The notes under the pieces were generated by a model. The model did not search any database, was not told the DNA's origin, and worked only from the letters and a program-made list of their open reading frames with translations. A stretch of 64,000 nucleotides of DNA from Terricaulis silvestris (GTDB taxonomy: Bacteria; Pseudomonadota; Alphaproteobacteria; Caulobacterales; Aquidulcibacteraceae): positions 3,064,501 through 3,128,500 of the forward strand of contig NZ_CP047045.1 in the NCBI RefSeq assembly GCF_009792355.1. The letters are read 5' to 3'. A program made the position numbers and the translations under genes. This document shows, one piece after another, positions 1 to 64,000 of this stretch (position 1 is its first letter; each line of letters begins with the position of its first letter).

Positions 1-1384
<1,384 letters not shown>

Positions 1385-1399
1385 TCATTCTCGAATTAT

Positions 1400-1427
1400 C
1401 CGGCGCGCCTCACCCGAGACGCGCCGG
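1400..1427 (-). other. rpoB-rpoC intergenic hairpin
   Basis: Arms CCGGCGCG and CGCGCCGG, 8 bp perfect with a 12-base loop, lie between the rpoB stop and rpoC. No U-run follows, so it is more likely a processing or stability structure than a terminator. Confidence 0.5.
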
Positions 1428-1433
1428 CTATTG

Positions 1434-5528
<4,095 letters not shown>

Positions 5529-5713
5529 TTCGTCTCGATCTTCCCAATGCGCGCTGCGCTTAGTTGCGGACCCCGGCCACTAGGCCCGCCAAGCGCGGCA
5601 CATGAGCCGCCTAGTCGCCCCTGAATTCGCGTTTCGCGCCGCGAACCCGACCCCTGACGAAGCAACCCCGGGCGGTGGGAGCTCCGGCGCGTCTGTGGTC
5701 CAGACACGCAATC

Positions 5714-5749
5714 GCGGAAGCGGAGCCCGTTTCCGGGCCCGGCTTCCGC
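5714..5749 (-). promoter_or_regulatory. rplL-rpoB intergenic hairpin (attenuator or RNase III-site candidate)
   Basis: Outer arms GCGGAAGC/GCTTCCGC enclose further pairing between GGAGCCCG and CGGGCCCGG, giving a long stem just after rplL. There is no U-run in the minus direction. In E. coli the rplL-rpoB gap carries a partial terminator and an RNase III site that reduce rpoBC expression relative to the L10/L12 genes; this hairpin sits in the same place. The function is inferred from position only. Confidence 0.5.
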
Positions 5750-5763
5750 TTGCTGTTTGCGAG

Positions 5764-6132
5764 TTACTTCAGATCGACCTTGGCGCCGGCTTTTTCAAGT
5801 TGTGCCTTGAACTTTTCGGCATCGGCCTTGTTCACGCCTTCCTTCACCGGCTTCGGCGCGCCTTCGACCAAGTCCTTGGCTTCTTTCAAGCCCAGGCCAG
5901 TGATCGCGCGCACTTCCTTGATGACTTCGATCTTCTTGTCGCCAGCAGCGGTGAGTTGGACCGTGAACTCGGTCTTCTCTTCCACGACGGCGGCGGGACC
6001 GGCGGCGGCGGCAACGGCGACCGGCGCAGCAGCGGAAACGCCCCACTTTTCTTCTAGCATCTTGGACAGTTCGGCCGCTTCCAGAACGGTAAGGGCGGAA
6101 AGGTCTTCGACGATTTTATCGAGATTTGCCAT
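5764..6132 (-). CDS. rplL: 50S ribosomal protein L7/L12
   Basis: A 122-residue stalk protein. The N-terminal dimerisation part ([19 protein letters not shown]) is followed by an Ala/Pro hinge (about residues 33-50) and the C-terminal factor-binding domain with [20 protein letters not shown]. Several dimers bind L10 and recruit EF-G (fusA is also in this window), EF-Tu and IF2 to the ribosome. It follows rplJ by 56 bases on the same strand, the universal order, and precedes rpoB. Confidence 0.99.
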
Positions 6133-6188
6133 GATCTTAGTTCCTGACGTTAGTCTGTGTGTTCAATGCGAAAATGCGGAAATGACGG

Positions 6189-6704
6189 TTAGGCGGCGTC
6201 CTTGGTCGCGTAAGCGTTGAGAACGCGGGCCAGCTGACCAGCAGGCGCTGCCAGCACGCCGGCGATCTTGGTCGCGGGCGCCTGCACCAGGCCGATGATC
6301 TTGCCACGCAGCTCGTCGAGCGAAGGCAGGGTGGCGATTGCCGTAATGCCTTGCTTGTCGAGCAGCTGGTCGCCGAAAAGGCCGCCAATAATGACGAACT
6401 TCTCTTTTTCCTTGGCGTACGCGACAGCGACCTTGGCGGCCGCGATCGGATCCGTGGAATAGGCGACGGCCGTCGGCCCAGTGAACAGGTCAGCGGCGGA
6501 CGCCTTGGGCGTGCCGTCGATCGCGAGTTTCACGAGCCGGTTCTTCACAACTTTCAGCGAGCCGCCAGCTGCACGCAGCCTGGTACGCAGCACCGTCATG
6601 TCCGCAACGGTCAGTCCGGAATAATGGCCAATGACCATCACGCCGGCGCCGGCGAAGACGCCTTTCAGCGATTCCACCGTTTCGGCCTTCTGAGCACGAT
6701 CCAT
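6189..6704 (-). CDS. rplJ: 50S ribosomal protein L10
   Basis: A 171-residue L10 that anchors the L7/L12 stalk to 23S rRNA. It begins MDRAQKAETVESLKGVFAGA and contains the conserved GLTVADMTVLRTRLRAAGGS and VKNRLVKLAIDGT segments. The frame is open further upstream, but the ATG at 6704 is chosen because AGGAG lies eight bases before it and because the family normally starts this way. It heads the rplJ-rplL-rpoB-rpoC transcription unit. Unusually, rplA is not next to it: about 6.6 kb of unrelated genes intervene. In other bacteria the L10-L12 complex represses its own leader mRNA; the leader here would be the stretch just upstream. Confidence 0.98.
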   Translation of the reverse strand: MDRAQKAETVESLKGVFAGAGVMVIGHYSGLTVADMTVLRTRLRAAGGSLKVVKNRLVKLAIDGTPKASAADLFTGPTAVAYSTDPIAAAKVAVAYAKEKEKFVIIGGLFGDQLLDKQGITAIATLPSLDELRGKIIGLVQAPATKIAGVLAAPAGQLARVLNAYATKDAA

Positions 6705-7210
6705 TGCGGTCTCCTCAGTTGGGCCACCGGACAATCCGATGCGCCCTCGAAGCGCACGCGGACCAGCCGGCCGGCGGAAAGACCCCCGAGCGGCGCGCGG
6801 TCCACGCGCTGCCTGTCCCAGGAGCCGGCCTGCGGGAGAGGCCTTGACAGCCACCCCCGAAAAACGTCAGCTTCTGTCTATTGCTGGCTCGAGAAAGCCT
6901 GAGCTTTCAACGATTTAAGCCACACACAAAGAGCCCTTTCGGGCATACCATGTGTCTGGCGCCTGCAGTCTCGGACAGGGTCGGTGAGGGGTTAACCCCA
7001 CCGGATCGCGCGATATGCCTGCTTTATTGCACTGCCGCAAGCCCGGCAGGCACAATTCTCTGCGACTGACAAGTAGGACACAGCCGTTGGTCACGCGCCG
7101 CCAGCGCTGTCCATGCACCCACTGCGATGCTTAATCGATAATCGATAAAGTTTGTTTGCGCTCAACATCGATTATCGATAAGTTGTCGGGCTGTGCTCCC
7201 GGAGATCGCA
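6705..7210. other. Intergenic region: rplJ leader and divergent control region
   Basis: About 500 bases without a gene. The rplJ-proximal part (6705-6860) is GC-rich with repeated CCGGCCGG/GCGCGCGG segments, the expected place for an L10-binding leader, but I cannot fold it reliably. Around 6937-6952 a small AGCCC-TTTC-GGGC hairpin reads as a weak terminator-like stem on the minus strand. A perfect GGGGTTAACCCC palindrome lies at 6988-6999. A pair of near-identical AT-rich dyads at 7134-7181 belongs to the rightward gene. Confidence 0.5.
7134..7181 (+). promoter_or_regulatory. Tandem ATCGAT(A/T)ATCGATAA operator-like boxes
   Basis: Two 15-base boxes, ATCGATAATCGATAA (7134-7148) and ATCGATTATCGATAA (7167-7181), are identical except at the central base, and each is nearly palindromic. 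Their starts are 33 bases apart, close to three helical turns, so a dimeric regulator would bind the same DNA face. They end 29 bases before the start of the retropepsin-like gene at 7211. AT-rich words like this stand out in a GC-rich genome. The regulator is not identified. Confidence 0.6.
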
Positions 7211-8452
7211 ATGAAATTGCTGCTCGCCACCTCGATCATCGCCGCCCTCGTACTGACCTCGGCCCCAGCCCGCGCTCAGACAGCTGACCTCGCGACGGCG
7301 ATCCAAAACAGCGACATCGCGGCGATCGAAGCTGCCGCTGCCAGCTCAACGAGTGAAAGCGCTCTTGGGGGCGGCGTACTCAAAGCGATGCGGCGCCAAG
7401 ACGAGGCCGCGCTCACTGATCTTCGCGCCGCAGCCGAAGATCAGTCGCTCGCCGCTGCGCTCCGCCGCGACGCCTGGATGACCGCCGCCGGCATCTACGG
7501 TCGCCAAAGCCGCTTCCCCGAAGCCGTCGCCGCCATAGAAGCCGCCAACGCCGCTGCGCCCGCACGCGACGAAGAAGCTGCGCGCGATACCGAACAAACG
7601 CTCGTCTTCACCCGCGCGCTCGTCACCGTCCCGCCGATGCAAGCCAATGTCGCCGCGAGCGGCCAAACCGAACTCGACTACGATATAGCGCGTCTGCCAC
7701 GCGCCGACGTCATCATCAACGGCCGCACCCAAGAAGCCGTGCTCGACACGGGCGCCAACTATTCCACCATCACCGAATCCACCGCGCGTCGTCTCGGCCT
7801 GCGCATGTTGCCCGACCCCATCACCGTCGGCGCTTCAGGCAACGACGCGGTCGCCGGCCATCTCGCCGTCGCCGACACGCTCACCATCGCCGGTGGGCAA
7901 TTCCGCGATGTCGTTTTCATCGTGCTGCCCGACAACGCGCTGTCGTTCATGGGCGGCGTCTATCGGATTCCCGCCATCGTCGGCTTCCCCGTGCTCTCGG
8001 CTCTCGGCCGCGTCGAGTTCGCTGGCAACACGCTGCGCCACAGCCGCTCCGGTCGAACCTGGAGCGCTGACTCAAACGTGCTCTTTCGCGATCTCGAAGT
8101 GCTCGTCTCCGTCACCGCCAACGGCAACCCGGTTCAGCTCTTCATGGACAGCGGCGCGCAAAGCTCGAACCTGACGCCGCTTGCGACACAACAATTCCCG
8201 ACGCTGCTGCAAGGTGCAGACACCCGCAACGTCCGCATCGGCGGCGCCGGCGGCTCGCGCGTGCACGAGAACGCCGCCGTTCTTCCCAACCTCGCGATCA
8301 ACGTAGGCGACCGCACCGTGACGATCGAAAACGTCGACGTCATCGGCGACGCCAGCGACGGTCATCACGGCACGCTCGGCCAAGACGTGCTGCGCGCCGG
8401 CAGCGGCTACGCCATCGATTTCGACGCGCTGCGGCTAGAGCTATTGCCCTAG
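7211..8452 (+). CDS. Secreted retropepsin-like aspartic protease (two-lobed)
   Basis: A 413-residue exported protein. The signal peptide is MKLLLATSIIAALVLTSAPARAQ. After a helical, Ala-rich region (about 24-140) come two retroviral-protease-like domains: VLDTGANYSTITE with the catalytic motif D179-T-G, and LFMDSGAQSSN with D313-S-G. A single chain with both half-sites resembles the bacterial two-domain aspartyl protease family and could act as a pseudo-dimer in the periplasm. The ATG at 7211 is preferred over an ATG six codons earlier because GGAG lies six bases before it and it starts the signal peptide. The gene is monocistronic, with striking operator-like dyads upstream, and its last four bases overlap the end of the convergent regulator gene. 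The substrate is unknown. Confidence 0.8.
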   Translation: MKLLLATSIIAALVLTSAPARAQTADLATAIQNSDIAAIEAAAASSTSESALGGGVLKAMRRQDEAALTDLRAAAEDQSLAAALRRDAWMTAAGIYGRQSRFPEAVAAIEAANAAAPARDEEAARDTEQTLVFTRALVTVPPMQANVAASGQTELDYDIARLPRADVIINGRTQEAVLDTGANYSTITESTARRLGLRMLPDPITVGASGNDAVAGHLAVADTLTIAGGQFRDVVFIVLPDNALSFMGGVYRIPAIVGFPVLSALGRVEFAGNTLRHSRSGRTWSADSNVLFRDLEVLVSVTANGNPVQLFMDSGAQSSNLTPLATQQFPTLLQGADTRNVRIGGAGGSRVHENAAVLPNLAINVGDRTVTIENVDVIGDASDGHHGTLGQDVLRAGSGYAIDFDALRLELLP

Positions 8453-8748
8453 CCGTCACCCACGAGCTTCGCGATCGCTTCCAGGTACGCGGCAAACGCC
8501 TTCCTGCCCGCCGGCGTCATGCGCACGCGCGTCAGCGGCTTGCGATCGACGAAGCTCTTGTCGATCGAGATATACCCCACCTCTTCCAGCTTCCGTAGGT
8601 GCACCGAAAGATTGCCTTGCGTGACCTCGAGCAGCGCCTTCAGCTCGGTGAAATCCGCCGCTTCCGCATCGGCCAGGTACGCCATGATACCCAGGCGCAC
8701 GCGCCCGTGGATGACGTCGTCCAGCTTGCCGATATCGAACGCGGCCAT
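8449..8748 (-). CDS. Winged-helix transcriptional regulator (MarR/HTH_34-like)
   Basis: A 99-residue protein made of little more than a winged-helix domain. VIHGRVRLGIMAYL is helix 1, FTELKALLEVTQGNLSVHLR contains the recognition helix, and KLEEVGYISIDK with KPLTRVRMTP forms the wing. This pattern is typical of small winged-helix proteins encoded next to a membrane protein. It is the last gene of a tight minus-strand operon, with three bases between it and the membrane-protein gene at 8752. It may control that operon, whose promoter carries repeated AACTAGTCTG boxes; this is inference. No ligand-binding domain is visible. Confidence 0.8.
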   Translation of the reverse strand: MAAFDIGKLDDVIHGRVRLGIMAYLADAEAADFTELKALLEVTQGNLSVHLRKLEEVGYISIDKSFVDRKPLTRVRMTPAGRKAFAAYLEAIAKLVGDG

Positions 8749-8751
8749 GTG

Positions 8752-9375
8752 CTACGCGGCCCGCTTCGCGCCGCGCCAGATAATCCAGCCTGGAATGGCC
8801 ATCAGCACGGTGAGCCCGATAGCCAGAGTGAGCAGGTACGCTCCGATGCTCTCGTACACCGCTACGCCCAACGCTACCGTCATAATGAACCAGCCGGCCG
8901 CCACGAATCCAATCCACGGCTTGCGCAAGATCACCCACGCGACGAACCACGCCACGCCTTGGAACATGGACACGACGATCGGATGATAGAGCCAGAGCCC
9001 AAAGCTCTCCGCCTTGTTGGCGCCGTACGCGAACACGAACGCCATCACCAAATTCGCCAACCCCGCCCCTTGAAACACCGCACCCAGCGCGCGCGCTGCG
9101 ACGCCGGTGACTTTTGTCTTGCGATCCTTCCAGATGATCACGGTGAGAATGGCGCAGAACGCAATCGTCGGCACGAACGCAATCGCCAATGCGCCCAAGC
9201 CTTCGGACGGCGCAATCTCCAAAGTCTGCAGCCAGTGCAAGAAGCACTGGCCGCCATAGAGCAATCCCGCCCAGAAAAAGCATTCGCCGATCGTGGCCTG
9301 CATCGGTCCCGTGCCGCTGACGAGGCCGCGCATGTACGCGAGATCATCGCGCGCGCTTTGAACATCGGACGCCAT
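8752..9375 (-). CDS. Integral membrane protein of unknown function
   Basis: A 207-residue protein with about six hydrophobic segments, including ECFFWAGLLYGGQCFLHWL, ALAIAFVPTIAFCAILTVII, LANLVMAFVFAYGA, FVAWVILRKPWIGFVAAGWF and LLTLAIGLTVLMAIPGWIIW. I recognise no catalytic motif. It is the middle gene of an operon with an acyltransferase and a winged-helix regulator; the gaps are nine bases (three if the upstream ATG at 9381 is used) and three bases. The ATG at 9375 is chosen because AGGAG is correctly spaced for it but too close to the ATG at 9381. Pairing of such a membrane protein with a small winged-helix regulator suggests it senses or modifies the membrane, but no function can be assigned. 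Confidence 0.75.
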   Translation of the reverse strand: MASDVQSARDDLAYMRGLVSGTGPMQATIGECFFWAGLLYGGQCFLHWLQTLEIAPSEGLGALAIAFVPTIAFCAILTVIIWKDRKTKVTGVAARALGAVFQGAGLANLVMAFVFAYGANKAESFGLWLYHPIVVSMFQGVAWFVAWVILRKPWIGFVAAGWFIMTVALGVAVYESIGAYLLTLAIGLTVLMAIPGWIIWRGAKRAA

Positions 9376-9384
9376 CGTCATCTC

Positions 9385-10617
9385 CTATTCCGCTGCTGCG
9401 AGCTGCGGCTCGCGCTTCGCCTTGCCAGGCCGAACCTTTCGGCCATTGAGAATCGCGCCGAGCCAAGAATAGCGCACCAAGAGGTCGTAGCTCACAAACA
9501 TGATCGCGAACGAGATGCCCACCGTCATCGGGTATCTCGCCGACCACGGCAGATCGAGCGGCTGCACCAGCGCCTGCATCACCAACAGAACCGGGATGTG
9601 AACGATGTAGATCCAGTACGACGCATCGGCGACGTAACGCACCGCTTCGCTCTCGCGCTTTAGAAGGCGCACCGCGCCGCCAATGATCCCCAGCGTCCAG
9701 CCCCACACGCCGAGCGCATAGAGCGCAGCGTAGAGCATCGTGTCGAAGCCCCGCTCCGCCGGCGCCAGCACCGGCTCAACGCCGAGCATCATCAAACACA
9801 CGACGGTGCAGAACACGCCAAGGCTCAAGTTCGAGAGCCAGTGCTTGGCCCAGCTCTCCAGGATCGACACCTGCCGGTTCACCAGCCAGCCAAAGCCAAA
9901 CGCCACGCCGTAGCAGATCAGCGCGGTGGGATTCGGCACAAGGCCTGTGTCCGGTGTCGGAATGCCGAAATACGCCATCCAGCTCGGCGCAAAGTAGAGC
10001 GCCGCGAACACCGGCAGCGCGAGGAACATCACAGCCGCCGGCCCAGCGATGAACTTCACCACCGGATCGACAATCCGCGCACGCAGCGCGCCGCTGCGAT
10101 CAACCAGCACAACAAGACCACGCAACGCCAACGCCACCGCATAGAAGATCAGCAGCACGTACAAGAACCAAAGGTGCGTCAGCGGCCACGCTTCCACCGT
10201 CAGCGGTGAAGGCGGCGGCTCACCGGAGGGCGCTTCGCCGCCATTGGCGCGAACGCTCACCCAGATCAACACCGCAACGATAACCGTGAACACGATCGGC
10301 CAGAACATCGCCAGCGGCGTCGCGATCCGCGCCAGCCGGTTCTTGATGAAACCGCCAACACCGCGCCGCTCCAGCAGCATGCGCGCGAAGAAGCCCGCGA
10401 GCAGAAAGAACACCGTCATCCGAAACACGTGCAGCACGTAGAATGCGACGGTCAGCTCGGTGCTCGCGTCATCGCGCACGATCCAAAGCTGCGGCCCGAG
10501 CAAGAACGGCAAACAGGCGTGAAACAGCACGCCCAGCATCAGCGCCCCGCCCCGCACCGCGTCCAAAGCGTGCAGCCGCTCGCCGCCCATTGAATTGGCC
10601 CCAACCGAATTGGCCAT
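9385..10617 (-). CDS. Acyltransferase 3 family membrane protein (OpgC-like)
   Basis: A 410-residue multi-pass protein. Near the N-terminus it reads RLHALDAVRGGALMLGVLFH, the family's first helix with the Asp-Arg motif and catalytic-type His. It then has about ten hydrophobic helices and a Lys/Arg-rich tail. Acyltransferase 3 proteins move acyl groups onto extracytoplasmic carbohydrates such as glucans, O-antigen or exopolysaccharide. The ATG at 10617 has GGAGG six bases upstream, so the longer frame to 10671 is not used; that extension would also run through the promoter. First gene of a three-gene operon. The acceptor substrate is unknown. Confidence 0.82.
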   Translation of the reverse strand: MANSVGANSMGGERLHALDAVRGGALMLGVLFHACLPFLLGPQLWIVRDDASTELTVAFYVLHVFRMTVFFLLAGFFARMLLERRGVGGFIKNRLARIATPLAMFWPIVFTVIVAVLIWVSVRANGGEAPSGEPPPSPLTVEAWPLTHLWFLYVLLIFYAVALALRGLVVLVDRSGALRARIVDPVVKFIAGPAAVMFLALPVFAALYFAPSWMAYFGIPTPDTGLVPNPTALICYGVAFGFGWLVNRQVSILESWAKHWLSNLSLGVFCTVVCLMMLGVEPVLAPAERGFDTMLYAALYALGVWGWTLGIIGGAVRLLKRESEAVRYVADASYWIYIVHIPVLLVMQALVQPLDLPWSARYPMTVGISFAIMFVSYDLLVRYSWLGAILNGRKVRPGKAKREPQLAAAE

Positions 10618-10659
10618 GACAAACCTCCACCGGCCGGCTCCAAGCCAGCACTCGGCTCG

Positions 10660-10696
10660 TCTATATATCAACTAGTCTGTTTTGTAAACTAGTCTG
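10660..10696 (-). promoter_or_regulatory. Promoter with repeated AACTAGTCTG operator boxes
   Basis: On the minus strand TTTACA (10688-10683) and TATAGA (10665-10660) are separated by exactly 17 bases, a good sigma-70-type promoter for the acyltransferase operon. Two exact copies of AACTAGTCTG (plus strand 10670-10679 and 10687-10696, 17 bases apart) lie in the spacer and over the -35 box, so a bound protein would block polymerase. CTAGT-containing operators are common for TetR- and MarR-type repressors. The operon's own winged-helix protein is one candidate. Confidence 0.6.
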
Positions 10697-10751
10697 ACGA
10701 TGGCAGGAGCGACGCGGCGATTTCTCCTTTGTTTTCAAAGTTTCTGGTCTC

Positions 10752-11117
10752 TCAGCCCCTAAACTGGGCGTCGTGCGGTCCTGGCCGCGGCTCGCTCCCA
10801 AATCGCAAGACATGGCCGTTGGGGTCCTCGACCTGGAATTCGTAGCCCCACTCGAAACTCTTCGGCGGATCGCGGATCAGAGCCCCCTTGGCGACGAACT
10901 CGGCGTACAGCGCATCGGCGTCCTCGACCCCGATCCAGAGCCATGTGCCGCGCTGCCCTTGATGGCCGTCGCAAATCAAAAGCGGATGCCCGTCGCGCAC
11001 GACGGAAAGCATGTACGGGACTTCCCAGTTCACCGCGAAGCCGAGCACGTCGAGATAATAGCGCTTGGTCGCCTCAAGATCGTCGGCGCGCAAGATCGGT
11101 GTGATGTTCTCGATCAT
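10752..11117 (-). CDS. VOC-family (glyoxalase/bleomycin-resistance fold) protein
   Basis: A 121-residue single VOC domain: ITPILRADDLEATKRYYLDVLGF at the start and YEFQVEDPNGHVLRFGSEP at the end, the usual paired beta-alpha-beta-beta-beta modules. Such proteins bind a metal or small molecule and act as dioxygenases, isomerases or drug-binding proteins. The metal ligands are not obvious beyond a terminal Glu/His region, so the activity is open. It lies four bases after the GFA-family gene on the same strand and is probably cotranscribed with it. Confidence 0.82.
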   Translation of the reverse strand: MIENITPILRADDLEATKRYYLDVLGFAVNWEVPYMLSVVRDGHPLLICDGHQGQRGTWLWIGVEDADALYAEFVAKGALIRDPPKSFEWGYEFQVEDPNGHVLRFGSEPRPGPHDAQFRG

Positions 11118-11121
11118 GCCA

Positions 11122-11529
11122 TCAAAGATAGCTCTTCACCGCGGGCTCGTTCCACCAATTATCGTGACGTCCGTCCTGAAACTGAATCGGCGTGGCGGCA
11201 AAGTCTTCCGGCGTCACATCGTCGAGCGTCGACACTTGGATCGAAACAAAATCGCCGCCGAGCTGCTCTAAGTGGCCCTCGCCGTGCGTGATCACGCCGC
11301 AATGTTTGCAGAAGCGGTGATGCCCGACCTTCATGCCGAACTGATAATCGCTGGTCTCGCCCTGCCCCGCGATTAACCGAAACTGATCCGGCTTCAGCAG
11401 CGCGCCCCACGAGCGCGTCTTGAAGCAATAGGTGCAATTGCAGCGTCCCGTGCCCTTATCAAAGTCCACGTCAGCTTCGTACTTCACCGCGCCGCAATGG
11501 CATGAGCCGTGATACGTTTTTTGCGTCAT
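11122..11529 (-). CDS. GFA-family (glutathione-dependent formaldehyde-activating) protein
   Basis: A 135-residue zinc protein with the characteristic cysteines: [22 protein letters not shown] and [16 protein letters not shown] proteins bind two zinc ions with a Cys-rich beta fold. Some promote the formaldehyde-glutathione adduct reaction, but most are uncharacterised. The ATG at 11529 is preferred over that at 11535 because GGAG is seven bases from the former and only one from the latter. First gene of a two-gene unit with the VOC protein, divergent from the DUF1772 gene. Confidence 0.88.
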
Positions 11530-11619
11530 AAGCATTCTCCCAACGGGAAACTGGACTGTCCGACCATAAAGTCAAACTGCCGGCGGGTTCGTCAAGAACC
11601 GCACCTCTGGAGACTCCCG

Positions 11620-12051
11620 ATGATCTTTACTGCCTCCGCCCTCGCCGTCGCCGCGGCATTCGCTGGCGCTGCGTTCTATGTCAACGCCGCCGAACAACCC
11701 GCGCGTTTGACGCTCGACGATCGCGCGCTCCTAACGGAATGGAAACCGAGTTACGAACGCGGCGCGCTGATGCAGGCAAGTCTCGCGCTGATCGCGTGCG
11801 GCCTTGGCGTCGCCGGCTGGTTGATCGAGCGCGAGGCGCTTGCCGCACTGGGCGCTGCTTTGATCCTGGCGCCGTGGCCTGTGACGCTTTTCATAATCAT
11901 GCCGACGAACAATCGCCTCAAAGCCACGCCAGCAGAGAGCGCCGGCCCGGACACCCGAGCACTGGTGCGCAAATGGGGCCGCTTGCACGCAATCCGCACC
12001 GGCCTCGGCATCGCCGCCAGCATCGTGTTCGTGCTTGCGATCGTGCTCTGA
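11620..12051 (+). CDS. DUF1772-family membrane protein (anthrone oxygenase-like)
   Basis: A 143-residue protein with four predicted helices: IFTASALAVAAAFAGAAFYV at the N-terminus, SLALIACGLGVAGWL, LAALGAALILAPWPVTLFII, and a C-terminal GLGIAASIVFVLAIVL. The segment PTNNRLKAT and the later RKWGRLHAIRTGLG are typical of DUF1772, which includes fungal anthrone oxygenases and many bacterial proteins of unknown role. The ATG at 11620 starts the first helix and has GGAG upstream. It is transcribed away from the GFA gene; a hairpin just after its stop acts mainly as the terminator of the convergent alcohol dehydrogenase gene. Confidence 0.78.
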   Translation: MIFTASALAVAAAFAGAAFYVNAAEQPARLTLDDRALLTEWKPSYERGALMQASLALIACGLGVAGWLIEREALAALGAALILAPWPVTLFIIMPTNNRLKATPAESAGPDTRALVRKWGRLHAIRTGLGIAASIVFVLAIVL

Positions 12052-12052
12052 C

Positions 12053-12078
12053 AAAACGCCCCGGCTTTCACCGGGGCG
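12053..12078 (-). terminator. Rho-independent terminator of the alcohol dehydrogenase gene
   Basis: Minus strand: CGCCCCGG, loop TGAAAG, CCGGGGCG, then TTTTGT. It lies ten bases after the dehydrogenase stop and just beyond the convergent DUF1772 stop. Confidence 0.8.
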
Positions 12079-12088
12079 CCTGGTGGCT

Positions 12089-13138
12089 CTAGAGCGTCGC
12101 CATGTCGATGACGAAGCGATAGCGAATGTCGCCCTTCACCAGCCGCTCGTAAGCGCCGTTGATGCCGTCCGGCGCAATGATCTCGATCTCGGGCTTCACA
12201 CCCTTCTCGGCGCAGAAATCCAGCATCTCCTGCGTCTCACGGATGCCGCCGATCGGCGAGCCCGCCACAGAACGCCGGCCCATCAGCATCGTGAACACTT
12301 GCGGCCAGACGTGGCTCTCCGTGATTGGCGGCGCGCCGAGCAGGCACAGCGTCCCGTTGCGGCGCAACAGCCCGCTGAACGCCTCCAAATCATGCGGCGC
12401 CGAAACCGCATCGATAATCAGGTGAAAGCTATTGGTGTACGCCTTCATCTGCGCCGCGTCCTTCGACAACACGACCTCATCGGCGCCCAACGCCTTCGCG
12501 TCCGCAACCTTGCCGGGCGACGTCGTGAATACGACGACATGCGCGCCCATCGCCTTGGCCAGCTTCACCGCCATGTGGCCCAAGCCGCCGAGACCAACGA
12601 CACCAACCTTCTGCCCCGGCGCCACCTTCCAATGACGCAACGGCGAGTACGTCGTGATGCCAGCGCACAGCAGCGGCGCGGCGTGTTCGGACTTCAGCCC
12701 ATCCGGAATTCGCAGCACGAAATCTTGTGTCACGATGATCGCTTTGGAATAGCCGCCATACGTCGGCAGTCCAGTTTGCTTCTCGATGCCCATATAGGTG
12801 CCGATCTGCTTGGTGCAGAATTGCTCCTCGCCTTCCTGGCACGCCTCGCACGCGCGACAAGAATCCACCATGCAGCCAACGCCGACGCGGTCGCCCGCCT
12901 TGTGCTTCGTCACGTTGGCGCCAACAGCACGCACGACGCCCACGATCTCGTGGCCCGGCACCGCCGGTGACGGCTGCTCGCCCCACTCACCGCGGACATA
13001 ATGCAGATCGGAGTGGCAAATGCCGCAATGCGTAATGTCGATCGCGACATCATCCGCACCCAATTCGCGGCGTTCAATTTTGACAGCTTGCAGCGGCGCG
13101 TCCGAACGCACCGCGCCATAGGCGGATACCTGGCTCAT
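12089..13138 (-). CDS. Zinc-dependent NAD(P) alcohol dehydrogenase (cinnamyl-alcohol dehydrogenase type)
   Basis: A 349-residue medium-chain dehydrogenase that oxidises alcohols or reduces aldehydes in the cytoplasm. Catalytic-zinc residues are in HCGICHSDLH (Cys38) and PGHEIVG (His63/Glu64). The structural zinc is held by the four cysteines of SCRACEACQEGEEQFC (94, 97, 100, 108). The nucleotide-binding Rossmann motif is GVVGLGGLGHMAVKLAKAMG. The architecture matches the broad-specificity YahK/AdhA branch. The ATG at 13138 has GAGGGAA upstream; the longer reading frame lacks such a site. It stands alone between the rplKA operon and block A, with its own terminator. Confidence 0.92.
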   Translation of the reverse strand: MSQVSAYGAVRSDAPLQAVKIERRELGADDVAIDITHCGICHSDLHYVRGEWGEQPSPAVPGHEIVGVVRAVGANVTKHKAGDRVGVGCMVDSCRACEACQEGEEQFCTKQIGTYMGIEKQTGLPTYGGYSKAIIVTQDFVLRIPDGLKSEHAAPLLCAGITTYSPLRHWKVAPGQKVGVVGLGGLGHMAVKLAKAMGAHVVVFTTSPGKVADAKALGADEVVLSKDAAQMKAYTNSFHLIIDAVSAPHDLEAFSGLLRRNGTLCLLGAPPITESHVWPQVFTMLMGRRSVAGSPIGGIRETQEMLDFCAEKGVKPEIEIIAPDGINGAYERLVKGDIRYRFVIDMATL

Positions 13139-13232
13139 GAAGTTCCCTCGAAATGAAAATTGCCGCGCAATCCACGGGCGCGGCGATGATGCAGATGTAG
13201 GTGTTGCGCCGCGCTTCTTCGAGAGCCGCAAT

Positions 13233-13261
13233 ACAAAAACGCCCCGGCTTTCGCCAGGGCG
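13233..13261 (-). terminator. Terminator of the rplK-rplA operon
   Basis: Minus strand: CGCCCTGGC, loop GAAA, GCCGGGGCG, then TTTTTGT. It lies 28 bases after the rplA stop. A real terminator here shows that rplKA and rplJL-rpoBC are separate transcription units in this genome. Confidence 0.85.
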
Positions 13262-13288
13262 CCTTGTCTTTGTGCTTTCGCGCGAAGC

Positions 13289-14026
13289 TTAGCCCTGCGA
13301 TGCAGCCAGCGCGGCGGCCGGATCGATCCGGACACCCGGACCCATCGTCGTCGACAGCGCAACCTTCTTCACGAAAGTGCCCTTCGCGCCAGTCGGCTTC
13401 GCCTTGGAGACCGCGTCCACGAACGCTTTCACGTTCTGCAGGATTTGCTCTTCGGTGAAGCTCGCCTTGCCGACGCCGGCGTGAATAATGCCGGCCTTCT
13501 CGACGCGGAACTCGACAGCGCCGCCCTTAGCGTCGGCGATGGCCTTTTTCACGTCCATGGTCACGGTGCCGACCTTCGGGTTCGGCATCATACCGCGCGG
13601 GCCCAGCACCTTACCGAGACGGCCAACGAGGGCCATCATGTCCGGCGTTGCAATCAGGCGTTCGAAATCGATCTTGCCGCCATTGATGGTCTCGAACAGA
13701 TCCTCCGCGCCGACGATGTCGGCGCCGGCGGCCTTGGCTTCTTCAGCCTTGGCGCCCTTGGCGAACACCGCAACGCGCGCGGTGCGGCCCGTGCCGTTCG
13801 GCAACGCGCACACGCCGCGCACTTGCTGATCGGGATACTTCGGATCGACGCCGAGGTTCATCGCCACTTCGACGGTTTCATCGAACTTCGCGCTTGCGCG
13901 CGACTTGATGATCTTCACGGCTTCATCAAGCGTGTGCAGCTTACGCGAGTCGATGTCCACGTGGCTTTTCTGCTGACGCTTCGACAGCTTGACGCCGCCT
14001 TTAGTTTTCTTCGGAGCTTCGGCCAT
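13289..14026 (-). CDS. rplA: 50S ribosomal protein L1
   Basis: A 245-residue L1 of the ribosomal E-site stalk, slightly longer than the usual 230 because of a Lys-rich N-terminal extension ([20 protein letters not shown]). Conserved segments are [40 protein letters not shown] and [16 protein letters not shown]. It is four bases downstream of rplK in the normal order. It ends at a strong terminator, so unlike in many bacteria it is not transcribed into rplJ. In other species L1 represses translation of the L11-L1 mRNA. Confidence 0.98.
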
Positions 14027-14030
14027 CGTC

Positions 14031-14477
14031 CTACTCCACCACCTGCACGCCCATGGAGCGTGCAGTGCCTGCGATCATTTTCGCGGCTTGGTCGAGATCA
14101 GCGGCGTTCAGATCTTTTTGCTTCGCTTTGGCGATGTCCTTGCACTGCGCCATCGTGATCTTGCCGACCACATCGACGCCCGGCTTCTTCGAGCCGGAGC
14201 CCGGCTTCTTCGCCGTGGCCATCTTCGCCGCCTTCTTGATCAGGAACGACGCCGGCGGCGTCTTGATCTCGAAGGTGAAGCTCTTGTCTTGGTAGTAGGT
14301 GATGACGACAGGGCACGGATCGCCCTTGTTCATGTCCTGCGTGCGGGCGTTAAAGCCCTTGCAGAATTCCATGATGTTCAAACCGCGCTGACCGAGCGCT
14401 GGGCCGATCGGGGGCGAAGGGTTCGCTGCCCCGGCCGGCACTTGGAGCTTAATCTGCCCCAGTACCTTCTTAGCCAT
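14031..14477 (-). CDS. rplK: 50S ribosomal protein L11
   Basis: A 148-residue L11 (family norm about 142), part of the GTPase-associated centre. The N-terminal domain has the Pro-rich hinge [20 protein letters not shown] and [14 protein letters not shown]. The C-terminal RNA-binding domain ends with [14 protein letters not shown]. It is followed by rplA after four bases. Upstream, instead of nusG, are genes of block B, so a promoter must lie in the roughly 200 bases to 14675. Confidence 0.98.
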
Positions 14478-14675
14478 GTTGGCCTCTCGCTTAACGCCGG
14501 ACGATCGCTAAACCGCCCGACCTGAGTGGGTGCGTGGTGCGGGCGGCTAAGCCCCTCCCACGCGGGAAGCGGGGCTTATAGGGGGGCGGTTTCGCCTTGT
14601 CGAGCCGCCTCCCTGCCCCGGCCGACTGGCCGCCGACGGCTCTTTGTGTACTATTGGGTGGCTCCAGAGGTGGCC

Positions 14676-15050
14676 ATGTTCGGTAAAAACAGCGCCAAGG
14701 CGCCAGACGTCCGCGCCTACGACCAGGCCAAGGAAGCAACGCGCCGCGCCAGCTTCCTCAACGCGGCGTCGCAACTCCCAGAGAGCGATCCTGACCGTCA
14801 GGACCTCGCGCTGCTGTTTCGGGTGTGCCGCGCCACGGCGCTCGGGACCGGCGCTGAGCTCGGCAAAACCCAGCCGGAGATCGATGCCGAGATCGCCGCC
14901 CTCTGCGATGCCGACATCGCCCGCCTGAAAAAGGCGTCGCCCAGCGCCGTGCAGGATTTCGCGCGCGAGTCCCACAAGATCGCGAAAGCCTTCCTGGCGA
15001 CGGTAGATCCCAACGCCTTCGGCGCCTCGCGGCCACCCACCACGCACTAA
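14676..15050 (+). CDS. Hypothetical cytoplasmic protein
   Basis: A 124-residue soluble protein that I do not recognise. It starts MFGKNSAKAPDVRAYDQAKE and is mostly helical, with Lys/Glu/Ala-rich amphipathic stretches and no signal peptide, membrane segment or cysteine pair. The frame is open upstream for another 50 codons, but that part is Arg/Gly-rich low-quality translation. The ATG at 14676 has AGAGG upstream. It is divergent from rplK and convergent with the histidine kinase gene. Good codon bias supports its being real. Confidence 0.65.
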   Translation: MFGKNSAKAPDVRAYDQAKEATRRASFLNAASQLPESDPDRQDLALLFRVCRATALGTGAELGKTQPEIDAEIAALCDADIARLKKASPSAVQDFARESHKIAKAFLATVDPNAFGASRPPTTH

Positions 15051-15213
15051 TCCGTCCGGAGCTGACTATTTAATGCGATCACCGAGAGCGGACGCCATTT
15101 TCGGCAGAGCCGCACGCCTAGGACTTTAAGTCCGCCGAACGTGAATCTCGCCGCTCATGAGGGCGATGCGCCCTTCCGCTCCTGGCCCCGAAGCGGACGT
15201 CGGGCGGTTTCCA

Positions 15214-16623
15214 TCAGGCAGCTATAGGTTCCGCGCCGCCCGATGGCGCCAAGAGCAAGGGAAGGCGGACTCTCACGATCGTTCCAGTCGCCTCCACTGC
15301 CGATGGGACAATTGTGCCGCCGAGCTGACGCACGAAGATCGCAACGTAGTCGGAGCCGCGTTTCTCCGGCGCCTTTGGCAAGTTCGGATCCTTGTCCTTC
15401 ATGCCTATGCCGTTGTCGGTGACGCACAGCTCAATCTCATCGCCGACTTGTTCGACACTGAGCACGATGCGGCCCGTCCCGTCGGGAAAGGCGTGCTTTA
15501 TCGCGTTGGTCGCGAGTTCGTTGACCAGTAGTCCGAACGGCACGGCGCGATCGGGGTCGATTTCCAAAGGCTCTGCCTTGACCTCTATTTTTATGCCCGA
15601 CTCGTTTCGGAGCAGGCTCGCCGACACGGTCTTGGCGATTTCCTCAAGATAGGCGCCCACGGCAACGGTCCGGCCGCGGCTGGATTGTGATATCAGGTCG
15701 TAAAGTTGGGCGATGGCGCCGATGCGCGTCTGCATGGCCTGGTACCCTTGAACGCACGGCGCCGCCGTCCATCGCGACTCGAAGGCGATCAGGCCGACGA
15801 TGATCTGCAAGTTGTTCTTGATACGATGTGAGATTTCGTTGGTCAGCGTGACCGCATCGCGTTCGCGCTGCTTGCGGTCGGTAATGTCCTCGAACACGAG
15901 CAGCATGCGATGGGCGTGGTTGCCCGGCTGAGAGATTTTACGCGCATTCAAGTTGAAGACGCGCCGGCCGAGCCCTGGAAAAACATCCTCGATCTCGAAG
16001 CTCTCAATCGGTTTGTTTTCCGGGAGCACCTTCTCCATCAAATGCCGCAACGCCGGAACATCCCATTGATGTTGCAGCAGTTCGGAGACGCGGCGTCCTT
16101 TTGTTTCCGCCTGCGTAATCCCGAAAATCGTCAGAAAGGCCTTGCTCGCGGTCACAATCGTCATGTCGGTTTCGAGCACGACTAGGGGATCGCGAATGGT
16201 GTCGACGATGCTTTGGGTGAGCTGCCAAGTGCGCTTGCTCTCCTTGCGGGCCTCGCGCTCCTCGCTGACATCCTCGATGGCGAGCAGAATGTAGCCGTCA
16301 TGTTCACCGCCGCGGAGGATTTTCCGTGCGTTGACCAGCATGGTGCGCCTGCCAATGGTAGGAAAATCATGCTCGACCTCAAAGCCTTCAACTGACGCGC
16401 GATGAGGGATCACGCTCTCGAGCAGATTGCGCAGCGCGGGAATGTCCCATTGCCGGTTGCCGAGGTTGTAGATCAGAGACCCCTCAGTTTCCTGCGGGCT
16501 GGTTCGGAACGTCTGGTAGAACGCGCGATTGGCGGATTTAATAATCAGATTTTGATCGAGAATGATGAGTGCGCTGGGCACTGTTTCGACAATGTCGCCC
16601 GCAGCAATTTCGGAGTCCGCCAT
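15214..16623 (-). CDS. Sensor histidine kinase with two PAS domains (HisKA_2/HWE-like)
   Basis: A 469-residue soluble kinase. Two similar PAS domains (about 10-122 and 132-248) each carry a Q-W-D-(I/V)-P-A-L-R motif. Next is the HisKA_2 dimerisation/phosphoacceptor segment NEISHRIKNNLQIIVGLIAF (His near 262), then a HATPase domain with LVNELATNAIKHAFPDG and a G-loop region LCVTDNGIGM. No membrane segment is visible, so it senses a cytoplasmic or cofactor-bound signal. The ATG at 16623 has AGGTGA upstream and follows the response regulator stop by 25 bases, making a two-gene operon. Kinases of this class commonly feed the alphaproteobacterial general stress response, and the operon is preceded by an EcfG-type promoter motif. 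Confidence 0.9.
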   Translation of the reverse strand: MADSEIAAGDIVETVPSALIILDQNLIIKSANRAFYQTFRTSPQETEGSLIYNLGNRQWDIPALRNLLESVIPHRASVEGFEVEHDFPTIGRRTMLVNARKILRGGEHDGYILLAIEDVSEEREARKESKRTWQLTQSIVDTIRDPLVVLETDMTIVTASKAFLTIFGITQAETKGRRVSELLQHQWDVPALRHLMEKVLPENKPIESFEIEDVFPGLGRRVFNLNARKISQPGNHAHRMLLVFEDITDRKQRERDAVTLTNEISHRIKNNLQIIVGLIAFESRWTAAPCVQGYQAMQTRIGAIAQLYDLISQSSRGRTVAVGAYLEEIAKTVSASLLRNESGIKIEVKAEPLEIDPDRAVPFGLLVNELATNAIKHAFPDGTGRIVLSVEQVGDEIELCVTDNGIGMKDKDPNLPKAPEKRGSDYVAIFVRQLGGTIVPSAVEATGTIVRVRLPLLLAPSGGAEPIAA

Positions 16624-16648
16624 TTTGCTCGTCACCTGTTTCGCGGAA

Positions 16649-17014
16649 TCACACCGCAAGCATTTCCACGAAGGAGTCTTGAAGCTGTTGTTCTGTGTAC
16701 GGCTTTCTCAGAAAGTGCGTGCCAACAACGAACAGCGCCTTCATCTTGTCGGTGAGAGAGTTGCCCGTCGTGTAGAGCACACGCAGTTGCGGTCGAAGCG
16801 CGACGGCTTGGCGGGCGAGATCGCACCCGCCGAGGACCGATGCCTTGAGGTAGATATCGGTGAATAGCGCGTCGATGTGCTGAGGCGAGCGCAGAATCGC
16901 AAGCGCTTCGTTTTCGTCACCCGCCGACAGTGTTTCGTGGCCCCAATCTTGGATCATCATTTCCGCGACCATGCGGATCAGCGCGTCGTCTTCAACGACG
17001 AGTATTACGGCCAT
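16649..17014 (-). CDS. Single-domain response regulator (CheY-like receiver)
   Basis: A 121-residue stand-alone receiver, MAVILVVEDDALIRMVAEMM, with acidic residues 9-10, phospho-acceptor Asp53 in ALFTDIYL, Thr82/Thr83 in VLYTTGNS and Lys104 in FLRKPYTE. There is no output domain, so it must act by protein contact or as a phosphate shuttle. It is the first gene of an operon with a HisKA_2 histidine kinase. A GGAAC-N17-GTT motif lies 72-96 bases upstream. Single-domain receivers of this kind (for example SdrG and MrrA) act as phosphotransfer hubs in the general stress response of other alphaproteobacteria; that role is inferred here. A longer open frame through 17698 is a shadow of the next gene. 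Confidence 0.9.
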   Translation of the reverse strand: MAVILVVEDDALIRMVAEMMIQDWGHETLSAGDENEALAILRSPQHIDALFTDIYLKASVLGGCDLARQAVALRPQLRVLYTTGNSLTDKMKALFVVGTHFLRKPYTEQQLQDSFVEMLAV

Positions 17015-17085
17015 TTCCACCCAACTTTCTGGCCAAACGGTTGCCGGCGCGATCGCGCCGTCGGCATTTTGGCATAACTGAGCAT

Positions 17086-17110
17086 AACTCGCCTCCGAAA
17101 GAATGGTTCC
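17086..17110 (-). promoter_or_regulatory. EcfG-type (general stress sigma factor) promoter motif
   Basis: On the minus strand GGAAC (17110-17106) is followed after exactly 17 bases by GTT (17088-17086), the published core of EcfG/SigT-dependent promoters in alphaproteobacteria. It lies upstream of the response regulator/kinase operon and would give a leader of roughly 65 bases. A 10-base direct repeat GCATAACT (plus strand 17072-17089) overlaps the -10 part. Confidence 0.5.
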
Positions 17111-17148
17111 GCGAAAACGGACTTTCTTTTCGTAGGCCTGCTCTGCGG

Positions 17149-17175
17149 GCCGATCGCATACCCCCTGCGATCGGC
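17149..17175 (-). terminator. Hairpin after the MprF-like gene
   Basis: Perfect 10-bp arms GCCGATCGCA/TGCGATCGGC with a seven-base loop begin 16 bases after the stop at 17191. It lacks a U-run, so it may be a weak terminator or an mRNA-end stabiliser. Confidence 0.4.
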
Positions 17176-17190
17176 GAAAAGCGGACGGCC

Positions 17191-18843
17191 CTACTCCGCC
17201 CGCGGCCCGTTCGTCAGCACGGCGACTTCCGCCAGAACGATCGGCAGCGTCCACGCGCCGGGCGCTGCGATGTATCGCGGCTCCCAGCGCGGATGGAATT
17301 TGTCCTTGAATGCGCGCAAGCCCTGGAAGCCGTAAAACTGCTCGCCACGCTCGTGCACCAGCCGCCCCACGCGCGCGAACAGCGACGCGTACTTTTTCTC
17401 CTCCGCCAGCCCCGCCAGCGGCGCCATGCCGAGATCGAACGTCGCCAAGCCATGAGCCTGCGCCCACAGCAGAATCTCCACGAACAGGAAATCCATTAGC
17501 CCGTTCGGCGCCGCTTCCGGATCGAACCGCATCAGATCGAGCGCGCCGCGTTTGCCGTCGGCCGTGACCCAGATGTTGGCGAACGCGATCACGCGCCCAC
17601 CCATCCGCACCGTCGCGATGGCGCAGCGCGAGAGATAAGGCGGATCGAACGCGCCCAGCGAAAACGCCTTCTCGCGCCCGCCATGAGCCGCGAGCCATAC
17701 ATCCGACACCGGCCGCAACTGATCGAACACGTGCGGCTCATGCGGCGGACGCTCCAGCTCGAACACCGCGCCCTCGCGCTCCACGAACCGCCGCCGCGCC
17801 GAGCGCAGTTTCGACATCGCCGAACCGGTCAGCGTGAAGCTCGCCAGCTCCACCACCGCGTTCTCGCCAATCTTCTCGACGCGAAACCCAAGCTCGATCA
17901 GCTCCGGCAGCAAATCCGGCGGCGCCGCGTACACCACCGGCCGCAGCGACATATCTTCGGCTTTCGCGCGCAGCGCGATCAACGCCGCCCGCCACGCCTC
18001 GCGCTTGCCCACCGGCGGCCCCATCGCAATCAAGCTCGAACCACCCCGCGCGCTCATCACAAACGCGCCGTCCGCGAACACAAAGCTCTTGTCGCCCGTG
18101 AACGCGAGCTGCGCATCAGGCGGCGCCTGTTCCGCAGTCGCGATCATCGCTTCGGCGCGCGCGAACTCTTCACTTGCTGCCGGCGCGAGCTTTCCGCGCG
18201 CGCGGCTCAGCAAATACCACTGCGCCGCGATCACCAGCGCGATCGCGGCGCCCGCAGCAAGCGCTCGCCCTGGCCGCCCCAAGCGGCCATCCGTCAGCAA
18301 CGCCCACCACGGCGCGCTGGCGAACTCAGCCCGGTCGCCCGCCCACAACAGCGCGCCCATCAGCGCCAGCGAAAACATCACCGCGATGCCCAACGCGACG
18401 CGCGAGTCCGGCAGCAAATCCATCAGCCGCGAATGCCGGTAGAACGCGCGCCGCGAGAGCAGCAACAACAGCGTCACCACACCGGACGCCGACGCCGCCA
18501 GCACATGCCCGTGCCGCAACGCCGCATAGATGCAGACCACGGCCATCAGCGCCGTCGTCGCCGCCCACGCCGCGTCGACCCGCCGGCGCAATCCAGTCGC
18601 CAGCCCCATCAGCACGACACCGGCGACGCTCGCGCTCAGTTCGGGCAGTTCTTCGACCAGACGCTCGAGCGTACCGAGGCCGCGCACGTGCTGCAGCGCT
18701 GGCGTGGCGACCGCGATCAACGTGAAGGCGCCCGCGCCAAACGCGAGCGCCGCAAACAAAAGCGGCGCACTCTCAAACAAGCGCGCGCGCCATTCCGGCT
18801 CGCCGCGCGCCTCCTCCGCTGGACCGCGAGTCGCTTGCGTCAT
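17191..18843 (-). CDS. MprF-like protein, DUF2156 (aminoacyl-phosphatidylglycerol synthase-type) domain with short membrane part
   Basis: A 550-residue protein with about six N-terminal membrane helices (LLFAALAFGAGAFTLIAVA, ALMAVVCIYAALRHGHVLA, VALGIAVMFSLALMGALLW and others) up to about residue 215. A C-terminal DUF2156/GNAT-like domain (about 230-540) contains FVFADGAFVMSARGG, MSKLRSARRRFVEREGAVFE and DLMRFDPEAAPNGLMDFLFV. Canonical MprF is about 850 residues with 14 helices, attaching lysine or alanine to phosphatidylglycerol and flipping it. This version keeps the transferase-type half and only a short membrane part. It may modify a lipid or another surface molecule; the substrate is unknown. 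It appears monocistronic. Confidence 0.8.
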   Translation of the reverse strand: MTQATRGPAEEARGEPEWRARLFESAPLLFAALAFGAGAFTLIAVATPALQHVRGLGTLERLVEELPELSASVAGVVLMGLATGLRRRVDAAWAATTALMAVVCIYAALRHGHVLAASASGVVTLLLLLSRRAFYRHSRLMDLLPDSRVALGIAVMFSLALMGALLWAGDRAEFASAPWWALLTDGRLGRPGRALAAGAAIALVIAAQWYLLSRARGKLAPAASEEFARAEAMIATAEQAPPDAQLAFTGDKSFVFADGAFVMSARGGSSLIAMGPPVGKREAWRAALIALRAKAEDMSLRPVVYAAPPDLLPELIELGFRVEKIGENAVVELASFTLTGSAMSKLRSARRRFVEREGAVFELERPPHEPHVFDQLRPVSDVWLAAHGGREKAFSLGAFDPPYLSRCAIATVRMGGRVIAFANIWVTADGKRGALDLMRFDPEAAPNGLMDFLFVEILLWAQAHGLATFDLGMAPLAGLAEEKKYASLFARVGRLVHERGEQFYGFQGLRAFKDKFHPRWEPRYIAAPGAWTLPIVLAEVAVLTNGPRAE

Positions 18844-18876
18844 GCGCGCAAGTCTAGGCGCGCCGCGTCCGCCGCT

Positions 18877-19089
18877 CTAGCCGCCGAGCAACCCGCCGAT
18901 CAGCCCAAACACCGCACCCATGGTCGAAACCCAAAGACTGCCGACAAGACGCCCGGCGACCGCGGCCGCACCTGGCACAAGCAGCAGCGCCGCGGCGACC
19001 ACGAGCGCGATGCCCAACAGCCACAACCCGGTGCTTTTGTGCTTCTTCAGGGCGGACCGCATGCCGAAGCTTCGCATGGCGCGCGGCAT
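18877..19089 (-). CDS. Small membrane protein, hypothetical
   Basis: An up to 70-residue protein with a basic start (RSALKKHKSTG), one clear helix (LWLLGIALVVAAALLLVPGA) and a second Gly-rich hydrophobic stretch at the C-terminus ending GGLLGG. No Shine-Dalgarno is evident for the ATGs at 19089, 19077 or 19062, so the start is uncertain. It lies between the terminator of the TonB receptor and the MprF-like gene, both on the same strand, and could be cotranscribed with the latter (33-base gap). The composition looks real but I do not recognise the family. Confidence 0.5.
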   Translation of the reverse strand: MPRAMRSFGMRSALKKHKSTGLWLLGIALVVAAALLLVPGAAAVAGRLVGSLWVSTMGAVFGLIGGLLGG

Positions 19090-19103
19090 CGGGACAAAGA
19101 AAA

Positions 19104-19127
19104 AGCCGCGGGCTAAAGCCCGCGGCT
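19104..19127 (-). terminator. Terminator of the first TonB-dependent receptor gene
   Basis: Minus strand: AGCCGCGGGC, loop TTTA, GCCCGCGGCT, then TTTTCTTT. It begins 28 bases after the receptor stop. Confidence 0.88.
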
Positions 19128-19154
19128 GAAAGTGGCTGGGAGGGATTCCGACGC

Positions 19155-21620
19155 TTAGTTGTGAACGCGGATAGAAGCACCCAGAACCATACCTTCGTTG
19201 AGCGGCGAGAAGGTTGGGTTTGCCGGCCCCCCCGTGCCGTATGGTCCCGTGCCGTCACCACCAAACGGCGCGGCATCCGGCAAGTTGGTGTCGCCGCCCC
19301 AAGTCGCTTCGTCGGTGAGGTTCTCGCCGTAGACAGAAAGCGACCAATTTCCGTTCTCCGGGACAAACGTAAGATTGGCGTCAAAGATATCTGCTTCGGC
19401 GAGCACGCCGCGGTTGCTGTCGTTGTAGAAAGCTTCATCGCGGTGGTTGTAGCCAACACGGCTTGACAACACGCCCCCGAAGATCGGCAGATCGTACACA
19501 AGGTTGGCGCCGTAGGTCCAAGGCGCGAGACGCGGGATTTCCTGATCGAGATCGCACGCGCCAACCGTCTGCGCTGGCGTATCGGTCAGCGCCGAAGGCG
19601 TTACGCAATCGATGCGCAAGGCATCAAGGTCCGCAGTGACCTCGTCATACTCGCCATCGGTATAACCGGCCTGCACGCTGACCAGGAAGTTTTCCGTGAA
19701 GCTCCAACGCGCCTCAAGCTCGGCGCCCTGGATGATCGCTGTACCCGCGTTCACGATCACCTGCTGCACGCCCGAGCCGCTGGCGTCCGGAACGTTGGTT
19801 TCGCGCTGCATGTCGTCGATCGTGTTGTGGAACAGAGCAAGGTTCACGCGACCGCGACGATCGGCAAAGTCCTGCTTCCAACCCACTTCGAACGAGCTTT
19901 GTTCTTCAGCGTCGAACGGCGTGGGTGCGCCGGTTATGGCCGTGGTGCCGAGCGTGGTGACGCGGAAGTTCATGCCGCCGGAGCGGAAGCCTTGAGCCCA
20001 GAACGCATAGATGTTCGTTTCCTCATTCGGCTCCCATTGGATGCCAACGCGAGGCGATGTGTCGTTCCATGACAGGTCGAAAGGCGTATCTGAGAACGTT
20101 AAGAACCCACCGTCGATGCTGCCCCCGACGACGCCCTCACCGGGTACCACGTTCGCGCCGTCAAGGTTGTCGGCGGGAAGGATGAATAGTCCTACGAGAG
20201 CCGGTATTGGTGCGACTGTGATCGGCTGCGTGACCGGCGTGACGCCGCGGCGGATCCGCGAAATCTGTCCGCTCTTTTCTTCATGGCTATAACGAACGCC
20301 GAAGTTGAGAGTCAGCTCGTCGCTGAGATGCCAATCGGCGTTTGCGAATGCGGCCCAAGTCGAGAACTCACCCTCGCCGCCACCCACGCGCGTGATCCAG
20401 AACGGGTCGGCGGCAGCGTACTGCAATGGTCCAACAACCGGCAGCAGTCCGGCAAACAAGAAACGCTCTTCGATGTAGAACAGGTTTTGTTCGAAATGAT
20501 AGACGCCCGTGGTCAGCTCGACGTTGCCAAAGGTGCCGGCGTAGCGAAGTTCGTTGCTCCATTGATCTTGCTCGTTCACCGCGCGCGCGTGAAAGCCGGT
20601 GAAACTCGTCGCATCGATGTCGCTGCTCGAGCGACCGTCGTAGTCGCGCCAGCCGGCGATGTTGGTGACTGTGCCGTCGCCCAACGGAACGTCCCAGTTC
20701 ACTTCGAACGTGGCTTGATTCCAGTCGCCCGATGCGTAGCCGGGATTGTTGATGGCGAAATCGAATGAGCCGCGCTCATAGAGCCCGTGGTTTTGCGCGG
20801 CGGGACCATCGCTATCGGAAAAGCCCTGCTCAAGACGCAGGATCATGTCCAGATTGTTGGTTGGGGTCGCCCGCAAGGCGAAGCGGTAAATGTCCATTTC
20901 CGACGCGCCGAATTGCGAGCCGTCGAAATCGTTCTCGAACCAGCCTTCGTCTTCGTTGTGATAGACCGCCAGTTTCGCAGCCAGCAGGCCTTCCGCCAGC
21001 GGGCCGGAGATCGAAAAATCGGCCGTGTATTCCGGACCGGTCTCGATCCCGGCGCGGGCGTTGATTTCCAGATCATCGCCGGGCGCCGTTGTGCGGATCA
21101 GCACAGCGCCGCCAGTCACATTGCGCCCGTAGAGCGTGCCCTGCGGACCGCGGAGAACTTCCACGCCCGCGAGGTCGAAGTTGTCGACGACGATGCCAGC
21201 GTTGATGCCTTGATAGACGCCGTCAACGAACACGCCGACGGTCGGGTCGACTGACGGGATCGAGCTGTTGATTGCCAAGCCGCGGATGCCGAAGTTGGCG
21301 ACGCCCGGCGCGGTGCCGACGTCTTCCAGCTGCACGTTCGGCATGACGTAGGTCAGGCTCTGCAACGATTGGAAGTTCAACGCTTCCAATTGCTCAGCGC
21401 CGAACGCTGTGATCGCACCTGGCACGTCTTGCGCCAGCACATCGCCGCGCTTCGTCGCCGTGACGACGATTTCGTCGGATGCAACCGAGGCCGCGCCGCG
21501 CGGGCCTTGTTCGTCCGTTTCCTGCGCCATAGCTGCCGGCGTGAACGCCAACGCGCCGCCCACCAGCCCAAGCGCAAACTTCATGGCCGCGCCCGAGCGC
21601 AGCTTGCTCTTTTCCGACAT
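19155..21620 (-). CDS. TonB-dependent outer-membrane receptor
   Basis: An 821-residue outer-membrane gated transporter. The signal peptide ends near FTPAAMAQ. A short TonB-box-like region follows (SDEIVVTATKRGD), then the plug domain (DVPGAITAFGAEQLEALNFQ, GVEVLRGPQGTLYGRNVTGG) and a 22-strand-type barrel ending in the aromatic-poor but typical ASIRVHN. The plug signature VEVLRGPQGTLYGRN is characteristic of the Caulobacterales/Sphingomonadales receptor subfamily that takes up large or plant-derived molecules as well as siderophores. The ATG at 21620 has GGAGGA upstream; the open frame beyond it is the shadow of the divergent tetR. The divergent TetR-type gene is the likely regulator. Confidence 0.95.
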   Translation of the reverse strand: MSEKSKLRSGAAMKFALGLVGGALAFTPAAMAQETDEQGPRGAASVASDEIVVTATKRGDVLAQDVPGAITAFGAEQLEALNFQSLQSLTYVMPNVQLEDVGTAPGVANFGIRGLAINSSIPSVDPTVGVFVDGVYQGINAGIVVDNFDLAGVEVLRGPQGTLYGRNVTGGAVLIRTTAPGDDLEINARAGIETGPEYTADFSISGPLAEGLLAAKLAVYHNEDEGWFENDFDGSQFGASEMDIYRFALRATPTNNLDMILRLEQGFSDSDGPAAQNHGLYERGSFDFAINNPGYASGDWNQATFEVNWDVPLGDGTVTNIAGWRDYDGRSSSDIDATSFTGFHARAVNEQDQWSNELRYAGTFGNVELTTGVYHFEQNLFYIEERFLFAGLLPVVGPLQYAAADPFWITRVGGGEGEFSTWAAFANADWHLSDELTLNFGVRYSHEEKSGQISRIRRGVTPVTQPITVAPIPALVGLFILPADNLDGANVVPGEGVVGGSIDGGFLTFSDTPFDLSWNDTSPRVGIQWEPNEETNIYAFWAQGFRSGGMNFRVTTLGTTAITGAPTPFDAEEQSSFEVGWKQDFADRRGRVNLALFHNTIDDMQRETNVPDASGSGVQQVIVNAGTAIIQGAELEARWSFTENFLVSVQAGYTDGEYDEVTADLDALRIDCVTPSALTDTPAQTVGACDLDQEIPRLAPWTYGANLVYDLPIFGGVLSSRVGYNHRDEAFYNDSNRGVLAEADIFDANLTFVPENGNWSLSVYGENLTDEATWGGDTNLPDAAPFGGDGTGPYGTGGPANPTFSPLNEGMVLGASIRVHN

Positions 21621-21661
21621 ATCAGTTCCTCCCGCGTCGCTCGGAGTCTTCCAACCCGCCG

Positions 21662-21739
21662 TACACAAGTGTATGGGTACGGCGTTCAGCGCTGTCTTGA
21701 AAGTGAAACTGAACATCCTGTAAGTGTAACAACGGTTAC
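21662..21739. promoter_or_regulatory. Divergent tetR/TonB-receptor control region with two dyads
   Basis: Two short palindromes lie between the divergent genes: TACAC-AA-GTGTA (21662-21673), in the 5' region of the receptor, and GTAAC-AACG-GTTAC (21726-21739), just before the tetR start. On the plus strand TTGAAA (21697-21702) and TGTAAG (21719-21724), 16 bases apart, could be the tetR promoter. These dyads are the obvious candidates for TetR binding. Confidence 0.4.
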
Positions 21740-21744
21740 GTGTT

Positions 21745-22359
21745 TTGAGCGCCACACAACCCCTACCTGAGCGGAAGCCAAAAGCCGTCCGCAAATCAGC
21801 GAGTTCCGCCACAGCGGAGGCATTGGATGTCCAGGCGTGGGTGGAGGCGGCGTTCGACGCCCTCGCCCTGGGCGGCATCGAGGCTGTTCGCGTTGACCCG
21901 TTGGCCAAGAGCCTCGGCGTCACCCGCGGCAGCTTCTACTGGCACTTCAAGGATCGCGCGGCGCTACACGCCGCGATGCTGAAGGACTGGCGCAAGCGCG
22001 CGAGCTACCAGATCGGCTCGCGGATCGAGAATAGAGTGTCCGCGCCCGACGAGCGGCTCAGGCAAAACCTGGCGCTGCCGAAATCCGGCCCGCGTGCGCG
22101 ACGCGCCGCGGCGATCGAGTTTGCGATTCGGCTTTGGTCTTTGCGCGACGAGGAAGCGGCGCAAGCGGTGAAGCACATCGACCACGTGCGCCTGCACTAT
22201 TACGCCAAGCTCTATGACGAGCTCGGCTTCTCGCCCGAAGAGTCGCGCAAGCGCGCGTTCCTGTTCTACGCCACGCTGATGGGCCAAGCGATCATCGTCA
22301 CGGACGATCAAACCGATGTGCGCGGCGAACTCGCTGACGCGCTACTCGGCAAGCTCTAA
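21745..22359 (+). CDS. TetR/AcrR-family transcriptional regulator
   Basis: A 204-residue repressor. The N-terminal TetR helix-turn-helix reads EAAFDALALGGIEAVRVDPL then AKSLGVTRGSFYWHFKDRAA (about residues 34-75), followed by an all-helical ligand/dimer domain. The only start in frame with this N-terminus is a TTG at 21745 with no clear Shine-Dalgarno; the true start could be a little further in. It is divergent from the TonB-dependent receptor, so a local regulator role is likely. Its stop overlaps the convergent nusG stop by four bases. Confidence 0.88.
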   Translation: MSATQPLPERKPKAVRKSASSATAEALDVQAWVEAAFDALALGGIEAVRVDPLAKSLGVTRGSFYWHFKDRAALHAAMLKDWRKRASYQIGSRIENRVSAPDERLRQNLALPKSGPRARRAAAIEFAIRLWSLRDEEAAQAVKHIDHVRLHYYAKLYDELGFSPEESRKRAFLFYATLMGQAIIVTDDQTDVRGELADALLGKL

Positions 22360-22943
22360 CGCAGCTTTTCGACCTGCGCGTATTCGAGATCGACCGGCGT
22401 CTCGCGGCCGAAGATCATCACGGCCACCTTCAGGCGGCCGCCGTCTTCGTCCACTTCCGACACCGTGCCTTCGAAGCTCTGGAACGGGCCGTCCGACACC
22501 TTCACGCGCTCGCCCACTTCGTAGTGGATCAGATTGCGCGGCTTTTGCGCGCCCACTTCGGCGACGCGGCCCAGGATGCGCTCGACTTCCTTGTCGCTCA
22601 CCGCCTGCGGCTTGTTCTGCGTGCCGAGGAAGCCCGTCACCTTCGGCGTGTTCTTGACGAGGTGATAAGCCTCGTCCGTCATTTCCATCTTCACCAGGAC
22701 GTAACCCGGGAAGTGGCGGTGCTGGCGCACTTTCTTCGAGCCGCGGACGATCTCGGTGACTTCCTCGGTCGGCACCTGAATGTCTTCGAATTGCTCTTCG
22801 AGACCCTGTCGGCCGGCCTGGTCGCGGATCGCTTCAGCGACCTTCGCTTCAAAGTTCGAATAAGCGTGAACAATGTACCAGCGCGCTTTGCCTGAATAGC
22901 GCGGCTTCGGTTGTTCAGTTTGCGGTTCTTGCGCTTCGACCAT
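22356..22943 (-). CDS. nusG: Transcription termination/antitermination factor NusG
   Basis: A 195-residue NusG. The N-terminal NGN domain begins RWYIVHAYSNFEAKVAEAIR and contains FPGYVLVKMEMTDEAYHLVK. The C-terminal KOW domain reads VKVSDGPFQSFEGTVSEVDE. It binds RNA polymerase, links it to ribosomal protein S10 and aids Rho. It lies five bases after secE. Unusually the next minus-strand genes are not rplK-rplA, which are about 8 kb away. Confidence 0.98.
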   Translation of the reverse strand: MVEAQEPQTEQPKPRYSGKARWYIVHAYSNFEAKVAEAIRDQAGRQGLEEQFEDIQVPTEEVTEIVRGSKKVRQHRHFPGYVLVKMEMTDEAYHLVKNTPKVTGFLGTQNKPQAVSDKEVERILGRVAEVGAQKPRNLIHYEVGERVKVSDGPFQSFEGTVSEVDEDGGRLKVAVMIFGRETPVDLEYAQVEKLR

Positions 22944-22948
22944 TGTCG

Positions 22949-23188
22949 TCAGTTACCTAGAGTCAAATTCAGAATGAAACCCATGACCCAGCGCAGCAGC
23001 GTGTCCACGGTGAAGAAGAAAAGCCCCGCGACGACGCCAAAGATCACCACCATGATGGTCGAGACCGTCACTTCCTGACGCGTCGCCCACGTGACCTTGC
23101 GCGCCTCGGCGCGCACTTCGCCGAAAAAGCGGAACGGCCCGCCACGGCGCCGCGGTTCAACTTCCGGCTCGGTCTGATCCATCGACAT
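22949..23188 (-). CDS. secE: Preprotein translocase subunit SecE
   Basis: A 79-residue single-span SecE of the SecYEG channel. It starts MSMDQTEPEVEPRRRGG, carries the conserved amphipathic segment FFGEVRAEARKVTWATRQEV and then one membrane helix (VSTIMVVIFGVVAGLFFFTV). The ATG at 23188 is preferred over an upstream GTG and over the ATG at 23182. It is preceded by tRNA-Trp and followed by nusG, the order conserved in most bacteria. Confidence 0.97.
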   Translation of the reverse strand: MSMDQTEPEVEPRRRGGPFRFFGEVRAEARKVTWATRQEVTVSTIMVVIFGVVAGLFFFTVDTLLRWVMGFILNLTLGN

Positions 23189-23253
23189 TCGTTCTTCTAT
23201 TCCTGTCACGCGCACTTCAGATGGGCTGGCCCTGCTCTATCGCCAAGCGGGGA

Positions 23254-23329
23254 TGGCAGGAGTTGAGGGACTCGAACCCACGACCCTCGGTTTTGGAGAC
23301 CGATGCTCTACCAGCTGAGCTAAACTCCT
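23254..23329 (-). tRNA. tRNA-Trp (anticodon CCA)
   Basis: A 76-base cloverleaf on the minus strand including an encoded 3' CCA. The acceptor stem is AGGAGTT/AACTCCT with discriminator G, the D-loop is AGCTGGTAGA, the anticodon arm TCGGT-CTCCAAA-ACCGA carries CCA, and the T-loop is TTCGAGT. It sits immediately upstream of secE-nusG as in most bacteria and is probably cotranscribed. Confidence 0.97.
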
Positions 23330-23435
23330 ACATGTCCGCCGTAGCCGAAAGGCGAAGGCGGAAGCCCTGTTTCCCAGGTACCGGTCCGCGTTGCGGGAAG
23401 GCCCGCTCGACAATCCGATTTTAGGGAAGGCGGAC

Positions 23436-23463
23436 TTTTATGCTGAGCATTGCCGCAGCGCAA
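23436..23463 (-). promoter_or_regulatory. Candidate promoter of tRNA-Trp-secE-nusG
   Basis: On the minus strand TTGCGC (23463-23458) and ATAAAA (23441-23436) are 16 bases apart, about 107 bases before the tRNA. It is the best sigma-70-like pair I see in this gap. Confidence 0.35.
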
Positions 23464-23525
23464 TGGGCGCCCACCGGTATTTCAGCGGCGGGCGGCAGGA
23501 ACACGAGGGATAACCACAAGCGCAA

Positions 23526-23549
23526 AGAAGCCCGGCGTCGCCGCCGGGC
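23526..23549 (-). terminator. Terminator after the VOC-family gene
   Basis: Minus strand: GCCCGGCG, loop GCGA, CGCCGGGC, then TTCTTTG. It begins 22 bases after the VOC stop and isolates that gene from the tRNA-Trp operon. Confidence 0.75.
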
Positions 23550-23570
23550 CCTTCTTCGTGTCCGTCAAAC

Positions 23571-23960
23571 TCATTCTGCGTCGAACAAAACTTCCCAGGT
23601 ATGACCGTCCGGATCGGTGAAGTAGCCGGAGTAGACGCCGTCATCGTCCGACGCTGCGGAGATGGTCGCGCCCGCGCCCTTGGCCTTGTTCATGATCGCA
23701 TCGACGTCGCCGCGGCTCTCGGCGAAATAGCTGATGATGGTCTCCGACGAGCCCTTGCCCGCTGGACGGAAGCCAACCTTCTCCACGTACGTGCCGAACT
23801 CGCTGCGATCGAGCAGCACGAGATAGACGCCATCGACGTCGAACGCCGCGTGTTCTTCGTCCTGCTCTTCAACCGTGAGGCCCAAGCCGTCGCGGTAGAA
23901 CGCAATCGACTTCCGCAGGTCGTCCACCGGAAACGTCACGCATGAAATCGCTGCGGGCAT
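23571..23960 (-). CDS. VOC-family (glyoxalase-like) protein
   Basis: A 129-residue VOC domain. It begins MPAAISCVTFPVDDLRKSIA with FYRDGLGL, and ends GYFTDPDGHTWEVLFD with the usual C-terminal Glu. The middle contains a loop typical of the bleomycin-resistance/glyoxalase branch. The ATG at 23960 is chosen because GGAGG precedes it at normal spacing; an ATG four codons earlier overlaps that GGAGG. Monocistronic, with its own terminator. Enzyme or binding activity cannot be told. Confidence 0.85.
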   Translation of the reverse strand: MPAAISCVTFPVDDLRKSIAFYRDGLGLTVEEQDEEHAAFDVDGVYLVLLDRSEFGTYVEKVGFRPAGKGSSETIISYFAESRGDVDAIMNKAKGAGATISAASDDDGVYSGYFTDPDGHTWEVLFDAE

Positions 23961-24040
23961 AGGAACCTCCATCGACGCTTTATGCGTCCCACTGAACGGG
24001 CAGATTTGGAGGGATTCTGCCAGGCCCGCAAAGGCTCGTT

Positions 24041-24952
24041 TCAGCGCCCGATGATGACATCTCCGCTACCAATGGTGCTGCGGCTGATCTCGCCGCTAAC
24101 CTGGCGCACATGTACATCGCCGCTGCCGAAAATGGCCGCGTCCAGGCTTTGCGCCGTGCCGTTGTGAATAACGTTGCCGGAACCCGCGATGGCTACGCTC
24201 AACGTCGTCGCACGGCCGTCACGGACCAGCACGTCGCCCGAACCCTGAAGGGCGATGCTGGTTTCCCCGTCCGCGCGCGCGGCGGCGACTCCACCGCTAC
24301 CGGCTAACGATACCGTAAGGCCGTCACGCACAACGCCGATCCGCAGATTGCTTGAACCCGCCACCGCAGCCTCCAGCGCGCCGACGTCGAACACGCGCAG
24401 CTCGGATGAGCCCGACACTGAAATCTCCGCGCCTTCCGCCACGCGCTCCACGTCGCCGTCGCCGCAGCCATCGAGCCGAAGCACAGCCGATTGCGCCGGC
24501 GCCATGCGCAAACGTACCGCGCCATTCACCGCCACCACCGCCGCCTGAGGTACGCGAAGCTCGATTGTCGGGATCTGTGAGCCTTCGACCGTCCCAAACC
24601 GCCCGGTGCGCACCTCAAATCCGGCGCCGCCTTCGACCTCACAATTGCGGATTTGTCGGCGCATCCCACCGTCCACGATAAGCCGCCGGCCTGACAGCCG
24701 CAGACGTGGCGCAGGCAGTGGGCCATTGTTGATAATCGCAACGGAGACGTCGGACCTGTTCTCCGGCCGCACCCGCACATAGGCCACCACATCCCGAAGT
24801 TGAACTTCGGACGCCCGCGCGTAACGGGCATAGCTTGGCGCGGTCAGAACAAAGGTGGGCGCCGCGGGCGCAACCGGAGGCGTGGGCGGGGTCTGCGCCG
24901 CGGCCAGGGGCGCCGCCAGCAATGCACAGCTCAAAATGGCGATCAGACGCAT
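24041..24952 (-). CDS. Secreted GIN-domain (DUF2807-like) beta-helix protein 1
   Basis: A 303-residue exported protein with signal peptide MRLIAILSCALLAAPLAAAQ and a Pro-rich linker (TPPTPPVAPAAPT). A region rich in short beta strands follows, with the repeated motif (G/S)SG(D/S/N): VSGSSEL, VAGSSNL, LAGSGGV, LQGSGDV, IAGSGNV, IFGSGDV and TIGSGDV. This matches the GIN/head domain of putative adhesins, expected to form a right-handed beta-helix. A second protein of the same design lies at 27028-28035, and two small outer-membrane barrels lie between them. Likely surface or periplasmic; partner and ligand are unknown. Confidence 0.8.
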   Translation of the reverse strand: MRLIAILSCALLAAPLAAAQTPPTPPVAPAAPTFVLTAPSYARYARASEVQLRDVVAYVRVRPENRSDVSVAIINNGPLPAPRLRLSGRRLIVDGGMRRQIRNCEVEGGAGFEVRTGRFGTVEGSQIPTIELRVPQAAVVAVNGAVRLRMAPAQSAVLRLDGCGDGDVERVAEGAEISVSGSSELRVFDVGALEAAVAGSSNLRIGVVRDGLTVSLAGSGGVAAARADGETSIALQGSGDVLVRDGRATTLSVAIAGSGNVIHNGTAQSLDAAIFGSGDVHVRQVSGEISRSTIGSGDVIIGR

Positions 24953-25055
24953 CTCGTCGGGCCCTCCTCGGGCCTTGTCCCACACTCATCAAGATGCGCC
25001 AAAGCGAGCGCTTGGATGCACCGTTTCTGGATTCTCCAAACAGGAGAAAACCCCA

Positions 25056-25073
25056 ATGAAATTCGCACTCTAG
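25056..25073 (+). other. Five-codon mini-ORF with a strong ribosome-binding site
   Basis: ATG AAA TTC GCA CTC TAG lies nine bases after AGGAG, 130 bases before the first barrel gene. It is either a tiny leader ORF or the decayed start of a former exported-protein gene (MKFAL resembles the start of a signal peptide). Confidence 0.3.
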
Positions 25074-25200
25074 GCTGTGACTTTCGGGCATCGCTCGTTG
25101 TTAATCGTTAATAACGGGGCGGTGTTGAATTGCCCGCTACAGCGCCCGCGCTCATGTGTGGCCTCCCCAGAACGGGTGATCACTACAGGGGTTAGACCTT

Positions 25201-25926
25201 ATGCGTAATTGGATCATCGGCGCGGCGGCCATTCTGGCCGTTGCCGTGCCGAGCGTCGCCGCAGCCCAAACGGGCTACGTGGGCGCGGTTTATGGCAACG
25301 CCGACAACGGCGCTGTCGATGAAGACTTCTACGGCGTCGAAGGCGCCGTGGCGTTCGCTGGCTCGGGCTCGATCGTGTTCGAAGTCGATGCCTCGATCTC
25401 CGACTCTGACGACAGCGACACCGGCTACGGCGTCGTTGGCCACGTCTACAGCCGCAACGACAGCCACCTCTTCGGTGGTTTCGTCGGCATCGCCGGCAGC
25501 GACGACAGCGACACTTGGACCGCCGGTCTCGAAGCCGCCAAGTACTTCACGAACTGGACGCTCGCCGGCGCGGTTGCCTACGGCAACAACGACGACGCCG
25601 ACACCGATGGCTACGGCGCCAACGTCGAAGCCCGCGTGTTCATCAACGACAACTTCCGTCTGAACGGAAACATCGGCCTCGCGTCGATCGATACCGGCGC
25701 TGACGATGAAGACGTCACGATCTACGGCGTTGGCGGCGAATACCAGCTCGCCAGCTACCCGGTCAGCTTTACCGCGAACTACAACACCGCCGACTTTGAC
25801 GGCGGCGACGTGGACGTGTGGACGATCGGCGTTCGCTACAACTTCGGCGGCCAAACCCTGCGCGATCGCGATCGCAACGGCGCCAGCCAAGCCAACGTTG
25901 TGAGCGGCCTCGGCGCTGCTCTCTAA
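25201..25926 (+). CDS. Small outer-membrane beta-barrel (porin-like) protein 1
   Basis: A 241-residue protein with signal peptide MRNWIIGAAAILAVAVPSVAAAQ. It then shows alternating short strands with aromatic ends (YVGAVYGN, DTGYGVVGHVYSR, FGGFVGIAG, LAGAVAYGN, NIGLASI, VSFTANYN) and a likely last strand VWTIGVRYNF. It is very rich in Asp and Ser (DSDDSDTG repeats), so strongly acidic. This fits an 8-12-stranded outer-membrane barrel. It is followed by a good terminator and by a paralogous gene in the same direction. A specific channel function cannot be read. Confidence 0.75.
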   Translation: MRNWIIGAAAILAVAVPSVAAAQTGYVGAVYGNADNGAVDEDFYGVEGAVAFAGSGSIVFEVDASISDSDDSDTGYGVVGHVYSRNDSHLFGGFVGIAGSDDSDTWTAGLEAAKYFTNWTLAGAVAYGNNDDADTDGYGANVEARVFINDNFRLNGNIGLASIDTGADDEDVTIYGVGGEYQLASYPVSFTANYNTADFDGGDVDVWTIGVRYNFGGQTLRDRDRNGASQANVVSGLGAAL

Positions 25927-25952
25927 CCAACACTTCTCAGTATCAACTTCAG

Positions 25953-25979
25953 CGCCCCGGCTTCGGTCGGGGCGTTTTT
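25953..25979 (+). terminator. Terminator of barrel gene 1
   Basis: Plus strand: CGCCCCG, loop of eight, CGGGGCG, TTTTT. It begins 27 bases after the stop. Confidence 0.88.
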
Positions 25980-26208
25980 CTTTGTGCCGTCACACCTTTA
26001 ACGGACGTTAACCCATTCGCCGGATAATCGCCCCGATTGGCCTTGTTCCCGCCGTTATCATTATGATTTCGTTTACTTTTTGTGGTTCCCGGGCCACAGG
26101 CTAACACCGTCGTCACAGAGCCGGCGCTTGTTCACTAGAGCTGCAATCCCCGCTCCCCTAATTTGCGAGCAGCCGTTGAACGGCGAACCTCAAAGGGGAT
26201 TTCATTAC

Positions 26209-26955
26209 ATGAAGAAGTTTCTCGTCGGCGCGGTCGCGACCGCCGCCCTGCTCATGCCGGCTGTCGCTCAAGCCGACACTAACGCCGTCGTCGGTCTGAA
26301 CTATTCCAACACCGACGTCGACAGCTTCGATCTGGATGCCTACGGCATCGAAGGCGCGTTCAGCCACGATTTCAGCAACGGCACGGTGTTCCAGTTTGAC
26401 GGCGCAAGCGATCGTGTCGACGTCGGCGGTTGCTGCTATTCCAGCAGCTATGGCGCTGCCCACTATGGCATTCGCAATGACAATTACGCCATCGGCGGCT
26501 TCGCCAGCTTTGACGAGCTGTTCATTTACTCCGGCCTCGGCCTGGGCGTCGAAGGTCAGCTCTATCTGAACAACATCGTCCTCAACGGGTCGATCGCCCA
26601 CGCCGATTTCGGCGATCTCGATGTCGACACCACAATGGCCGCTGTCGACGCCACCTACTTCTTCTCGCCGAACCTGGGCCTGACCGGCCTGGTCAGCGTT
26701 GCGGACGACGAAATCTACGGCGACGACACCACGACCTACGGCATCAGCGGCGAATATCGTCTCGCCAGCTCGCCTCTCAGCTTCGAACTCGGCGTCCGCC
26801 AAACGGACATCTTCGACGACGACGCGACGACCTGGACGCTCGGTCTGAACTTCGACTTCGGCACTGGTTCGCTGCATGAGCGCGCCACCGACGGCCCGAG
26901 CTTCAACGGCGCTGCGAACCTGCACGACTATCTCTCGCTGCTCCCGACTCCGTAA
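26209..26955 (+). CDS. Small outer-membrane beta-barrel (porin-like) protein 2
   Basis: A 248-residue paralogue of the preceding gene. The signal peptide is MKKFLVGAVATAALLMPAVAQA. Amphipathic strands follow (NAVVGLNYSNTD, YGIEGAFSHDF, NYAIGGFASFD, LGLGVEGQLYL, TYGISGEYRLAS) with a terminal-type strand WTLGLNFDF and a short tail. It has many Asp residues and an unusual GGCCYSSSYG Cys-Cys pair near residue 73. The ATG at 26209 has AAAGGGGA upstream; the longer frame runs into the promoter. It has its own AT-rich promoter region (26050-26090), so it is transcribed separately from barrel 1. Confidence 0.75.
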   Translation: MKKFLVGAVATAALLMPAVAQADTNAVVGLNYSNTDVDSFDLDAYGIEGAFSHDFSNGTVFQFDGASDRVDVGGCCYSSSYGAAHYGIRNDNYAIGGFASFDELFIYSGLGLGVEGQLYLNNIVLNGSIAHADFGDLDVDTTMAAVDATYFFSPNLGLTGLVSVADDEIYGDDTTTYGISGEYRLASSPLSFELGVRQTDIFDDDATTWTLGLNFDFGTGSLHERATDGPSFNGAANLHDYLSLLPTP

Positions 26956-26975
26956 GGCGGCGCGAAACCAAACGG

Positions 26976-27009
26976 AAAAGCCCCGGCCTAATAGCCGGGG
27001 CTTTTTTTG
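26976..27009. terminator. Bidirectional terminator between barrel gene 2 and GIN protein 2
   Basis: AGCCCCGGC, loop of six, GCCGGGGCT, with AAAA on the left and a T-run of eight on the right (seven of them to position 27008). It works for the rightward barrel gene and the leftward GIN gene. Confidence 0.9.
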
Positions 27010-27027
27010 TTGCCCACGTCTCTCGGC

Positions 27028-28035
27028 TCAGCGCCCGAGTGAAACGTCGCCAGAGCCATTGTCGATCAGCCGATCGACCTGCCCAGCGTTCGCGATCGCA
27101 ATGTCGCCCGAGCCGCTCAACTGCACCGATGTATGCGCTGCCGCGCCGTTGAAGCGCACATTGCCGGAGCTCGAATTCTGCACCTGCAACTGGCTCACGC
27201 GTCCGCCGCGCACATTGATGTCGCCCGACGACGAAAGCTGCAGCTCAGCGCTTTGCCCTTCGACCGAAGCTACCTCCATCGACCCCGAACCGCGCAACGA
27301 CGCTTCCAGCGAGCCGCGCACTGCGCCTGCCTCGAAATCACCCGAACCCAGCAACGACAATTCCGTCGCGCCGCCGGTGTTGCCGGCGCGCAGCGAACCC
27401 GATCCATGCAGCGCCGCTTCCAGGGGCCCGCCGACATTACCAATCGTCAGATCGCCAGATCCGTTGAGCGAAGCCTCCGCGCCGCCCGTCACATCACGCG
27501 TCGTCAAAGAGCCCGAGCCGTTGAGCGAGGCTTCCAGGTCGCCGCCGATACGCGCGGCGTTGATGTCGCCCGAACCATTTAGCGCGAGTTCAAGATCACC
27601 GCTCGTGTCAGCCATGGTGACGCGGCCGCAGCCGTTCAGCGCCACGTCGCCGCCGGCGGACGCGCCAATGTTTGCGAACACCGCGCCACCCACGCCAAGA
27701 TCAAGCGTGCGCGGCGTGCGGATTGTGATGCGTGGCAATTCGTTGTGCCGCAGCGTGCCGACGCCGCGTACGCCAACGCGATCATCCGAGCATTGATGGA
27801 TGCGGTTGCGCAGCCCGCCGTCAATCACAATGCGCCCGCCTTCAACCCGCGCCACCGGCGCCTCGAGCCGCGCCGACGCGGTCGATGTGACGGCGATGTC
27901 GGCGCGATCTTCCGGCGTCACGGTCAGCACTGCCGCCGCGTTGCGAATCTCGATCGATTGGTTGGTGAAGGTCTGGGCCGCGGCCGGCGCAGCCATAAGT
28001 CCGAGCAAGGCCGTCGAAGTCAGCAAAACGCGCAC
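27028..28035 (-). CDS. Secreted GIN-domain (DUF2807-like) beta-helix protein 2
   Basis: A 335-residue exported protein with signal peptide MRVLLTSTALLGLMAAPAAAQ. The central part is built from a regular 19-residue repeat, for example LEASLNGSGSLTTRDVTGG and AEASLNGSGDLTIGNVGGP. At least six consecutive copies run from about residue 145 to 260, each with an (N/H/R/L)-G-S-G-(D/S) turn. This is a textbook solenoid expected to form a beta-helix. Two cysteines lie outside the repeats. It is a paralogue of the protein at 24041-24952 and is convergent with barrel gene 2. A cell-surface structural or adhesion role is plausible; some GIN proteins have been suggested as adhesin heads without direct proof. 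Confidence 0.82.
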   Translation of the reverse strand: MRVLLTSTALLGLMAAPAAAQTFTNQSIEIRNAAAVLTVTPEDRADIAVTSTASARLEAPVARVEGGRIVIDGGLRNRIHQCSDDRVGVRGVGTLRHNELPRITIRTPRTLDLGVGGAVFANIGASAGGDVALNGCGRVTMADTSGDLELALNGSGDINAARIGGDLEASLNGSGSLTTRDVTGGAEASLNGSGDLTIGNVGGPLEAALHGSGSLRAGNTGGATELSLLGSGDFEAGAVRGSLEASLRGSGSMEVASVEGQSAELQLSSSGDINVRGGRVSQLQVQNSSSGNVRFNGAAAHTSVQLSGSGDIAIANAGQVDRLIDNGSGDVSLGR

Positions 28036-28105
28036 GTCATCCTCCCTGGGAAATGGGTTCCGCCTTCGAGGATGCGCCCCTTCCCGGCCTTGGATGCTTT
28101 CGAGC

Positions 28106-28151
28106 TTGACGAATGCGACCGGCGATCGTATTTAACGACTACGTTAAATAC
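28106..28151 (+). promoter_or_regulatory. arsR promoter with perfect autoregulatory palindrome
   Basis: TTGACG (28106-28111) and TATTTA (28129-28134) are separated by exactly 17 bases. A perfect inverted repeat, GTATTTAAC-GACTAC-GTTAAATAC (28128-28151), covers the -10 box and the start site and ends two bases before the ATG. The ArsR-type protein encoded directly downstream is the expected ligand, giving negative autoregulation of the operon. Confidence 0.75.
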
Positions 28152-28153
28152 AG

Positions 28154-28504
28154 ATGCAGATCACCGATCCCCTCTCCGCGACGCTCAGCGCGCTCGCCGA
28201 CCCCACCCGCCGCGCCATCCTGCAGCGGCTGGCCGAGGGCGCGGCCACGGTGAACGAGATCGCCGAGCCGTTCGACATCAGCCTCCCCGCCATCTCGCGG
28301 CACCTCAAAGTGCTGGAGACCGCCGGCCTCATCTCACGCGGCCGCGAAGCGCAATGGCGCCCGTGCCAGCTCGAACCGCAAACGCTCAAGAGCGTCGACG
28401 AATGGCTCGAACACTATCGCCGCTTCTGGACCGGCAGCTTCGACAAGATGGACGCCTACATCGCCGAATTGAAAAAGAAGAAGGAGAAGCGCGATGAGCG
28501 CTAA
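28154..28504 (+). CDS. ArsR-family transcriptional regulator
   Basis: A 116-residue winged-helix repressor: LSALADPTRRAILQRLAEGA is the classic ArsR first helix, and FDISLPAISRHLKVLETAGL includes the recognition helix, with a wing at SRGREAQWRPC. No metal-binding CxC motif is present in the recognition helix, so it is probably not a metal sensor; it belongs to the subfamily encoded with SRPBCC/AHSA1 genes. The ATG lies about a dozen bases from the predicted transcription start and overlaps no Shine-Dalgarno, so translation may be nearly leaderless. First gene of the arsR-AHSA1-YCII-GST operon; it overlaps the next gene by 11 bases. Confidence 0.92.
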   Translation: MQITDPLSATLSALADPTRRAILQRLAEGAATVNEIAEPFDISLPAISRHLKVLETAGLISRGREAQWRPCQLEPQTLKSVDEWLEHYRRFWTGSFDKMDAYIAELKKKKEKRDER

Positions 28505-28964
28505 GCTAGCCGACGACGAACTGCTCATCTCGCGCACCTTCGATGCGCCTGCGTCGCTGATGTTCGAACTCTGGACCGATCCAGTGCACTTCAAGAACTG
28601 GATGGGTCCGGGCAAGTACGAATGCCGTCACGCCGAGATGGATCTCCGCGTCGGCGGCGCCTATCGCGGCATGATCTACGCCGATGACACCGGCGAAGGC
28701 TGGTTCGGCGGCGTGTATCGCGAGATCGAACCCAACACGCGCCTCGTCTTCACCTTCAAATGGGATAGCGGCCCCAGCGGCGAACTCGAAACGCTGGTTA
28801 CGATCACCTTCCGCGAAGAGCGCGACGGCCGCACCACCATGACCTTCCATCAAACGCCATTCATGAACGTCGAGCGCCGCGACAGCCACATCGGCGGTTG
28901 GAATTCCGCCTTCACCAAGTTCGGGGAATACGTAGAAAAACTCGCAAGGGAGACAACACAATGA
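28494..28964 (+). CDS. SRPBCC (AHSA1/START-like) domain protein
   Basis: A 156-residue protein with a single helix-grip domain. It opens LLISRTFDAPASLMFELWTD with the usual HFKNWMGP motif and has GGAYRGMIYADDTG and HQTPFMNVERRDSHIGGWNS towards the end. AHSA1-type SRPBCC proteins bind hydrophobic ligands; they are very often encoded directly after an ArsR regulator, as here, and their ligand may relieve repression. The gene overlaps arsR by 11 bases and the following YCII gene by ATGA, so translation is coupled. Confidence 0.88.
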   Translation: MSAKLADDELLISRTFDAPASLMFELWTDPVHFKNWMGPGKYECRHAEMDLRVGGAYRGMIYADDTGEGWFGGVYREIEPNTRLVFTFKWDSGPSGELETLVTITFREERDGRTTMTFHQTPFMNVERRDSHIGGWNSAFTKFGEYVEKLARETTQ

Positions 28965-29308
28965 AACGGTACATGGCGCTCTTCGTCGCCGCGCCCGGCT
29001 CGTTCGAAAAGTGGAACGCGCTGGAGGACACGGTTCGCAAGGACCGCGAAGCCAAAGGGATGCAGGCCTGGCACGCATGGCACGAGCAGCATGCGTCGAT
29101 CATCGTCGATGCTGGCGGCCCGCTCGGCAAGACTAAGCGCACCGACGCCAACGGGGTCAGCGACATGACCAACCCCATCGGTGGTTACGTCATCGTCCAA
29201 GCCGAAACGCACGACGCCGCCGCGCGACTGTTCGAAAACCACCCGCACTTCACGATCCTTCCCGGCAACGCCGTGGAAATCATGCCGTGCAACGAAATCC
29301 CGATGTGA
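28961..29308 (+). CDS. YCII-related domain protein
   Basis: A 115-residue YCII-like ferredoxin-fold protein: MKRYMALFVAAPGSFEKWNA, VDAGGPLGKTKR, PIGGYVIVQAETHDAAARLF and HPHFTILPGNAVEIMP. The last includes the HP(x)F motif typical of YCII-related proteins. These are small dimeric proteins, often beside sigma factors or ArsR-SRPBCC genes; the His/Asp pair suggests an enzymatic role but no reaction is established. AAGGGAG precedes the ATG, and the start overlaps the AHSA1 stop. Confidence 0.85.
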   Translation: MKRYMALFVAAPGSFEKWNALEDTVRKDREAKGMQAWHAWHEQHASIIVDAGGPLGKTKRTDANGVSDMTNPIGGYVIVQAETHDAAARLFENHPHFTILPGNAVEIMPCNEIPM

Positions 29309-29321
29309 CGGAGCAGAACCA

Positions 29322-29960
29322 ATGATCACGATTTCAGCCTTCGAATGGGTGCCCGATTTCGCGCAGGGTCAAGTGCGCGATCTCCGCGTGCGCTGGGCGC
29401 TGGAAGAGGCCGGCATTCCCTACCACACGCGACTCGTCAGCCTCGGCGCGGAGCAAAGCAGCGCGGCCTATCGCGCGCTGCAACCGTTCGGCCAAGTGCC
29501 TTACTTTGAAGAAGACGGTTTTGCGCTGTTCGAAAGCGGCGCGATCGTGTTGCACATCAGCGAACGCAGCGAAGCGCTGTTGCCGAAGGACCCCGCCGCA
29601 CGCGCACGCGCCACACAATGGCTGTTCGCCGCGCTGAACTCGATCGAGCCCTGGATCCAACAAGTCGCGTCGATCGACTATTTCTACAAAGACGAGGACT
29701 GGGCCAAGCTCCGCCGCCCCGGCGCGCTTGAGTTTGCGCAACTCCGTTTGACGCAGCTCGCCGATAAACTGGGCGACAAGCCATATCTCGATGGCGACCG
29801 CTTCACCGCTGGCGATCTCATGATGGCGACTGTGCTGCGCATCCTGCCGCCGATCATCACCGACCCGCGCCTCGCCGCCTACGTCGAACGCTGCACGTCA
29901 CGGCCCGCCTTCAAGCGCGCCTACAACGCACAAATGGGCGACTTCAAACAAGCGGCGTGA
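29322..29960 (+). CDS. Glutathione S-transferase family protein
   Basis: A 212-residue GST with an N-terminal thioredoxin-like domain (VRWALEEAGIPYHTRLVSLG, FGQVPYFEEDGFALFESGAI with the cis-Pro VP and ES glutathione-binding pair). A helical C-terminal domain follows with the N-capping motif FTAGDLMMATVL. It conjugates glutathione to electrophiles or reduces disulfides in the cytosol. The ATG at 29322 follows the YCII stop by 13 bases with GGAG upstream, so it is the fourth gene of the arsR operon, suggesting that the operon handles a reactive hydrophobic compound. A long palindromic element begins seven bases after its stop. Confidence 0.9.
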   Translation: MITISAFEWVPDFAQGQVRDLRVRWALEEAGIPYHTRLVSLGAEQSSAAYRALQPFGQVPYFEEDGFALFESGAIVLHISERSEALLPKDPAARARATQWLFAALNSIEPWIQQVASIDYFYKDEDWAKLRRPGALEFAQLRLTQLADKLGDKPYLDGDRFTAGDLMMATVLRILPPIITDPRLAAYVERCTSRPAFKRAYNAQMGDFKQAA

Positions 29961-29966
29961 ATACTC

Positions 29967-30099
29967 CTCGCCCTTGATGGGCGAGGTGGCCGCGAACGCC
30001 AGTTCGCGGACGGAGTGGGTGGCGGCTCAACCGCCCTGGCGCTGTCACCCACTCAGTCATCACGCTTCGCGTGCTGACAGCTCGCCCATCAAGGGCGAG
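29967..30099. repeat. Palindromic intergenic element (133 bp)
   Basis: The outer arms are a perfect 19-bp inverted repeat, CTCGCCCTTGATGGGCGAG (29967-29985) and its complement (30081-30099). Inside are GAGTGGGTG/CACCCACTC plus three small hairpins, including CCGCGAAC-GCCA-GTTCGCGG. The sequence would fold into a multi-branched structure. It has the look of the dispersed extragenic palindromes common in alphaproteobacterial genomes; no ORF. Confidence 0.8.
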
Positions 30100-30162
30100 C
30101 AGGTTTCGAACCAACCACACAGACCGGCCGCTCGCACTGAGCCGCGCCGAACGGAGACTCAC

Positions 30163-30609
30163 ATGCCAGACATTCTTCACGCCGTCGGAATCAAGGCCGC
30201 ACCGAACGCCGTCTTCGACACCCTCACCACACTCAAAGGCCTATCCGGCTGGTGGACATCCGACACGCGCGGCGACGCCAGCGCCGGCGGCACGATTCAA
30301 TTTCGTTTCGGCGAAAAAGCGCGCGTCGATGCCAAAGTACTCGAGCTCAAGCGTGGCGAACTCGTGCTCTGGGAGATCCTCGACGCGCACGCCGATTGGA
30401 TCGGCACTCGGGTCCGCTTCGATCTGAAGCAAGACGGCGCGATCACGCTGGTCATGTTCAAGCACGAAGGCTGGAACAGCCCGACAGACTTCATGCATCA
30501 CTGCAGCACCAAATGGGCGGTCTTCCTGATCAGCCTGAAGGCGTTGCTAGAAGAAGGCGCAGGCTCGCCATTCCCGCACGACGTTCAAATCGTCAGCAAG
30601 GCAGCTTAA
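30163..30609 (+). CDS. SRPBCC (START-like) domain protein
   Basis: A 148-residue helix-grip protein: LHAVGIKAAPNAVFDTLTTL, GLSGWWTSDTRGDASAGGTI, RVRFDLKQDGAITLVMFKHE, and a C-terminal helix CSTKWAVFLISLKALLEEGA. Likely binds a small hydrophobic ligand. The ATG at 30163 has GGAG eight bases upstream. It lies beyond a palindromic element from the arsR operon, so it may be cotranscribed or separately expressed. A hairpin without U-run (30617-30648) follows. Confidence 0.82.
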   Translation: MPDILHAVGIKAAPNAVFDTLTTLKGLSGWWTSDTRGDASAGGTIQFRFGEKARVDAKVLELKRGELVLWEILDAHADWIGTRVRFDLKQDGAITLVMFKHEGWNSPTDFMHHCSTKWAVFLISLKALLEEGAGSPFPHDVQIVSKAA

Positions 30610-30616
30610 CCGCCTT

Positions 30617-30648
30617 GCGCGCGCAGCCCGGCCTCGTGTCGGGCTGCG
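30617..30648. terminator. Convergent hairpin between SRPBCC and GST genes
   Basis: GCGCGCAGCCCG and CGGGCTGCGCGC, a 12-bp perfect stem between two convergent genes, without a clear T-run in either direction. Confidence 0.5.
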
Positions 30649-30654
30649 CGCCTG

Positions 30655-31362
30655 CTACTTCGGCCGCGCGGGACTCTTCAAACCACGCTGAACCGCAGGC
30701 CGAGACAGCGCGCGCTCAAGCCAGGCCGGCACGTTTTTCAGCGTGTCGAACTCAACCAAATCGCGCGCGCCATAATACGTGATCAAATTCCGCACCGGCC
30801 CGATCATCGCGATGTCGACGATCCCGTACTCATCGCCCATGATCCAGTCGCGCCCCTCAAGCCGCGCATCCATCACATCGAGAAGCTTCCGCGACTCCGA
30901 AACGTAACGCTGCAGCGGCCGCTTATCCTCGATCTCGCGGCCTTCGAATTTTAGGAAGTAGCCAACCTGCCCAAACAGCGGCCCCACGCCGGCCATCTGA
31001 AAGAAGAGCCACTGGATCGCCTCGTAGCGCAGCGCCGGATCATCCGGCAGCAAGCGCCCCGCTTTCTCCGCCAAGTACAAAAGGATCGCGCCAGACTCGA
31101 ACAGCGCCAACGGCCGTCCACCCGGCCCATTCGGATCGATGATCGCCGGAATTTTGCCGTACGGATTGAGCGCGAGATACTCCGGCGACTTCTGATCCTT
31201 CTTCCCGAAATCGACGTAGTGCGCTTCGTACGGCAGCTCCAATTCCTCCAACGCAATCGACGCCTTCACGCCGTTCGGCGACGTCAGCGAATAAAGCTGA
31301 ATCCGATCCGGATGCTTCGGCGGCCAACGCGTGGTGATCGGGAAATCGGAGAGGTCAGTCAT
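30655..31362 (-). CDS. Nu-class glutathione transferase (disulfide-bond oxidoreductase, YfcG/YghU-like)
   Basis: A 235-residue GST whose N-terminal motif LYSLTSPNGVKASIALEELE carries the Thr-x-x-Asn pattern of Nu-class enzymes, which use two glutathiones to reduce disulfides instead of a catalytic Cys or Ser. GKIPAIIDPNGPGG has the cis-Pro; ALFESGAILLYLAEKAG completes the thioredoxin-like domain. The C-terminal helical domain follows, with ADIAMI-type capping (GIVDIAMIGPV). Cytosolic, monocistronic, convergent with the SRPBCC gene. Confidence 0.88.
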   Translation of the reverse strand: MTDLSDFPITTRWPPKHPDRIQLYSLTSPNGVKASIALEELELPYEAHYVDFGKKDQKSPEYLALNPYGKIPAIIDPNGPGGRPLALFESGAILLYLAEKAGRLLPDDPALRYEAIQWLFFQMAGVGPLFGQVGYFLKFEGREIEDKRPLQRYVSESRKLLDVMDARLEGRDWIMGDEYGIVDIAMIGPVRNLITYYGARDLVEFDTLKNVPAWLERALSRPAVQRGLKSPARPK

Positions 31363-31386
31363 CAGCCACCGCGTGCATTCCCTTCG

Positions 31387-31809
31387 CTAGATGTAAATAA
31401 CGCTGTCTCCAGCGACATCCTTCCGCACGCGTTCCGCGAAACCCTCAAAGTGAAACACAATGTTGTCGGCGTCGTCACCCAACAGGCGCCCTTCGACCTT
31501 TGTCCAAGCCATAAGGGCAACGCTTTTATCGGGCTCCCCGACAACTAGGACAGGCTGCTCTGTTTGATCGTGCCAAGCATAACGGCCGCCAAAAGTCCGG
31601 CGCGCCACCTCGAGAATGTAACAGCCAAAGCCTTCAATGACACGGCGCTGATCGTCTGCCGACATCTCACCGCGGTTCGCCGCCGCCCACTCCAACATTT
31701 CCTCGACGAGTGAGAGACTCGCTTCAGAAAAATCCAATTCATCGCCTCGGGGGACACTGGCCACGAGATCGTTGGCGATTTCTTCGAAAGACTTTCGCAA
31801 AACTCGCAT
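31387..31809 (-). CDS. Hypothetical protein
   Basis: A 140-residue soluble acidic protein of unrecognised family. The first half is helical (SFEEIANDLVASVPRG, LSLVEEMLEWAAANRGEMSA). The middle GFGCYILEVARRTFGGRYAW resembles a motif found in several uncharacterised immunity-like proteins that begin with helices and end in a beta sheet, but the match is too weak to name. No signal peptide. Starts at ATG 31809 or a GTG three codons earlier; neither has a good ribosome-binding site. It lies between the Nu-class GST gene and the fusA terminator, which reads into its promoter region. Confidence 0.65.
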   Translation of the reverse strand: MRVLRKSFEEIANDLVASVPRGDELDFSEASLSLVEEMLEWAAANRGEMSADDQRRVIEGFGCYILEVARRTFGGRYAWHDQTEQPVLVVGEPDKSVALMAWTKVEGRLLGDDADNIVFHFEGFAERVRKDVAGDSVIYI

Positions 31810-31847
31810 CGCCGACACATGCTATCTGCGTTTCGGCAGGAGGCAAC

Positions 31848-31876
31848 AAAAAGGGCCGCTCTTTCGAGCGGCCCTT
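31848..31876 (-). terminator. Terminator of the rpsL-rpsG-fusA operon
   Basis: Minus strand: AAGGGCCGCTC, loop GAAA, GAGCGGCCCTT, then TTTG. It is 66 bases after the fusA stop, showing that tuf does not follow fusA here. Confidence 0.88.
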
Positions 31877-31941
31877 CAAGCGTTAGCTGTTTCGTTTGTC
31901 CGCGTCGGTCAGCTCGGCGAGCACCGCTCCGTGCGCCAATC

Positions 31942-34023
31942 TTAGGCGCGGAGCTTCGCCAGCACTTCGGCGCTCACCGCCTTGGGGACTTCTTCGTAGT
32001 GATCGAACTCCATCACATAGCTCGCGCGGCCCTGTGAGAACGAGCGCAGCGTGTTGACGTAGCCGAACATGTTCGCCAGCGGGACCATCGCGTTGATGAT
32101 GGTCGCGTTCCCGCGCATGTCTTGGCCTTGGATCATGCCGCGGCGCGAGTTCAGATCGCCGATCACCGAGCCGACATATTCTTCCGGGCTCGTGACTTCG
32201 ACCTTCATGATCGGCTCGAGCAGGCGCGGATCGCCCTTCTCCTTCAGTTCACGGAACGCAGCCTGCGCCGCGATCTGGAACGTCAGCACGTTTGAGTCGA
32301 CGTCGTGGTATTTGCCGTCGATCAACCGCGCCGTCACGTCGATCACCGGGAAGCCGGCCAGCAGGCCGTTTTCCTTGGCCATGTTCAGGCCCTTCTCGAC
32401 GCCGGGAATGTATTCCTTCGGCACGTTTCCGCCGATAATCTTGTTCTCGAATTTGAAGCCCGAGCCTGGTTCGCCCGGCGAGAATTCGATCTTTACTTCC
32501 GCGAACTGGCCTGATCCGCCGGTCTGCTTCTTGTGCGTGTAGGTGATCGTTGTCGCGCGGCCGAGCTTTTCGCGATACGCGACTTGCGGCGCCCCGACGC
32601 TCGCGTCGACCTTGTAGGTGCGGCGCAGGATATCGATTTTGATGTCCAAGTGCAGTTCGCCCATCCCCTTCAGGATGGTCTGACCAGACTCTTGATCGGT
32701 CGATACGCGGAAGGACGGATCTTCGTTGGCGAGCTTCGCAAGTGCTACGCCCAGCTTTTCCTGGTCCGCCTTCGACTTCGGCTCAACCGCGACTTCGATC
32801 ACCGGCTCCGGGAAGATCATGCGCTCGAGGATCACCGGCTTCTGCGGATCGCAGAGCGTGTCGCCGGTGCGCACTTCCTTCAAGCCAGCGAGCGCCACGA
32901 TATCGCCGGCGAATGCTTCCTTGATGTCTTCCCGGTTGTTCGCGTGCATCAGCAGCATGCGGCCAGCGCGCTCTTTCTTGTCGCGCGTCGAGTTCAGCAG
33001 CGCATCGCCGGCATTCAGGATGCCTGAATAGATGCGGCAGAACGTGATCGTGCCAACAAAGGGATCGTCCATGATCTTGAACGCGAGCAGAGCCATCGGC
33101 TCCGTATCGCTCGACGGACGCGTCAGCTCTTTTTCCGGATCGTCCATGTCGACGCCCTTGATCGCCGGGCGATCGAGAGGGTTCGGCAGATAGTCGACGA
33201 CAGCGTCGAGCAGCGGCTGCACGCCCTTGTTCTTGAATGCCGAGCCCAGCAGCATCGGATACCAAGCGGCCTTCAGCACCGCGAGACGGATCAGACGCTT
33301 CAGCGTCGCGATGTCCGGCTCGTTGCCGTCCAGGTACGCGGCCATGACGTCGTCGTCCATTTCGACGGCGGCTTCCACCAAAGCGGCGCGATACTCGATC
33401 GCCTTCTCTTTCAGGTCGTCCGGAATCTCGACGATGTCGAACTTCGCGCCGAGCGCTTCATCTTTCCAGATGACCGCGTTCATCTCGACCAGATCGACCA
33501 AGCCTCTGAAGCCAGACTCGATGCCGATCGGCAGCTGCAGCGGCACCGGGCGCGCGCCCAGGCGCTTCTTGATGTCTTCGACGCACATGTAAAAGTCGGC
33601 GCCGGTCTTATCCATCTTGTTGGCGAAGATGATGCGCGGAACCTTGTACTTGTCGCCTTGGCGCCAAACGGTTTCGGTCTGCGGCTCAACGCCCTGGTTG
33701 CCGTCGAGCACGACGACGGCGCCATCGAGCACGCGCAACGAGCGCTCGACTTCGATGGTGAAGTCGACGTGGCCGGGGGTGTCGATGATGTTCAAGCGCT
33801 TGCCGTTCCAGAACGTCGTCGTCGCAGCCGACGTAATGGTGATGCCGCGCTCTTGCTCTTGCTCCATCCAGTCCATGGTGGCCGCGCCATCGTGGACTTC
33901 GCCGATCTTGTGCGACTTGCCGCTGTAAAACAGAATCCGCTCAGTCGTCGTCGTCTTGCCGGCATCGATGTGAGCCATGATGCCGAAGTTTCGGTAGTCT
34001 TCGATTTTGTACTGACGAGGCAT
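31942..34023 (-). CDS. fusA: Translation elongation factor G
   Basis: A 693-residue GTPase that drives translocation on the ribosome. G1 is [21 protein letters not shown]3 [12 protein letters not shown]4 [13 protein letters not shown]. Domain II includes [15 protein letters not shown], and the C-terminal domain V ends with [20 protein letters not shown]. Length and motifs are standard; the long form with intact G motifs argues for the translocase EF-G rather than the ribosome-recycling or mitochondrial-type paralogue. It follows rpsG by 87 bases in the str operon order. Confidence 0.99.
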
Positions 34024-34110
34024 GACAATTCTGTCCGTATGTTCGATCGCCCGGCGTCTTTCGAGGCCGGGTTTATGTCCGGCGTCTAAAGCGCCGGCGA
34101 TCCGTTTGGA

Positions 34111-34581
34111 TTACCAGCGGTAGTGTGAGAATGCGCGGTTGGCTTCGGCCATCCGGTGCGTGTCTTCCCGCTTCTTCACCGCGTTGCCGCGGTTGTTCGA
34201 TGCATCGATGAGCTCGCCGGCGAGACGCTCTTCCATCGTGTTTTCGTTGCGGGCGCGCGCTGCGCCCACCAGCCAGCGGATCGCCAACGCTTGGCGGCGC
34301 TCAGGGCGAACTTCGACCGGAACCTGATAGGTGGCGCCGCCGACGCGGCGTGAACGCACTTCGATCGACGGCGCGACGTTCGACAGCGCGTCGTGAAACG
34401 CTTCGATCGACGGGCGCTTCATCTTTGTTTCGACGGTCTCGAGCGCGCCGTAAACGATCTGTTCGGCAGCGGACTTCTTACCTTCGTACATGACGTAGTT
34501 CATGAACTTCGTCAGGACGAGATCGCCATAAACGGGATCGGGCAGAACTTGGCGCGGCTCGGCGCGGTGACGGCGAGACAT
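34111..34581 (-). CDS. rpsG: 30S ribosomal protein S7
   Basis: A 156-residue S7 that organises the 3' domain of 16S rRNA. It starts [20 protein letters not shown] and includes the [20 protein letters not shown] helix, the [20 protein letters not shown] region and the C-terminal [15 protein letters not shown]. It lies 12 bases after rpsL. In other bacteria S7 regulates the str operon mRNA. Confidence 0.99.
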
Positions 34582-34593
34582 ACTGTGCTTTCC

Positions 34594-34965
34594 TTATTTC
34601 GGTCGTTTGGCGCCATAGAGCGAGCGGCGCTTTCTGCGGTCCTTCACGCCTTGCGTGTCGAGCACGCCGCGCAGGATGTGATAGCGAACGCCCGGCAAAT
34701 CCTTCACGCGGCCGCCACGGATAAGCACAACGCTGTGCTCCTGCAGATTGTGGCCTTCGCCTGGGATGTAGCACACGGCTTCGATACCGGTGGTGAGACG
34801 AACTTTCGCGACTTTACGAAGCGCCGAGTTCGGCTTCTTCGGAGTCGTCGTATAAACGCGGGTGCAAACGCCGCGACGTTGCGGGCTCGACTTGAGCGCC
34901 GGCGATTTGTTGCGCACCGGCTTCGGGTGACGCGGCTTGCGGATCAGTTGGTTGATCGTCGGCAT
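34594..34965 (-). CDS. rpsL: 30S ribosomal protein S12
   Basis: A 123-residue S12 of the decoding centre: [20 protein letters not shown] at the start, [20 protein letters not shown] with the lysine (second Lys of PKKPNS) that is mutated in streptomycin resistance, and [20 protein letters not shown] near the end. The lysine is present, so the sequence indicates a streptomycin-sensitive ribosome. It heads the rpsL-rpsG-fusA unit and is preceded by an unusually long GC-rich leader region. Confidence 0.99.
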
Positions 34966-35443
34966 TTCGCTCGTTTCTTGTCCGTACAGTCCAAAATCAA
35001 TTAGCGCGCCTCGCGTCCCTGTCGGGGTCCGCTTGGAAGCGCGCCGAATTCAGTGCCAATCGGCGGGGCCGCGCCAAGTGAGAGCGAGCGGCAACCGTTC
35101 CGAATGAGGCGGGACAAATACGGGCCGCCCCCCCGAACGTCAAGGGGCGGAACGTCGCCGTTCCGCCCCTCTCGGTCGTTAGCGCACCTCTACCGCCAAG
35201 ACGGGCCTCTGGAAGTTGGAGGTCTCCCAGAAGCCCCGCCCGGCGGACGATTTCATCGGGGCCACAGAGGCTTGAACCCCGATGAGAGAGGAGCGCCCCC
35301 GGGCAAGTCCAACCGCGAAGGTCGTCCCCGCCCCGCTCCGGTCCGGCCCTGGAAGCAGCGCGGGTGAGACGCTGCCCCCAAGGCCGAAACCAGGGTCTTG
35401 TTCCACGAGGCGGCGGGCCGGGCAGCCCACCGCCTCGCTTGGC
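34966..35443. other. GC-rich intergenic region upstream of rpsL with many inverted repeats
   Basis: About 480 bases without a convincing gene. Visible structures are a perfect 10-bp hairpin GGGGCGGAAC/GTTCCGCCCC (35144-35169), TCATCGGGG/CCCCGATGA (35253-35285), GCAGCG/CGCTGC nested inside CCCTGG/CCAGGG (about 35345-35395), and CGAGGCGG/CCGCCTCG (35406-35437) just after the receptor stop. The reading frames across it are Arg/Pro-rich and look like frame shadows. It may hold the rpsL promoter and leader and possibly a structured RNA, but I match it to no known RNA family. Confidence 0.4.
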
Positions 35444-38400
35444 CTAGAACCGGGCCCGGGCGCCGATGGTGAAGAAGCGCCCAAGGATGCCAGGCGTGCC
35501 CCAAGACGGGTTGTAGCCAACCGCACCGTACGTCGTCGGATCGTATGCGGGGTCCTCACCCAGCACGTTCTGGACGTTCAGGTAGATCTGAACGGTGTCG
35601 TTCAGATCGTACGCGCCGTGGGCGTCGAGGTAGAACGAGTCGTCCACCTCGCAGACGATGATGGTCTCACCGTCCAGATATGTCGCCGGCGCGCCGGTTC
35701 CAACGCCGCTTGCGCAAGTGTCGTCATCGGCGTCGCCGCCAATGTCTTCGGCGACTGAGAGGTAGCCCTCGGTCCAATACGCGGTGAGCGAGAGCGAGGC
35801 CGGCCCGAACGTGAAGGTGTTCTGCCAGTTCAAGCGCCACTGCGGCGTACCGGAGGCGGCCGTGATGATGTATGGCCCGATCGTGCCGGCATATTCTTGT
35901 TCCGGCACGCCCTCGAACGCCTGCGTGAGGCTTTCGAGATAGGTGGCTTCACCAACCGTGCTCCACTCGACACCGCCCAAGTCGAACGAACCGCTCACTT
36001 GGAAGTCCCAGCCCGTGACTTGTTGCTCGCCGAGGTTCGCGAACGGCGTCTGCACATAGGCGATGCGCAGCGGGCCGGCCGGATTGTTCGGGTTCGGCGT
36101 ATCTTCGATGATGGTGATGCCTGGCGGAATCGGATCGCCTGCATAGTAGGCCGCGATCGCCGCCGAAGCGTCGACAGCGCCGATCACGTTCTCCTTTTCT
36201 ATGCTGAAGTAGTCAGCGGAGAACGCCCAATTGCCGAACGGCCGCACAACCACGCCGAGGTTCATGTTGACGGACTCTTCCGGCTGCAGATCCGGCGTTG
36301 CGATCTGGGAGAGACCCAGGCCGTAAATGCCGCAATAAGCCGGATCGCCACCGTGGTTGGCGTTGCACCAGTCGACGTCAGGCTGCGCCGCGATGAAGCC
36401 GGTGGTCGGATCCGCCGCCGTTTCGCCGAAGCTCGGGATGCGGAAGCCTTCCGAGTACGTTCCGCGGAATGCGAGGAACTCCAACGGCTCAAAACGGAAG
36501 CCAATCTTAGGCGAGAAGTCGCTCGCACCGGTCGAATAGGTGTCATAGCGCCCCGACACGTTGACGTTCAGCTGTTCGAACACCGGCAGATCGAGTTCGA
36601 AGCCGACTGCCTGGGTGTCGCGGGAGCCGGAAGCCCCGAACGGGTTGATGGTCTGGAAGTAACGATTGAGCGTGCCGCCTCTGTCGGAGTTCGCACTCGG
36701 GTTATCCAGCGACTCATACCGTGCCGAGGCCAGTAAGCCGCCTTCCGCCATGCCGCCTGGAAGCTCGAAGAGCTCCGTGGACACAGAAGCCTGGAGTTGC
36801 ACCAACTTGGAGTTCGAACGCTGAACGCTCGTTGGCGACACGAAGTCGCGGATCTCATCGGTGTTCTGGCTTGGATCGACAAAGTTGTAGGTGCCCTGCC
36901 GAATCGCGGCCATCAAGTTCGGGAAGAACAACGATCCTTCCGCCGTCACCTCGAGGTTTTGCTGCATGCCGGTGGCGCCGATGTCGTAGTGATACTCATG
37001 GCCGCCCATCGTGAAGTCGCCGTTGAAGCCGCCAGCCGCGCGGAAAGTTTGCACGAACTGACGGACCGACGCGTCGATGTCGCCGAAGCTGTACCAAATG
37101 CCGACTTCTTGCCCCACTCCCGCGAGTGGGTTGTTCGGGTTTAGAGCCGCGCCCACTTCGCTGCCGTCGCAGACATAGTTGAACGAACCTTGAGGGCAGA
37201 CGAACACCGGCAAGTTGGCCCGAGTTCCTGTCGCAGCATTATCGGTACGCCATTGTGGGCCGAAGATTGGATTGCTCGGCGGAGGCGTACGATTGCGGAT
37301 GTTCGGCGACGCGCCAGGCGTGAAGACGTCGTTCTGATAGTAGGTGCCCATCAGATAGGCTTCATGACTGCCGGCCAGGTTGAACGTGAGCCGCGCCGAC
37401 AACGATGCGCGCGTATCCTCTGGCGAAACCACGCCGAATTCGCGCTGCGGATCGAGCGAACAGACATTGGTGTCCGCCGCGAACCCGACCCCGGCGCCGC
37501 CTGGGATGACGCCGGGCGTCGTATGCTCGTTGCAGCTCGTATCCAGAAGCGAAAAGTCGCCAACGTACTGCGTCCCGTCCCACGCACGGATCATCGCGTT
37601 GGCCGATCCGAAGCCACGCGCGGCGGGCGCCGTGAAGGTGCCGTCGTGCTCAAGGCCCCAGAAGACGCCCGTTGCAATGCAGGTCTCGGTGTCGGCCGGA
37701 TCCAACGCGTTGACGGTGAGACCGCAAATCGACGTCAGGTCGGACGTAGTGGTCGGGAAGAAGTCTGCGTCCCGCGCCCAATAGATATCCTGCCTTTGAT
37801 ACTCAGCGGAGATGTAGAAGTTATAGCCATCCGTCCCGAGGTCGCCATGACCCCAAATGCCGGATAGGTTGAACTGCTCGGCCCCGTCGCCAGCGCCGCG
37901 GAAGGCGATGCTGCTATCGATGCTGGCGCCCTGATACTCTCTGCGCGTGATCATGTTGATGACGCCGGCGATCGCGTCGGCGCCGTAGGTCGACGACGCG
38001 CCGTCCTTCAGCGTTTCAACGCGCGCAATCACGTCCTGCGGGATCGTATTCAAGTCCACGAAGTTCCGCGTGCCGTCGTCGGACAGCGGGAAGTAAGAAA
38101 GCCGCATGCCGTCGACGAGCGTCAGCGTGTTGCTTGAGAGCAAGCCGCGCAACGAGACCGTGGACGCGCCACCCGCGAACGCGCCGTTTGCGGTGAAGCT
38201 GTTCGGCAGCGAACCGCCGGCGTTGCCCGACAGCGTCTGCAGCGCGTCGGCGATCGTGGTTTGGCCACGAGCCGCCATATCGTCAGCGCTCAAAATGCCG
38301 ATCGGATTGATGGAATTTGCGTTGCCGCGTAGAATCGAACCGGTGACGACGATGGTGTCGCCTTCTTCGACCGTCTCTTCTTCCGGCGGTGGTGGTTGTG

Positions 38401-38518
38401 CGTCTTGTGCGTAAGCTGCCGGCGCAAGCGCGAATGCGAATGCACTCACTGAAAGCGCCAAAGCGGCAAGGCGTGCAGAAACTGGCGCGCCGTAGCGCGT
38501 GCGGTCATCATAGAACAT
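35444..38518 (-). CDS. TonB-dependent outer-membrane receptor (long, TonB-dep_Rec with large extracellular loops)
   Basis: A 1024-residue receptor. The signal peptide ends near PAAYAQ. A TonB-box-like GDTIVVTGSILRGN precedes the plug (RGQTTIADALQTLSGNAGGS, VSLRGLLSSNTLTLVDGMRL, DVIARVETLKDGASSTYGAD, AIAGVINMITRREY). The barrel with long loops ends FFTIGARARF, a proper C-terminal Phe. The subfamily with the SINPIGILSADDM type plug is abundant in Caulobacterales and is linked to oligosaccharide or peptide uptake in some members. The ribosome-binding site GGAGG sits in the loop of a small hairpin (38521-38539) immediately before the ATG, which may modulate translation. Confidence 0.95.
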   Translation of the reverse strand: MFYDDRTRYGAPVSARLAALALSVSAFAFALAPAAYAQDAQPPPPEEETVEEGDTIVVTGSILRGNANSINPIGILSADDMAARGQTTIADALQTLSGNAGGSLPNSFTANGAFAGGASTVSLRGLLSSNTLTLVDGMRLSYFPLSDDGTRNFVDLNTIPQDVIARVETLKDGASSTYGADAIAGVINMITRREYQGASIDSSIAFRGAGDGAEQFNLSGIWGHGDLGTDGYNFYISAEYQRQDIYWARDADFFPTTTSDLTSICGLTVNALDPADTETCIATGVFWGLEHDGTFTAPAARGFGSANAMIRAWDGTQYVGDFSLLDTSCNEHTTPGVIPGGAGVGFAADTNVCSLDPQREFGVVSPEDTRASLSARLTFNLAGSHEAYLMGTYYQNDVFTPGASPNIRNRTPPPSNPIFGPQWRTDNAATGTRANLPVFVCPQGSFNYVCDGSEVGAALNPNNPLAGVGQEVGIWYSFGDIDASVRQFVQTFRAAGGFNGDFTMGGHEYHYDIGATGMQQNLEVTAEGSLFFPNLMAAIRQGTYNFVDPSQNTDEIRDFVSPTSVQRSNSKLVQLQASVSTELFELPGGMAEGGLLASARYESLDNPSANSDRGGTLNRYFQTINPFGASGSRDTQAVGFELDLPVFEQLNVNVSGRYDTYSTGASDFSPKIGFRFEPLEFLAFRGTYSEGFRIPSFGETAADPTTGFIAAQPDVDWCNANHGGDPAYCGIYGLGLSQIATPDLQPEESVNMNLGVVVRPFGNWAFSADYFSIEKENVIGAVDASAAIAAYYAGDPIPPGITIIEDTPNPNNPAGPLRIAYVQTPFANLGEQQVTGWDFQVSGSFDLGGVEWSTVGEATYLESLTQAFEGVPEQEYAGTIGPYIITAASGTPQWRLNWQNTFTFGPASLSLTAYWTEGYLSVAEDIGGDADDDTCASGVGTGAPATYLDGETIIVCEVDDSFYLDAHGAYDLNDTVQIYLNVQNVLGEDPAYDPTTYGAVGYNPSWGTPGILGRFFTIGARARF

Positions 38519-39052
38519 GTGGAGCCCTCCTCTGGCTCCCCCGTTCTCCGCAAGTTCGACGTTTCCCCGCGCCGGCCTTACGCCAATCCCTCAATGCACT
38601 GATGCTGCGCGCGTTTCCGATTGCGGCGGAATCAAGAGCCCGTGATGAAGCGCGCCATGCGACGAACGCACCGTCGCCGCGGACGAATGCCGTTCGTCGT
38701 GTTGTACAAGATCACGCGCGCGTGAGGAACGCGTCTGATGCGGCGCGCAAACCAAAACGTTCAGTTGACCTCACGCGGATGAGAGAACGCATCGCAACGC
38801 CGCGCACTCGATCACCGCGCTGTGATTGCCCGGCAGCTCGTCAGCCCCGGCGCCGCGCGCGCACGAGCCCGAACAAGGCGCGGTGACGTAACCGCGTTCA
38901 ACGCCGCGACAGCGCCCTTAGGATGAGCTGGAATGGCGCGTCGCGCACGGAAGGGCTGCGCGGCACACAAAGACAAGCCCGGCGTTCTGCAACGCCGGGC
39001 TTACCTACCGCCAATCCTTTGGCGGCTACATGCTTAGGACTTGCGCCGACGG
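38519..39052. other. Intergenic region between TonB receptor and DUF6491 gene
   Basis: About 530 bases. The receptor-proximal end holds its leader hairpin. The middle (38600-38930) has no ORF with good composition; I see nothing specific in it. The right end holds the terminator of the DUF6491 gene (38975-39002) and a small CCGCCA/TGGCGG stem at 39009-39026. Confidence 0.4.
38975..39002 (-). terminator. Terminator of the DUF6491 gene
   Basis: AAGCCCGGCGTT, loop of four, AACGCCGGGCTT, a 12-bp perfect stem followed on the minus strand by GTCTTTGT. Confidence 0.7.
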
Positions 39053-39448
39053 CTAGGTCTCGCGCCGCTGAACGCGGTCAATCTCTGTCACCTGGCAGCT
39101 CACGCCGCGCACGACGATGTGGCTGAAGGTGTCGAAGTGGCCCGATCCGCCCGGCAGGAACGTAAGCGCGCTCGCATTGCGAAGGTCGCGCGCGCAATCG
39201 GAGCCGAGTTTGACGCGGTACCGGCGGTTGGCGCCGAACGTCACCAAGAGGCTGTCGTCCTCCAGGATCTCATACCGGGTGATGTTCGTCGGGAACGAGA
39301 CACGGGCGTTCTCCTCCACGACGGTAAACTGCCCATCTACCGCCGCGGCGAGTTCGGGATTGAGGCTGCGTTGCTGGCCGGCTGCCGCCGGCGCACCCGC
39401 CAATAACGCGGCGAAGACCAATGATGGGACCAAGAACTTCAGACGCAT
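39053..39448 (-). CDS. Secreted DUF6491-like protein
   Basis: A 131-residue exported protein with signal peptide MRLKFLVPSLVFAALLAGAPAAAGQ. The mature part reads ITRYEILEDDSLLVTFGANR, YRVKLGSDCARDLRNASALT and FDTFSHIVVRGVSCQVTEID. The D-D-S-L-L motif and the two cysteines (a likely disulfide) are typical of DUF6491 proteins, which are small periplasmic proteins of unknown function found mainly in Caulobacterales and Sphingomonadales. Monocistronic with its own terminator. Confidence 0.75.
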   Translation of the reverse strand: MRLKFLVPSLVFAALLAGAPAAAGQQRSLNPELAAAVDGQFTVVEENARVSFPTNITRYEILEDDSLLVTFGANRRYRVKLGSDCARDLRNASALTFLPGGSGHFDTFSHIVVRGVSCQVTEIDRVQRRET

Positions 39449-39598
39449 AACAACATCTCCAGAAGTGCCTCAAAGCTAATGTAGCGCGGATCGCCCGTCG
39501 GTTGAATCAAGTCGCCGTGAGCGAGCCAAAACAGCCTGCCTAAGCATCCCCGGGGCCGCCGTGACCGCAGTCATCCAGTGCGCCGCAAGCAAAGAAAA

Positions 39599-39624
39599 AG
39601 CGGCGGACCATGAGGTCCGCCGCT
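39599..39624 (-). terminator. Terminator of the third TonB-dependent receptor gene
   Basis: AGCGGCGGACC, loop of four, GGTCCGCCGCT, then on the minus strand TTTTCTTT. It is 29 bases after the receptor stop. Confidence 0.88.
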
Positions 39625-39652
39625 AGTTCCGCTCGCAAGGAGCAGTAGTTGT

Positions 39653-42600
39653 TTAGAACGTCCAGTCGAAGCCGAAGCGAACCGACCGCGGCGTTTGGTA
39701 AGCGATCGGGGACCCGTAGTTGGGGTTGACACCGGTCGGGCCCACGCCGAACTCGCCGACTTCGTCCGCTTCCTGCACACCTTGCTCGTTGAACACGTTG
39801 AAGAGGTCTGCACGGAGCGAGAGGTTGCCAAACGGATTGATCGCTTCCGGCAGTTCGTAACGGAACGACAGGTCGACGTTGTAGAGCCAATCGCTCTCGA
39901 ACACCGAACCGCGATCCACAACAACGCCGTTGCAGATACGTGCGTCTGAGCCCGCGCCATAAGAGTCGTCCGCGATCAGGCCGTCCGCGAACCCAGTTGC
40001 CGCGCCGATGCAGCCATAGTGCCGCGGCGAGGTCACGCTCACGTTGCCGCCGACCAGAAGGTCCTCGGTGATCGCGTAGCTGCCACGAACCTTCAGCACG
40101 TGCGCCCGGTGGTTCGGGAGCAGGCCGTAGTGACCCGGGATGAACGCCAAGAAGTCAAAGTCCTCCGTAATGCCCGGATCGACCTGACCGACGTCGGACT
40201 GCAGCGCGCCTTCAAAGTTACCTTCGGATTTCGACAGCGTGTACGAGGCGTTCATGCCCCAGGTGCCATCGAACGGCCGCTCCAGTGAGAACACCAGGCC
40301 GAGGTACTCACGGCGAACTTCGGGGAACCCGAGTTGTTCTGCCGTCAACGTCACGTCGGTGATCGCGTTGCCGGGGCCAATGCCGTGAGGAAGGATCACG
40401 TGCGAATCTTCACCCGGATTGAGGATGAAGTAGGTGAAGCTCGCGTCCGAGTAGGGTTGGACACCCGCCGTGGCCGAGACGTCACCGCATTCGGTGGCAA
40501 GGTTGTAACCCTGGTCTGCGCAGTAAGCGAGGATACCACGGTCGATCTTCGCGTCTTCCGACACGCGGCCGAGGTCGCGGTAGGTCAGCGACACGCCGGC
40601 GGTCCAGTCCGAGCCGAGGTTAGTCTCGTACCCGATCAGGAACTCGTCTTCGTACGTCGAGCCCAGGTTCAGAGAACGAACCGACTCGATGTCCGGCGCG
40701 AGACCGTTGTTGCGCACGGTGCACGCCGCTGTGCCGGCCGCGCCGCCGTTCTGGAGCCAAACCGACAGCACGCCGCTTGGGCACACCGTTTGCGAGGCGC
40801 CCCCAGTGGCTTGCGGGAACAGGCCCCAATTGCCCGCGAGAATGGCGTCGACGTCCGCCTGCGTGATTGATGTACCCGCGCCGCCAAGCGGGTAGAAGTT
40901 TTCGTCGATGTCGATTGCGGGCGCCGCCGCACGGAACGCCGTGTTTGACGGGACCGGCAGGTAGTAGCGGCCGTAGAAGCCGTACAGTCTGCCCGAACGA
41001 TCGCCGAAGACGTCGTACGAGAAGCCGGCGCGGATCGCCTGTTCGTCATTGAAATCGATGAAGGTTCCGCCAGCGCCGTTGTCGACGGAATACTGGTCAC
41101 GACGCCAGCCCAAAGACAGGTTCAAGCGATCGGTAACATCCCACGCATCCTGGATGTAAACCGCCTCGGTAATGCCCTCGAAGCCGCCACCCGAGATGAA
41201 CATCCGGCGACGGATGTAGTCTTGGTTGGCCTGCGCGATGCCCACGCCTGTCGCCGCCTGGAGGGCGGTGTTGCGCAGCGTGACGCTGCCGCCGTCGAGG
41301 AACGCATTGCCGGCCGTTCCGCCGTTGCGAACCGACAATTGGTTCATGGTCGTGTCTTCGTGGTCGTACCCGAAGCGAACATGGTGTTCGCCCAACAGGT
41401 TGAAGAACACGTCGATGTCAGCCCGGTAGAACGTACGCTCGCTGTTGAACGGGAATGTCGTCGCGGAAACTGGATTGGCGCCAGAGACGAAGCACGGCGC
41501 GCTCGGGTCGCAACCCGCCTCGCCCATGACTTCGCCTTGATTGAACACCTGCGGCACGGTCTGCAAGTTGTTGAGGGCAGCAGCGTCTGTTTGGCTGTTG
41601 CCGTACGCAGCCGAAACCGTCAGCCAATCCGTGAACGCGCCGGTGTAGCGCCCAACCCAGTTTTCGCCGCCTTGGAACGTCTCCGTCAGCAAGATCGGGT
41701 TCGGATCCAGAAGTTGGTTCGTGTTCGGATCGAACTCGAATTGCTGTCCGTTGATCGTCGCGGTCGTATCCCAGAACGTGTACTCGAGGTGGTGATCGTC
41801 GGTGACGAACGCGTCGATCTTATAGCCCCAGAACGGGTCGTCTTGAGTCGTCCGATTCACGACGCCGCCGGTCGAGGCAGTCTGTTGCTCGATGTCGCGG
41901 TGCTCATAGAGGCCATAGAAGAACAGGTGGTCACGAAGGATCGGACCGCCGAGTTCCACCGTCGCGGTAGTCTGCTCCGAGTCATACATCGAGTACTGAC
42001 GGAACTCAGCGTTCGGGCGATCTTCGAGCAGGTCATTCGGCGCAAAGTTGACGTGCACGCCGCCGCTGAAATCGTTCGATCCCGACTTCGTAACCGCGTT
42101 CACGACGCCGCCGATGGCGCGGCCGAATTCGGCTTGGTAGCCGCCGGTCTTCACTTCAACGGTCTGATAGAAGTCGAACGGCACCGTGGCGCCGCCGAGA
42201 CCGTTGATGAAGTTCGTCGTGTTCAGGCCGTTGATGAAGAACGCGTTTTCCGCGCCCGTCGCGCCGTTGATCGAGGCCGGCGCCAAGCTTTGGCCGCTCG
42301 CCAGAGAGAACGCCGTGTCAGACGGAACCGCACCCGGGGTGAGCAGGATCAGGCCCGTCACGTTGCGAGCGATTGGCTCGCGTGCGGCCAGTTCGGACAC
42401 GTCGATCGAGGTGCCGGTGGTCGTTTGCGAGAACTCGACTTGGCGGGTCGCGGTGACGACGATCTCGTCGCCCGTTCCAGCCGCAGCCATCTCGATCTGG
42501 TAGGCGTTCGCCGTACCGACCTGGACCCGGATGCCGCGCGACGTCGTGGTCGAATAGCCGTCCGCGGTCACCACAGCCGTGTACGTGCCCTGCGGAATCT

Positions 42601-42871
42601 GCGGCACGCGCCAGTTGCCGTTTGCGTCCGTGGTCGATGTCCGCGTGAAGCCCTGGGCGTCCGAGGTGATGCTCACCGTCGCGCCCGAGACCGGCGATCC
42701 GTTTTCGTCAACGATCGTGCCCGTCAGGTTGGCGTTGGTGTAGTCCTGCGCAAGCGCATCAGTGCTGGTCGCCATAAAGGCGGCGCCACCGACGGCGAGC
42801 GGCACGCCCAGGCTGGCGACGCCAGCAAGCAGCGTCGAAGCAAATAGACGCTCTCTATTTGTTTTTCTCAC
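39653..42871 (-). CDS. TonB-dependent receptor with N-terminal carboxypeptidase-regulatory-like domain (Oar-like)
   Basis: A 1072-residue outer-membrane protein. After a signal peptide comes a CarboxypepD_reg-like beta sandwich (about 45-125: LTGTIVDENGSPVSGATVSI, GNWRVPQIPQGTYTAVVTAD). A plug domain with TATRQVEFSQTTTGTSIDVS and NGLGGATVPFDFYQTVEVKT follows, then a large barrel ending SVRFGFDWTF. This arrangement is that of Oar/SusC-like receptors, which in some bacteria import peptides or polysaccharides or export proteins. The start is a GTG at 42871 with GGAGG nine bases upstream. Monocistronic; divergent from uvrB across 450 bases. Confidence 0.94.
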   Translation of the reverse strand: MRKTNRERLFASTLLAGVASLGVPLAVGGAAFMATSTDALAQDYTNANLTGTIVDENGSPVSGATVSITSDAQGFTRTSTTDANGNWRVPQIPQGTYTAVVTADGYSTTTSRGIRVQVGTANAYQIEMAAAGTGDEIVVTATRQVEFSQTTTGTSIDVSELAAREPIARNVTGLILLTPGAVPSDTAFSLASGQSLAPASINGATGAENAFFINGLNTTNFINGLGGATVPFDFYQTVEVKTGGYQAEFGRAIGGVVNAVTKSGSNDFSGGVHVNFAPNDLLEDRPNAEFRQYSMYDSEQTTATVELGGPILRDHLFFYGLYEHRDIEQQTASTGGVVNRTTQDDPFWGYKIDAFVTDDHHLEYTFWDTTATINGQQFEFDPNTNQLLDPNPILLTETFQGGENWVGRYTGAFTDWLTVSAAYGNSQTDAAALNNLQTVPQVFNQGEVMGEAGCDPSAPCFVSGANPVSATTFPFNSERTFYRADIDVFFNLLGEHHVRFGYDHEDTTMNQLSVRNGGTAGNAFLDGGSVTLRNTALQAATGVGIAQANQDYIRRRMFISGGGFEGITEAVYIQDAWDVTDRLNLSLGWRRDQYSVDNGAGGTFIDFNDEQAIRAGFSYDVFGDRSGRLYGFYGRYYLPVPSNTAFRAAAPAIDIDENFYPLGGAGTSITQADVDAILAGNWGLFPQATGGASQTVCPSGVLSVWLQNGGAAGTAACTVRNNGLAPDIESVRSLNLGSTYEDEFLIGYETNLGSDWTAGVSLTYRDLGRVSEDAKIDRGILAYCADQGYNLATECGDVSATAGVQPYSDASFTYFILNPGEDSHVILPHGIGPGNAITDVTLTAEQLGFPEVRREYLGLVFSLERPFDGTWGMNASYTLSKSEGNFEGALQSDVGQVDPGITEDFDFLAFIPGHYGLLPNHRAHVLKVRGSYAITEDLLVGGNVSVTSPRHYGCIGAATGFADGLIADDSYGAGSDARICNGVVVDRGSVFESDWLYNVDLSFRYELPEAINPFGNLSLRADLFNVFNEQGVQEADEVGEFGVGPTGVNPNYGSPIAYQTPRSVRFGFDWTF

Positions 42872-43319
42872 GGCGAAATCCCTCCAAAGCGCCCCCGCCT
42901 CGCTCGAAGCGAAGACCGACCGCTCACCCTAGCCAAACGAACGATTTCGCCTGGCGCAACAACTCGGAGGCATCGAATCCCCAAGACGAGATCGCCAACA
43001 GCCTCTGCTGGCAGCGATCGCCTCCGAACTTAGGGGCGACGCTAACCACGCCGATTTTGCACTGTCAAACGATGGACACTTTTCGTCCGCAATTGGTGCG
43101 CGCAGTGTGGCGAACAGAGCGGCAACATAAGGAGGCCGTTTCCCCTCATTCGACGCGTGGGATCACACTCAACTCATTGATTCCCATGCGTCATGTCCCG
43201 CGTCATGACCTCGGAGTCACCGAGAGGACACAACTGCGGCGAATGATCGGTTGAGTACGACGAAATGCGACCAATGACGGCAACTGGCGCAATGTCGTCA
43301 CGGCGCCTACCTTGCGCCC
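42872..43319. other. Intergenic region between TonB receptor and uvrB
   Basis: About 450 bases carrying the divergent promoters. I see a direct repeat GCGTCATG at about 43189 and 43202, but no confident sigma-70 pair and no GTTC-N7-GTTC or GAAC-N7-GAAC LexA box. The reading frames here are poor. Confidence 0.4.
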
Positions 43320-45625
<2,306 letters not shown>

Positions 45626-45626
<1 letters not shown>

Positions 45627-46348
45627 TGTCCGGCGAGTTCACTAAATCGCACATAGTTTCCGAGCTGCAGCGAACGGCGTCGGAAAATGAAGGCGCGTCG
45701 TTAGGAGCGAAGCGCTTTGAACAAGAAACCGGCATTCGCCCACACGAATGGCAAAGGTATTGGCCGCGATTTTCCGACGCGCAGAAAGAAGCTGGGCTCA
45801 TGCCAAATGAGCGCAATGCAGCGATTTCAGATGAGACGATGCTTGAACAGCTCGCTCGCCTGACGCGAATGCTGGGTCATCGTCCGACTGTGAGCGAGTT
45901 GCGTGTCGCGAAACGAAGCAATGCTGCGATACCTGGCGTCGAGGCTTTCCTGCGAATGGGAGACTTCGACGCGATCACGGAGCGACTGCGCCAGTTTGCG
46001 TTGGAGCGCTCGGAATACTCCGACATCACCGCCCTATTGCCTTTGCTCCCCGAAAAGCTCTGCGAGGCAACGGACGTGCAGAGCGATGCGCCCTTCGGGT
46101 TTGTGTATCTGCTGAGAAGCGGTCGGCACTATAAAATTGGAAGATCCAATTCCACGGGAAGGCGAGAGCGCGAGTTGGCGATCCAACTTCCCGAGAAGGC
46201 CGCCATCGTCCACGAGATTAAGACGGACGACCCGATCGGAATCGAGAAGTATTGGCATGGTCGCTTCGCCGAGAAACGGCTGAACGGTGAGTGGTTCGCG
46301 CTTTCCCAACAGGACGTTTCCGCTTTCCGCCGCCGCAAGTTCATGTAG
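45626..46348 (+). CDS. GIY-YIG nuclease-like protein with homing-endonuclease-associated repeats
   Basis: A 240-residue protein. The N-terminal half carries two copies of a helix-turn-helix-like repeat (about 5-60 and 68-125; second copy ISDETMLEQLARLTRMLGHR then PTVSELRV), the repeat seen beside homing endonuclease domains. The C-terminal half is a compact GIY-YIG domain of the T5orf172/MUG113 type: GFVYLLRSGRHYKIGRSNST (158-177), IEKYWHGRFAEKR with likely catalytic Glu207 and His211, and GEWFALS. The start overlaps the uvrB stop, so the two are translationally coupled. It could cleave DNA in a repair-related role or be a selfish nuclease that has settled behind uvrB. Confidence 0.8.
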
Positions 46349-46468
46349 CTATTTTCGCCCAGCCGATTGGGCTGGCGCCGGAACGGCTCAGACTCTACCT
46401 TAAGACTCTGGTATCGCGGCGCATGAGAACAACCGAATCGGTGGGGCTTCTGACACGACGAGGAAGTC

Positions 46469-46708
46469 ATGGCTGAACTGGACATGTCCGAGGCGATCTC
46501 CGCGTTTCACGCGCAAAGACCGCGCCTCCTCCAAGACCACGGCCCGAGCTGGGTCGTCTTCGTCGGCGCCGAGTTTAAGGGCTCGTTCAAAGAGTTTGAC
46601 GACGCAGCAACCTTCGCGTTGGACAAACTCGGCGCCGCAGACTTCCTGATCCGCCACACCGAGGAGCACATTCCGCACATCCCGCTTGTGGTCGTTGAGG
46701 CGGCGTGA
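46469..46708 (+). CDS. Small DUF5678-like protein
   Basis: A 79-residue protein: FHAQRPRLLQDHGPSWVVFV, then GSFKEFDDAATFALDKLGAA and DFLIRHTEEH. This resembles DUF5678, a small alpha/beta domain often encoded directly beside retropepsin-like genes. Its stop overlaps the GTG start of the downstream aspartyl-protease-like gene (GTGA), so the two are made together. Function unknown; a partner or chaperone of the protease-like protein is a reasonable guess. Confidence 0.7.
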   Translation: MAELDMSEAISAFHAQRPRLLQDHGPSWVVFVGAEFKGSFKEFDDAATFALDKLGAADFLIRHTEEHIPHIPLVVVEAA

Positions 46709-47160
46709 ATCCGCTCTCGCAGGCGCCCGGTCCCGTAATCACGATCGAAGGCATCGTGATCGATGTCATCGTTCACCGCGAGCCCAAGGCGGCGCCGGAA
46801 CAAGACGTCCCTGACTTTCTCGAACACGGCGCGATGATCGACACGGGCGCCTCGGACACGTGCATCGACTATCGCATCGCACACGCGCTGAAGCTTCGTC
46901 AGATCGACCAGCGCACGATCGGCACTGTCGGCGGACCAATCCAAGTCGCGGTCTTCCTAGGCGTCCTCGAAATCCCGCAACTCGGCTTCAAGCGGCTAGA
47001 CCGTATGTTCGCGCCGAAAATTGAGCGCATCAACTACAGTGTCTTGATCGGGCGCTCGGTGCTGCGGGAGTTTCTCTTCACCTACGATGGTCCCGCGAAC
47101 GTCTGCCACTTCGCGCGTCCGCACGGCCAGCCCGACCACCACGACGATTTTGCGACCTAA
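46705..47160 (+). CDS. Retropepsin-like aspartic protease (single lobe)
   Basis: A 151-residue cytoplasmic protein with one retroviral-protease-like lobe: GAMIDTGASDTCIDYRIAHA with the catalytic D46-T-G, a flap-like region around GTVGGPIQVAVF, and NYSVLIGRSVLREFLFTYDG (the ILGRDxL-like segment). One lobe means it would have to dimerise to be active. Starts at a GTG overlapping the stop of the DUF5678-like gene. It has no signal peptide, unlike the two-lobed exported protein at 7211. Confidence 0.8.
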   Translation: MNPLSQAPGPVITIEGIVIDVIVHREPKAAPEQDVPDFLEHGAMIDTGASDTCIDYRIAHALKLRQIDQRTIGTVGGPIQVAVFLGVLEIPQLGFKRLDRMFAPKIERINYSVLIGRSVLREFLFTYDGPANVCHFARPHGQPDHHDDFAT

Positions 47161-47745
47161 ATGCACCTCCCCCACCCCCGCATCGCACCCCTCTCCGACG
47201 CAGAGCTCTCCCCCGAGCAACGCGAAGCGCTCGCGCCTGCGTCCTATCCCGGCACGCCGCCGCTCAACATTTTCCGCACGCTCGCGCACGCGCCGGATGC
47301 GCTGAAAGCGTTCCTCGCGTGGGGCACGTACATCCTGCGCAACAATTCGCTGACGCCGCGACAGCGCGAGATCGTCATTCTGCGCACCGGCTATCTCTGC
47401 CGCTCCGGCTATGAATGGACGCAGCACGTGCGCATCAGCTTGCGCGGCGGCATGAGCGAAGACGAAATCGCCGCGATCAAAGCCGGCGCAAACGCGCCGC
47501 TCTGGCAACCCGCCGACGCCGCCCTCCTCGCCGCCTGCGACGAACTCCACGCCAACCAATTCGTCAGCACCGAAACCTGGGCCAAACTCAAAGCCCACTT
47601 CACCGACAAACAATGCATGGACGCCGTCTTCACCGCCGGCCAATACACGCAAGTGAGCATGATGCTGAACACCTTCGGCGTGCAGCTGGATGAAGGCCAG
47701 AAACTTGATCCGGATTTAGATAAGCGCAAAGCCCCCTCCCCTTGA
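47161..47745 (+). CDS. Carboxymuconolactone decarboxylase family protein
   Basis: A 194-residue all-helical protein of the CMD/AhpD superfamily: NIFRTLAHAPDALKAFLAWG, REIVILRTGYLCRSGYEWTQ followed by HVRISL, and AVFTAGQYTQVSMMLNTFGV. The active region keeps the E-W-x-x-H pattern and one Cys but not the CxxC of AhpD, so it is nearer to decarboxylases than to peroxidase reductants. It begins one base after the preceding stop. The last residues (KAPSP) and the TGA stop are encoded by a palindromic intergenic element that starts inside the gene, so the natural C-terminus has been replaced. Confidence 0.85.
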   Translation: MHLPHPRIAPLSDAELSPEQREALAPASYPGTPPLNIFRTLAHAPDALKAFLAWGTYILRNNSLTPRQREIVILRTGYLCRSGYEWTQHVRISLRGGMSEDEIAAIKAGANAPLWQPADAALLAACDELHANQFVSTETWAKLKAHFTDKQCMDAVFTAGQYTQVSMMLNTFGVQLDEGQKLDPDLDKRKAPSP

Positions 47746-47855
47746 GGGGAGGGGGTTGGGGGCGGGGTGAATCACCGACACCAAAAGTTCTGCGTAGACG
47801 AAATCACAAACAATACGCATCACCCCACCCCCTGCCCCCTCCCCTCAAGGGGAGG
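47735..47855. repeat. Palindromic element supplying the stop codon of the CMD gene (about 121 bp)
   Basis: Outer arms of 21 bp are perfect inverted repeats (47735-47755 and 47835-47855; core CTCCCCTTGAGGGGAG). A further 18 bases inward pair imperfectly (GGGGGCGGGGTGAATC against GCATCACCCCACCCCC). The TGA at 47743-47745 that ends the upstream gene is in the left arm. Confidence 0.82.
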
Positions 47856-47894
47856 TTCAAGTATGAGGAGACGCAGCGCGCTAGCGCCGCATGA

Positions 47895-48242
47895 TCACGA
47901 TTTCATTTCCGGCGGCGCGTCGGAAATCTCGATGACTTCCGATACGCCATCGCCGGCGACGGCGAGGAATTCCTTGACGTCGGCGACCAACTCTTCGCGC
48001 GTTTCCGCTTGCAGTAGCGCCCAACCTGTCGCGCCTGCCCACGCCGCGCCGCCGTTTTCGATCGTCGCCGCGCCGTTCTTCTGCCGAATGCGCAGCCCGT
48101 TCTTGTCGCGCAGTTTGAGCCCACCGGTGGAGATAAGCTTGCCGGCCTTCTTCTGCTTGTCGATCAGCGCGCCCATTTTCTTCATGTGTTCGGCGTCGGG
48201 CGGACCCATAGAATCGGCGGTGTAGAGCGCTAGGAATTGCAT
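47895..48242 (-). CDS. YCII/DGPF-family protein
   Basis: A 115-residue protein: MQFLALYTADSMGPPDAEHM, KAGKLISTGGLKLRDKNGLR, WALLQAETREELVADVKEFL and AGDGVSEVIEIS. It has the ferredoxin-like YCII fold; the DGPF motif itself is degenerate (ENGGAAWAGATGWALLQA). The ATG at 48242 has GGAG upstream. Homologues are often encoded next to ECF42-type sigma factors; such a module lies 2 kb away (50240-51856), but this gene is separate from it. Confidence 0.78.
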   Translation of the reverse strand: MQFLALYTADSMGPPDAEHMKKMGALIDKQKKAGKLISTGGLKLRDKNGLRIRQKNGAATIENGGAAWAGATGWALLQAETREELVADVKEFLAVAGDGVSEVIEISDAPPEMKS

Positions 48243-48490
48243 GATGTTCTCCGGGGGGGAAATGCGCGAGATTTCGCGCCTCACTACCCAAGAACGTGCG
48301 AGCCGCATCGTTCCCGACACATCGCATGTTCCCTCTCGTCTTCACCGCAAGTCAGCATGATGCTGAGAGGGGGAATGCGCGGATACACACACCTCTATCC
48401 ACGCCCCAACACCGTTCCCGCCCAACAAAATCAAGCACCCACACAAAATCTATCCGACCCACTTGCGCGCACCCGCACACTGCGCCCCGC

Positions 48491-49135
48491 ATGAACGCCT
48501 CAGCAGCCCCCTCCCCACCGCCGACACGCCACGCGCCGATCGCGCTCTGGCGTGTCGCTGAGGCGTTCATGCACACGCTCTACGCCTTGTTCGGCGCGCC
48601 CGAGGACGTCGCCGCCGACCACACGCTCACGCGCGCCGCGCACACACTGATGGCGTCCTGGATTCGCTGCGCCGAAGCGATGCTGCGGCGCCTGCTCCTG
48701 ATCGAAGCGAGCGTCTTCCCCAAACCCAACACCCGCCCGCTGCTGCACGAGAAGCGCAAGCGCACGCGCAAAGCGATAGGCTTCGACGCCGACAAACCGG
48801 AAGCTTGGCGCGTGAGTTTTCGGTGCTTCGCTCCTATGGAGCGCCGGCGTCCTCGCTGGCAAATGGTTGGGCCTGACGCAAACATGCCGGCGAGACGCCG
48901 GCGCTCCATACGCTTCCGCTCAGCCTGGCCGCTCGCGGAGCGCTACGAAGCCCTGATCCGCGTCTTCAACAATCCCGAGCGCTACGCCCGCCGTCTCGCC
49001 CGCGCACTCCACGCGCTGCCGCACCGCATCCGCGAACTCTTCCGCAAACCGGAGGAGGCGCAGCACCGCGTCGATGACTGGGACGTGTTCGACGCCGGCG
49101 CGCAAAGGGCGTGGCCGGTAGCCGATACAAGCTGA
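48491..49135 (+). CDS. Hypothetical protein interrupted in frame by a palindromic repeat
   Basis: A 214-residue Arg/Ala-rich, mainly helical protein of unknown function. Readable segments are APIALWRVAEAFMHTLYALF, RAAHTLMASWIRCAEAMLRR, WPLAERYEALIRVFNNPERY and ARRLARALHALPHRIRELFR. Between residues about 110 and 140 the sequence turns into CFAPMERRRPRWQMVGPDAN and so on, which is encoded by a 76-base palindromic element (48835-48910) plus a few flanking bases. The frame stays open across it. Start at ATG 48491; the frame is open upstream but with poor composition. Confidence 0.65.
   Translation: MNASAAPSPPPTRHAPIALWRVAEAFMHTLYALFGAPEDVAADHTLTRAAHTLMASWIRCAEAMLRRLLLIEASVFPKPNTRPLLHEKRKRTRKAIGFDADKPEAWRVSFRCFAPMERRRPRWQMVGPDANMPARRRRSIRFRSAWPLAERYEALIRVFNNPERYARRLARALHALPHRIRELFRKPEEAQHRVDDWDVFDAGAQRAWPVADTS
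48835..48910. repeat. Palindromic element inserted inside a coding sequence (76 bp)
   Basis: Perfect 17-bp arms TATGGAGCGCCGGCGTC (48835-48851) and GACGCCGGCGCTCCATA (48894-48910), extended inward by CTCGCTGGC against GCCGGCGAG with one mismatch. Similar short words GCTTCGCTC (48825) and GCTTCCGCTC (48912) flank it. Confidence 0.85.
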
Positions 49136-49141
49136 GCGGCA

Positions 49142-49411
49142 TCACTTCGCCGGCGGCGTCTCTTTCGGAATCGCCGTCGTCTTCACCGAGCGAATAAACG
49201 ACTCGATGTCGCCCGCTTCGTGCGCGGTCTCGTCGCGATCCTGCACGATCGCGGCCTGGTCGATCAGCAGATCCTGCAGATCGTCCGGCAGTTGGTCCCA
49301 ATGCAACACCACGGCCTGACCAAGCCGGCGCAGCAGAGCCTCCTGCGCGTCCTTGTACTTCAGCGTCACCGCCATCGCTTGCGGCGGCCGTGGTTCCGGA
49401 CGGTTAGTCAT
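49142..49411 (-). CDS. Hypothetical small protein
   Basis: An 89-residue acidic soluble protein: YKDAQEALLRRLGQAVVLHW, LPDDLQDLLIDQAAIVQDRD and IESFIRSVKTTAIPKET. Helical, no signal peptide, family not recognised. The ATG at 49411 overlaps the end of the upstream gene by eight bases, so the two form an operon. It converges with the hypothetical gene at 48491. Confidence 0.65.
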   Translation of the reverse strand: MTNRPEPRPPQAMAVTLKYKDAQEALLRRLGQAVVLHWDQLPDDLQDLLIDQAAIVQDRDETAHEAGDIESFIRSVKTTAIPKETPPAK

Positions 49412-49604
49412 ACTGCACGGATTCCAGCCGCGCTTCGTCGATGATGCGGTCGAAATTCTCGCCCTCACCGCGCACACGATATTGCTGCGGGCCTGAATCG
49501 CGCGGCAGCGGCGTCACCACCGAACAAAAACCGCCGGCCGAACCGAAAGAGTTTCCGCGGCTGACGGAAACGCGTTGGCCGACGCTGAACTTAGTCTGCG
49601 CCAT
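49404..49604 (-). CDS. Hypothetical small protein (SH3-like)
   Basis: A 66-residue protein: MAQTKFSVGQRVSVSRGNSF, VVTPLPRDSGPQQYRVRGEG and ENFDRIIDEARLES. The V-G-x-R-V-x-V-x-R-G start, the P-R-D-x-x-x-x-Q-Y-R-V-R middle and the acidic end resemble small beta-barrel (KOW/SH3-like) proteins widespread in alphaproteobacteria. Start at ATG 49604. First gene of a two-gene overlapping unit. Function unknown. Confidence 0.7.
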   Translation of the reverse strand: MAQTKFSVGQRVSVSRGNSFGSAGGFCSVVTPLPRDSGPQQYRVRGEGENFDRIIDEARLESVQYD

Positions 49605-49720
49605 GGAATGCCCTTTTCTGGAGAGAAAGCGCGACGGAGCGGCGCTGTCTTTCAGGACATATGGGCGCTCGGGGGTCCAAAGGCAAACGGCGGCCCCATT
49701 TGGGGTCGCCAAAACCGCGC

Positions 49721-50176
49721 TCAAATCGTCTTCGCCAGCGCTTCCAATTGCCGAGCCGTTTGCGTCCAACCCGGCTCAAAGCCCATCTCTTCGTGCTGCT
49801 TCTTGGTCTCTTCCGACCAATGCCGCGCAACAGCACGATACTTGGTCTTGCCGTTGCCGAGATCCTCGAACGTAATCTCCGCCACCATGAACGGCCCCGA
49901 CGGCTGGAACTCATCCGGCGTAATCGCATCAGTCGTGACGAGGCGCTTATTCGGTTCAACCGCGAGGAAGAGACCTTTGTTCGGAAACTCCTGGCCCTCC
50001 GGCGACGCCATCACGAAATTGAAGCGGCCGCCGGGGCGAACGTCGCTGTCGACGCTTTTGATCGTCCAAGGCTTCGGCGCGAACCATTGCTGCAACAACT
50101 TGGGATCGGTGTAGCAGCGATAGAGCTTCTCCGCCGGCGCATCGAGTTCGAGTTCGATCTTCAGTTCATGTGACAT
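49721..50176 (-). CDS. SRPBCC (AHSA1-like) domain protein
   Basis: A 151-residue helix-grip protein: LKIELELDAPAEKLYRCYTD, LLQQWFAPKPWTIKSVDSDV, GRFNFVMASPEGQEFPNKGL and HWSEETKKQHEEMGFEPGWT. The ATG at 50176 has AGGAG seven bases upstream. It lies 63 bases downstream of the ECF sigma-factor gene on the same strand and is probably the third gene of that module; SRPBCC genes commonly accompany ECF42-type sigma factors with YCII partners. Confidence 0.85.
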   Translation of the reverse strand: MSHELKIELELDAPAEKLYRCYTDPKLLQQWFAPKPWTIKSVDSDVRPGGRFNFVMASPEGQEFPNKGLFLAVEPNKRLVTTDAITPDEFQPSGPFMVAEITFEDLGNGKTKYRAVARHWSEETKKQHEEMGFEPGWTQTARQLEALAKTI

Positions 50177-50239
50177 CGTCGTCTCCTGTTGTCTGAACCT
50201 AGGACGAACCACCTCAGAGAAGACCGACAAGGCGACGAA

Positions 50240-51481
50240 TTATTTGTGCGCCGACAACGAATCCAAATGCTGCCGAATATGCGCAGCCTCCGACGGCGTA
50301 TTGGCCAAAGCGATCGCGCGATTGAACGCCTCCCGCGCCTCTTTCGAGCGCCCCAGCTCTTTCAAATAAGAACCGCGCACACCGTGAAAATAGAAATACC
50401 CGTCCAATCGATCCGCCAAAGGATCGATCAACGCCAGTGCAGCTTCCGGACCCTCAGTCTTCGAAAGTGCAACCGAACGATTCAAAGTCACCACCGGCGA
50501 AGGCGTATGCACTTCAAGCGCCCGATACAGCCCCTCGATCTCAACCCAATCCGTTTCGCTTGCCACACTTGCATGCGCATGGACGCCAGCGATCGCCGCC
50601 TGAATCTGATACGGCCCAGGTCTGCGCAGCCGCATCCCCTTCTCGATCAGCGCCAAGCCTTCCTGCATCGGCGCCCTCTTCCACTGCGACCGATCCTGGT
50701 CCTCCAACAGAATAGCGTTTCCAGCTTTGTCGTACCGCGCCGCGATCCGCGAATGCTGCAACAGCATTAGCGCCAGCAAGCCCATGATCTCCGGCTCCGC
50801 CGGATACATCCGCAACAACAACCGCGCGAGTCTGATTGCTTCATCACAAAATGCGGCGCGCTCGTCGTTATCGCTACCGGCGGAGTAGCCCTCGTTGAAC
50901 ACCAGATAGATCATCGCCGCGACCGCAGCCAAGCGCTCGCCTCGCTCCACCGCATCCGGCGCCTCAAACGGCACACCAGCGCCGGCGACCTTGCCTTTGG
51001 CCCGCGTGATCCGTTGCTCCATCGCGCTTTCGCCAACCAGAAACGCGCGCGCGATCTGCTTCACGCTCAAACCGGAGACGATGCGGAGCGCCAACGCGAT
51101 CTGCTGAATCTGCGGCAAGTCCGGATGGCAGCAAATGAACAGCAACCGCAAAACGTCGTCGCGATAGTCCGCTTCATCCAACTTCTGAACGACCTCAGCC
51201 TCGGTATCGCTCAAATCCGAAAGCTGATCCTCATCCGGCAGCGGCGCTTGCTTTGCCCGCCGCCGGGTCACATCGATCGCCGCGTTGCGGCCAACCATAA
51301 TGAGCCAAGCGGCCGGATCGCGCGGCGGGCCGTTGCCAGGCCAGTTCTTCAATGCCCGGAGGCAAGCGTCCTGAAACGCTTCCTCCGCCAAATCCAAATC
51401 GCGGAAATACCGCAGCAGCGCCGCGACAGCCTGGGGGCGGGCCGAGACCAGCGCCGCATCGATCCAGGCCATGTCCGCCAT
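50240..51481 (-). CDS. ECF-type RNA polymerase sigma factor with C-terminal TPR-like extension (ECF42/DUF6596 type)
   Basis: A 413-residue sigma factor, far longer than ordinary ECF factors. Region 2 is LLRYFRDLDLAEEAFQDACL through RDPAAWLIMVGRNAAIDVTR; region 4 is RIVSGLSVKQIARAFLVGES then AMEQRITRAKGK. The rest (about 180-413, DUF6596/TPR-like) includes YLVFNEGYSAGSDNDERAAF and DGYFYFHGVRGSYLKELGRS. This is the ECF42 layout, in which a C-terminal TPR-like domain replaces an anti-sigma factor and a YCII/DGPF gene is the conserved neighbour. That neighbour is present four bases upstream. Targets are expected to include this operon itself. Confidence 0.92.
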   Translation of the reverse strand: MADMAWIDAALVSARPQAVAALLRYFRDLDLAEEAFQDACLRALKNWPGNGPPRDPAAWLIMVGRNAAIDVTRRRAKQAPLPDEDQLSDLSDTEAEVVQKLDEADYRDDVLRLLFICCHPDLPQIQQIALALRIVSGLSVKQIARAFLVGESAMEQRITRAKGKVAGAGVPFEAPDAVERGERLAAVAAMIYLVFNEGYSAGSDNDERAAFCDEAIRLARLLLRMYPAEPEIMGLLALMLLQHSRIAARYDKAGNAILLEDQDRSQWKRAPMQEGLALIEKGMRLRRPGPYQIQAAIAGVHAHASVASETDWVEIEGLYRALEVHTPSPVVTLNRSVALSKTEGPEAALALIDPLADRLDGYFYFHGVRGSYLKELGRSKEAREAFNRAIALANTPSEAAHIRQHLDSLSAHK

Positions 51482-51484
51482 TGC

Positions 51485-51856
51485 CTACCGCTGCTCCACC
51501 GGCGAGCCGGGGTTGTAGAGCATGATAGGCCGCAGCTCGTAGGCGCCGCCGGGGTTGGCCACGGTCAACTCACGCGCGAACTCCAGGCCCTCCTCCAGGC
51601 TCTCGACATCGATGATGTAGAAGCCAAGCAGCTGCTCCTTTGTCTCCGCGTACGGTCCATCGAGCACCGCATCGTCCTTCTTGCGAAGTGTGGTCGCAGC
51701 CGAGGTCGGCAGCAGGCGGAGCGAGGGCTTCAGCTTGCCGCTCTTTTCCCACTTCTGATGCACCACATCGAGCCGCCCCATGACGGCGTCGTCTTCCTCT
51801 TTGGACCAGGCAAAGACGGTGGCTTCGTCGTTGTAGCAGAGCAGCGCGTAGAGCAT
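51485..51856 (-). CDS. DGPF/YCII-domain protein, partner of the ECF42 sigma factor
   Basis: A 123-residue YCII protein with the diagnostic motif VLDGPYAETKEQLLGFYIID (DGP-F/Y) and an N-terminal MLYALLCYNDEATVFAWSKE. It is the conserved companion of ECF42 sigma factors. The ATG at 51856 has GAGG nine bases upstream; the open frame further up is not supported. It is the first gene of the unit, four bases before the sigma factor. What the DGPF protein does is not established; it may be an enzyme or a sensor. Confidence 0.88.
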   Translation of the reverse strand: MLYALLCYNDEATVFAWSKEEDDAVMGRLDVVHQKWEKSGKLKPSLRLLPTSAATTLRKKDDAVLDGPYAETKEQLLGFYIIDVESLEEGLEFARELTVANPGGAYELRPIMLYNPGSPVEQR

Positions 51857-52031
51857 CGGTGTGGGCCTCATCGAACCAAGGACGCAGCCATAAGGCGCAT
51901 CCCGACACGGCGTCGAGAATTTCCTCAACAGCCAGCTGGTTGCCTTATCAGCTTAAGCCTCAGCAATGTTCAGCGATCCCGCTTGACGATGGCGCGTCCG
52001 GCTCTGTTCTACCAGGGCGAGAGGGAGCGGA

Positions 52032-53483
52032 ATGGCGGAGGTCTTTATAGCTGCGGCGCCGGGCGAGGAGGCCCAGGCACGCGGCTTGGCGGAAGCGCTT
52101 CAGGCGTTGGGCCTGGACGTCGCCTCCGGCACGCCCGTCGAAGCCGAAATCGCGAAGACGGCGGAGGAGAGCAAAGCCCTAGTGGCGCTGTGGTCTCCGG
52201 CGGCGGCCGCGGCGCCTTGGGTGACGGCGCTGGGCGTGATGGCCCAAGAGCGCAAGAAGCTGATCTCGGCCGAGTACAAAAGCGGCGCGACGCCGGAGCT
52301 GTTCAAAACGGCGCCCAAAATCGATCTCGCCATCCGCGACCGCAATGCGTTCAAGGAGCGCTTCCAGGCGCTGGTCACCGAGCTCGAAAAGTTCACCACG
52401 GCGAAGGCCAAACCCGAAGCGCTCTCCGACGCGTTGATCAAGGCCCGCGCCGCCATCCTCAATCCGCCGATGACGCCAGCGCGCAAGCAAGCGCGAACGC
52501 TCGGCGTCTTTGCGCTTGGCGTGGCGGTGCTCTTCGCATTGGGCTTCGGCACGGGCCGGCTGATCCAGGCCGTTCGCTCCGGCACATTCCTGGTCGCGAC
52601 CACGCAAGCAGACGCTGCGCCCGCGCAAGCACAGACCACATCAGCCACCACTACGCCGACGACGCCGACAATCACAGCGGCGATGTTGGAAGGCGAAACC
52701 TGGCAAGCCTCCGCCGCGCGCATCAACGAAACCGTCGCCACCGACATCAAGCGTCGCGCGCAGGATGGCGAAGCCTCGGCGCAAGCTCTCGCGTGCCTGG
52801 GTCACATGGCCGGCGCACAGGGTTTCCTGCCGAGCCCAACCGCCGCCCGCGAACAATGCGATGCGTCATCCGAACAGCACAACGCAGCCGGGCTCTATTA
52901 TTCCTGGGTGCTCCGCCGCACCGCGCCGCATGCGGGCATCGACGAAGCCACCGCGCGCGGACGCCTGGCGGAAGCATCGCGCCTGAACTGGTCGCCGGCG
53001 CAGATCGATTACGCGCAACTGTTGGCCGGCGAAGCGTCGGCGCAATCGCAAGCCGAAGCAGGACGGCTCTTTCTGGCCGCCGCCGAACGCGGCGATCCAC
53101 GCGGGCAGTTCTTCTACGCCCGCTGGCTCCGCGACAGCTCCGCAGGCCCCCGCGATCCGACAGCAGCTACGCCGTATCTCGAACGCGCGGCCGAGCGCGG
53201 CCAAGTCGATGCGCTGCACATGCTGGCGACGTTGAACCGCGACGGCATCGGCGTCCCCCGCAACGAAGCCCGCGCCAAGACACTCTACGAACGCGCCGCG
53301 CAGCAGAATTACCCGGCCTCGATGTTCAACCTGGCCGACATGCTCCGCTCCGGCACGGAAGCCGAGCGGACCCGCGCCATCGCGCTCTATTCGCAACTAG
53401 CGTGTATGCGCGACGAACGCCAGATCCAGCCCATGGCCGTCGCGCGCCTGCGCGCATTGCGTCAGAGCGCCACCTGCCGCTAA
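52032..53483 (+). CDS. TIR-like domain / transmembrane / Sel1-repeat protein
   Basis: A 483-residue protein in three parts. Residues 1-118 look like a TIR fold: AEVFIAAAPGEEAQARGLAE, ALQALGLDVASG, ALVALWSPAAAAAPWVTALG, then VMAQERKKLISAEYK. One membrane helix follows (ARTLGVFALGVAVLFALGFG, about 154-175). After a Thr/Ala/Pro-rich linker come Sel1-type repeats (about 240-470: PRGQFFYARWLRDSSAG, VDALHMLATLNRDGIGVPRN, YPASMFNLADMLRSG). The Glu that NADase-active TIR domains carry after the Ser-x-x-Trp segment is not visible; the position is Ala or Leu. So it is probably a scaffold or degenerate TIR. The TIR part is predicted cytoplasmic and the Sel1 part periplasmic. The ATG has GAGGGAGCG upstream. 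Confidence 0.75.
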   Translation: MAEVFIAAAPGEEAQARGLAEALQALGLDVASGTPVEAEIAKTAEESKALVALWSPAAAAAPWVTALGVMAQERKKLISAEYKSGATPELFKTAPKIDLAIRDRNAFKERFQALVTELEKFTTAKAKPEALSDALIKARAAILNPPMTPARKQARTLGVFALGVAVLFALGFGTGRLIQAVRSGTFLVATTQADAAPAQAQTTSATTTPTTPTITAAMLEGETWQASAARINETVATDIKRRAQDGEASAQALACLGHMAGAQGFLPSPTAAREQCDASSEQHNAAGLYYSWVLRRTAPHAGIDEATARGRLAEASRLNWSPAQIDYAQLLAGEASAQSQAEAGRLFLAAAERGDPRGQFFYARWLRDSSAGPRDPTAATPYLERAAERGQVDALHMLATLNRDGIGVPRNEARAKTLYERAAQQNYPASMFNLADMLRSGTEAERTRAIALYSQLACMRDERQIQPMAVARLRALRQSATCR

Positions 53484-53491
53484 CAAGCGGC

Positions 53492-54250
53492 GTGACTTGG
53501 CGAAAAACCTACACCGGCGCAGAACCGCTGCGCGTCAACAAATGGCTCGCCAGCGAAGGCGTCTGCTCGCGCCGCGAAGCGGAAGCGTTGATCGCGGATG
53601 GCGCGGTGCGGATCGATGGCCAGCGCGTGGAAGATGCCGGGCGAAAGATTGAGCCGGGACAAACGATCGAAGTCGCCAAGGCCGACGCGGGCGCGCTGAT
53701 CACGGCAGTCCTGAACAAGCCGATTGGCTATGTCTCCGCGCAGCCCGAGCCGGGACAGGTCCCCGCCGCGCGCCTTTTGACGAAAGAGAACCTGGTCGGC
53801 ATTGCCGATACATTGCCGACCAAAACGACAAGCCTCGCACCGCTCGGGCGTCTCGATCAAGATTCACGTGGGCTACTATTGCTGAGCGAAGACGGCGTGT
53901 TGGCGAAAGCGTTGATCGGCGAAACGTCGAAGCTCGACAAGGAATACCTGGTTCGTGTCAGCGGCCAGATCACCGACCGCAAACTCGCCCTGCTCCGCCA
54001 CGGCCTCGCGCTCGACGGCAAGCAGCTGAAGCCGGCGAAGATCGAACACGTTGAGCCGCAACGCTTGCGCTTCATCCTCAACGAAGGCCGCAAGCGCCAA
54101 ATCCGGCGCATGTGTGAGCTGGTTGAGCTTGAGGTGAACGATCTGCTGCGCCTGCGCATCGGGCCGCTGAAGCTTGGTGATCTGAAGGAAGGCTCGTGGC
54201 GTGCGCTGACGAGCGCTGAACGTGATGCGTTGATCCAGGCTTCGAAATAA
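53492..54250 (+). CDS. 23S rRNA pseudouridine synthase (RluB/RluF family)
   Basis: A 252-residue RsuA-family enzyme that isomerises a uridine in 23S rRNA (or tRNA). The N-terminal S4 RNA-binding domain is RVNKWLASEGVCSRREAEAL with DGAVRIDGQRV. The catalytic domain has VLNKPIGYVSAQPEPGQVPA, the signature GRLDQDSRGLLLLSEDG with catalytic Asp122, and NEGRKRQIRRMCELVELEV. The V-L-N-K-P-x-G-Y-V-S form with the short insertion is nearest to RluF. Start is a GTG at 53492, eight bases after the preceding stop, without a strong ribosome-binding site. A 150-base palindromic element follows it. Confidence 0.9.
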   Translation: MTWRKTYTGAEPLRVNKWLASEGVCSRREAEALIADGAVRIDGQRVEDAGRKIEPGQTIEVAKADAGALITAVLNKPIGYVSAQPEPGQVPAARLLTKENLVGIADTLPTKTTSLAPLGRLDQDSRGLLLLSEDGVLAKALIGETSKLDKEYLVRVSGQITDRKLALLRHGLALDGKQLKPAKIEHVEPQRLRFILNEGRKRQIRRMCELVELEVNDLLRLRIGPLKLGDLKEGSWRALTSAERDALIQASK

Positions 54251-54265
54251 GAAAATTGCCCTCAA

Positions 54266-54416
54266 CACCCATTCCCGGATTGGCGCGCAGCGCCAACTCC
54301 GGGACCCATTGACTCAGGCGCGTCGACGAAAGGCTCGGCTCGGTCCGCGCATCTCTTGAGAAGCTAGGGTCAATGGGTCCCGGGTTCTCGGCTGCGCCGA
54401 GCCCCGGGAATGGGTG
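54266..54416. repeat. Palindromic intergenic element (151 bp, multi-armed)
   Basis: Outer arms CACCCATTCCCGG (54266-54278) and CCGGGAATGGGTG (54404-54416) are perfect, as are inner arms CCGGGACCCATTGAC (54299-54313) and GTCAATGGGTCCCGG (54369-54383). It fills nearly the whole gap between the pseudouridine synthase gene and the stop of the DUF4105 gene, ending four bases before it. Confidence 0.85.
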
Positions 54417-54420
54417 GCGG

Positions 54421-55278
54421 TTACTGCTCGAATCGCCGGCGCAACTCGGCAAGCAACTCCGCATCGAACACCTGCGGCGGCGCTTGGTTCAGAGACTGAA
54501 CGAACGTCGTCACGTCGGAACGCCGATGCGCGTCGTCGAAGCTTTCGCCCGGAATGACGCCCCGGCGGAAGAGATACTCATCAGAGCGGCCGGTGAGAAT
54601 ATAAGCCGGCGCCCAGCTGAACCCGGCAGCCTTCGCCAGCTCATTGGTGCAGTTCGAGACCACCGTGTTGTAGTAGCGCGGCTGCGTTTCCAAGGACTCG
54701 GTGCGGTGGAGCAAGTTCGCCAGCAGCATGCGGTTTTGCGCATCGGTGATCGCCACCGGATACACGAACACCTCGTGATCCAGCATCACCGCGCGCCTGA
54801 TCAACAGATCACGCGCTGACGCCCAGATGTAAGTGAGCTCGAACGCGTTGAACTGCCCGCGCAGCGCATCGTACTCCTCGCCCTCTTCGCGCCGTGCTTC
54901 GATGGTGAGCCCAAGCAGCCGATCGCCCTCAAACTCAAACAGCAACAACGTGTGAGCTGCGAGCTGCGAGCCCGGCTGCGGTTCGATCATGAACCAGACA
55001 TTGCGCAGCTGGTCGAAGCGATAGGAGGCTTCGGTGTATGTAGTCGCGGTTTCGCGGCCCCAGTCGTAGCTCCAATCGCTTACCGGCGTGACCGCGAAGT
55101 CGTCAGTGTTGATTGTGACGTCAGTCGTGTGGCTGAGGTACGGATACCAATTCCGGTCCTCGCGCGGCGGCGTGAATATCGGCGCGAACGAGCCGAGCAC
55201 CAGGATCAGCGCGATGCAGGCGATCGCCGGGCGCAACGGATTGGCGCCGAACCACGAGACGATGCGCTTCAAGGTCAA
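54421..55278 (-). CDS. DUF4105 (Lnb N-terminal periplasmic domain-like) protein
   Basis: A 285-residue membrane-anchored protein. N-terminal helix PAIACIALILVLGSFAPIFT (about 17-37), then the DUF4105 domain facing the periplasm: ASYRFDQLRNVWFMIEPQPG, AHTLLLFEFEGDRLLGLTIE, ARREEGEEYDALRGQFNAFE and YNTVVSNCTNELAKAAGFSW. The last carries the conserved Asn-Cys-Thr that resembles a papain-like catalytic Cys. In Bacteroidetes and some Proteobacteria the same domain precedes the lyso-lipoprotein N-acyltransferase (Lnb); here it stands alone. Function unproven; a cysteine-peptidase-like activity on lipoproteins or peptidoglycan is possible. Confidence 0.85.
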   Translation of the reverse strand: MTLKRIVSWFGANPLRPAIACIALILVLGSFAPIFTPPREDRNWYPYLSHTTDVTINTDDFAVTPVSDWSYDWGRETATTYTEASYRFDQLRNVWFMIEPQPGSQLAAHTLLLFEFEGDRLLGLTIEARREEGEEYDALRGQFNAFELTYIWASARDLLIRRAVMLDHEVFVYPVAITDAQNRMLLANLLHRTESLETQPRYYNTVVSNCTNELAKAAGFSWAPAYILTGRSDEYLFRRGVIPGESFDDAHRRSDVTTFVQSLNQAPPQVFDAELLAELRRRFEQ

Positions 55279-55410
55279 CCTCCGCCGCCAACATCCGTTG
55301 CCTCGCGCGATTTGCTCCCCATCTCAAGAGCCCAAGCGCGCGCACGGCTTTTCCTAGCGGCGCCCGCGTCGCCGTGCTATCGGGCCGCTTGGCCCGCAAA
55401 GGAGACCTCC

Positions 55411-56073
55411 ATGGCTCTGCGCATCAATGACAAAGCTCCCGACTTCGAAGCCGAGACCACCCAAGGCCGCATCAAATTCCACGATTGGATCGGCGACAGC
55501 TACGCCATCCTGTTCTCGCACCCGAAAGATTTCACGCCGGTCTGCACCACCGAGCTCGGCTATCTCGCCAAGCTTGAGCCGGAATTCGCCAAGCGCAACG
55601 TGAAGGTGATGGGCTTGTCGGTTGACCCCGTTACCGATCACGAACGCTGGCGCGGCGATATCAAGGAAGTCACGGGCGGCGACGTGCAGTATCCGATGAT
55701 CGGCGACAGCCATCTCAACGTCGCCAAGCTCTACGATATGCTGCCGGGCGATGCCGGCGATACGAGCGTGGGCCGCACAGCCGCCACCAACGCAACGGTG
55801 CGCACCGTCTTCATCATCGGCCCGGACAAGCTGATCAAGGCGACACTGCAATACCCGATGTCGTCCGGCCGCAACTTTGATGAAGTGTTGCGCCTGGTGG
55901 ATTCGATCCAGCTCACCGCCAAGCACAAGGTGGCGACGCCGGTGAATTGGAAGAACGGCGAGGACGTCATCATTGTGCCGGCAGTGTCGGACGACGAAGC
56001 CAAGACGCGGTTCCCCGAAGGCTGGACCACGGTGAAGCCGTACCTCCGCATCGTGCCGCAACCGAAGGGCTAA
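55411..56073 (+). CDS. 1-Cys peroxiredoxin (Prx6-type)
   Basis: A 220-residue peroxidase that reduces hydrogen peroxide and organic hydroperoxides. The active-site motif is SHPKDFTPVCTTELG with peroxidatic Cys45 and Thr42; the conserved Arg lies in NATVRTVFIIGPD. The long C-terminal arm (AKHKVATPVNWKNGEDVIIV, TVKPYLRIVPQPKG) is characteristic of Prx6. No resolving Cys is visible, so it needs an outside thiol such as glutathione. The ATG has AAAGGAG eight bases upstream. The next gene starts 85 bases downstream with a nearly identical ribosome-binding context, suggesting coexpression. Confidence 0.94.
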   Translation: MALRINDKAPDFEAETTQGRIKFHDWIGDSYAILFSHPKDFTPVCTTELGYLAKLEPEFAKRNVKVMGLSVDPVTDHERWRGDIKEVTGGDVQYPMIGDSHLNVAKLYDMLPGDAGDTSVGRTAATNATVRTVFIIGPDKLIKATLQYPMSSGRNFDEVLRLVDSIQLTAKHKVATPVNWKNGEDVIIVPAVSDDEAKTRFPEGWTTVKPYLRIVPQPKG

Positions 56074-56158
56074 TGCTGCGCTGCAACCGCCCCGCCCTGG
56101 GCGGCAGCGGTTGCGCGAGCGCTGCGAAAGTAGGACTCTCCCCTCTAAGGAGACGTCC

Positions 56159-57199
56159 ATGATTTTCGAGCAAGTCGCCAATGGCGGCTGCCAATCGTAC
56201 CTGATCGGCTGCAGCGAAGCCTGCGTCGGCGCGCTGATCGATCCGGAAGTGCGCAAGATCGACCGCTATCGGGCTCTCGCGGCCCAACACGGCGTGCGCA
56301 TCCAGTACATCATCGACACCCACACCCACGCCGATCACTTCAGCGCCTCAAAGCAGCTCAGCGAAATCCTCGACGTGCCGGTGATCGCGCATCGTTTGTC
56401 GCCGGCGCCTTATGTCGATCTTCGGATCGACGAAGGCGATGTGATCAAGGTCGGCAATATTCGGCTCACCGTGCTGCACACCCCGGGACACACGCGCGAC
56501 TCCATGAGCCTGGTCGCTAGCGACCGCGTCTTCACCGGCGACGCCTTGCTGATTGGCGCCACCGGCCGCACTGATCTGCCGACGGGCGACCCCGAGCAGC
56601 TCTATGACTCGCTCTTCAACAAGCTGCTGAAGCTCAGCCCCGATCTCCGCATCTATCCGGCGCACGTGTACAAGGGCAGCACCTGCTCTACGATCGAAGA
56701 AGAGCTCCGCTCCAACCCACGGCTGCAAAAGCGCGACCGCGGCGAGTTCGTCGAGATGATGCGCACCCTCTCGCTCTCTATGCCGGAGCATTTGACGGAA
56801 GCGCTGCGCGTGAACATGAGCGGCGGCGTTAGTGTCGCGCAGCTTTTGAGCGAGGCCGCCGCCGAAGTCCCGTTCATGTCGATGGAGGAAGTGAAGAGCC
56901 GCGTCGAAGCCGGCGCCAACGATTTCATCGTGCTCGACGTGCGCGAACGCGATGCGTTCGACGCGGCGCACATCCCGAGCGCCAAACATCTACCGCGCGG
57001 CCAATTGGAGCTTCGTGTCAACGAAGCCCTACCCGATCCGACATTGCGGATCGTCACCTATTGCGAGGTCGGCAAAATCTCGACCCTCGCGGCCGCCACG
57101 TTGCGGCGGATGGGCTTCACCCGCGCCGTCGCGCTCGATGGCGGCATGAAAGCGTGGAAGGAAAAAGGCTACCAGACCGAGGCCACGCCTCAGGCCTGA
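56159..57199 (+). CDS. MBL-fold hydrolase/persulfide dioxygenase-like protein fused to rhodanese
   Basis: A 346-residue two-domain protein. The N-terminal metallo-beta-lactamase fold has the iron/zinc ligands of HTHADH (His55, His57, Asp59, His60), TPGHTRDSM and FTGDALLIGATGRTDLPTGD, like glyoxalase II and persulfide dioxygenases (ETHE1/CstB). The C-terminal rhodanese domain (about 245-340) has FIVLDVRERDAFDAAHIPSA and active-site Cys302 in VTYCEVGKISTL. Such fusions oxidise glutathione or protein persulfide to sulfite and pass sulfur on via the rhodanese. Located after the peroxiredoxin, it fits sulfide and oxidant detoxification. The ATG has AAGGAG upstream. Confidence 0.92.
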   Translation: MIFEQVANGGCQSYLIGCSEACVGALIDPEVRKIDRYRALAAQHGVRIQYIIDTHTHADHFSASKQLSEILDVPVIAHRLSPAPYVDLRIDEGDVIKVGNIRLTVLHTPGHTRDSMSLVASDRVFTGDALLIGATGRTDLPTGDPEQLYDSLFNKLLKLSPDLRIYPAHVYKGSTCSTIEEELRSNPRLQKRDRGEFVEMMRTLSLSMPEHLTEALRVNMSGGVSVAQLLSEAAAEVPFMSMEEVKSRVEAGANDFIVLDVRERDAFDAAHIPSAKHLPRGQLELRVNEALPDPTLRIVTYCEVGKISTLAAATLRRMGFTRAVALDGGMKAWKEKGYQTEATPQA

Positions 57200-57462
57200 A
57201 CGTCAGCCGTGTCTGGGTGCCTACGGAAGTACGCCACGGCGAAGGCGCAGCTGGCGCGCAACTTCCGGCTCGTGCCACGTGCTTCGGACACCACTTCCGC
57301 CATCAGCTTGGACGCATAGCCGCGCCCCCGCGCCACCACCGGTGTCTCCACGTGCATGATCACCCGAACGCCGCCAATGTCGCGATAGTCGGCCCACGAC
57401 ATGCCTTCAGGCGCGTCGAGCTCGTAGCGGTGGCGTTCAATATTGTCGCGCAACGCGTTCAT
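57190..57462 (-). CDS. Small GNAT-like (YidJ/Gcn5-related) N-acetyltransferase
   Basis: A 90-residue protein of the short GNAT family: RDNIERHRYELDAPEGMSWA, GGVRVIMHVETPVVARGRGY, ASKLMAEVVSEARGTSRKLR and CAFAVAYFRRHPDTADVQ. The (R)GRGYASKL segment is the acetyl-CoA-binding loop. These single-domain proteins act on unknown amines. The start ATG overlaps the stop of the upstream VOC gene (ATGA), so they are coupled. The 3' end overlaps the convergent rhodanese gene by ten bases. Confidence 0.85.
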   Translation of the reverse strand: MNALRDNIERHRYELDAPEGMSWADYRDIGGVRVIMHVETPVVARGRGYASKLMAEVVSEARGTSRKLRASCAFAVAYFRRHPDTADVQA

Positions 57463-57845
57463 GTTTGCTCCGGCGTCGGCTTCGGCTCCCACAACTCGAT
57501 CTTGCGGCCTTCGAGATCGATGATGTGGGCGAAACGCCCATAGGACTCTTCTTGTTGCTTCACCGGCCAGACGCCGGCCTCCTTAGCGCGGGCGAGCATG
57601 CCGTCCATGTCGTCGACGATCAGGTTGAACATGAACTCCTTCTCGGACGGTTTGAAATAATCGGAGTCGGCGCTGAAGGCGCTGAACACAGTTCCAGAGC
57701 CGGGCTTGTCCTTGACCATGTCGGGAGTGAAAAACATGCCCCAATCGCTGATCTCAAGGCCAAGCACGCGGGCGTACCATTCGCGCAGCGCGGCGGCGTC
57801 CTGAGTCTTGAAGAAGATGCCGCCGACGCCGAGGACCTTGGCCAT
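57459..57845 (-). CDS. VOC-family protein
   Basis: A 128-residue VOC domain: MAKVLGVGGIFFKTQDAAAL, REWYARVLGLEISDWGMFFT, EFMFNLIVDDMDGMLARAKE and DLEGRKIELWEPKP with the terminal metal-type Glu. Likely binds a small molecule. First of a coupled pair with the GNAT-like gene; divergent from rlmJ with only 27 bases between the two starts, so their promoters must overlap the genes or each other. Confidence 0.86.
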   Translation of the reverse strand: MAKVLGVGGIFFKTQDAAALREWYARVLGLEISDWGMFFTPDMVKDKPGSGTVFSAFSADSDYFKPSEKEFMFNLIVDDMDGMLARAKEAGVWPVKQQEESYGRFAHIIDLEGRKIELWEPKPTPEQT

Positions 57846-57872
57846 TCGCTTCACTCCCGCTAAGCGCTGCTC

Positions 57873-58697
57873 GTGAACTACCGCCACGCCTTCCACGCCG
57901 GCAACCATGCCGATGTCCTGAAGCACGCCGTGCTGTTGTACTGTTTGGATGCGCTGAAGCGCAAACCCGCGCCGTTCGCGGTGTTGGATACCCATGCGGG
58001 GCGCGGCCTCTATGATCTGCAGGGCGCCGAAGCGGCGCGCAGCCCCGAATGGCAGGACGGCGTGGCGCGGCTGTGGGACTGGCGCGATCCGCCGCCGCTC
58101 GTCGCGCGCTATCTGGACGCCGTGCGCGGCTTCAATGCCGACGGCGCGCTGCGCACGTATCCCGGCTCGCCGGCGCTGGTGACCACCAACCTCCGCGACG
58201 AGGACGTGCTGATCGCGTGCGAACTCCATCCGGAAGAACACGCAATGCTCCGCCGTGCGCTGCCGCGCGTCGGAAACGTACAGGTCCACGAGCGCGATGG
58301 CTGGCAAGCCTTGAACGCGCTGCTGCCGCCGCCGCAACGCCGCGGACTGGTGTTGATCGATCCGCCGTACGAAGCGCCGGACGAACTGGCGCAAGCTGCG
58401 CGCGCTCTCGGGCCGTCGCTGAGGCGGTTCGGCCACGGCATGTATCTGTGGTGGCGGCCGCTAAAGAGCGAGAGCGCGCTCAACGCCGCCGACGCTGAAG
58501 CCCGCGCGCAAGGCGTCAAGGAAATGCTCCGCGCCGATTTGTGGGTCGCCGCGCCGACGCCGGAGGGACGGCTGGTTGGATCGAGCGTGTTGCTGATCAA
58601 TCCGCCGTTCGGCCTGCGCGAAGCGCTGCAGGACGCGTTGCCGTTCCTGGCCGACGCGCTGACTAAGGGCCAAGGTGGCTGGCGATTAAGTTCCTAG
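57873..58697 (+). CDS. rlmJ: 23S rRNA (adenine-2030 N6)-methyltransferase
   Basis: A 274-residue SAM-dependent methyltransferase: NYRHAFHAGNHADVLKHAVL is the RlmJ signature, FAVLDTHAGRGLYDL is the SAM motif and GLVLIDPPYE is the catalytic D-P-P-Y motif of N6-adenine methylases. It modifies A2030 of 23S rRNA in E. coli. Start is a GTG at 57873. The C-terminus reads GGWRLSS, and the TAG stop (58695-58697) lies within the left arm of a palindromic element, so the original end may have been replaced. Confidence 0.94.
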   Translation: MNYRHAFHAGNHADVLKHAVLLYCLDALKRKPAPFAVLDTHAGRGLYDLQGAEAARSPEWQDGVARLWDWRDPPPLVARYLDAVRGFNADGALRTYPGSPALVTTNLRDEDVLIACELHPEEHAMLRRALPRVGNVQVHERDGWQALNALLPPPQRRGLVLIDPPYEAPDELAQAARALGPSLRRFGHGMYLWWRPLKSESALNAADAEARAQGVKEMLRADLWVAAPTPEGRLVGSSVLLINPPFGLREALQDALPFLADALTKGQGGWRLSS

Positions 58698-58798
58698 AGT
58701 CATTCCAGACACGCGGAGCGTGATCTGGAATCCAGGGCCAACGACGGAGCGGTTGCCCTGGATTCCAGATCGGCCTCCGGCCGTCTGGAATGACTCTA
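58693..58798. repeat. Palindromic element overlapping the rlmJ stop (106 bp)
   Basis: Two nested perfect inverted repeats: CTAGAGTCATTCCAGAC (58693-58709) with GTCTGGAATGACTCTAG (58782-58798), and GATCTGGAATCCAGGGC (58721-58737) with GCCCTGGATTCCAGATC (58753-58769). Related words (CTGGAATNAC/CTGGAATCC) occur in both arms. The first three bases of the left arm's TAG end rlmJ. Confidence 0.88.
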
Positions 58799-58840
58799 GC
58801 TATTTCAACAACGGCTTCGGCCATTTGGAATTACAAATAA

Positions 58841-58866
58841 AAGGGCGCGGATTGCTCCGCGCCCTT
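58841..58866 (-). terminator. Terminator of the 31-residue small-protein gene
   Basis: AAGGGCGCGGA, loop of four, TCCGCGCCCTT, then on the minus strand TTATTTGT. It lies 22 bases after the small gene's stop. Confidence 0.85.
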
Positions 58867-58888
58867 CCCCCTTGCCACGAGCGTCGCC

Positions 58889-58984
58889 CTACCAGGCGAC
58901 GATCATCGCGGCTTGGTTCACCGTCGCAAACGCGGCCGGCACGAACACCGCAACCGCTGCGATCAAACTGTAAAACCTCGACAT
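58889..58984 (-). CDS. Small hydrophobic protein (31 residues)
   Basis: A very short gene. Translation from ATG 58984 gives MSRFYSLIAAVAVFVPAAFA followed by TVNQAAMIVAW and TAG: a basic start, one membrane helix or a signal-peptide-like segment and a short tail. Support comes from GGGGAG eight bases upstream, a full rho-independent terminator directly after, and a GTGACA-TC-TGTCAC palindrome at 59059-59072 that could be its operator. Function unknown. Confidence 0.65.
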   Translation of the reverse strand: MSRFYSLIAAVAVFVPAAFATVNQAAMIVAW

Positions 58985-59058
58985 GGCGTGCTCCCCGGCT
59001 CGAATTTCATCGCGTCGTTGCGATGCATGAAAGCTAGGCGCCCGCCCGTCGGCTCGCC

Positions 59059-59072
59059 GTGACATCTGTCAC
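59059..59072. promoter_or_regulatory. Perfect palindrome GTGACATCTGTCAC
   Basis: Six-base arms with a two-base centre in the gap between the 31-residue gene (minus) and a response-regulator gene (plus). Operator-like; the binding protein is unknown. Confidence 0.4.
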
Positions 59073-59107
59073 GCCGCCGTCAACTGCGGAGGAACCGCAG
59101 CGCGGCT

Positions 59108-59132
59108 GGAACCGCCCAGACCCTCTCCAGTT
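59108..59132 (+). promoter_or_regulatory. EcfG-type (general stress sigma factor) promoter motif
   Basis: GGAAC (59108-59112), 17 bases, GTT (59130-59132). The predicted start site leaves about 20 bases of leader before the response-regulator ATG at 59160. It has the same spacing as the motif before the other single-domain regulator at 17086-17110. Confidence 0.55.
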
Positions 59133-59159
59133 AATCCCGCTGGGAAGGGACGCCCATCA

Positions 59160-59591
59160 ATGTCGCACGCCGCCGAGCACCGTGAGGACTGGCGACAGCC
59201 AATCGTGTTGGTTGTCGAAGACGAGCCGCTGATCCGGATGGCCATGGCCGCCGCTTTTCGCCGGGCCGGGCTCACCGTCATCGAGGCCTGCGACGCCGCG
59301 GAGGCGCTGGACATCGTCCACACCGGCGTCGAGCCAGATGCGCTGCTGACCGACATCCTCATGCCGGGACCGATCGATGGGCTTCGTCTAGCGGCGTTGC
59401 TGGAAGCCACGTTCCCAAGCATGGAGGTGTTTGTCTCTTCGGGCTACCTGTCCGGCTCCGACCTAAAGCTGCGCCTGAACTTCATCCCCAAGCCGACGGA
59501 GCCCGACGCGGTGGCGCGCGCAATCAAGTACGTCCTTATGCGCGGCAAACCAGAGGTTGGGCCGCAGCCGGACTGGCGCTTGCCTGACTAG
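59160..59591 (+). CDS. Single-domain response regulator (receiver)
   Basis: A 143-residue stand-alone receiver: PIVLVVEDEPLIRMAMAAAF with the acidic pocket, DALLTDILMPGPIDGLRLAA with phospho-acceptor Asp65, EVFVSSGYLSGSD with the switch Ser/Thr, and FIPKPTEPDAVARAIKYVLM with Lys111. Short tails at both ends. No output domain. It resembles single-domain receivers that work beside HWE/HisKA_2 kinases, and its gene has an EcfG-type promoter motif, pointing to the general stress network. Followed by a VUT-family membrane gene 24 bases later on the same strand. Confidence 0.88.
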   Translation: MSHAAEHREDWRQPIVLVVEDEPLIRMAMAAAFRRAGLTVIEACDAAEALDIVHTGVEPDALLTDILMPGPIDGLRLAALLEATFPSMEVFVSSGYLSGSDLKLRLNFIPKPTEPDAVARAIKYVLMRGKPEVGPQPDWRLPD

Positions 59592-59615
59592 CCTGGCCAT
59601 GCGCATGAAGCGCGC

Positions 59616-60233
59616 ATGACCTTCGATTCCGCGCTGGCCTTCCTGCAGCAGCCTCACATCGCCATCCCGATCGTGGCGGCGACGGTGCTTGTCATCTTCC
59701 TGATGAAGCGGCCTTGGACGGCGCTCTATGTTGGGTTGATGCCGCTGATCAACTGGGCGTTCGCCGGCATCGACACCATCGCGATCCCGGAAAACCTCGG
59801 CGGCGGCGCCTGGCATCCCTTCACCATCGTCACCGGCCTCGTACTGGTGGTGCGCGACTTTGCGCAGCGCGAGATCAAGCACTGGATTCTGGGCGCGATG
59901 GTCGTGGGGCTGGCGCTCTCGACGCTGACGGCGTGGCCGGTGATCGTGGTGGCGAGCGGCGTCGCCTTCCTGATCAGCGAAACGGCGGATTGGGCGGTCT
60001 ACACCTTCACCAAGCGGCCACTCTCCCAGCGCATTTTGATCTCAAGCGCAGTCGGCGCGCCGATTGATCAGATCGCCTTCATCGGTTTGGCGTCTCTCGT
60101 CGTGCCCGGCATTTTCGCCTGGGGCACGATTCTGACAGGCATCATCTCAAAGCTGATCGGCGCCTACATCGTCTCCCGGATCGTGGCGCGCCAAGAGCGC
60201 AGGGCCGCGCAAATCGAGATGAATCCCGTGTAA
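59616..60233 (+). CDS. VUT-family transporter (queuosine-precursor transporter-like)
   Basis: A 205-residue membrane protein with about six helices. Segments include PHIAIPIVAATVLVIFLMKR, FTIVTGLVLVVRDFAQREIK, GVAFLISETADWAVYTFTKR, SSAVGAPIDQIAFIGLASLV and GIISKLIGAYIVSRIVARQE. The S-E-x-x-D-x-x-V-(Y/F)-T motif is the hallmark of the YhhQ/VUT family, energy-coupled importers of preQ0/preQ1 for queuosine synthesis. The sequence supports the family but not the exact substrate. Its first ATG is 24 bases after the response-regulator stop. Confidence 0.85.
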   Translation: MTFDSALAFLQQPHIAIPIVAATVLVIFLMKRPWTALYVGLMPLINWAFAGIDTIAIPENLGGGAWHPFTIVTGLVLVVRDFAQREIKHWILGAMVVGLALSTLTAWPVIVVASGVAFLISETADWAVYTFTKRPLSQRILISSAVGAPIDQIAFIGLASLVVPGIFAWGTILTGIISKLIGAYIVSRIVARQERRAAQIEMNPV

Positions 60234-60444
60234 ACCCTTGATTTGCCGCTTGCGTGGGGGAAACCCCTCGCTCATAAGCGCAGGGTGAGAAGCTGGCGTG
60301 TTGCCAGCAAGTGGTGCGAAGTTCCGCGGCGTGCGGCAAGTTTTTGAATCCCCAGCAAAGCTGAAATTCGCGGTGACGTGCGTGCGCATAGGCGTGCGCG
60401 CGGCTTTTGGCGTTCGCCAAGAGCCATAATCAGGACAAGTGGAA

Positions 60445-61203
60445 ATGAGTTTCGACGACGAAGAAGGCGACGACGACAAGACCGACGATCGCAAGAAGGA
60501 CAAGCGCGCGGGACGCCGCGACAAGACAGCAGAACCCACGCCCGAGTTCGGCGGCGGTGACACCGGCGGCAGCAGCTTCGGCGGCGGCGGCGGTGGTTAC
60601 GGCGGCGGCGGTGGCGGTGGCTACCGGGGCGGTGGCGGCGGCGGTGGTGACCGTGGCGGCGGCGGTGGCGGCTATGGCGGCGGCGGATATCGCGGCGGCG
60701 GTGGCGGCTTCGGCGGCGGCGGTGGTGATCGCGGCGGTGGCGGCGGCGGATATCGCGGCGGCGGCGGTGGTGGCGGCTACGGCGGCGGCGGTGGTGACCG
60801 TGGCGGCGGCGGCGGCGGATATCGCGGCGGCGGTGGCGGCGGCGGTTATGGCGGCGGCGGCGGCGGTGGCGGTGGCTATCGCGGCGGCGGTGGTGGCAGC
60901 GGTGGCGGCGGCGGATTCCGCAGCGGCCCGCGTGAAGGCGGCGGCGGCTTCGGCGGCGGCGATCGTCCTCCGCGTCAGCCTCTCGGTGATCCGCAGGACG
61001 GCGTTGTGAAGTTCTTCAACGGCGCGCGTGGCTTCGGCTTCATCACGCCGGACGGCGGCGGCGCCGACGTGTTCGTGCACGTCAGTGCCGTTGAGCGCGC
61101 CGGCCTGACGCAATTGGTCGAAGGCCAGCGCGTGAACTTCCAGACCCTGCCCGACACCAAGGGCAAGGGTCCGAAGGCTGTGAACCTGAAGGTCAACGAC
61201 TAA
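60445..61203 (+). CDS. Cold-shock-domain protein with a long RGG/glycine-rich N-terminal arm
   Basis: A 252-residue RNA-binding protein with an inverted design. Residues 1-35 are acidic and Lys-rich (EEGDDDKTDDRKKDKRAGRR). Residues 36-170 are nearly all Gly with regularly spaced Arg, Tyr and Asp-Arg (GGYRGGG, GGDRGGG), an RGG-type disordered arm. The last 68 residues are a complete cold-shock domain with RNP1 ARGFGFITPDG and RNP2 VFVHVSAVERA. Most bacterial Csp are just the domain. RGG arms bind RNA and promote condensates in eukaryotic proteins, so an RNA-granule role is possible. The GTG at 60439 is an alternative start. Confidence 0.9.
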   Translation: MSFDDEEGDDDKTDDRKKDKRAGRRDKTAEPTPEFGGGDTGGSSFGGGGGGYGGGGGGGYRGGGGGGGDRGGGGGGYGGGGYRGGGGGFGGGGGDRGGGGGGYRGGGGGGGYGGGGGDRGGGGGGYRGGGGGGGYGGGGGGGGGYRGGGGGSGGGGGFRSGPREGGGGFGGGDRPPRQPLGDPQDGVVKFFNGARGFGFITPDGGGADVFVHVSAVERAGLTQLVEGQRVNFQTLPDTKGKGPKAVNLKVND

Positions 61204-61207
61204 GATC

Positions 61208-61320
61208 GGCAGTCGGCAGTCGGAAATCGGCAGTCGGATGACTCAAAAACGAACTCCCCGGGCGCAGGTCCGGGGAGTTTTTATTTCACGACTGCCGACT
61301 GCCGATTGCCGACTGCCGAC
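61208..61320. repeat. Inverted CAGTCGG-heptamer arrays flanking the cold-shock gene terminator
   Basis: On the left, tandem CGGCAGT units (61206-61237); on the right the complement (61289-61320). A 24-base stretch matches with one mismatch. The terminator hairpin sits between them. The right array directly precedes the TAG stop of the convergent SRPBCC-GyrI gene. Confidence 0.8.
61254..61286 (+). terminator. Terminator of the cold-shock gene
   Basis: CTCCCCGG, loop of eight, CCGGGGAG, then TTTTTATTT on the plus strand. Confidence 0.9.
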
Positions 61321-62357
61321 TATTGCAGCGGCATGTAGATTTCGAGCCGCGTCGGCGTTGAGCCATCGACGGCGCCCTGGTTGTGTACGACTTCCCACGG
61401 CAGACCGTTCTCACGCATCGCAATCCGGTGGGCCTGCATGTAGGCGTTCATCTGCGCGTAGGCCGTGCGCACCTGGGCGCGTGAGCCTTCCACCAGCACA
61501 TGCATGGCCTCACCCGATGGCGTCTGGCCGAGTTGCACGCCGACCACTGTGAGCGGCGTCGGCCCCGAGAACGGATAGCCGACGCGGAAGCTCATGCGGT
61601 TGGTGGCCTGATCGTATTCCGTGACGACGCGCACCAGCGGCCCTGCTTCAGTGAGCTGATACTCGCTCATGAAGCGGCGCACCTGTTCAAGCCCCATCGC
61701 CTCGGCGCGGTTCACTTCGGTCAGATCGACGGCGGAGGTTTCAACGACCGAGTAGACGAAGTTCTGCGGTTCGATGGTGTCGAACTGGGGCGAGAGGCCC
61801 TCGAAGTTCACGTTGGGCAATTGCTCGGTCAGTGTCTTCAGCCGGGTCAAGCCGCTTTCGAGCTCGGCGCCAACGGCGCCGCGCATGATCAAATTCATGT
61901 ACCGGCACGGCACGTTCACCGCGCCTTCCGCGCAGTCAGCGGTCACGGTCCACGCCACCGACGTAGCGTTCTCACCCGGGCGCAGCGCGATCACGGAATT
62001 CAGCGTCGCGCGATCGCCCATTTCCAGGATTGACTGGACTTCTTCGTTCTCGCTGGAGCTGACGATCGACATCCGCCCACGGCCGACTTCGCGGACGTTG
62101 GAGATCCAGCGCATCGACTGGCCCTCGCCAGGATCGCCGTTGAAGGCGTAGTCGGCGTCAGGGTCGCGCGCGTAATACGGCGACCATTCCTTGGCGATCC
62201 TGAGATCGTTGATCATGGCGAACACCGAAGCGCGCGGGCGCTCGATCGAGGCAGTGCGGGTGACCTCAAGATTGTTCGGCAGCAGGAAGCGGCCAACGCC
62301 GTAGAGCACGCCCGTGATGAGCGCGACCACCAGCAATAGCCAAAGAAACCACCTCAT
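61320..62357 (-). CDS. Membrane-anchored SRPBCC plus GyrI-like ligand-binding protein
   Basis: A 345-residue protein with an N-terminal helix (LWLLLVVALITGVLYGVGRF), then a polyketide-cyclase/SRPBCC domain (about 32-165; TRTASIERPRASVFAMINDL, EWSPYYARDPDADYAFNGDP) and a GyrI-like effector-binding domain (about 190-345; PQNFVYSVVETSAVDLTEVN, LPWEVVHNQGAVDGSTPTRL). The two ligand-binding folds are held at the membrane, probably in the periplasm. Such SRPBCC-GyrI fusions are common and uncharacterised; a sensor of hydrophobic molecules is a guess. The stop abuts the CAGTCGG repeat. Confidence 0.85.
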   Translation of the reverse strand: MRWFLWLLLVVALITGVLYGVGRFLLPNNLEVTRTASIERPRASVFAMINDLRIAKEWSPYYARDPDADYAFNGDPGEGQSMRWISNVREVGRGRMSIVSSSENEEVQSILEMGDRATLNSVIALRPGENATSVAWTVTADCAEGAVNVPCRYMNLIMRGAVGAELESGLTRLKTLTEQLPNVNFEGLSPQFDTIEPQNFVYSVVETSAVDLTEVNRAEAMGLEQVRRFMSEYQLTEAGPLVRVVTEYDQATNRMSFRVGYPFSGPTPLTVVGVQLGQTPSGEAMHVLVEGSRAQVRTAYAQMNAYMQAHRIAMRENGLPWEVVHNQGAVDGSTPTRLEIYMPLQ

Positions 62358-62593
62358 GCGCCGCCCCTCGCGCCCAAGTTACGAATTGGCAGCGCGTCCA
62401 AGGCCTTATCATCGCAACGGAATCCGCGCCACGCGCCGCCATGCATGCTTGCAAGCGCGCTCCGGCCCTCGCGCCAAGCGCGAACCGTTAAGCGTTCGAT
62501 TGTCATGCGTCACCCACCCCGGACGACGCCCCCTCAGATGGGTTTTGTTACCACAGGGAAATGTGGGCCGTCAGCCGGTTGCTGCAGTGCAAC

Positions 62594-62965
62594 TCAGGTT
62601 TGACTGGCCTTACCCGGCGCCCGCAGCTCGTCCCAGACCTCGAATTCGTAGGCGATGCAGCGTTCCATCATCTCGCGCCAGACCGGCTCGGCGATGGCTT
62701 CAAAGGACAAGCCCTGGCGGGCGCATTCGGCCTTCACCTTGGCCAGCACGTCATTGATGCGCTTTTCGTCCCGGACCACGTTGCGGTCGGTTTTGATGCG
62801 GGCGGCGGCGTCCATGTAGCCTTGGCGGCGGGCGATCAGCGCGACCAGCATGCGGTCGATTTCGTCCACGCCCTGGCGGACGTCGGTCATGTCCCGGCAA
62901 TCGTCCGGGTCCGGCGCTTGGAAGGTTTTGACGGCCTTCAGGGCCGCCGGGCGCGCGTCATCCAT
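62594..62965 (-). CDS. Chorismate mutase (AroQ type)
   Basis: A 123-residue all-helical enzyme converting chorismate to prephenate for Phe/Tyr synthesis. Active-site pattern: [20 protein letters not shown] (Asp and Arg of helix 1), [20 protein letters not shown] (Lys and Arg of the loop and helix 2) and [20 protein letters not shown]. It is a stand-alone mutase without a prephenate dehydratase or DAHP synthase domain. Start at ATG 62965 (a TTG two codons earlier is less likely). Divergent from uvrC. Confidence 0.9.
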
Positions 62966-63025
62966 GCCCAAAGTTTGGGGGTGAGCGGGTGAACCGTCCA
63001 GGGGGCGCGGAGCCGCAGGGACATT

Positions 63026-63050
63026 CCGCCCTGGGATCGGACCAGGGCGG
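63026..63050. promoter_or_regulatory. Perfect 9-bp inverted repeat in the chorismate mutase-uvrC divergent gap
   Basis: CCGCCCTGG, seven bases, CCAGGGCGG. Could be an operator or a leader hairpin for uvrC. I see no LexA box (GTTC-N7-GTTC) in this gap. Confidence 0.35.
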
Positions 63051-63084
63051 CCCCCATCTCAATGCGCTATCCTTTGAACGAACC

Positions 63085-64000
63085 ATGACAGGCGCCGACA
63101 AACCCATCACGCCATCGCTGGAGCACCTGCCAGCGGAAGACGCGCCGCCGCCCGCGCTGAAAGGCATCGAGGCGCTGCGCGATGCGTGGAAGCGGCTGCC
63201 CATGAAGCCGGGCGTCTACCGCATGATCGGCGGCGACGGCGAGGTGCTCTATGTCGGCAAGGCCAAGAGCCTGAAGAACCGCGTCGGCCAGTACGCTCAA
63301 GGCCGCGGCCACACCAACGCGATCTACCGCATGATCCACCAGACCGTGTCGCTGGAAGTGATCGTCACCGCCACCGAGACAGAAGCGCTTCTGCTTGAGA
63401 CCAACATGATCAAGCGGCTGCGGCCGCGCTACAACGTGTTGATGCGGGACGACAAGAGTTTCCCGTTCATCGCCATCCGCACCGACCACGCCATTCCCGC
63501 GCTGCAGAAGCATCGCGGAGCCAAGAGCTTCAAGGGCAAGTTCTACGGGCCGTTCGCGAGCGCCGGCGCCGTCAACCGCACGCTCAACACGCTGCAGAAA
63601 GCGTTCCTGCTGCGCTCGTGCTCGGACTCCACCTTCAGCGGCCGCACCCGCCCCTGCATGCTTTACCAGATCAAGCGCTGCTCGGCGCCATGCACCGGGC
63701 TGGTGAGCGATACGGAATATGCGGCGCTGGTGAAGGATAGCGCCGACTTCCTTGAAGGCCGCTCATCGCAGCTGCAAGAACGCCTCGCGTTGGAGATGCG
63801 TGACTCCTCCGACAAGCTGGAGTTCGAACACGCCGCGCGCTTGCGCAACCGCATCCGCGCGCTCGCCAGCGTCCGCGCCTCGCAAGGCATCAACCCGCAC
63901 ACCTTCCAGGAAGCCGACGTCTTTGCGCTCCACTGCGAAGGCGGACAATCCTGCGTGCAAGTCTTCTTCTTCCGCGCCGGCCAAAACTGGGGCAACCGCG
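63085..64000 (+). CDS. uvrC: Excinuclease ABC subunit C (N-terminal part, cut by window edge)
   Basis: The first 305 codons of UvrC, which makes both incisions in nucleotide-excision repair. The GIY-YIG domain is [20 protein letters not shown] with [33 protein letters not shown] and the Cys-rich segment [20 protein letters not shown] followed by KRCSAPC are typical, and the UVR domain ([20 protein letters not shown]) contacts UvrB. The RNase H-like second nuclease half lies past the window. The N-terminus has a short extra acidic/Pro stretch. Its partner uvrB is 17 kb away. Confidence 0.97.

Follow-up and report, generated by a model that had tools for sequence, protein, structure and literature searches.

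A probable EcfG-type promoter with an off-consensus -10 element before a receiver-only response regulator of Terricaulis silvestris

Two questions are raised by the sequence GGAACCGCCCAGACCCTCTCCAGTT, located at positions 59108-59132 (forward strand) of the 64,000-nucleotide stretch of Terricaulis silvestris DNA analyzed here (the window): whether it is a general stress promoter of the response regulator gene behind it (RR2), and whether it connects RR2 with a second regulator of the window (RR1). The sequence reads GGAAC-N17-GTT, or equivalently GGAAC-N16-AGTT, and is separated from the ATG of RR2 at 59160 by 27 bases on the same strand, which agrees with the distance of about 28 bases given in a first-pass annotation. 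The features involved were the following:

58889..58984, minus strand: divergent small gene (31 aa), marking the left end of the interval that holds the apparent RR2 insert
59108..59132, plus strand: putative EcfG-type promoter (-35 element GGAAC, 59108-59112; -10 element AGTT, 59129-59132; N16 between them)
59160..59591, plus strand: RR2, intact receiver-only response regulator of 143 aa (PF00072, 8.6e-15)
59616..60233, plus strand: yhhQ-like transporter (Pfam Vut_1; PF02592, 1.3e-8), 24 bases after RR2
17086..17110, minus strand: EcfG-type site before RR1 (N16-AGTT)
16649..17014, minus strand: RR1, receiver-only regulator of 121 aa (PF00072, 1.5e-12)
15214..16623, minus strand: PAS-PAS-HisKA_2 histidine kinase downstream of RR1, which it follows in all three orthologous loci

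The site before RR2 probably does function as an EcfG promoter, its -10 element deviating slightly from the consensus (AGTT for CGTT), in which case RR2 would be a stress-induced receiver, with RR1 and its kinase in the same regulon. Its GGAAC and GTT elements were within the 17-20 bases of each other expected for this promoter type, it was placed in the ~100 bases upstream of a gene on the same strand, and the genome encoded EcfG, NepR and PhyR. In this family, phosphorylated PhyR binds NepR and thereby releases EcfG. The PhyR of the genome combined a receiver with the two sigma-like domains of PhyR, the gene for the EcfG-type ECF sigma factor overlapped nepR, and phyR and nepR were each preceded by GGAAC-N16-CGTT on their own strand. 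A third CGTT site of the genome was located at an entericidin gene.

As a promoter control, the best NepR match of each genus genome having one was used (22 of 30 genomes, hence 22 loci), leaving out five weaker second NepR matches, which had no site, and a second plus-strand AGTT match in locus L044. The nepR-side site ended in CGTT at all 22 loci, while the divergent site, assigned to phyR from its divergence from nepR (PhyR itself being checked in L001 only), ended in CGTT at 19 loci, AGTT at two and GGTT at one. Pooled (n = 44), 41 sites had CGTT, two AGTT and one GGTT, compared to the AGTT found before RR2. Given its presence at 2 of the 22 phyR-side sites, AGTT was regarded as a minor but used form. 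In Sphingomonas melonis, the EcfG promoter consensus is given as GGAAC-N17-20-GTT, and the EcfG-regulated genes of Table 1 of the same source include AGTT and CATT sites (PMC6599016). Around RR2, a search for E. coli-type sigma-70 promoters in 58680-59700 returned no match, and an Rfam search of 56000-62000 gave nothing at the gathering threshold. Between 59091 and 59115, GGAACCGC was present twice, 17 bases apart, with a GTT at the correct distance for the second copy only.

Counting of the bare pattern was uninformative in the window, where three GGAAC-N16..18-GTT matches were present over both strands compared to a shuffle mean of 5.0. In the whole genome, 202 matches were found compared to 348 for a reversed-pattern control; the bare pattern was thus enriched at neither level. 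The match at 37203-37228 was internal to a called gene. Among the 68 called genes of the window, an exact copy in promoter position preceded only RR2 and RR1. The first-pass annotation had noticed the motif in two intergenic regions only, both leading to receiver-only regulators, and this was borne out.

In place of bare counting, the spacing spectrum at promoter positions was determined in 56 segments of 20 kb each from outside the window, which together make up 1.12 Mb or 29% of the genome and hold 1140 genes called with a simple codon model. Promoter-placed, same-strand GGAAC/GTT pairs numbered 15 at N17 (of 22 matches) and 9 at N18 (of 15 matches), compared to 40 over 21 control spacers (mean = 1.9). 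The N17 value was ~8-fold above the control mean (Poisson P ~2e-9), which argues that promoter-placed sites are mostly real in this genome. Twelve of the 15 N17 sites lay 5-60 bases before a start, like the RR2 site, compared to 13 of the 40 controls. With ~1.4 promoter-placed N17/N18 sites expected per 64 kb, the two sites of the window correspond to the usual density. Concerning the base before GTT at promoter-placed N17 sites, CGTT was found nine times (control 0.38), GGTT four times (0.75), and AGTT (0.5) and TGTT (0.75) once each; AGTT was therefore not enriched in the sampled genome, and neither was CATT (1, control 0.62). When the analysis was restricted to 5-100 bases before a start, AGTT was absent at N16 and found twice in total at 25 other spacers in the 1.12 Mb, so that chance AGTT sites near starts are also rare. 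Among the genes behind the N17 sites, 10 of 15 were submitted to Pfam and five were above the family cut-off (ExoD, DUF4440, PRC-barrel, PagL and CBS).

RR2 possessed E20/D21, D65, S93/S94 and K111, which we take to be its receiver residues. The yhhQ-like gene, presumably involved in queuosine-precursor import, is probably co-transcribed with RR2, judging from the 24-base gap. Of 29 genus relatives, 23 had a yhhQ locus, and none of these 23 loci showed an RR2 match; the RR2 site was therefore not footprintable in place. Homologues of the 31-aa small gene were recognized at 15 of the 23 loci, and the distance from its start to the yhhQ match was 122-213 bases in 10 relatives compared to 632 in the window, so that RR2 and its promoter look like an insert of ~500 bases. 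From this comparison, the insertion of RR2 between rlmJ and yhhQ appears to be lineage-specific. The upstream element of the small gene was common to relatives up to ~59073, and the motif lay beyond it, in sequence that was not alignable by eye.

A motif inherited from yhhQ before the RR2 insertion was also considered and rejected, as GGAAC-N16..18-GTT was absent before yhhQ in all 23 relatives (the search began at the small gene or at rlmJ, or otherwise covered 600 bases). Several other elements were observed in this region. A palindrome, GTGACATCTGTCAC (59058-59073), which we take to resemble a CRP-family site, lay upstream of the 31-aa gene, with a similar element at the same place in relatives; a terminator-like hairpin (58868-58839) followed the same gene; and an inverted repeat (58694-58799, 50-base arms, 84% complementary), looking like a dispersed palindromic element, was located directly after rlmJ. 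The inserts of the rlmJ-yhhQ interval (58698-59615) differed by genome: RR2 in the window and, in relatives (L090, L091, L108), a nitroreductase in G020, an Rce1-like protease in G029 and, in G008, a protein of 158 aa that matched no Pfam family.

Beyond this interval, two of the 59 other family genomes had a close RR2 homologue (E up to 1e-20; 53% and 47%), in neither case with the upstream motif; one of these genomes, G020, has nepR. A scan of named genomes yielded just a 28% receiver match on an Anaerolineaceae contig, which was set aside. In six relatives (G029, G007, G004, G027, G024 and G018), the best RR2 matches were receiver-only proteins beginning MSPAE, and GGAAC-N16-CATT was present 20-31 bases before the ATG in all six, compared to 27 bases for RR2. 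Conservation of the motif upstream of RR2 orthologues, which the first-pass annotation had proposed as a check, was thus mixed, with none at the two nearest homologues and a related form at the six more distant best matches.

When the G029 MSPAE protein, the only one tested in reverse, was compared with the window's genome, RR2 ranked first (40%, 1.2e-19; next 1.1e-10). In the tree, RR2 was joined firmly to the G020 homologue (100/98) and weakly to the MSPAE family (60/90), and its orthology to that family is not secure. At all six loci (L006, L007, L008, L009, L011 and L013), the gene of the MSPAE receiver was divergent from that of a second receiver-like protein, which had a basic tail, was below the receiver cut-off where tested (L006), and was preceded on its own strand by GGAAC-N17-CGTT (five loci) or GGAAC-N16-GGTT (one locus). 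The window's genome lacked the divergent receiver pair at the matching position, its neighbours being directly adjacent to each other there. The CATT of the MSPAE sites is a putative rather than a proven EcfG -10 element. These six loci indicate that receiver-only genes of the genus are repeatedly preceded by EcfG-type sites, which suggests that the feedback receivers of the general stress pathway may turn over quickly.

Close orthologues of RR1 were present in G011 and G008 (85%) and in G020 (75%). The AGTT site was kept in two of the three, G011 and G008, which are nearly alike at the RR1 leader and hence not independent witnesses, and was missing in G020; the leader after the site was also partly conserved, so that conservation was not confined to the motif. 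As the RR1 site was kept in two of three orthologues and CATT sites preceded all six members of the best-hit family, the coregulation of RR1 and RR2 proposed in the first-pass annotation appears plausible. Its extension to a single circuit of RR1, RR2 and the kinase at 15214-16623 is not supported by anything computed, RR2 being 42 kb from the kinase and in another operon. The coincidence of motif and receiver-only genes behind this proposal held in the window and was weaker genome-wide: 2 of 14 recognized receiver-only regulators (38 of 52 receiver matches examined) had the motif, compared to 24 N17/N18 sites per 1140 genes (P ~0.03, post hoc), which ties receiver-only genes as a class only marginally to the motif in this genome.

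Under the single-circuit explanation, the kinase would phosphorylate both RR1 and RR2, and EcfG would raise both, closing a feedback loop. RR1 and RR2 share a site type, two of the 30 genus genomes contain both an RR1 orthologue (four in total) and an RR2-like gene (three in total; P = 0.04, kinship uncorrected), and stress-pathway receivers and HWE/HisKA_2 kinases of Caulobacter and Sphingomonas are described as promiscuous (PMC5964349). These points are set against the absence of a kinase gene beside RR2 in the window and, as inspected by eye, within 14 kb around each of the two RR2 homologues, where a protein ~3 kb from the G020 homologue lacked a kinase domain and matched PAS below threshold only. 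RR1 and RR2 also share just 35% over 82 residues and are separated in the tree (deep branches weakly supported), and no close RR2 homologue accompanies RR1 in G011 and G008. The single circuit is accordingly considered improbable.

A chance match, with RR2 having arrived with another promoter and GGAAC-N16-AGTT fitting by accident, is a more serious alternative, though still rather unlikely. In its favour are the rarity of AGTT among the control promoters (2 of 44), its lack of enrichment in the genome sample, the motif-less close homologues and the commonness of the bare pattern across the genome. Against it, an accident at this spot is made unlikely by how the site is spaced, by how far it lies from the ATG and by how seldom promoter-placed AGTT is found at control spacers, although the site was picked post hoc; the related MSPAE family also has a similar site at the same place. 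GGAAC-type -35 elements are also common to other ECF groups, and the AGTT and CATT of these sites differ from the CGTT of the phyR and nepR sites, as would be expected if another ECF sigma factor with a different -10 preference used them; the AGTT sites of RR1 and of the phyR side, by contrast, fit EcfG. This is the least probable of the alternatives. The EcfG-type promoter proposed in the first-pass annotation thus stood as the best reading, with its sigma factor and partner switch encoded in the genome, and is qualified by the off-consensus AGTT and the two closest RR2 homologues without the motif.

If the site is an EcfG promoter, stress would lead to the phosphorylation of PhyR, its binding to NepR and the freeing of EcfG, and the EcfG-RNA polymerase would start ~6-8 bases past the -10 element, near 59138-59141, transcribing RR2 and then probably yhhQ by read-through across the gap. 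RR2, having no output domain, would most likely exchange phosphate with HWE/HisKA_2-type kinases feeding PhyR, and may serve, much as LovR or MrrA do, as a sink for feedback or as a shuttle; RR1 and its kinase would form a second, better conserved member of the regulon. More tentatively, EcfG may drive a changing set of receiver-only genes across the genus (RR1 with its kinase, the RR2 insert and the divergent pair of six relatives), each lineage having its own feedback receiver on the PhyR-feeding phosphorelay, and the insertion in the window would also place the yhhQ-like transporter under general stress control. The general stress regulon of this genus of Alphaproteobacteria would then have gained a lineage-specific receiver, and the RR2 site would offer a simple test of the tolerance of EcfG at the first base of the -10 element.

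The promoter type is well known. The RR2 site shares the -35 element, spacing, GTT and distance to the coding sequence of the EcfG/SigT promoters described for Sphingomonas melonis (PMC6599016), and the EcfG-NepR-PhyR system is likewise present in this genome, whereas RR2 has A instead of C before GTT and a site unconserved in its two closest homologues.

RR2 resembles the FATGUY receivers MrrA and SdrG in being receiver-only and in that it might serve the general stress response as a hub or shuttle. Its assignment to this type was rejected, as it has VSSGY (92-96) instead of FATG[G/Y]; it also retains, three residues ahead of K111, the aromatic F108, presumably at the Y-T coupling position, where loss of the aromatic residue is the other mark of the type. 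Another receiver-only gene, L204 (G000:C1:3045889-3046209), located ~18 kb left of the window, has PLAFCTGYD, looks more FATGUY-like than RR2, and is a candidate for the MrrA/SdrG-type hub of this genome.

The lovK and lovR genes of Caulobacter crescentus, reported as SigT-controlled and as draining phosphate from MrrA (PMC5964349), are the precedent for a stress-controlled receiver, so the kind of system is already known. RR2 has no adjacent kinase, HWE/HisKA_2 kinases included, its phosphate-sink role is putative, and the RR1 kinase showed no LOV domain. The likeness lies in RR2 being a receiver-only protein with an intact acceptor site behind a putative general stress promoter, and in RR1 being encoded with a HisKA_2 kinase of its own.
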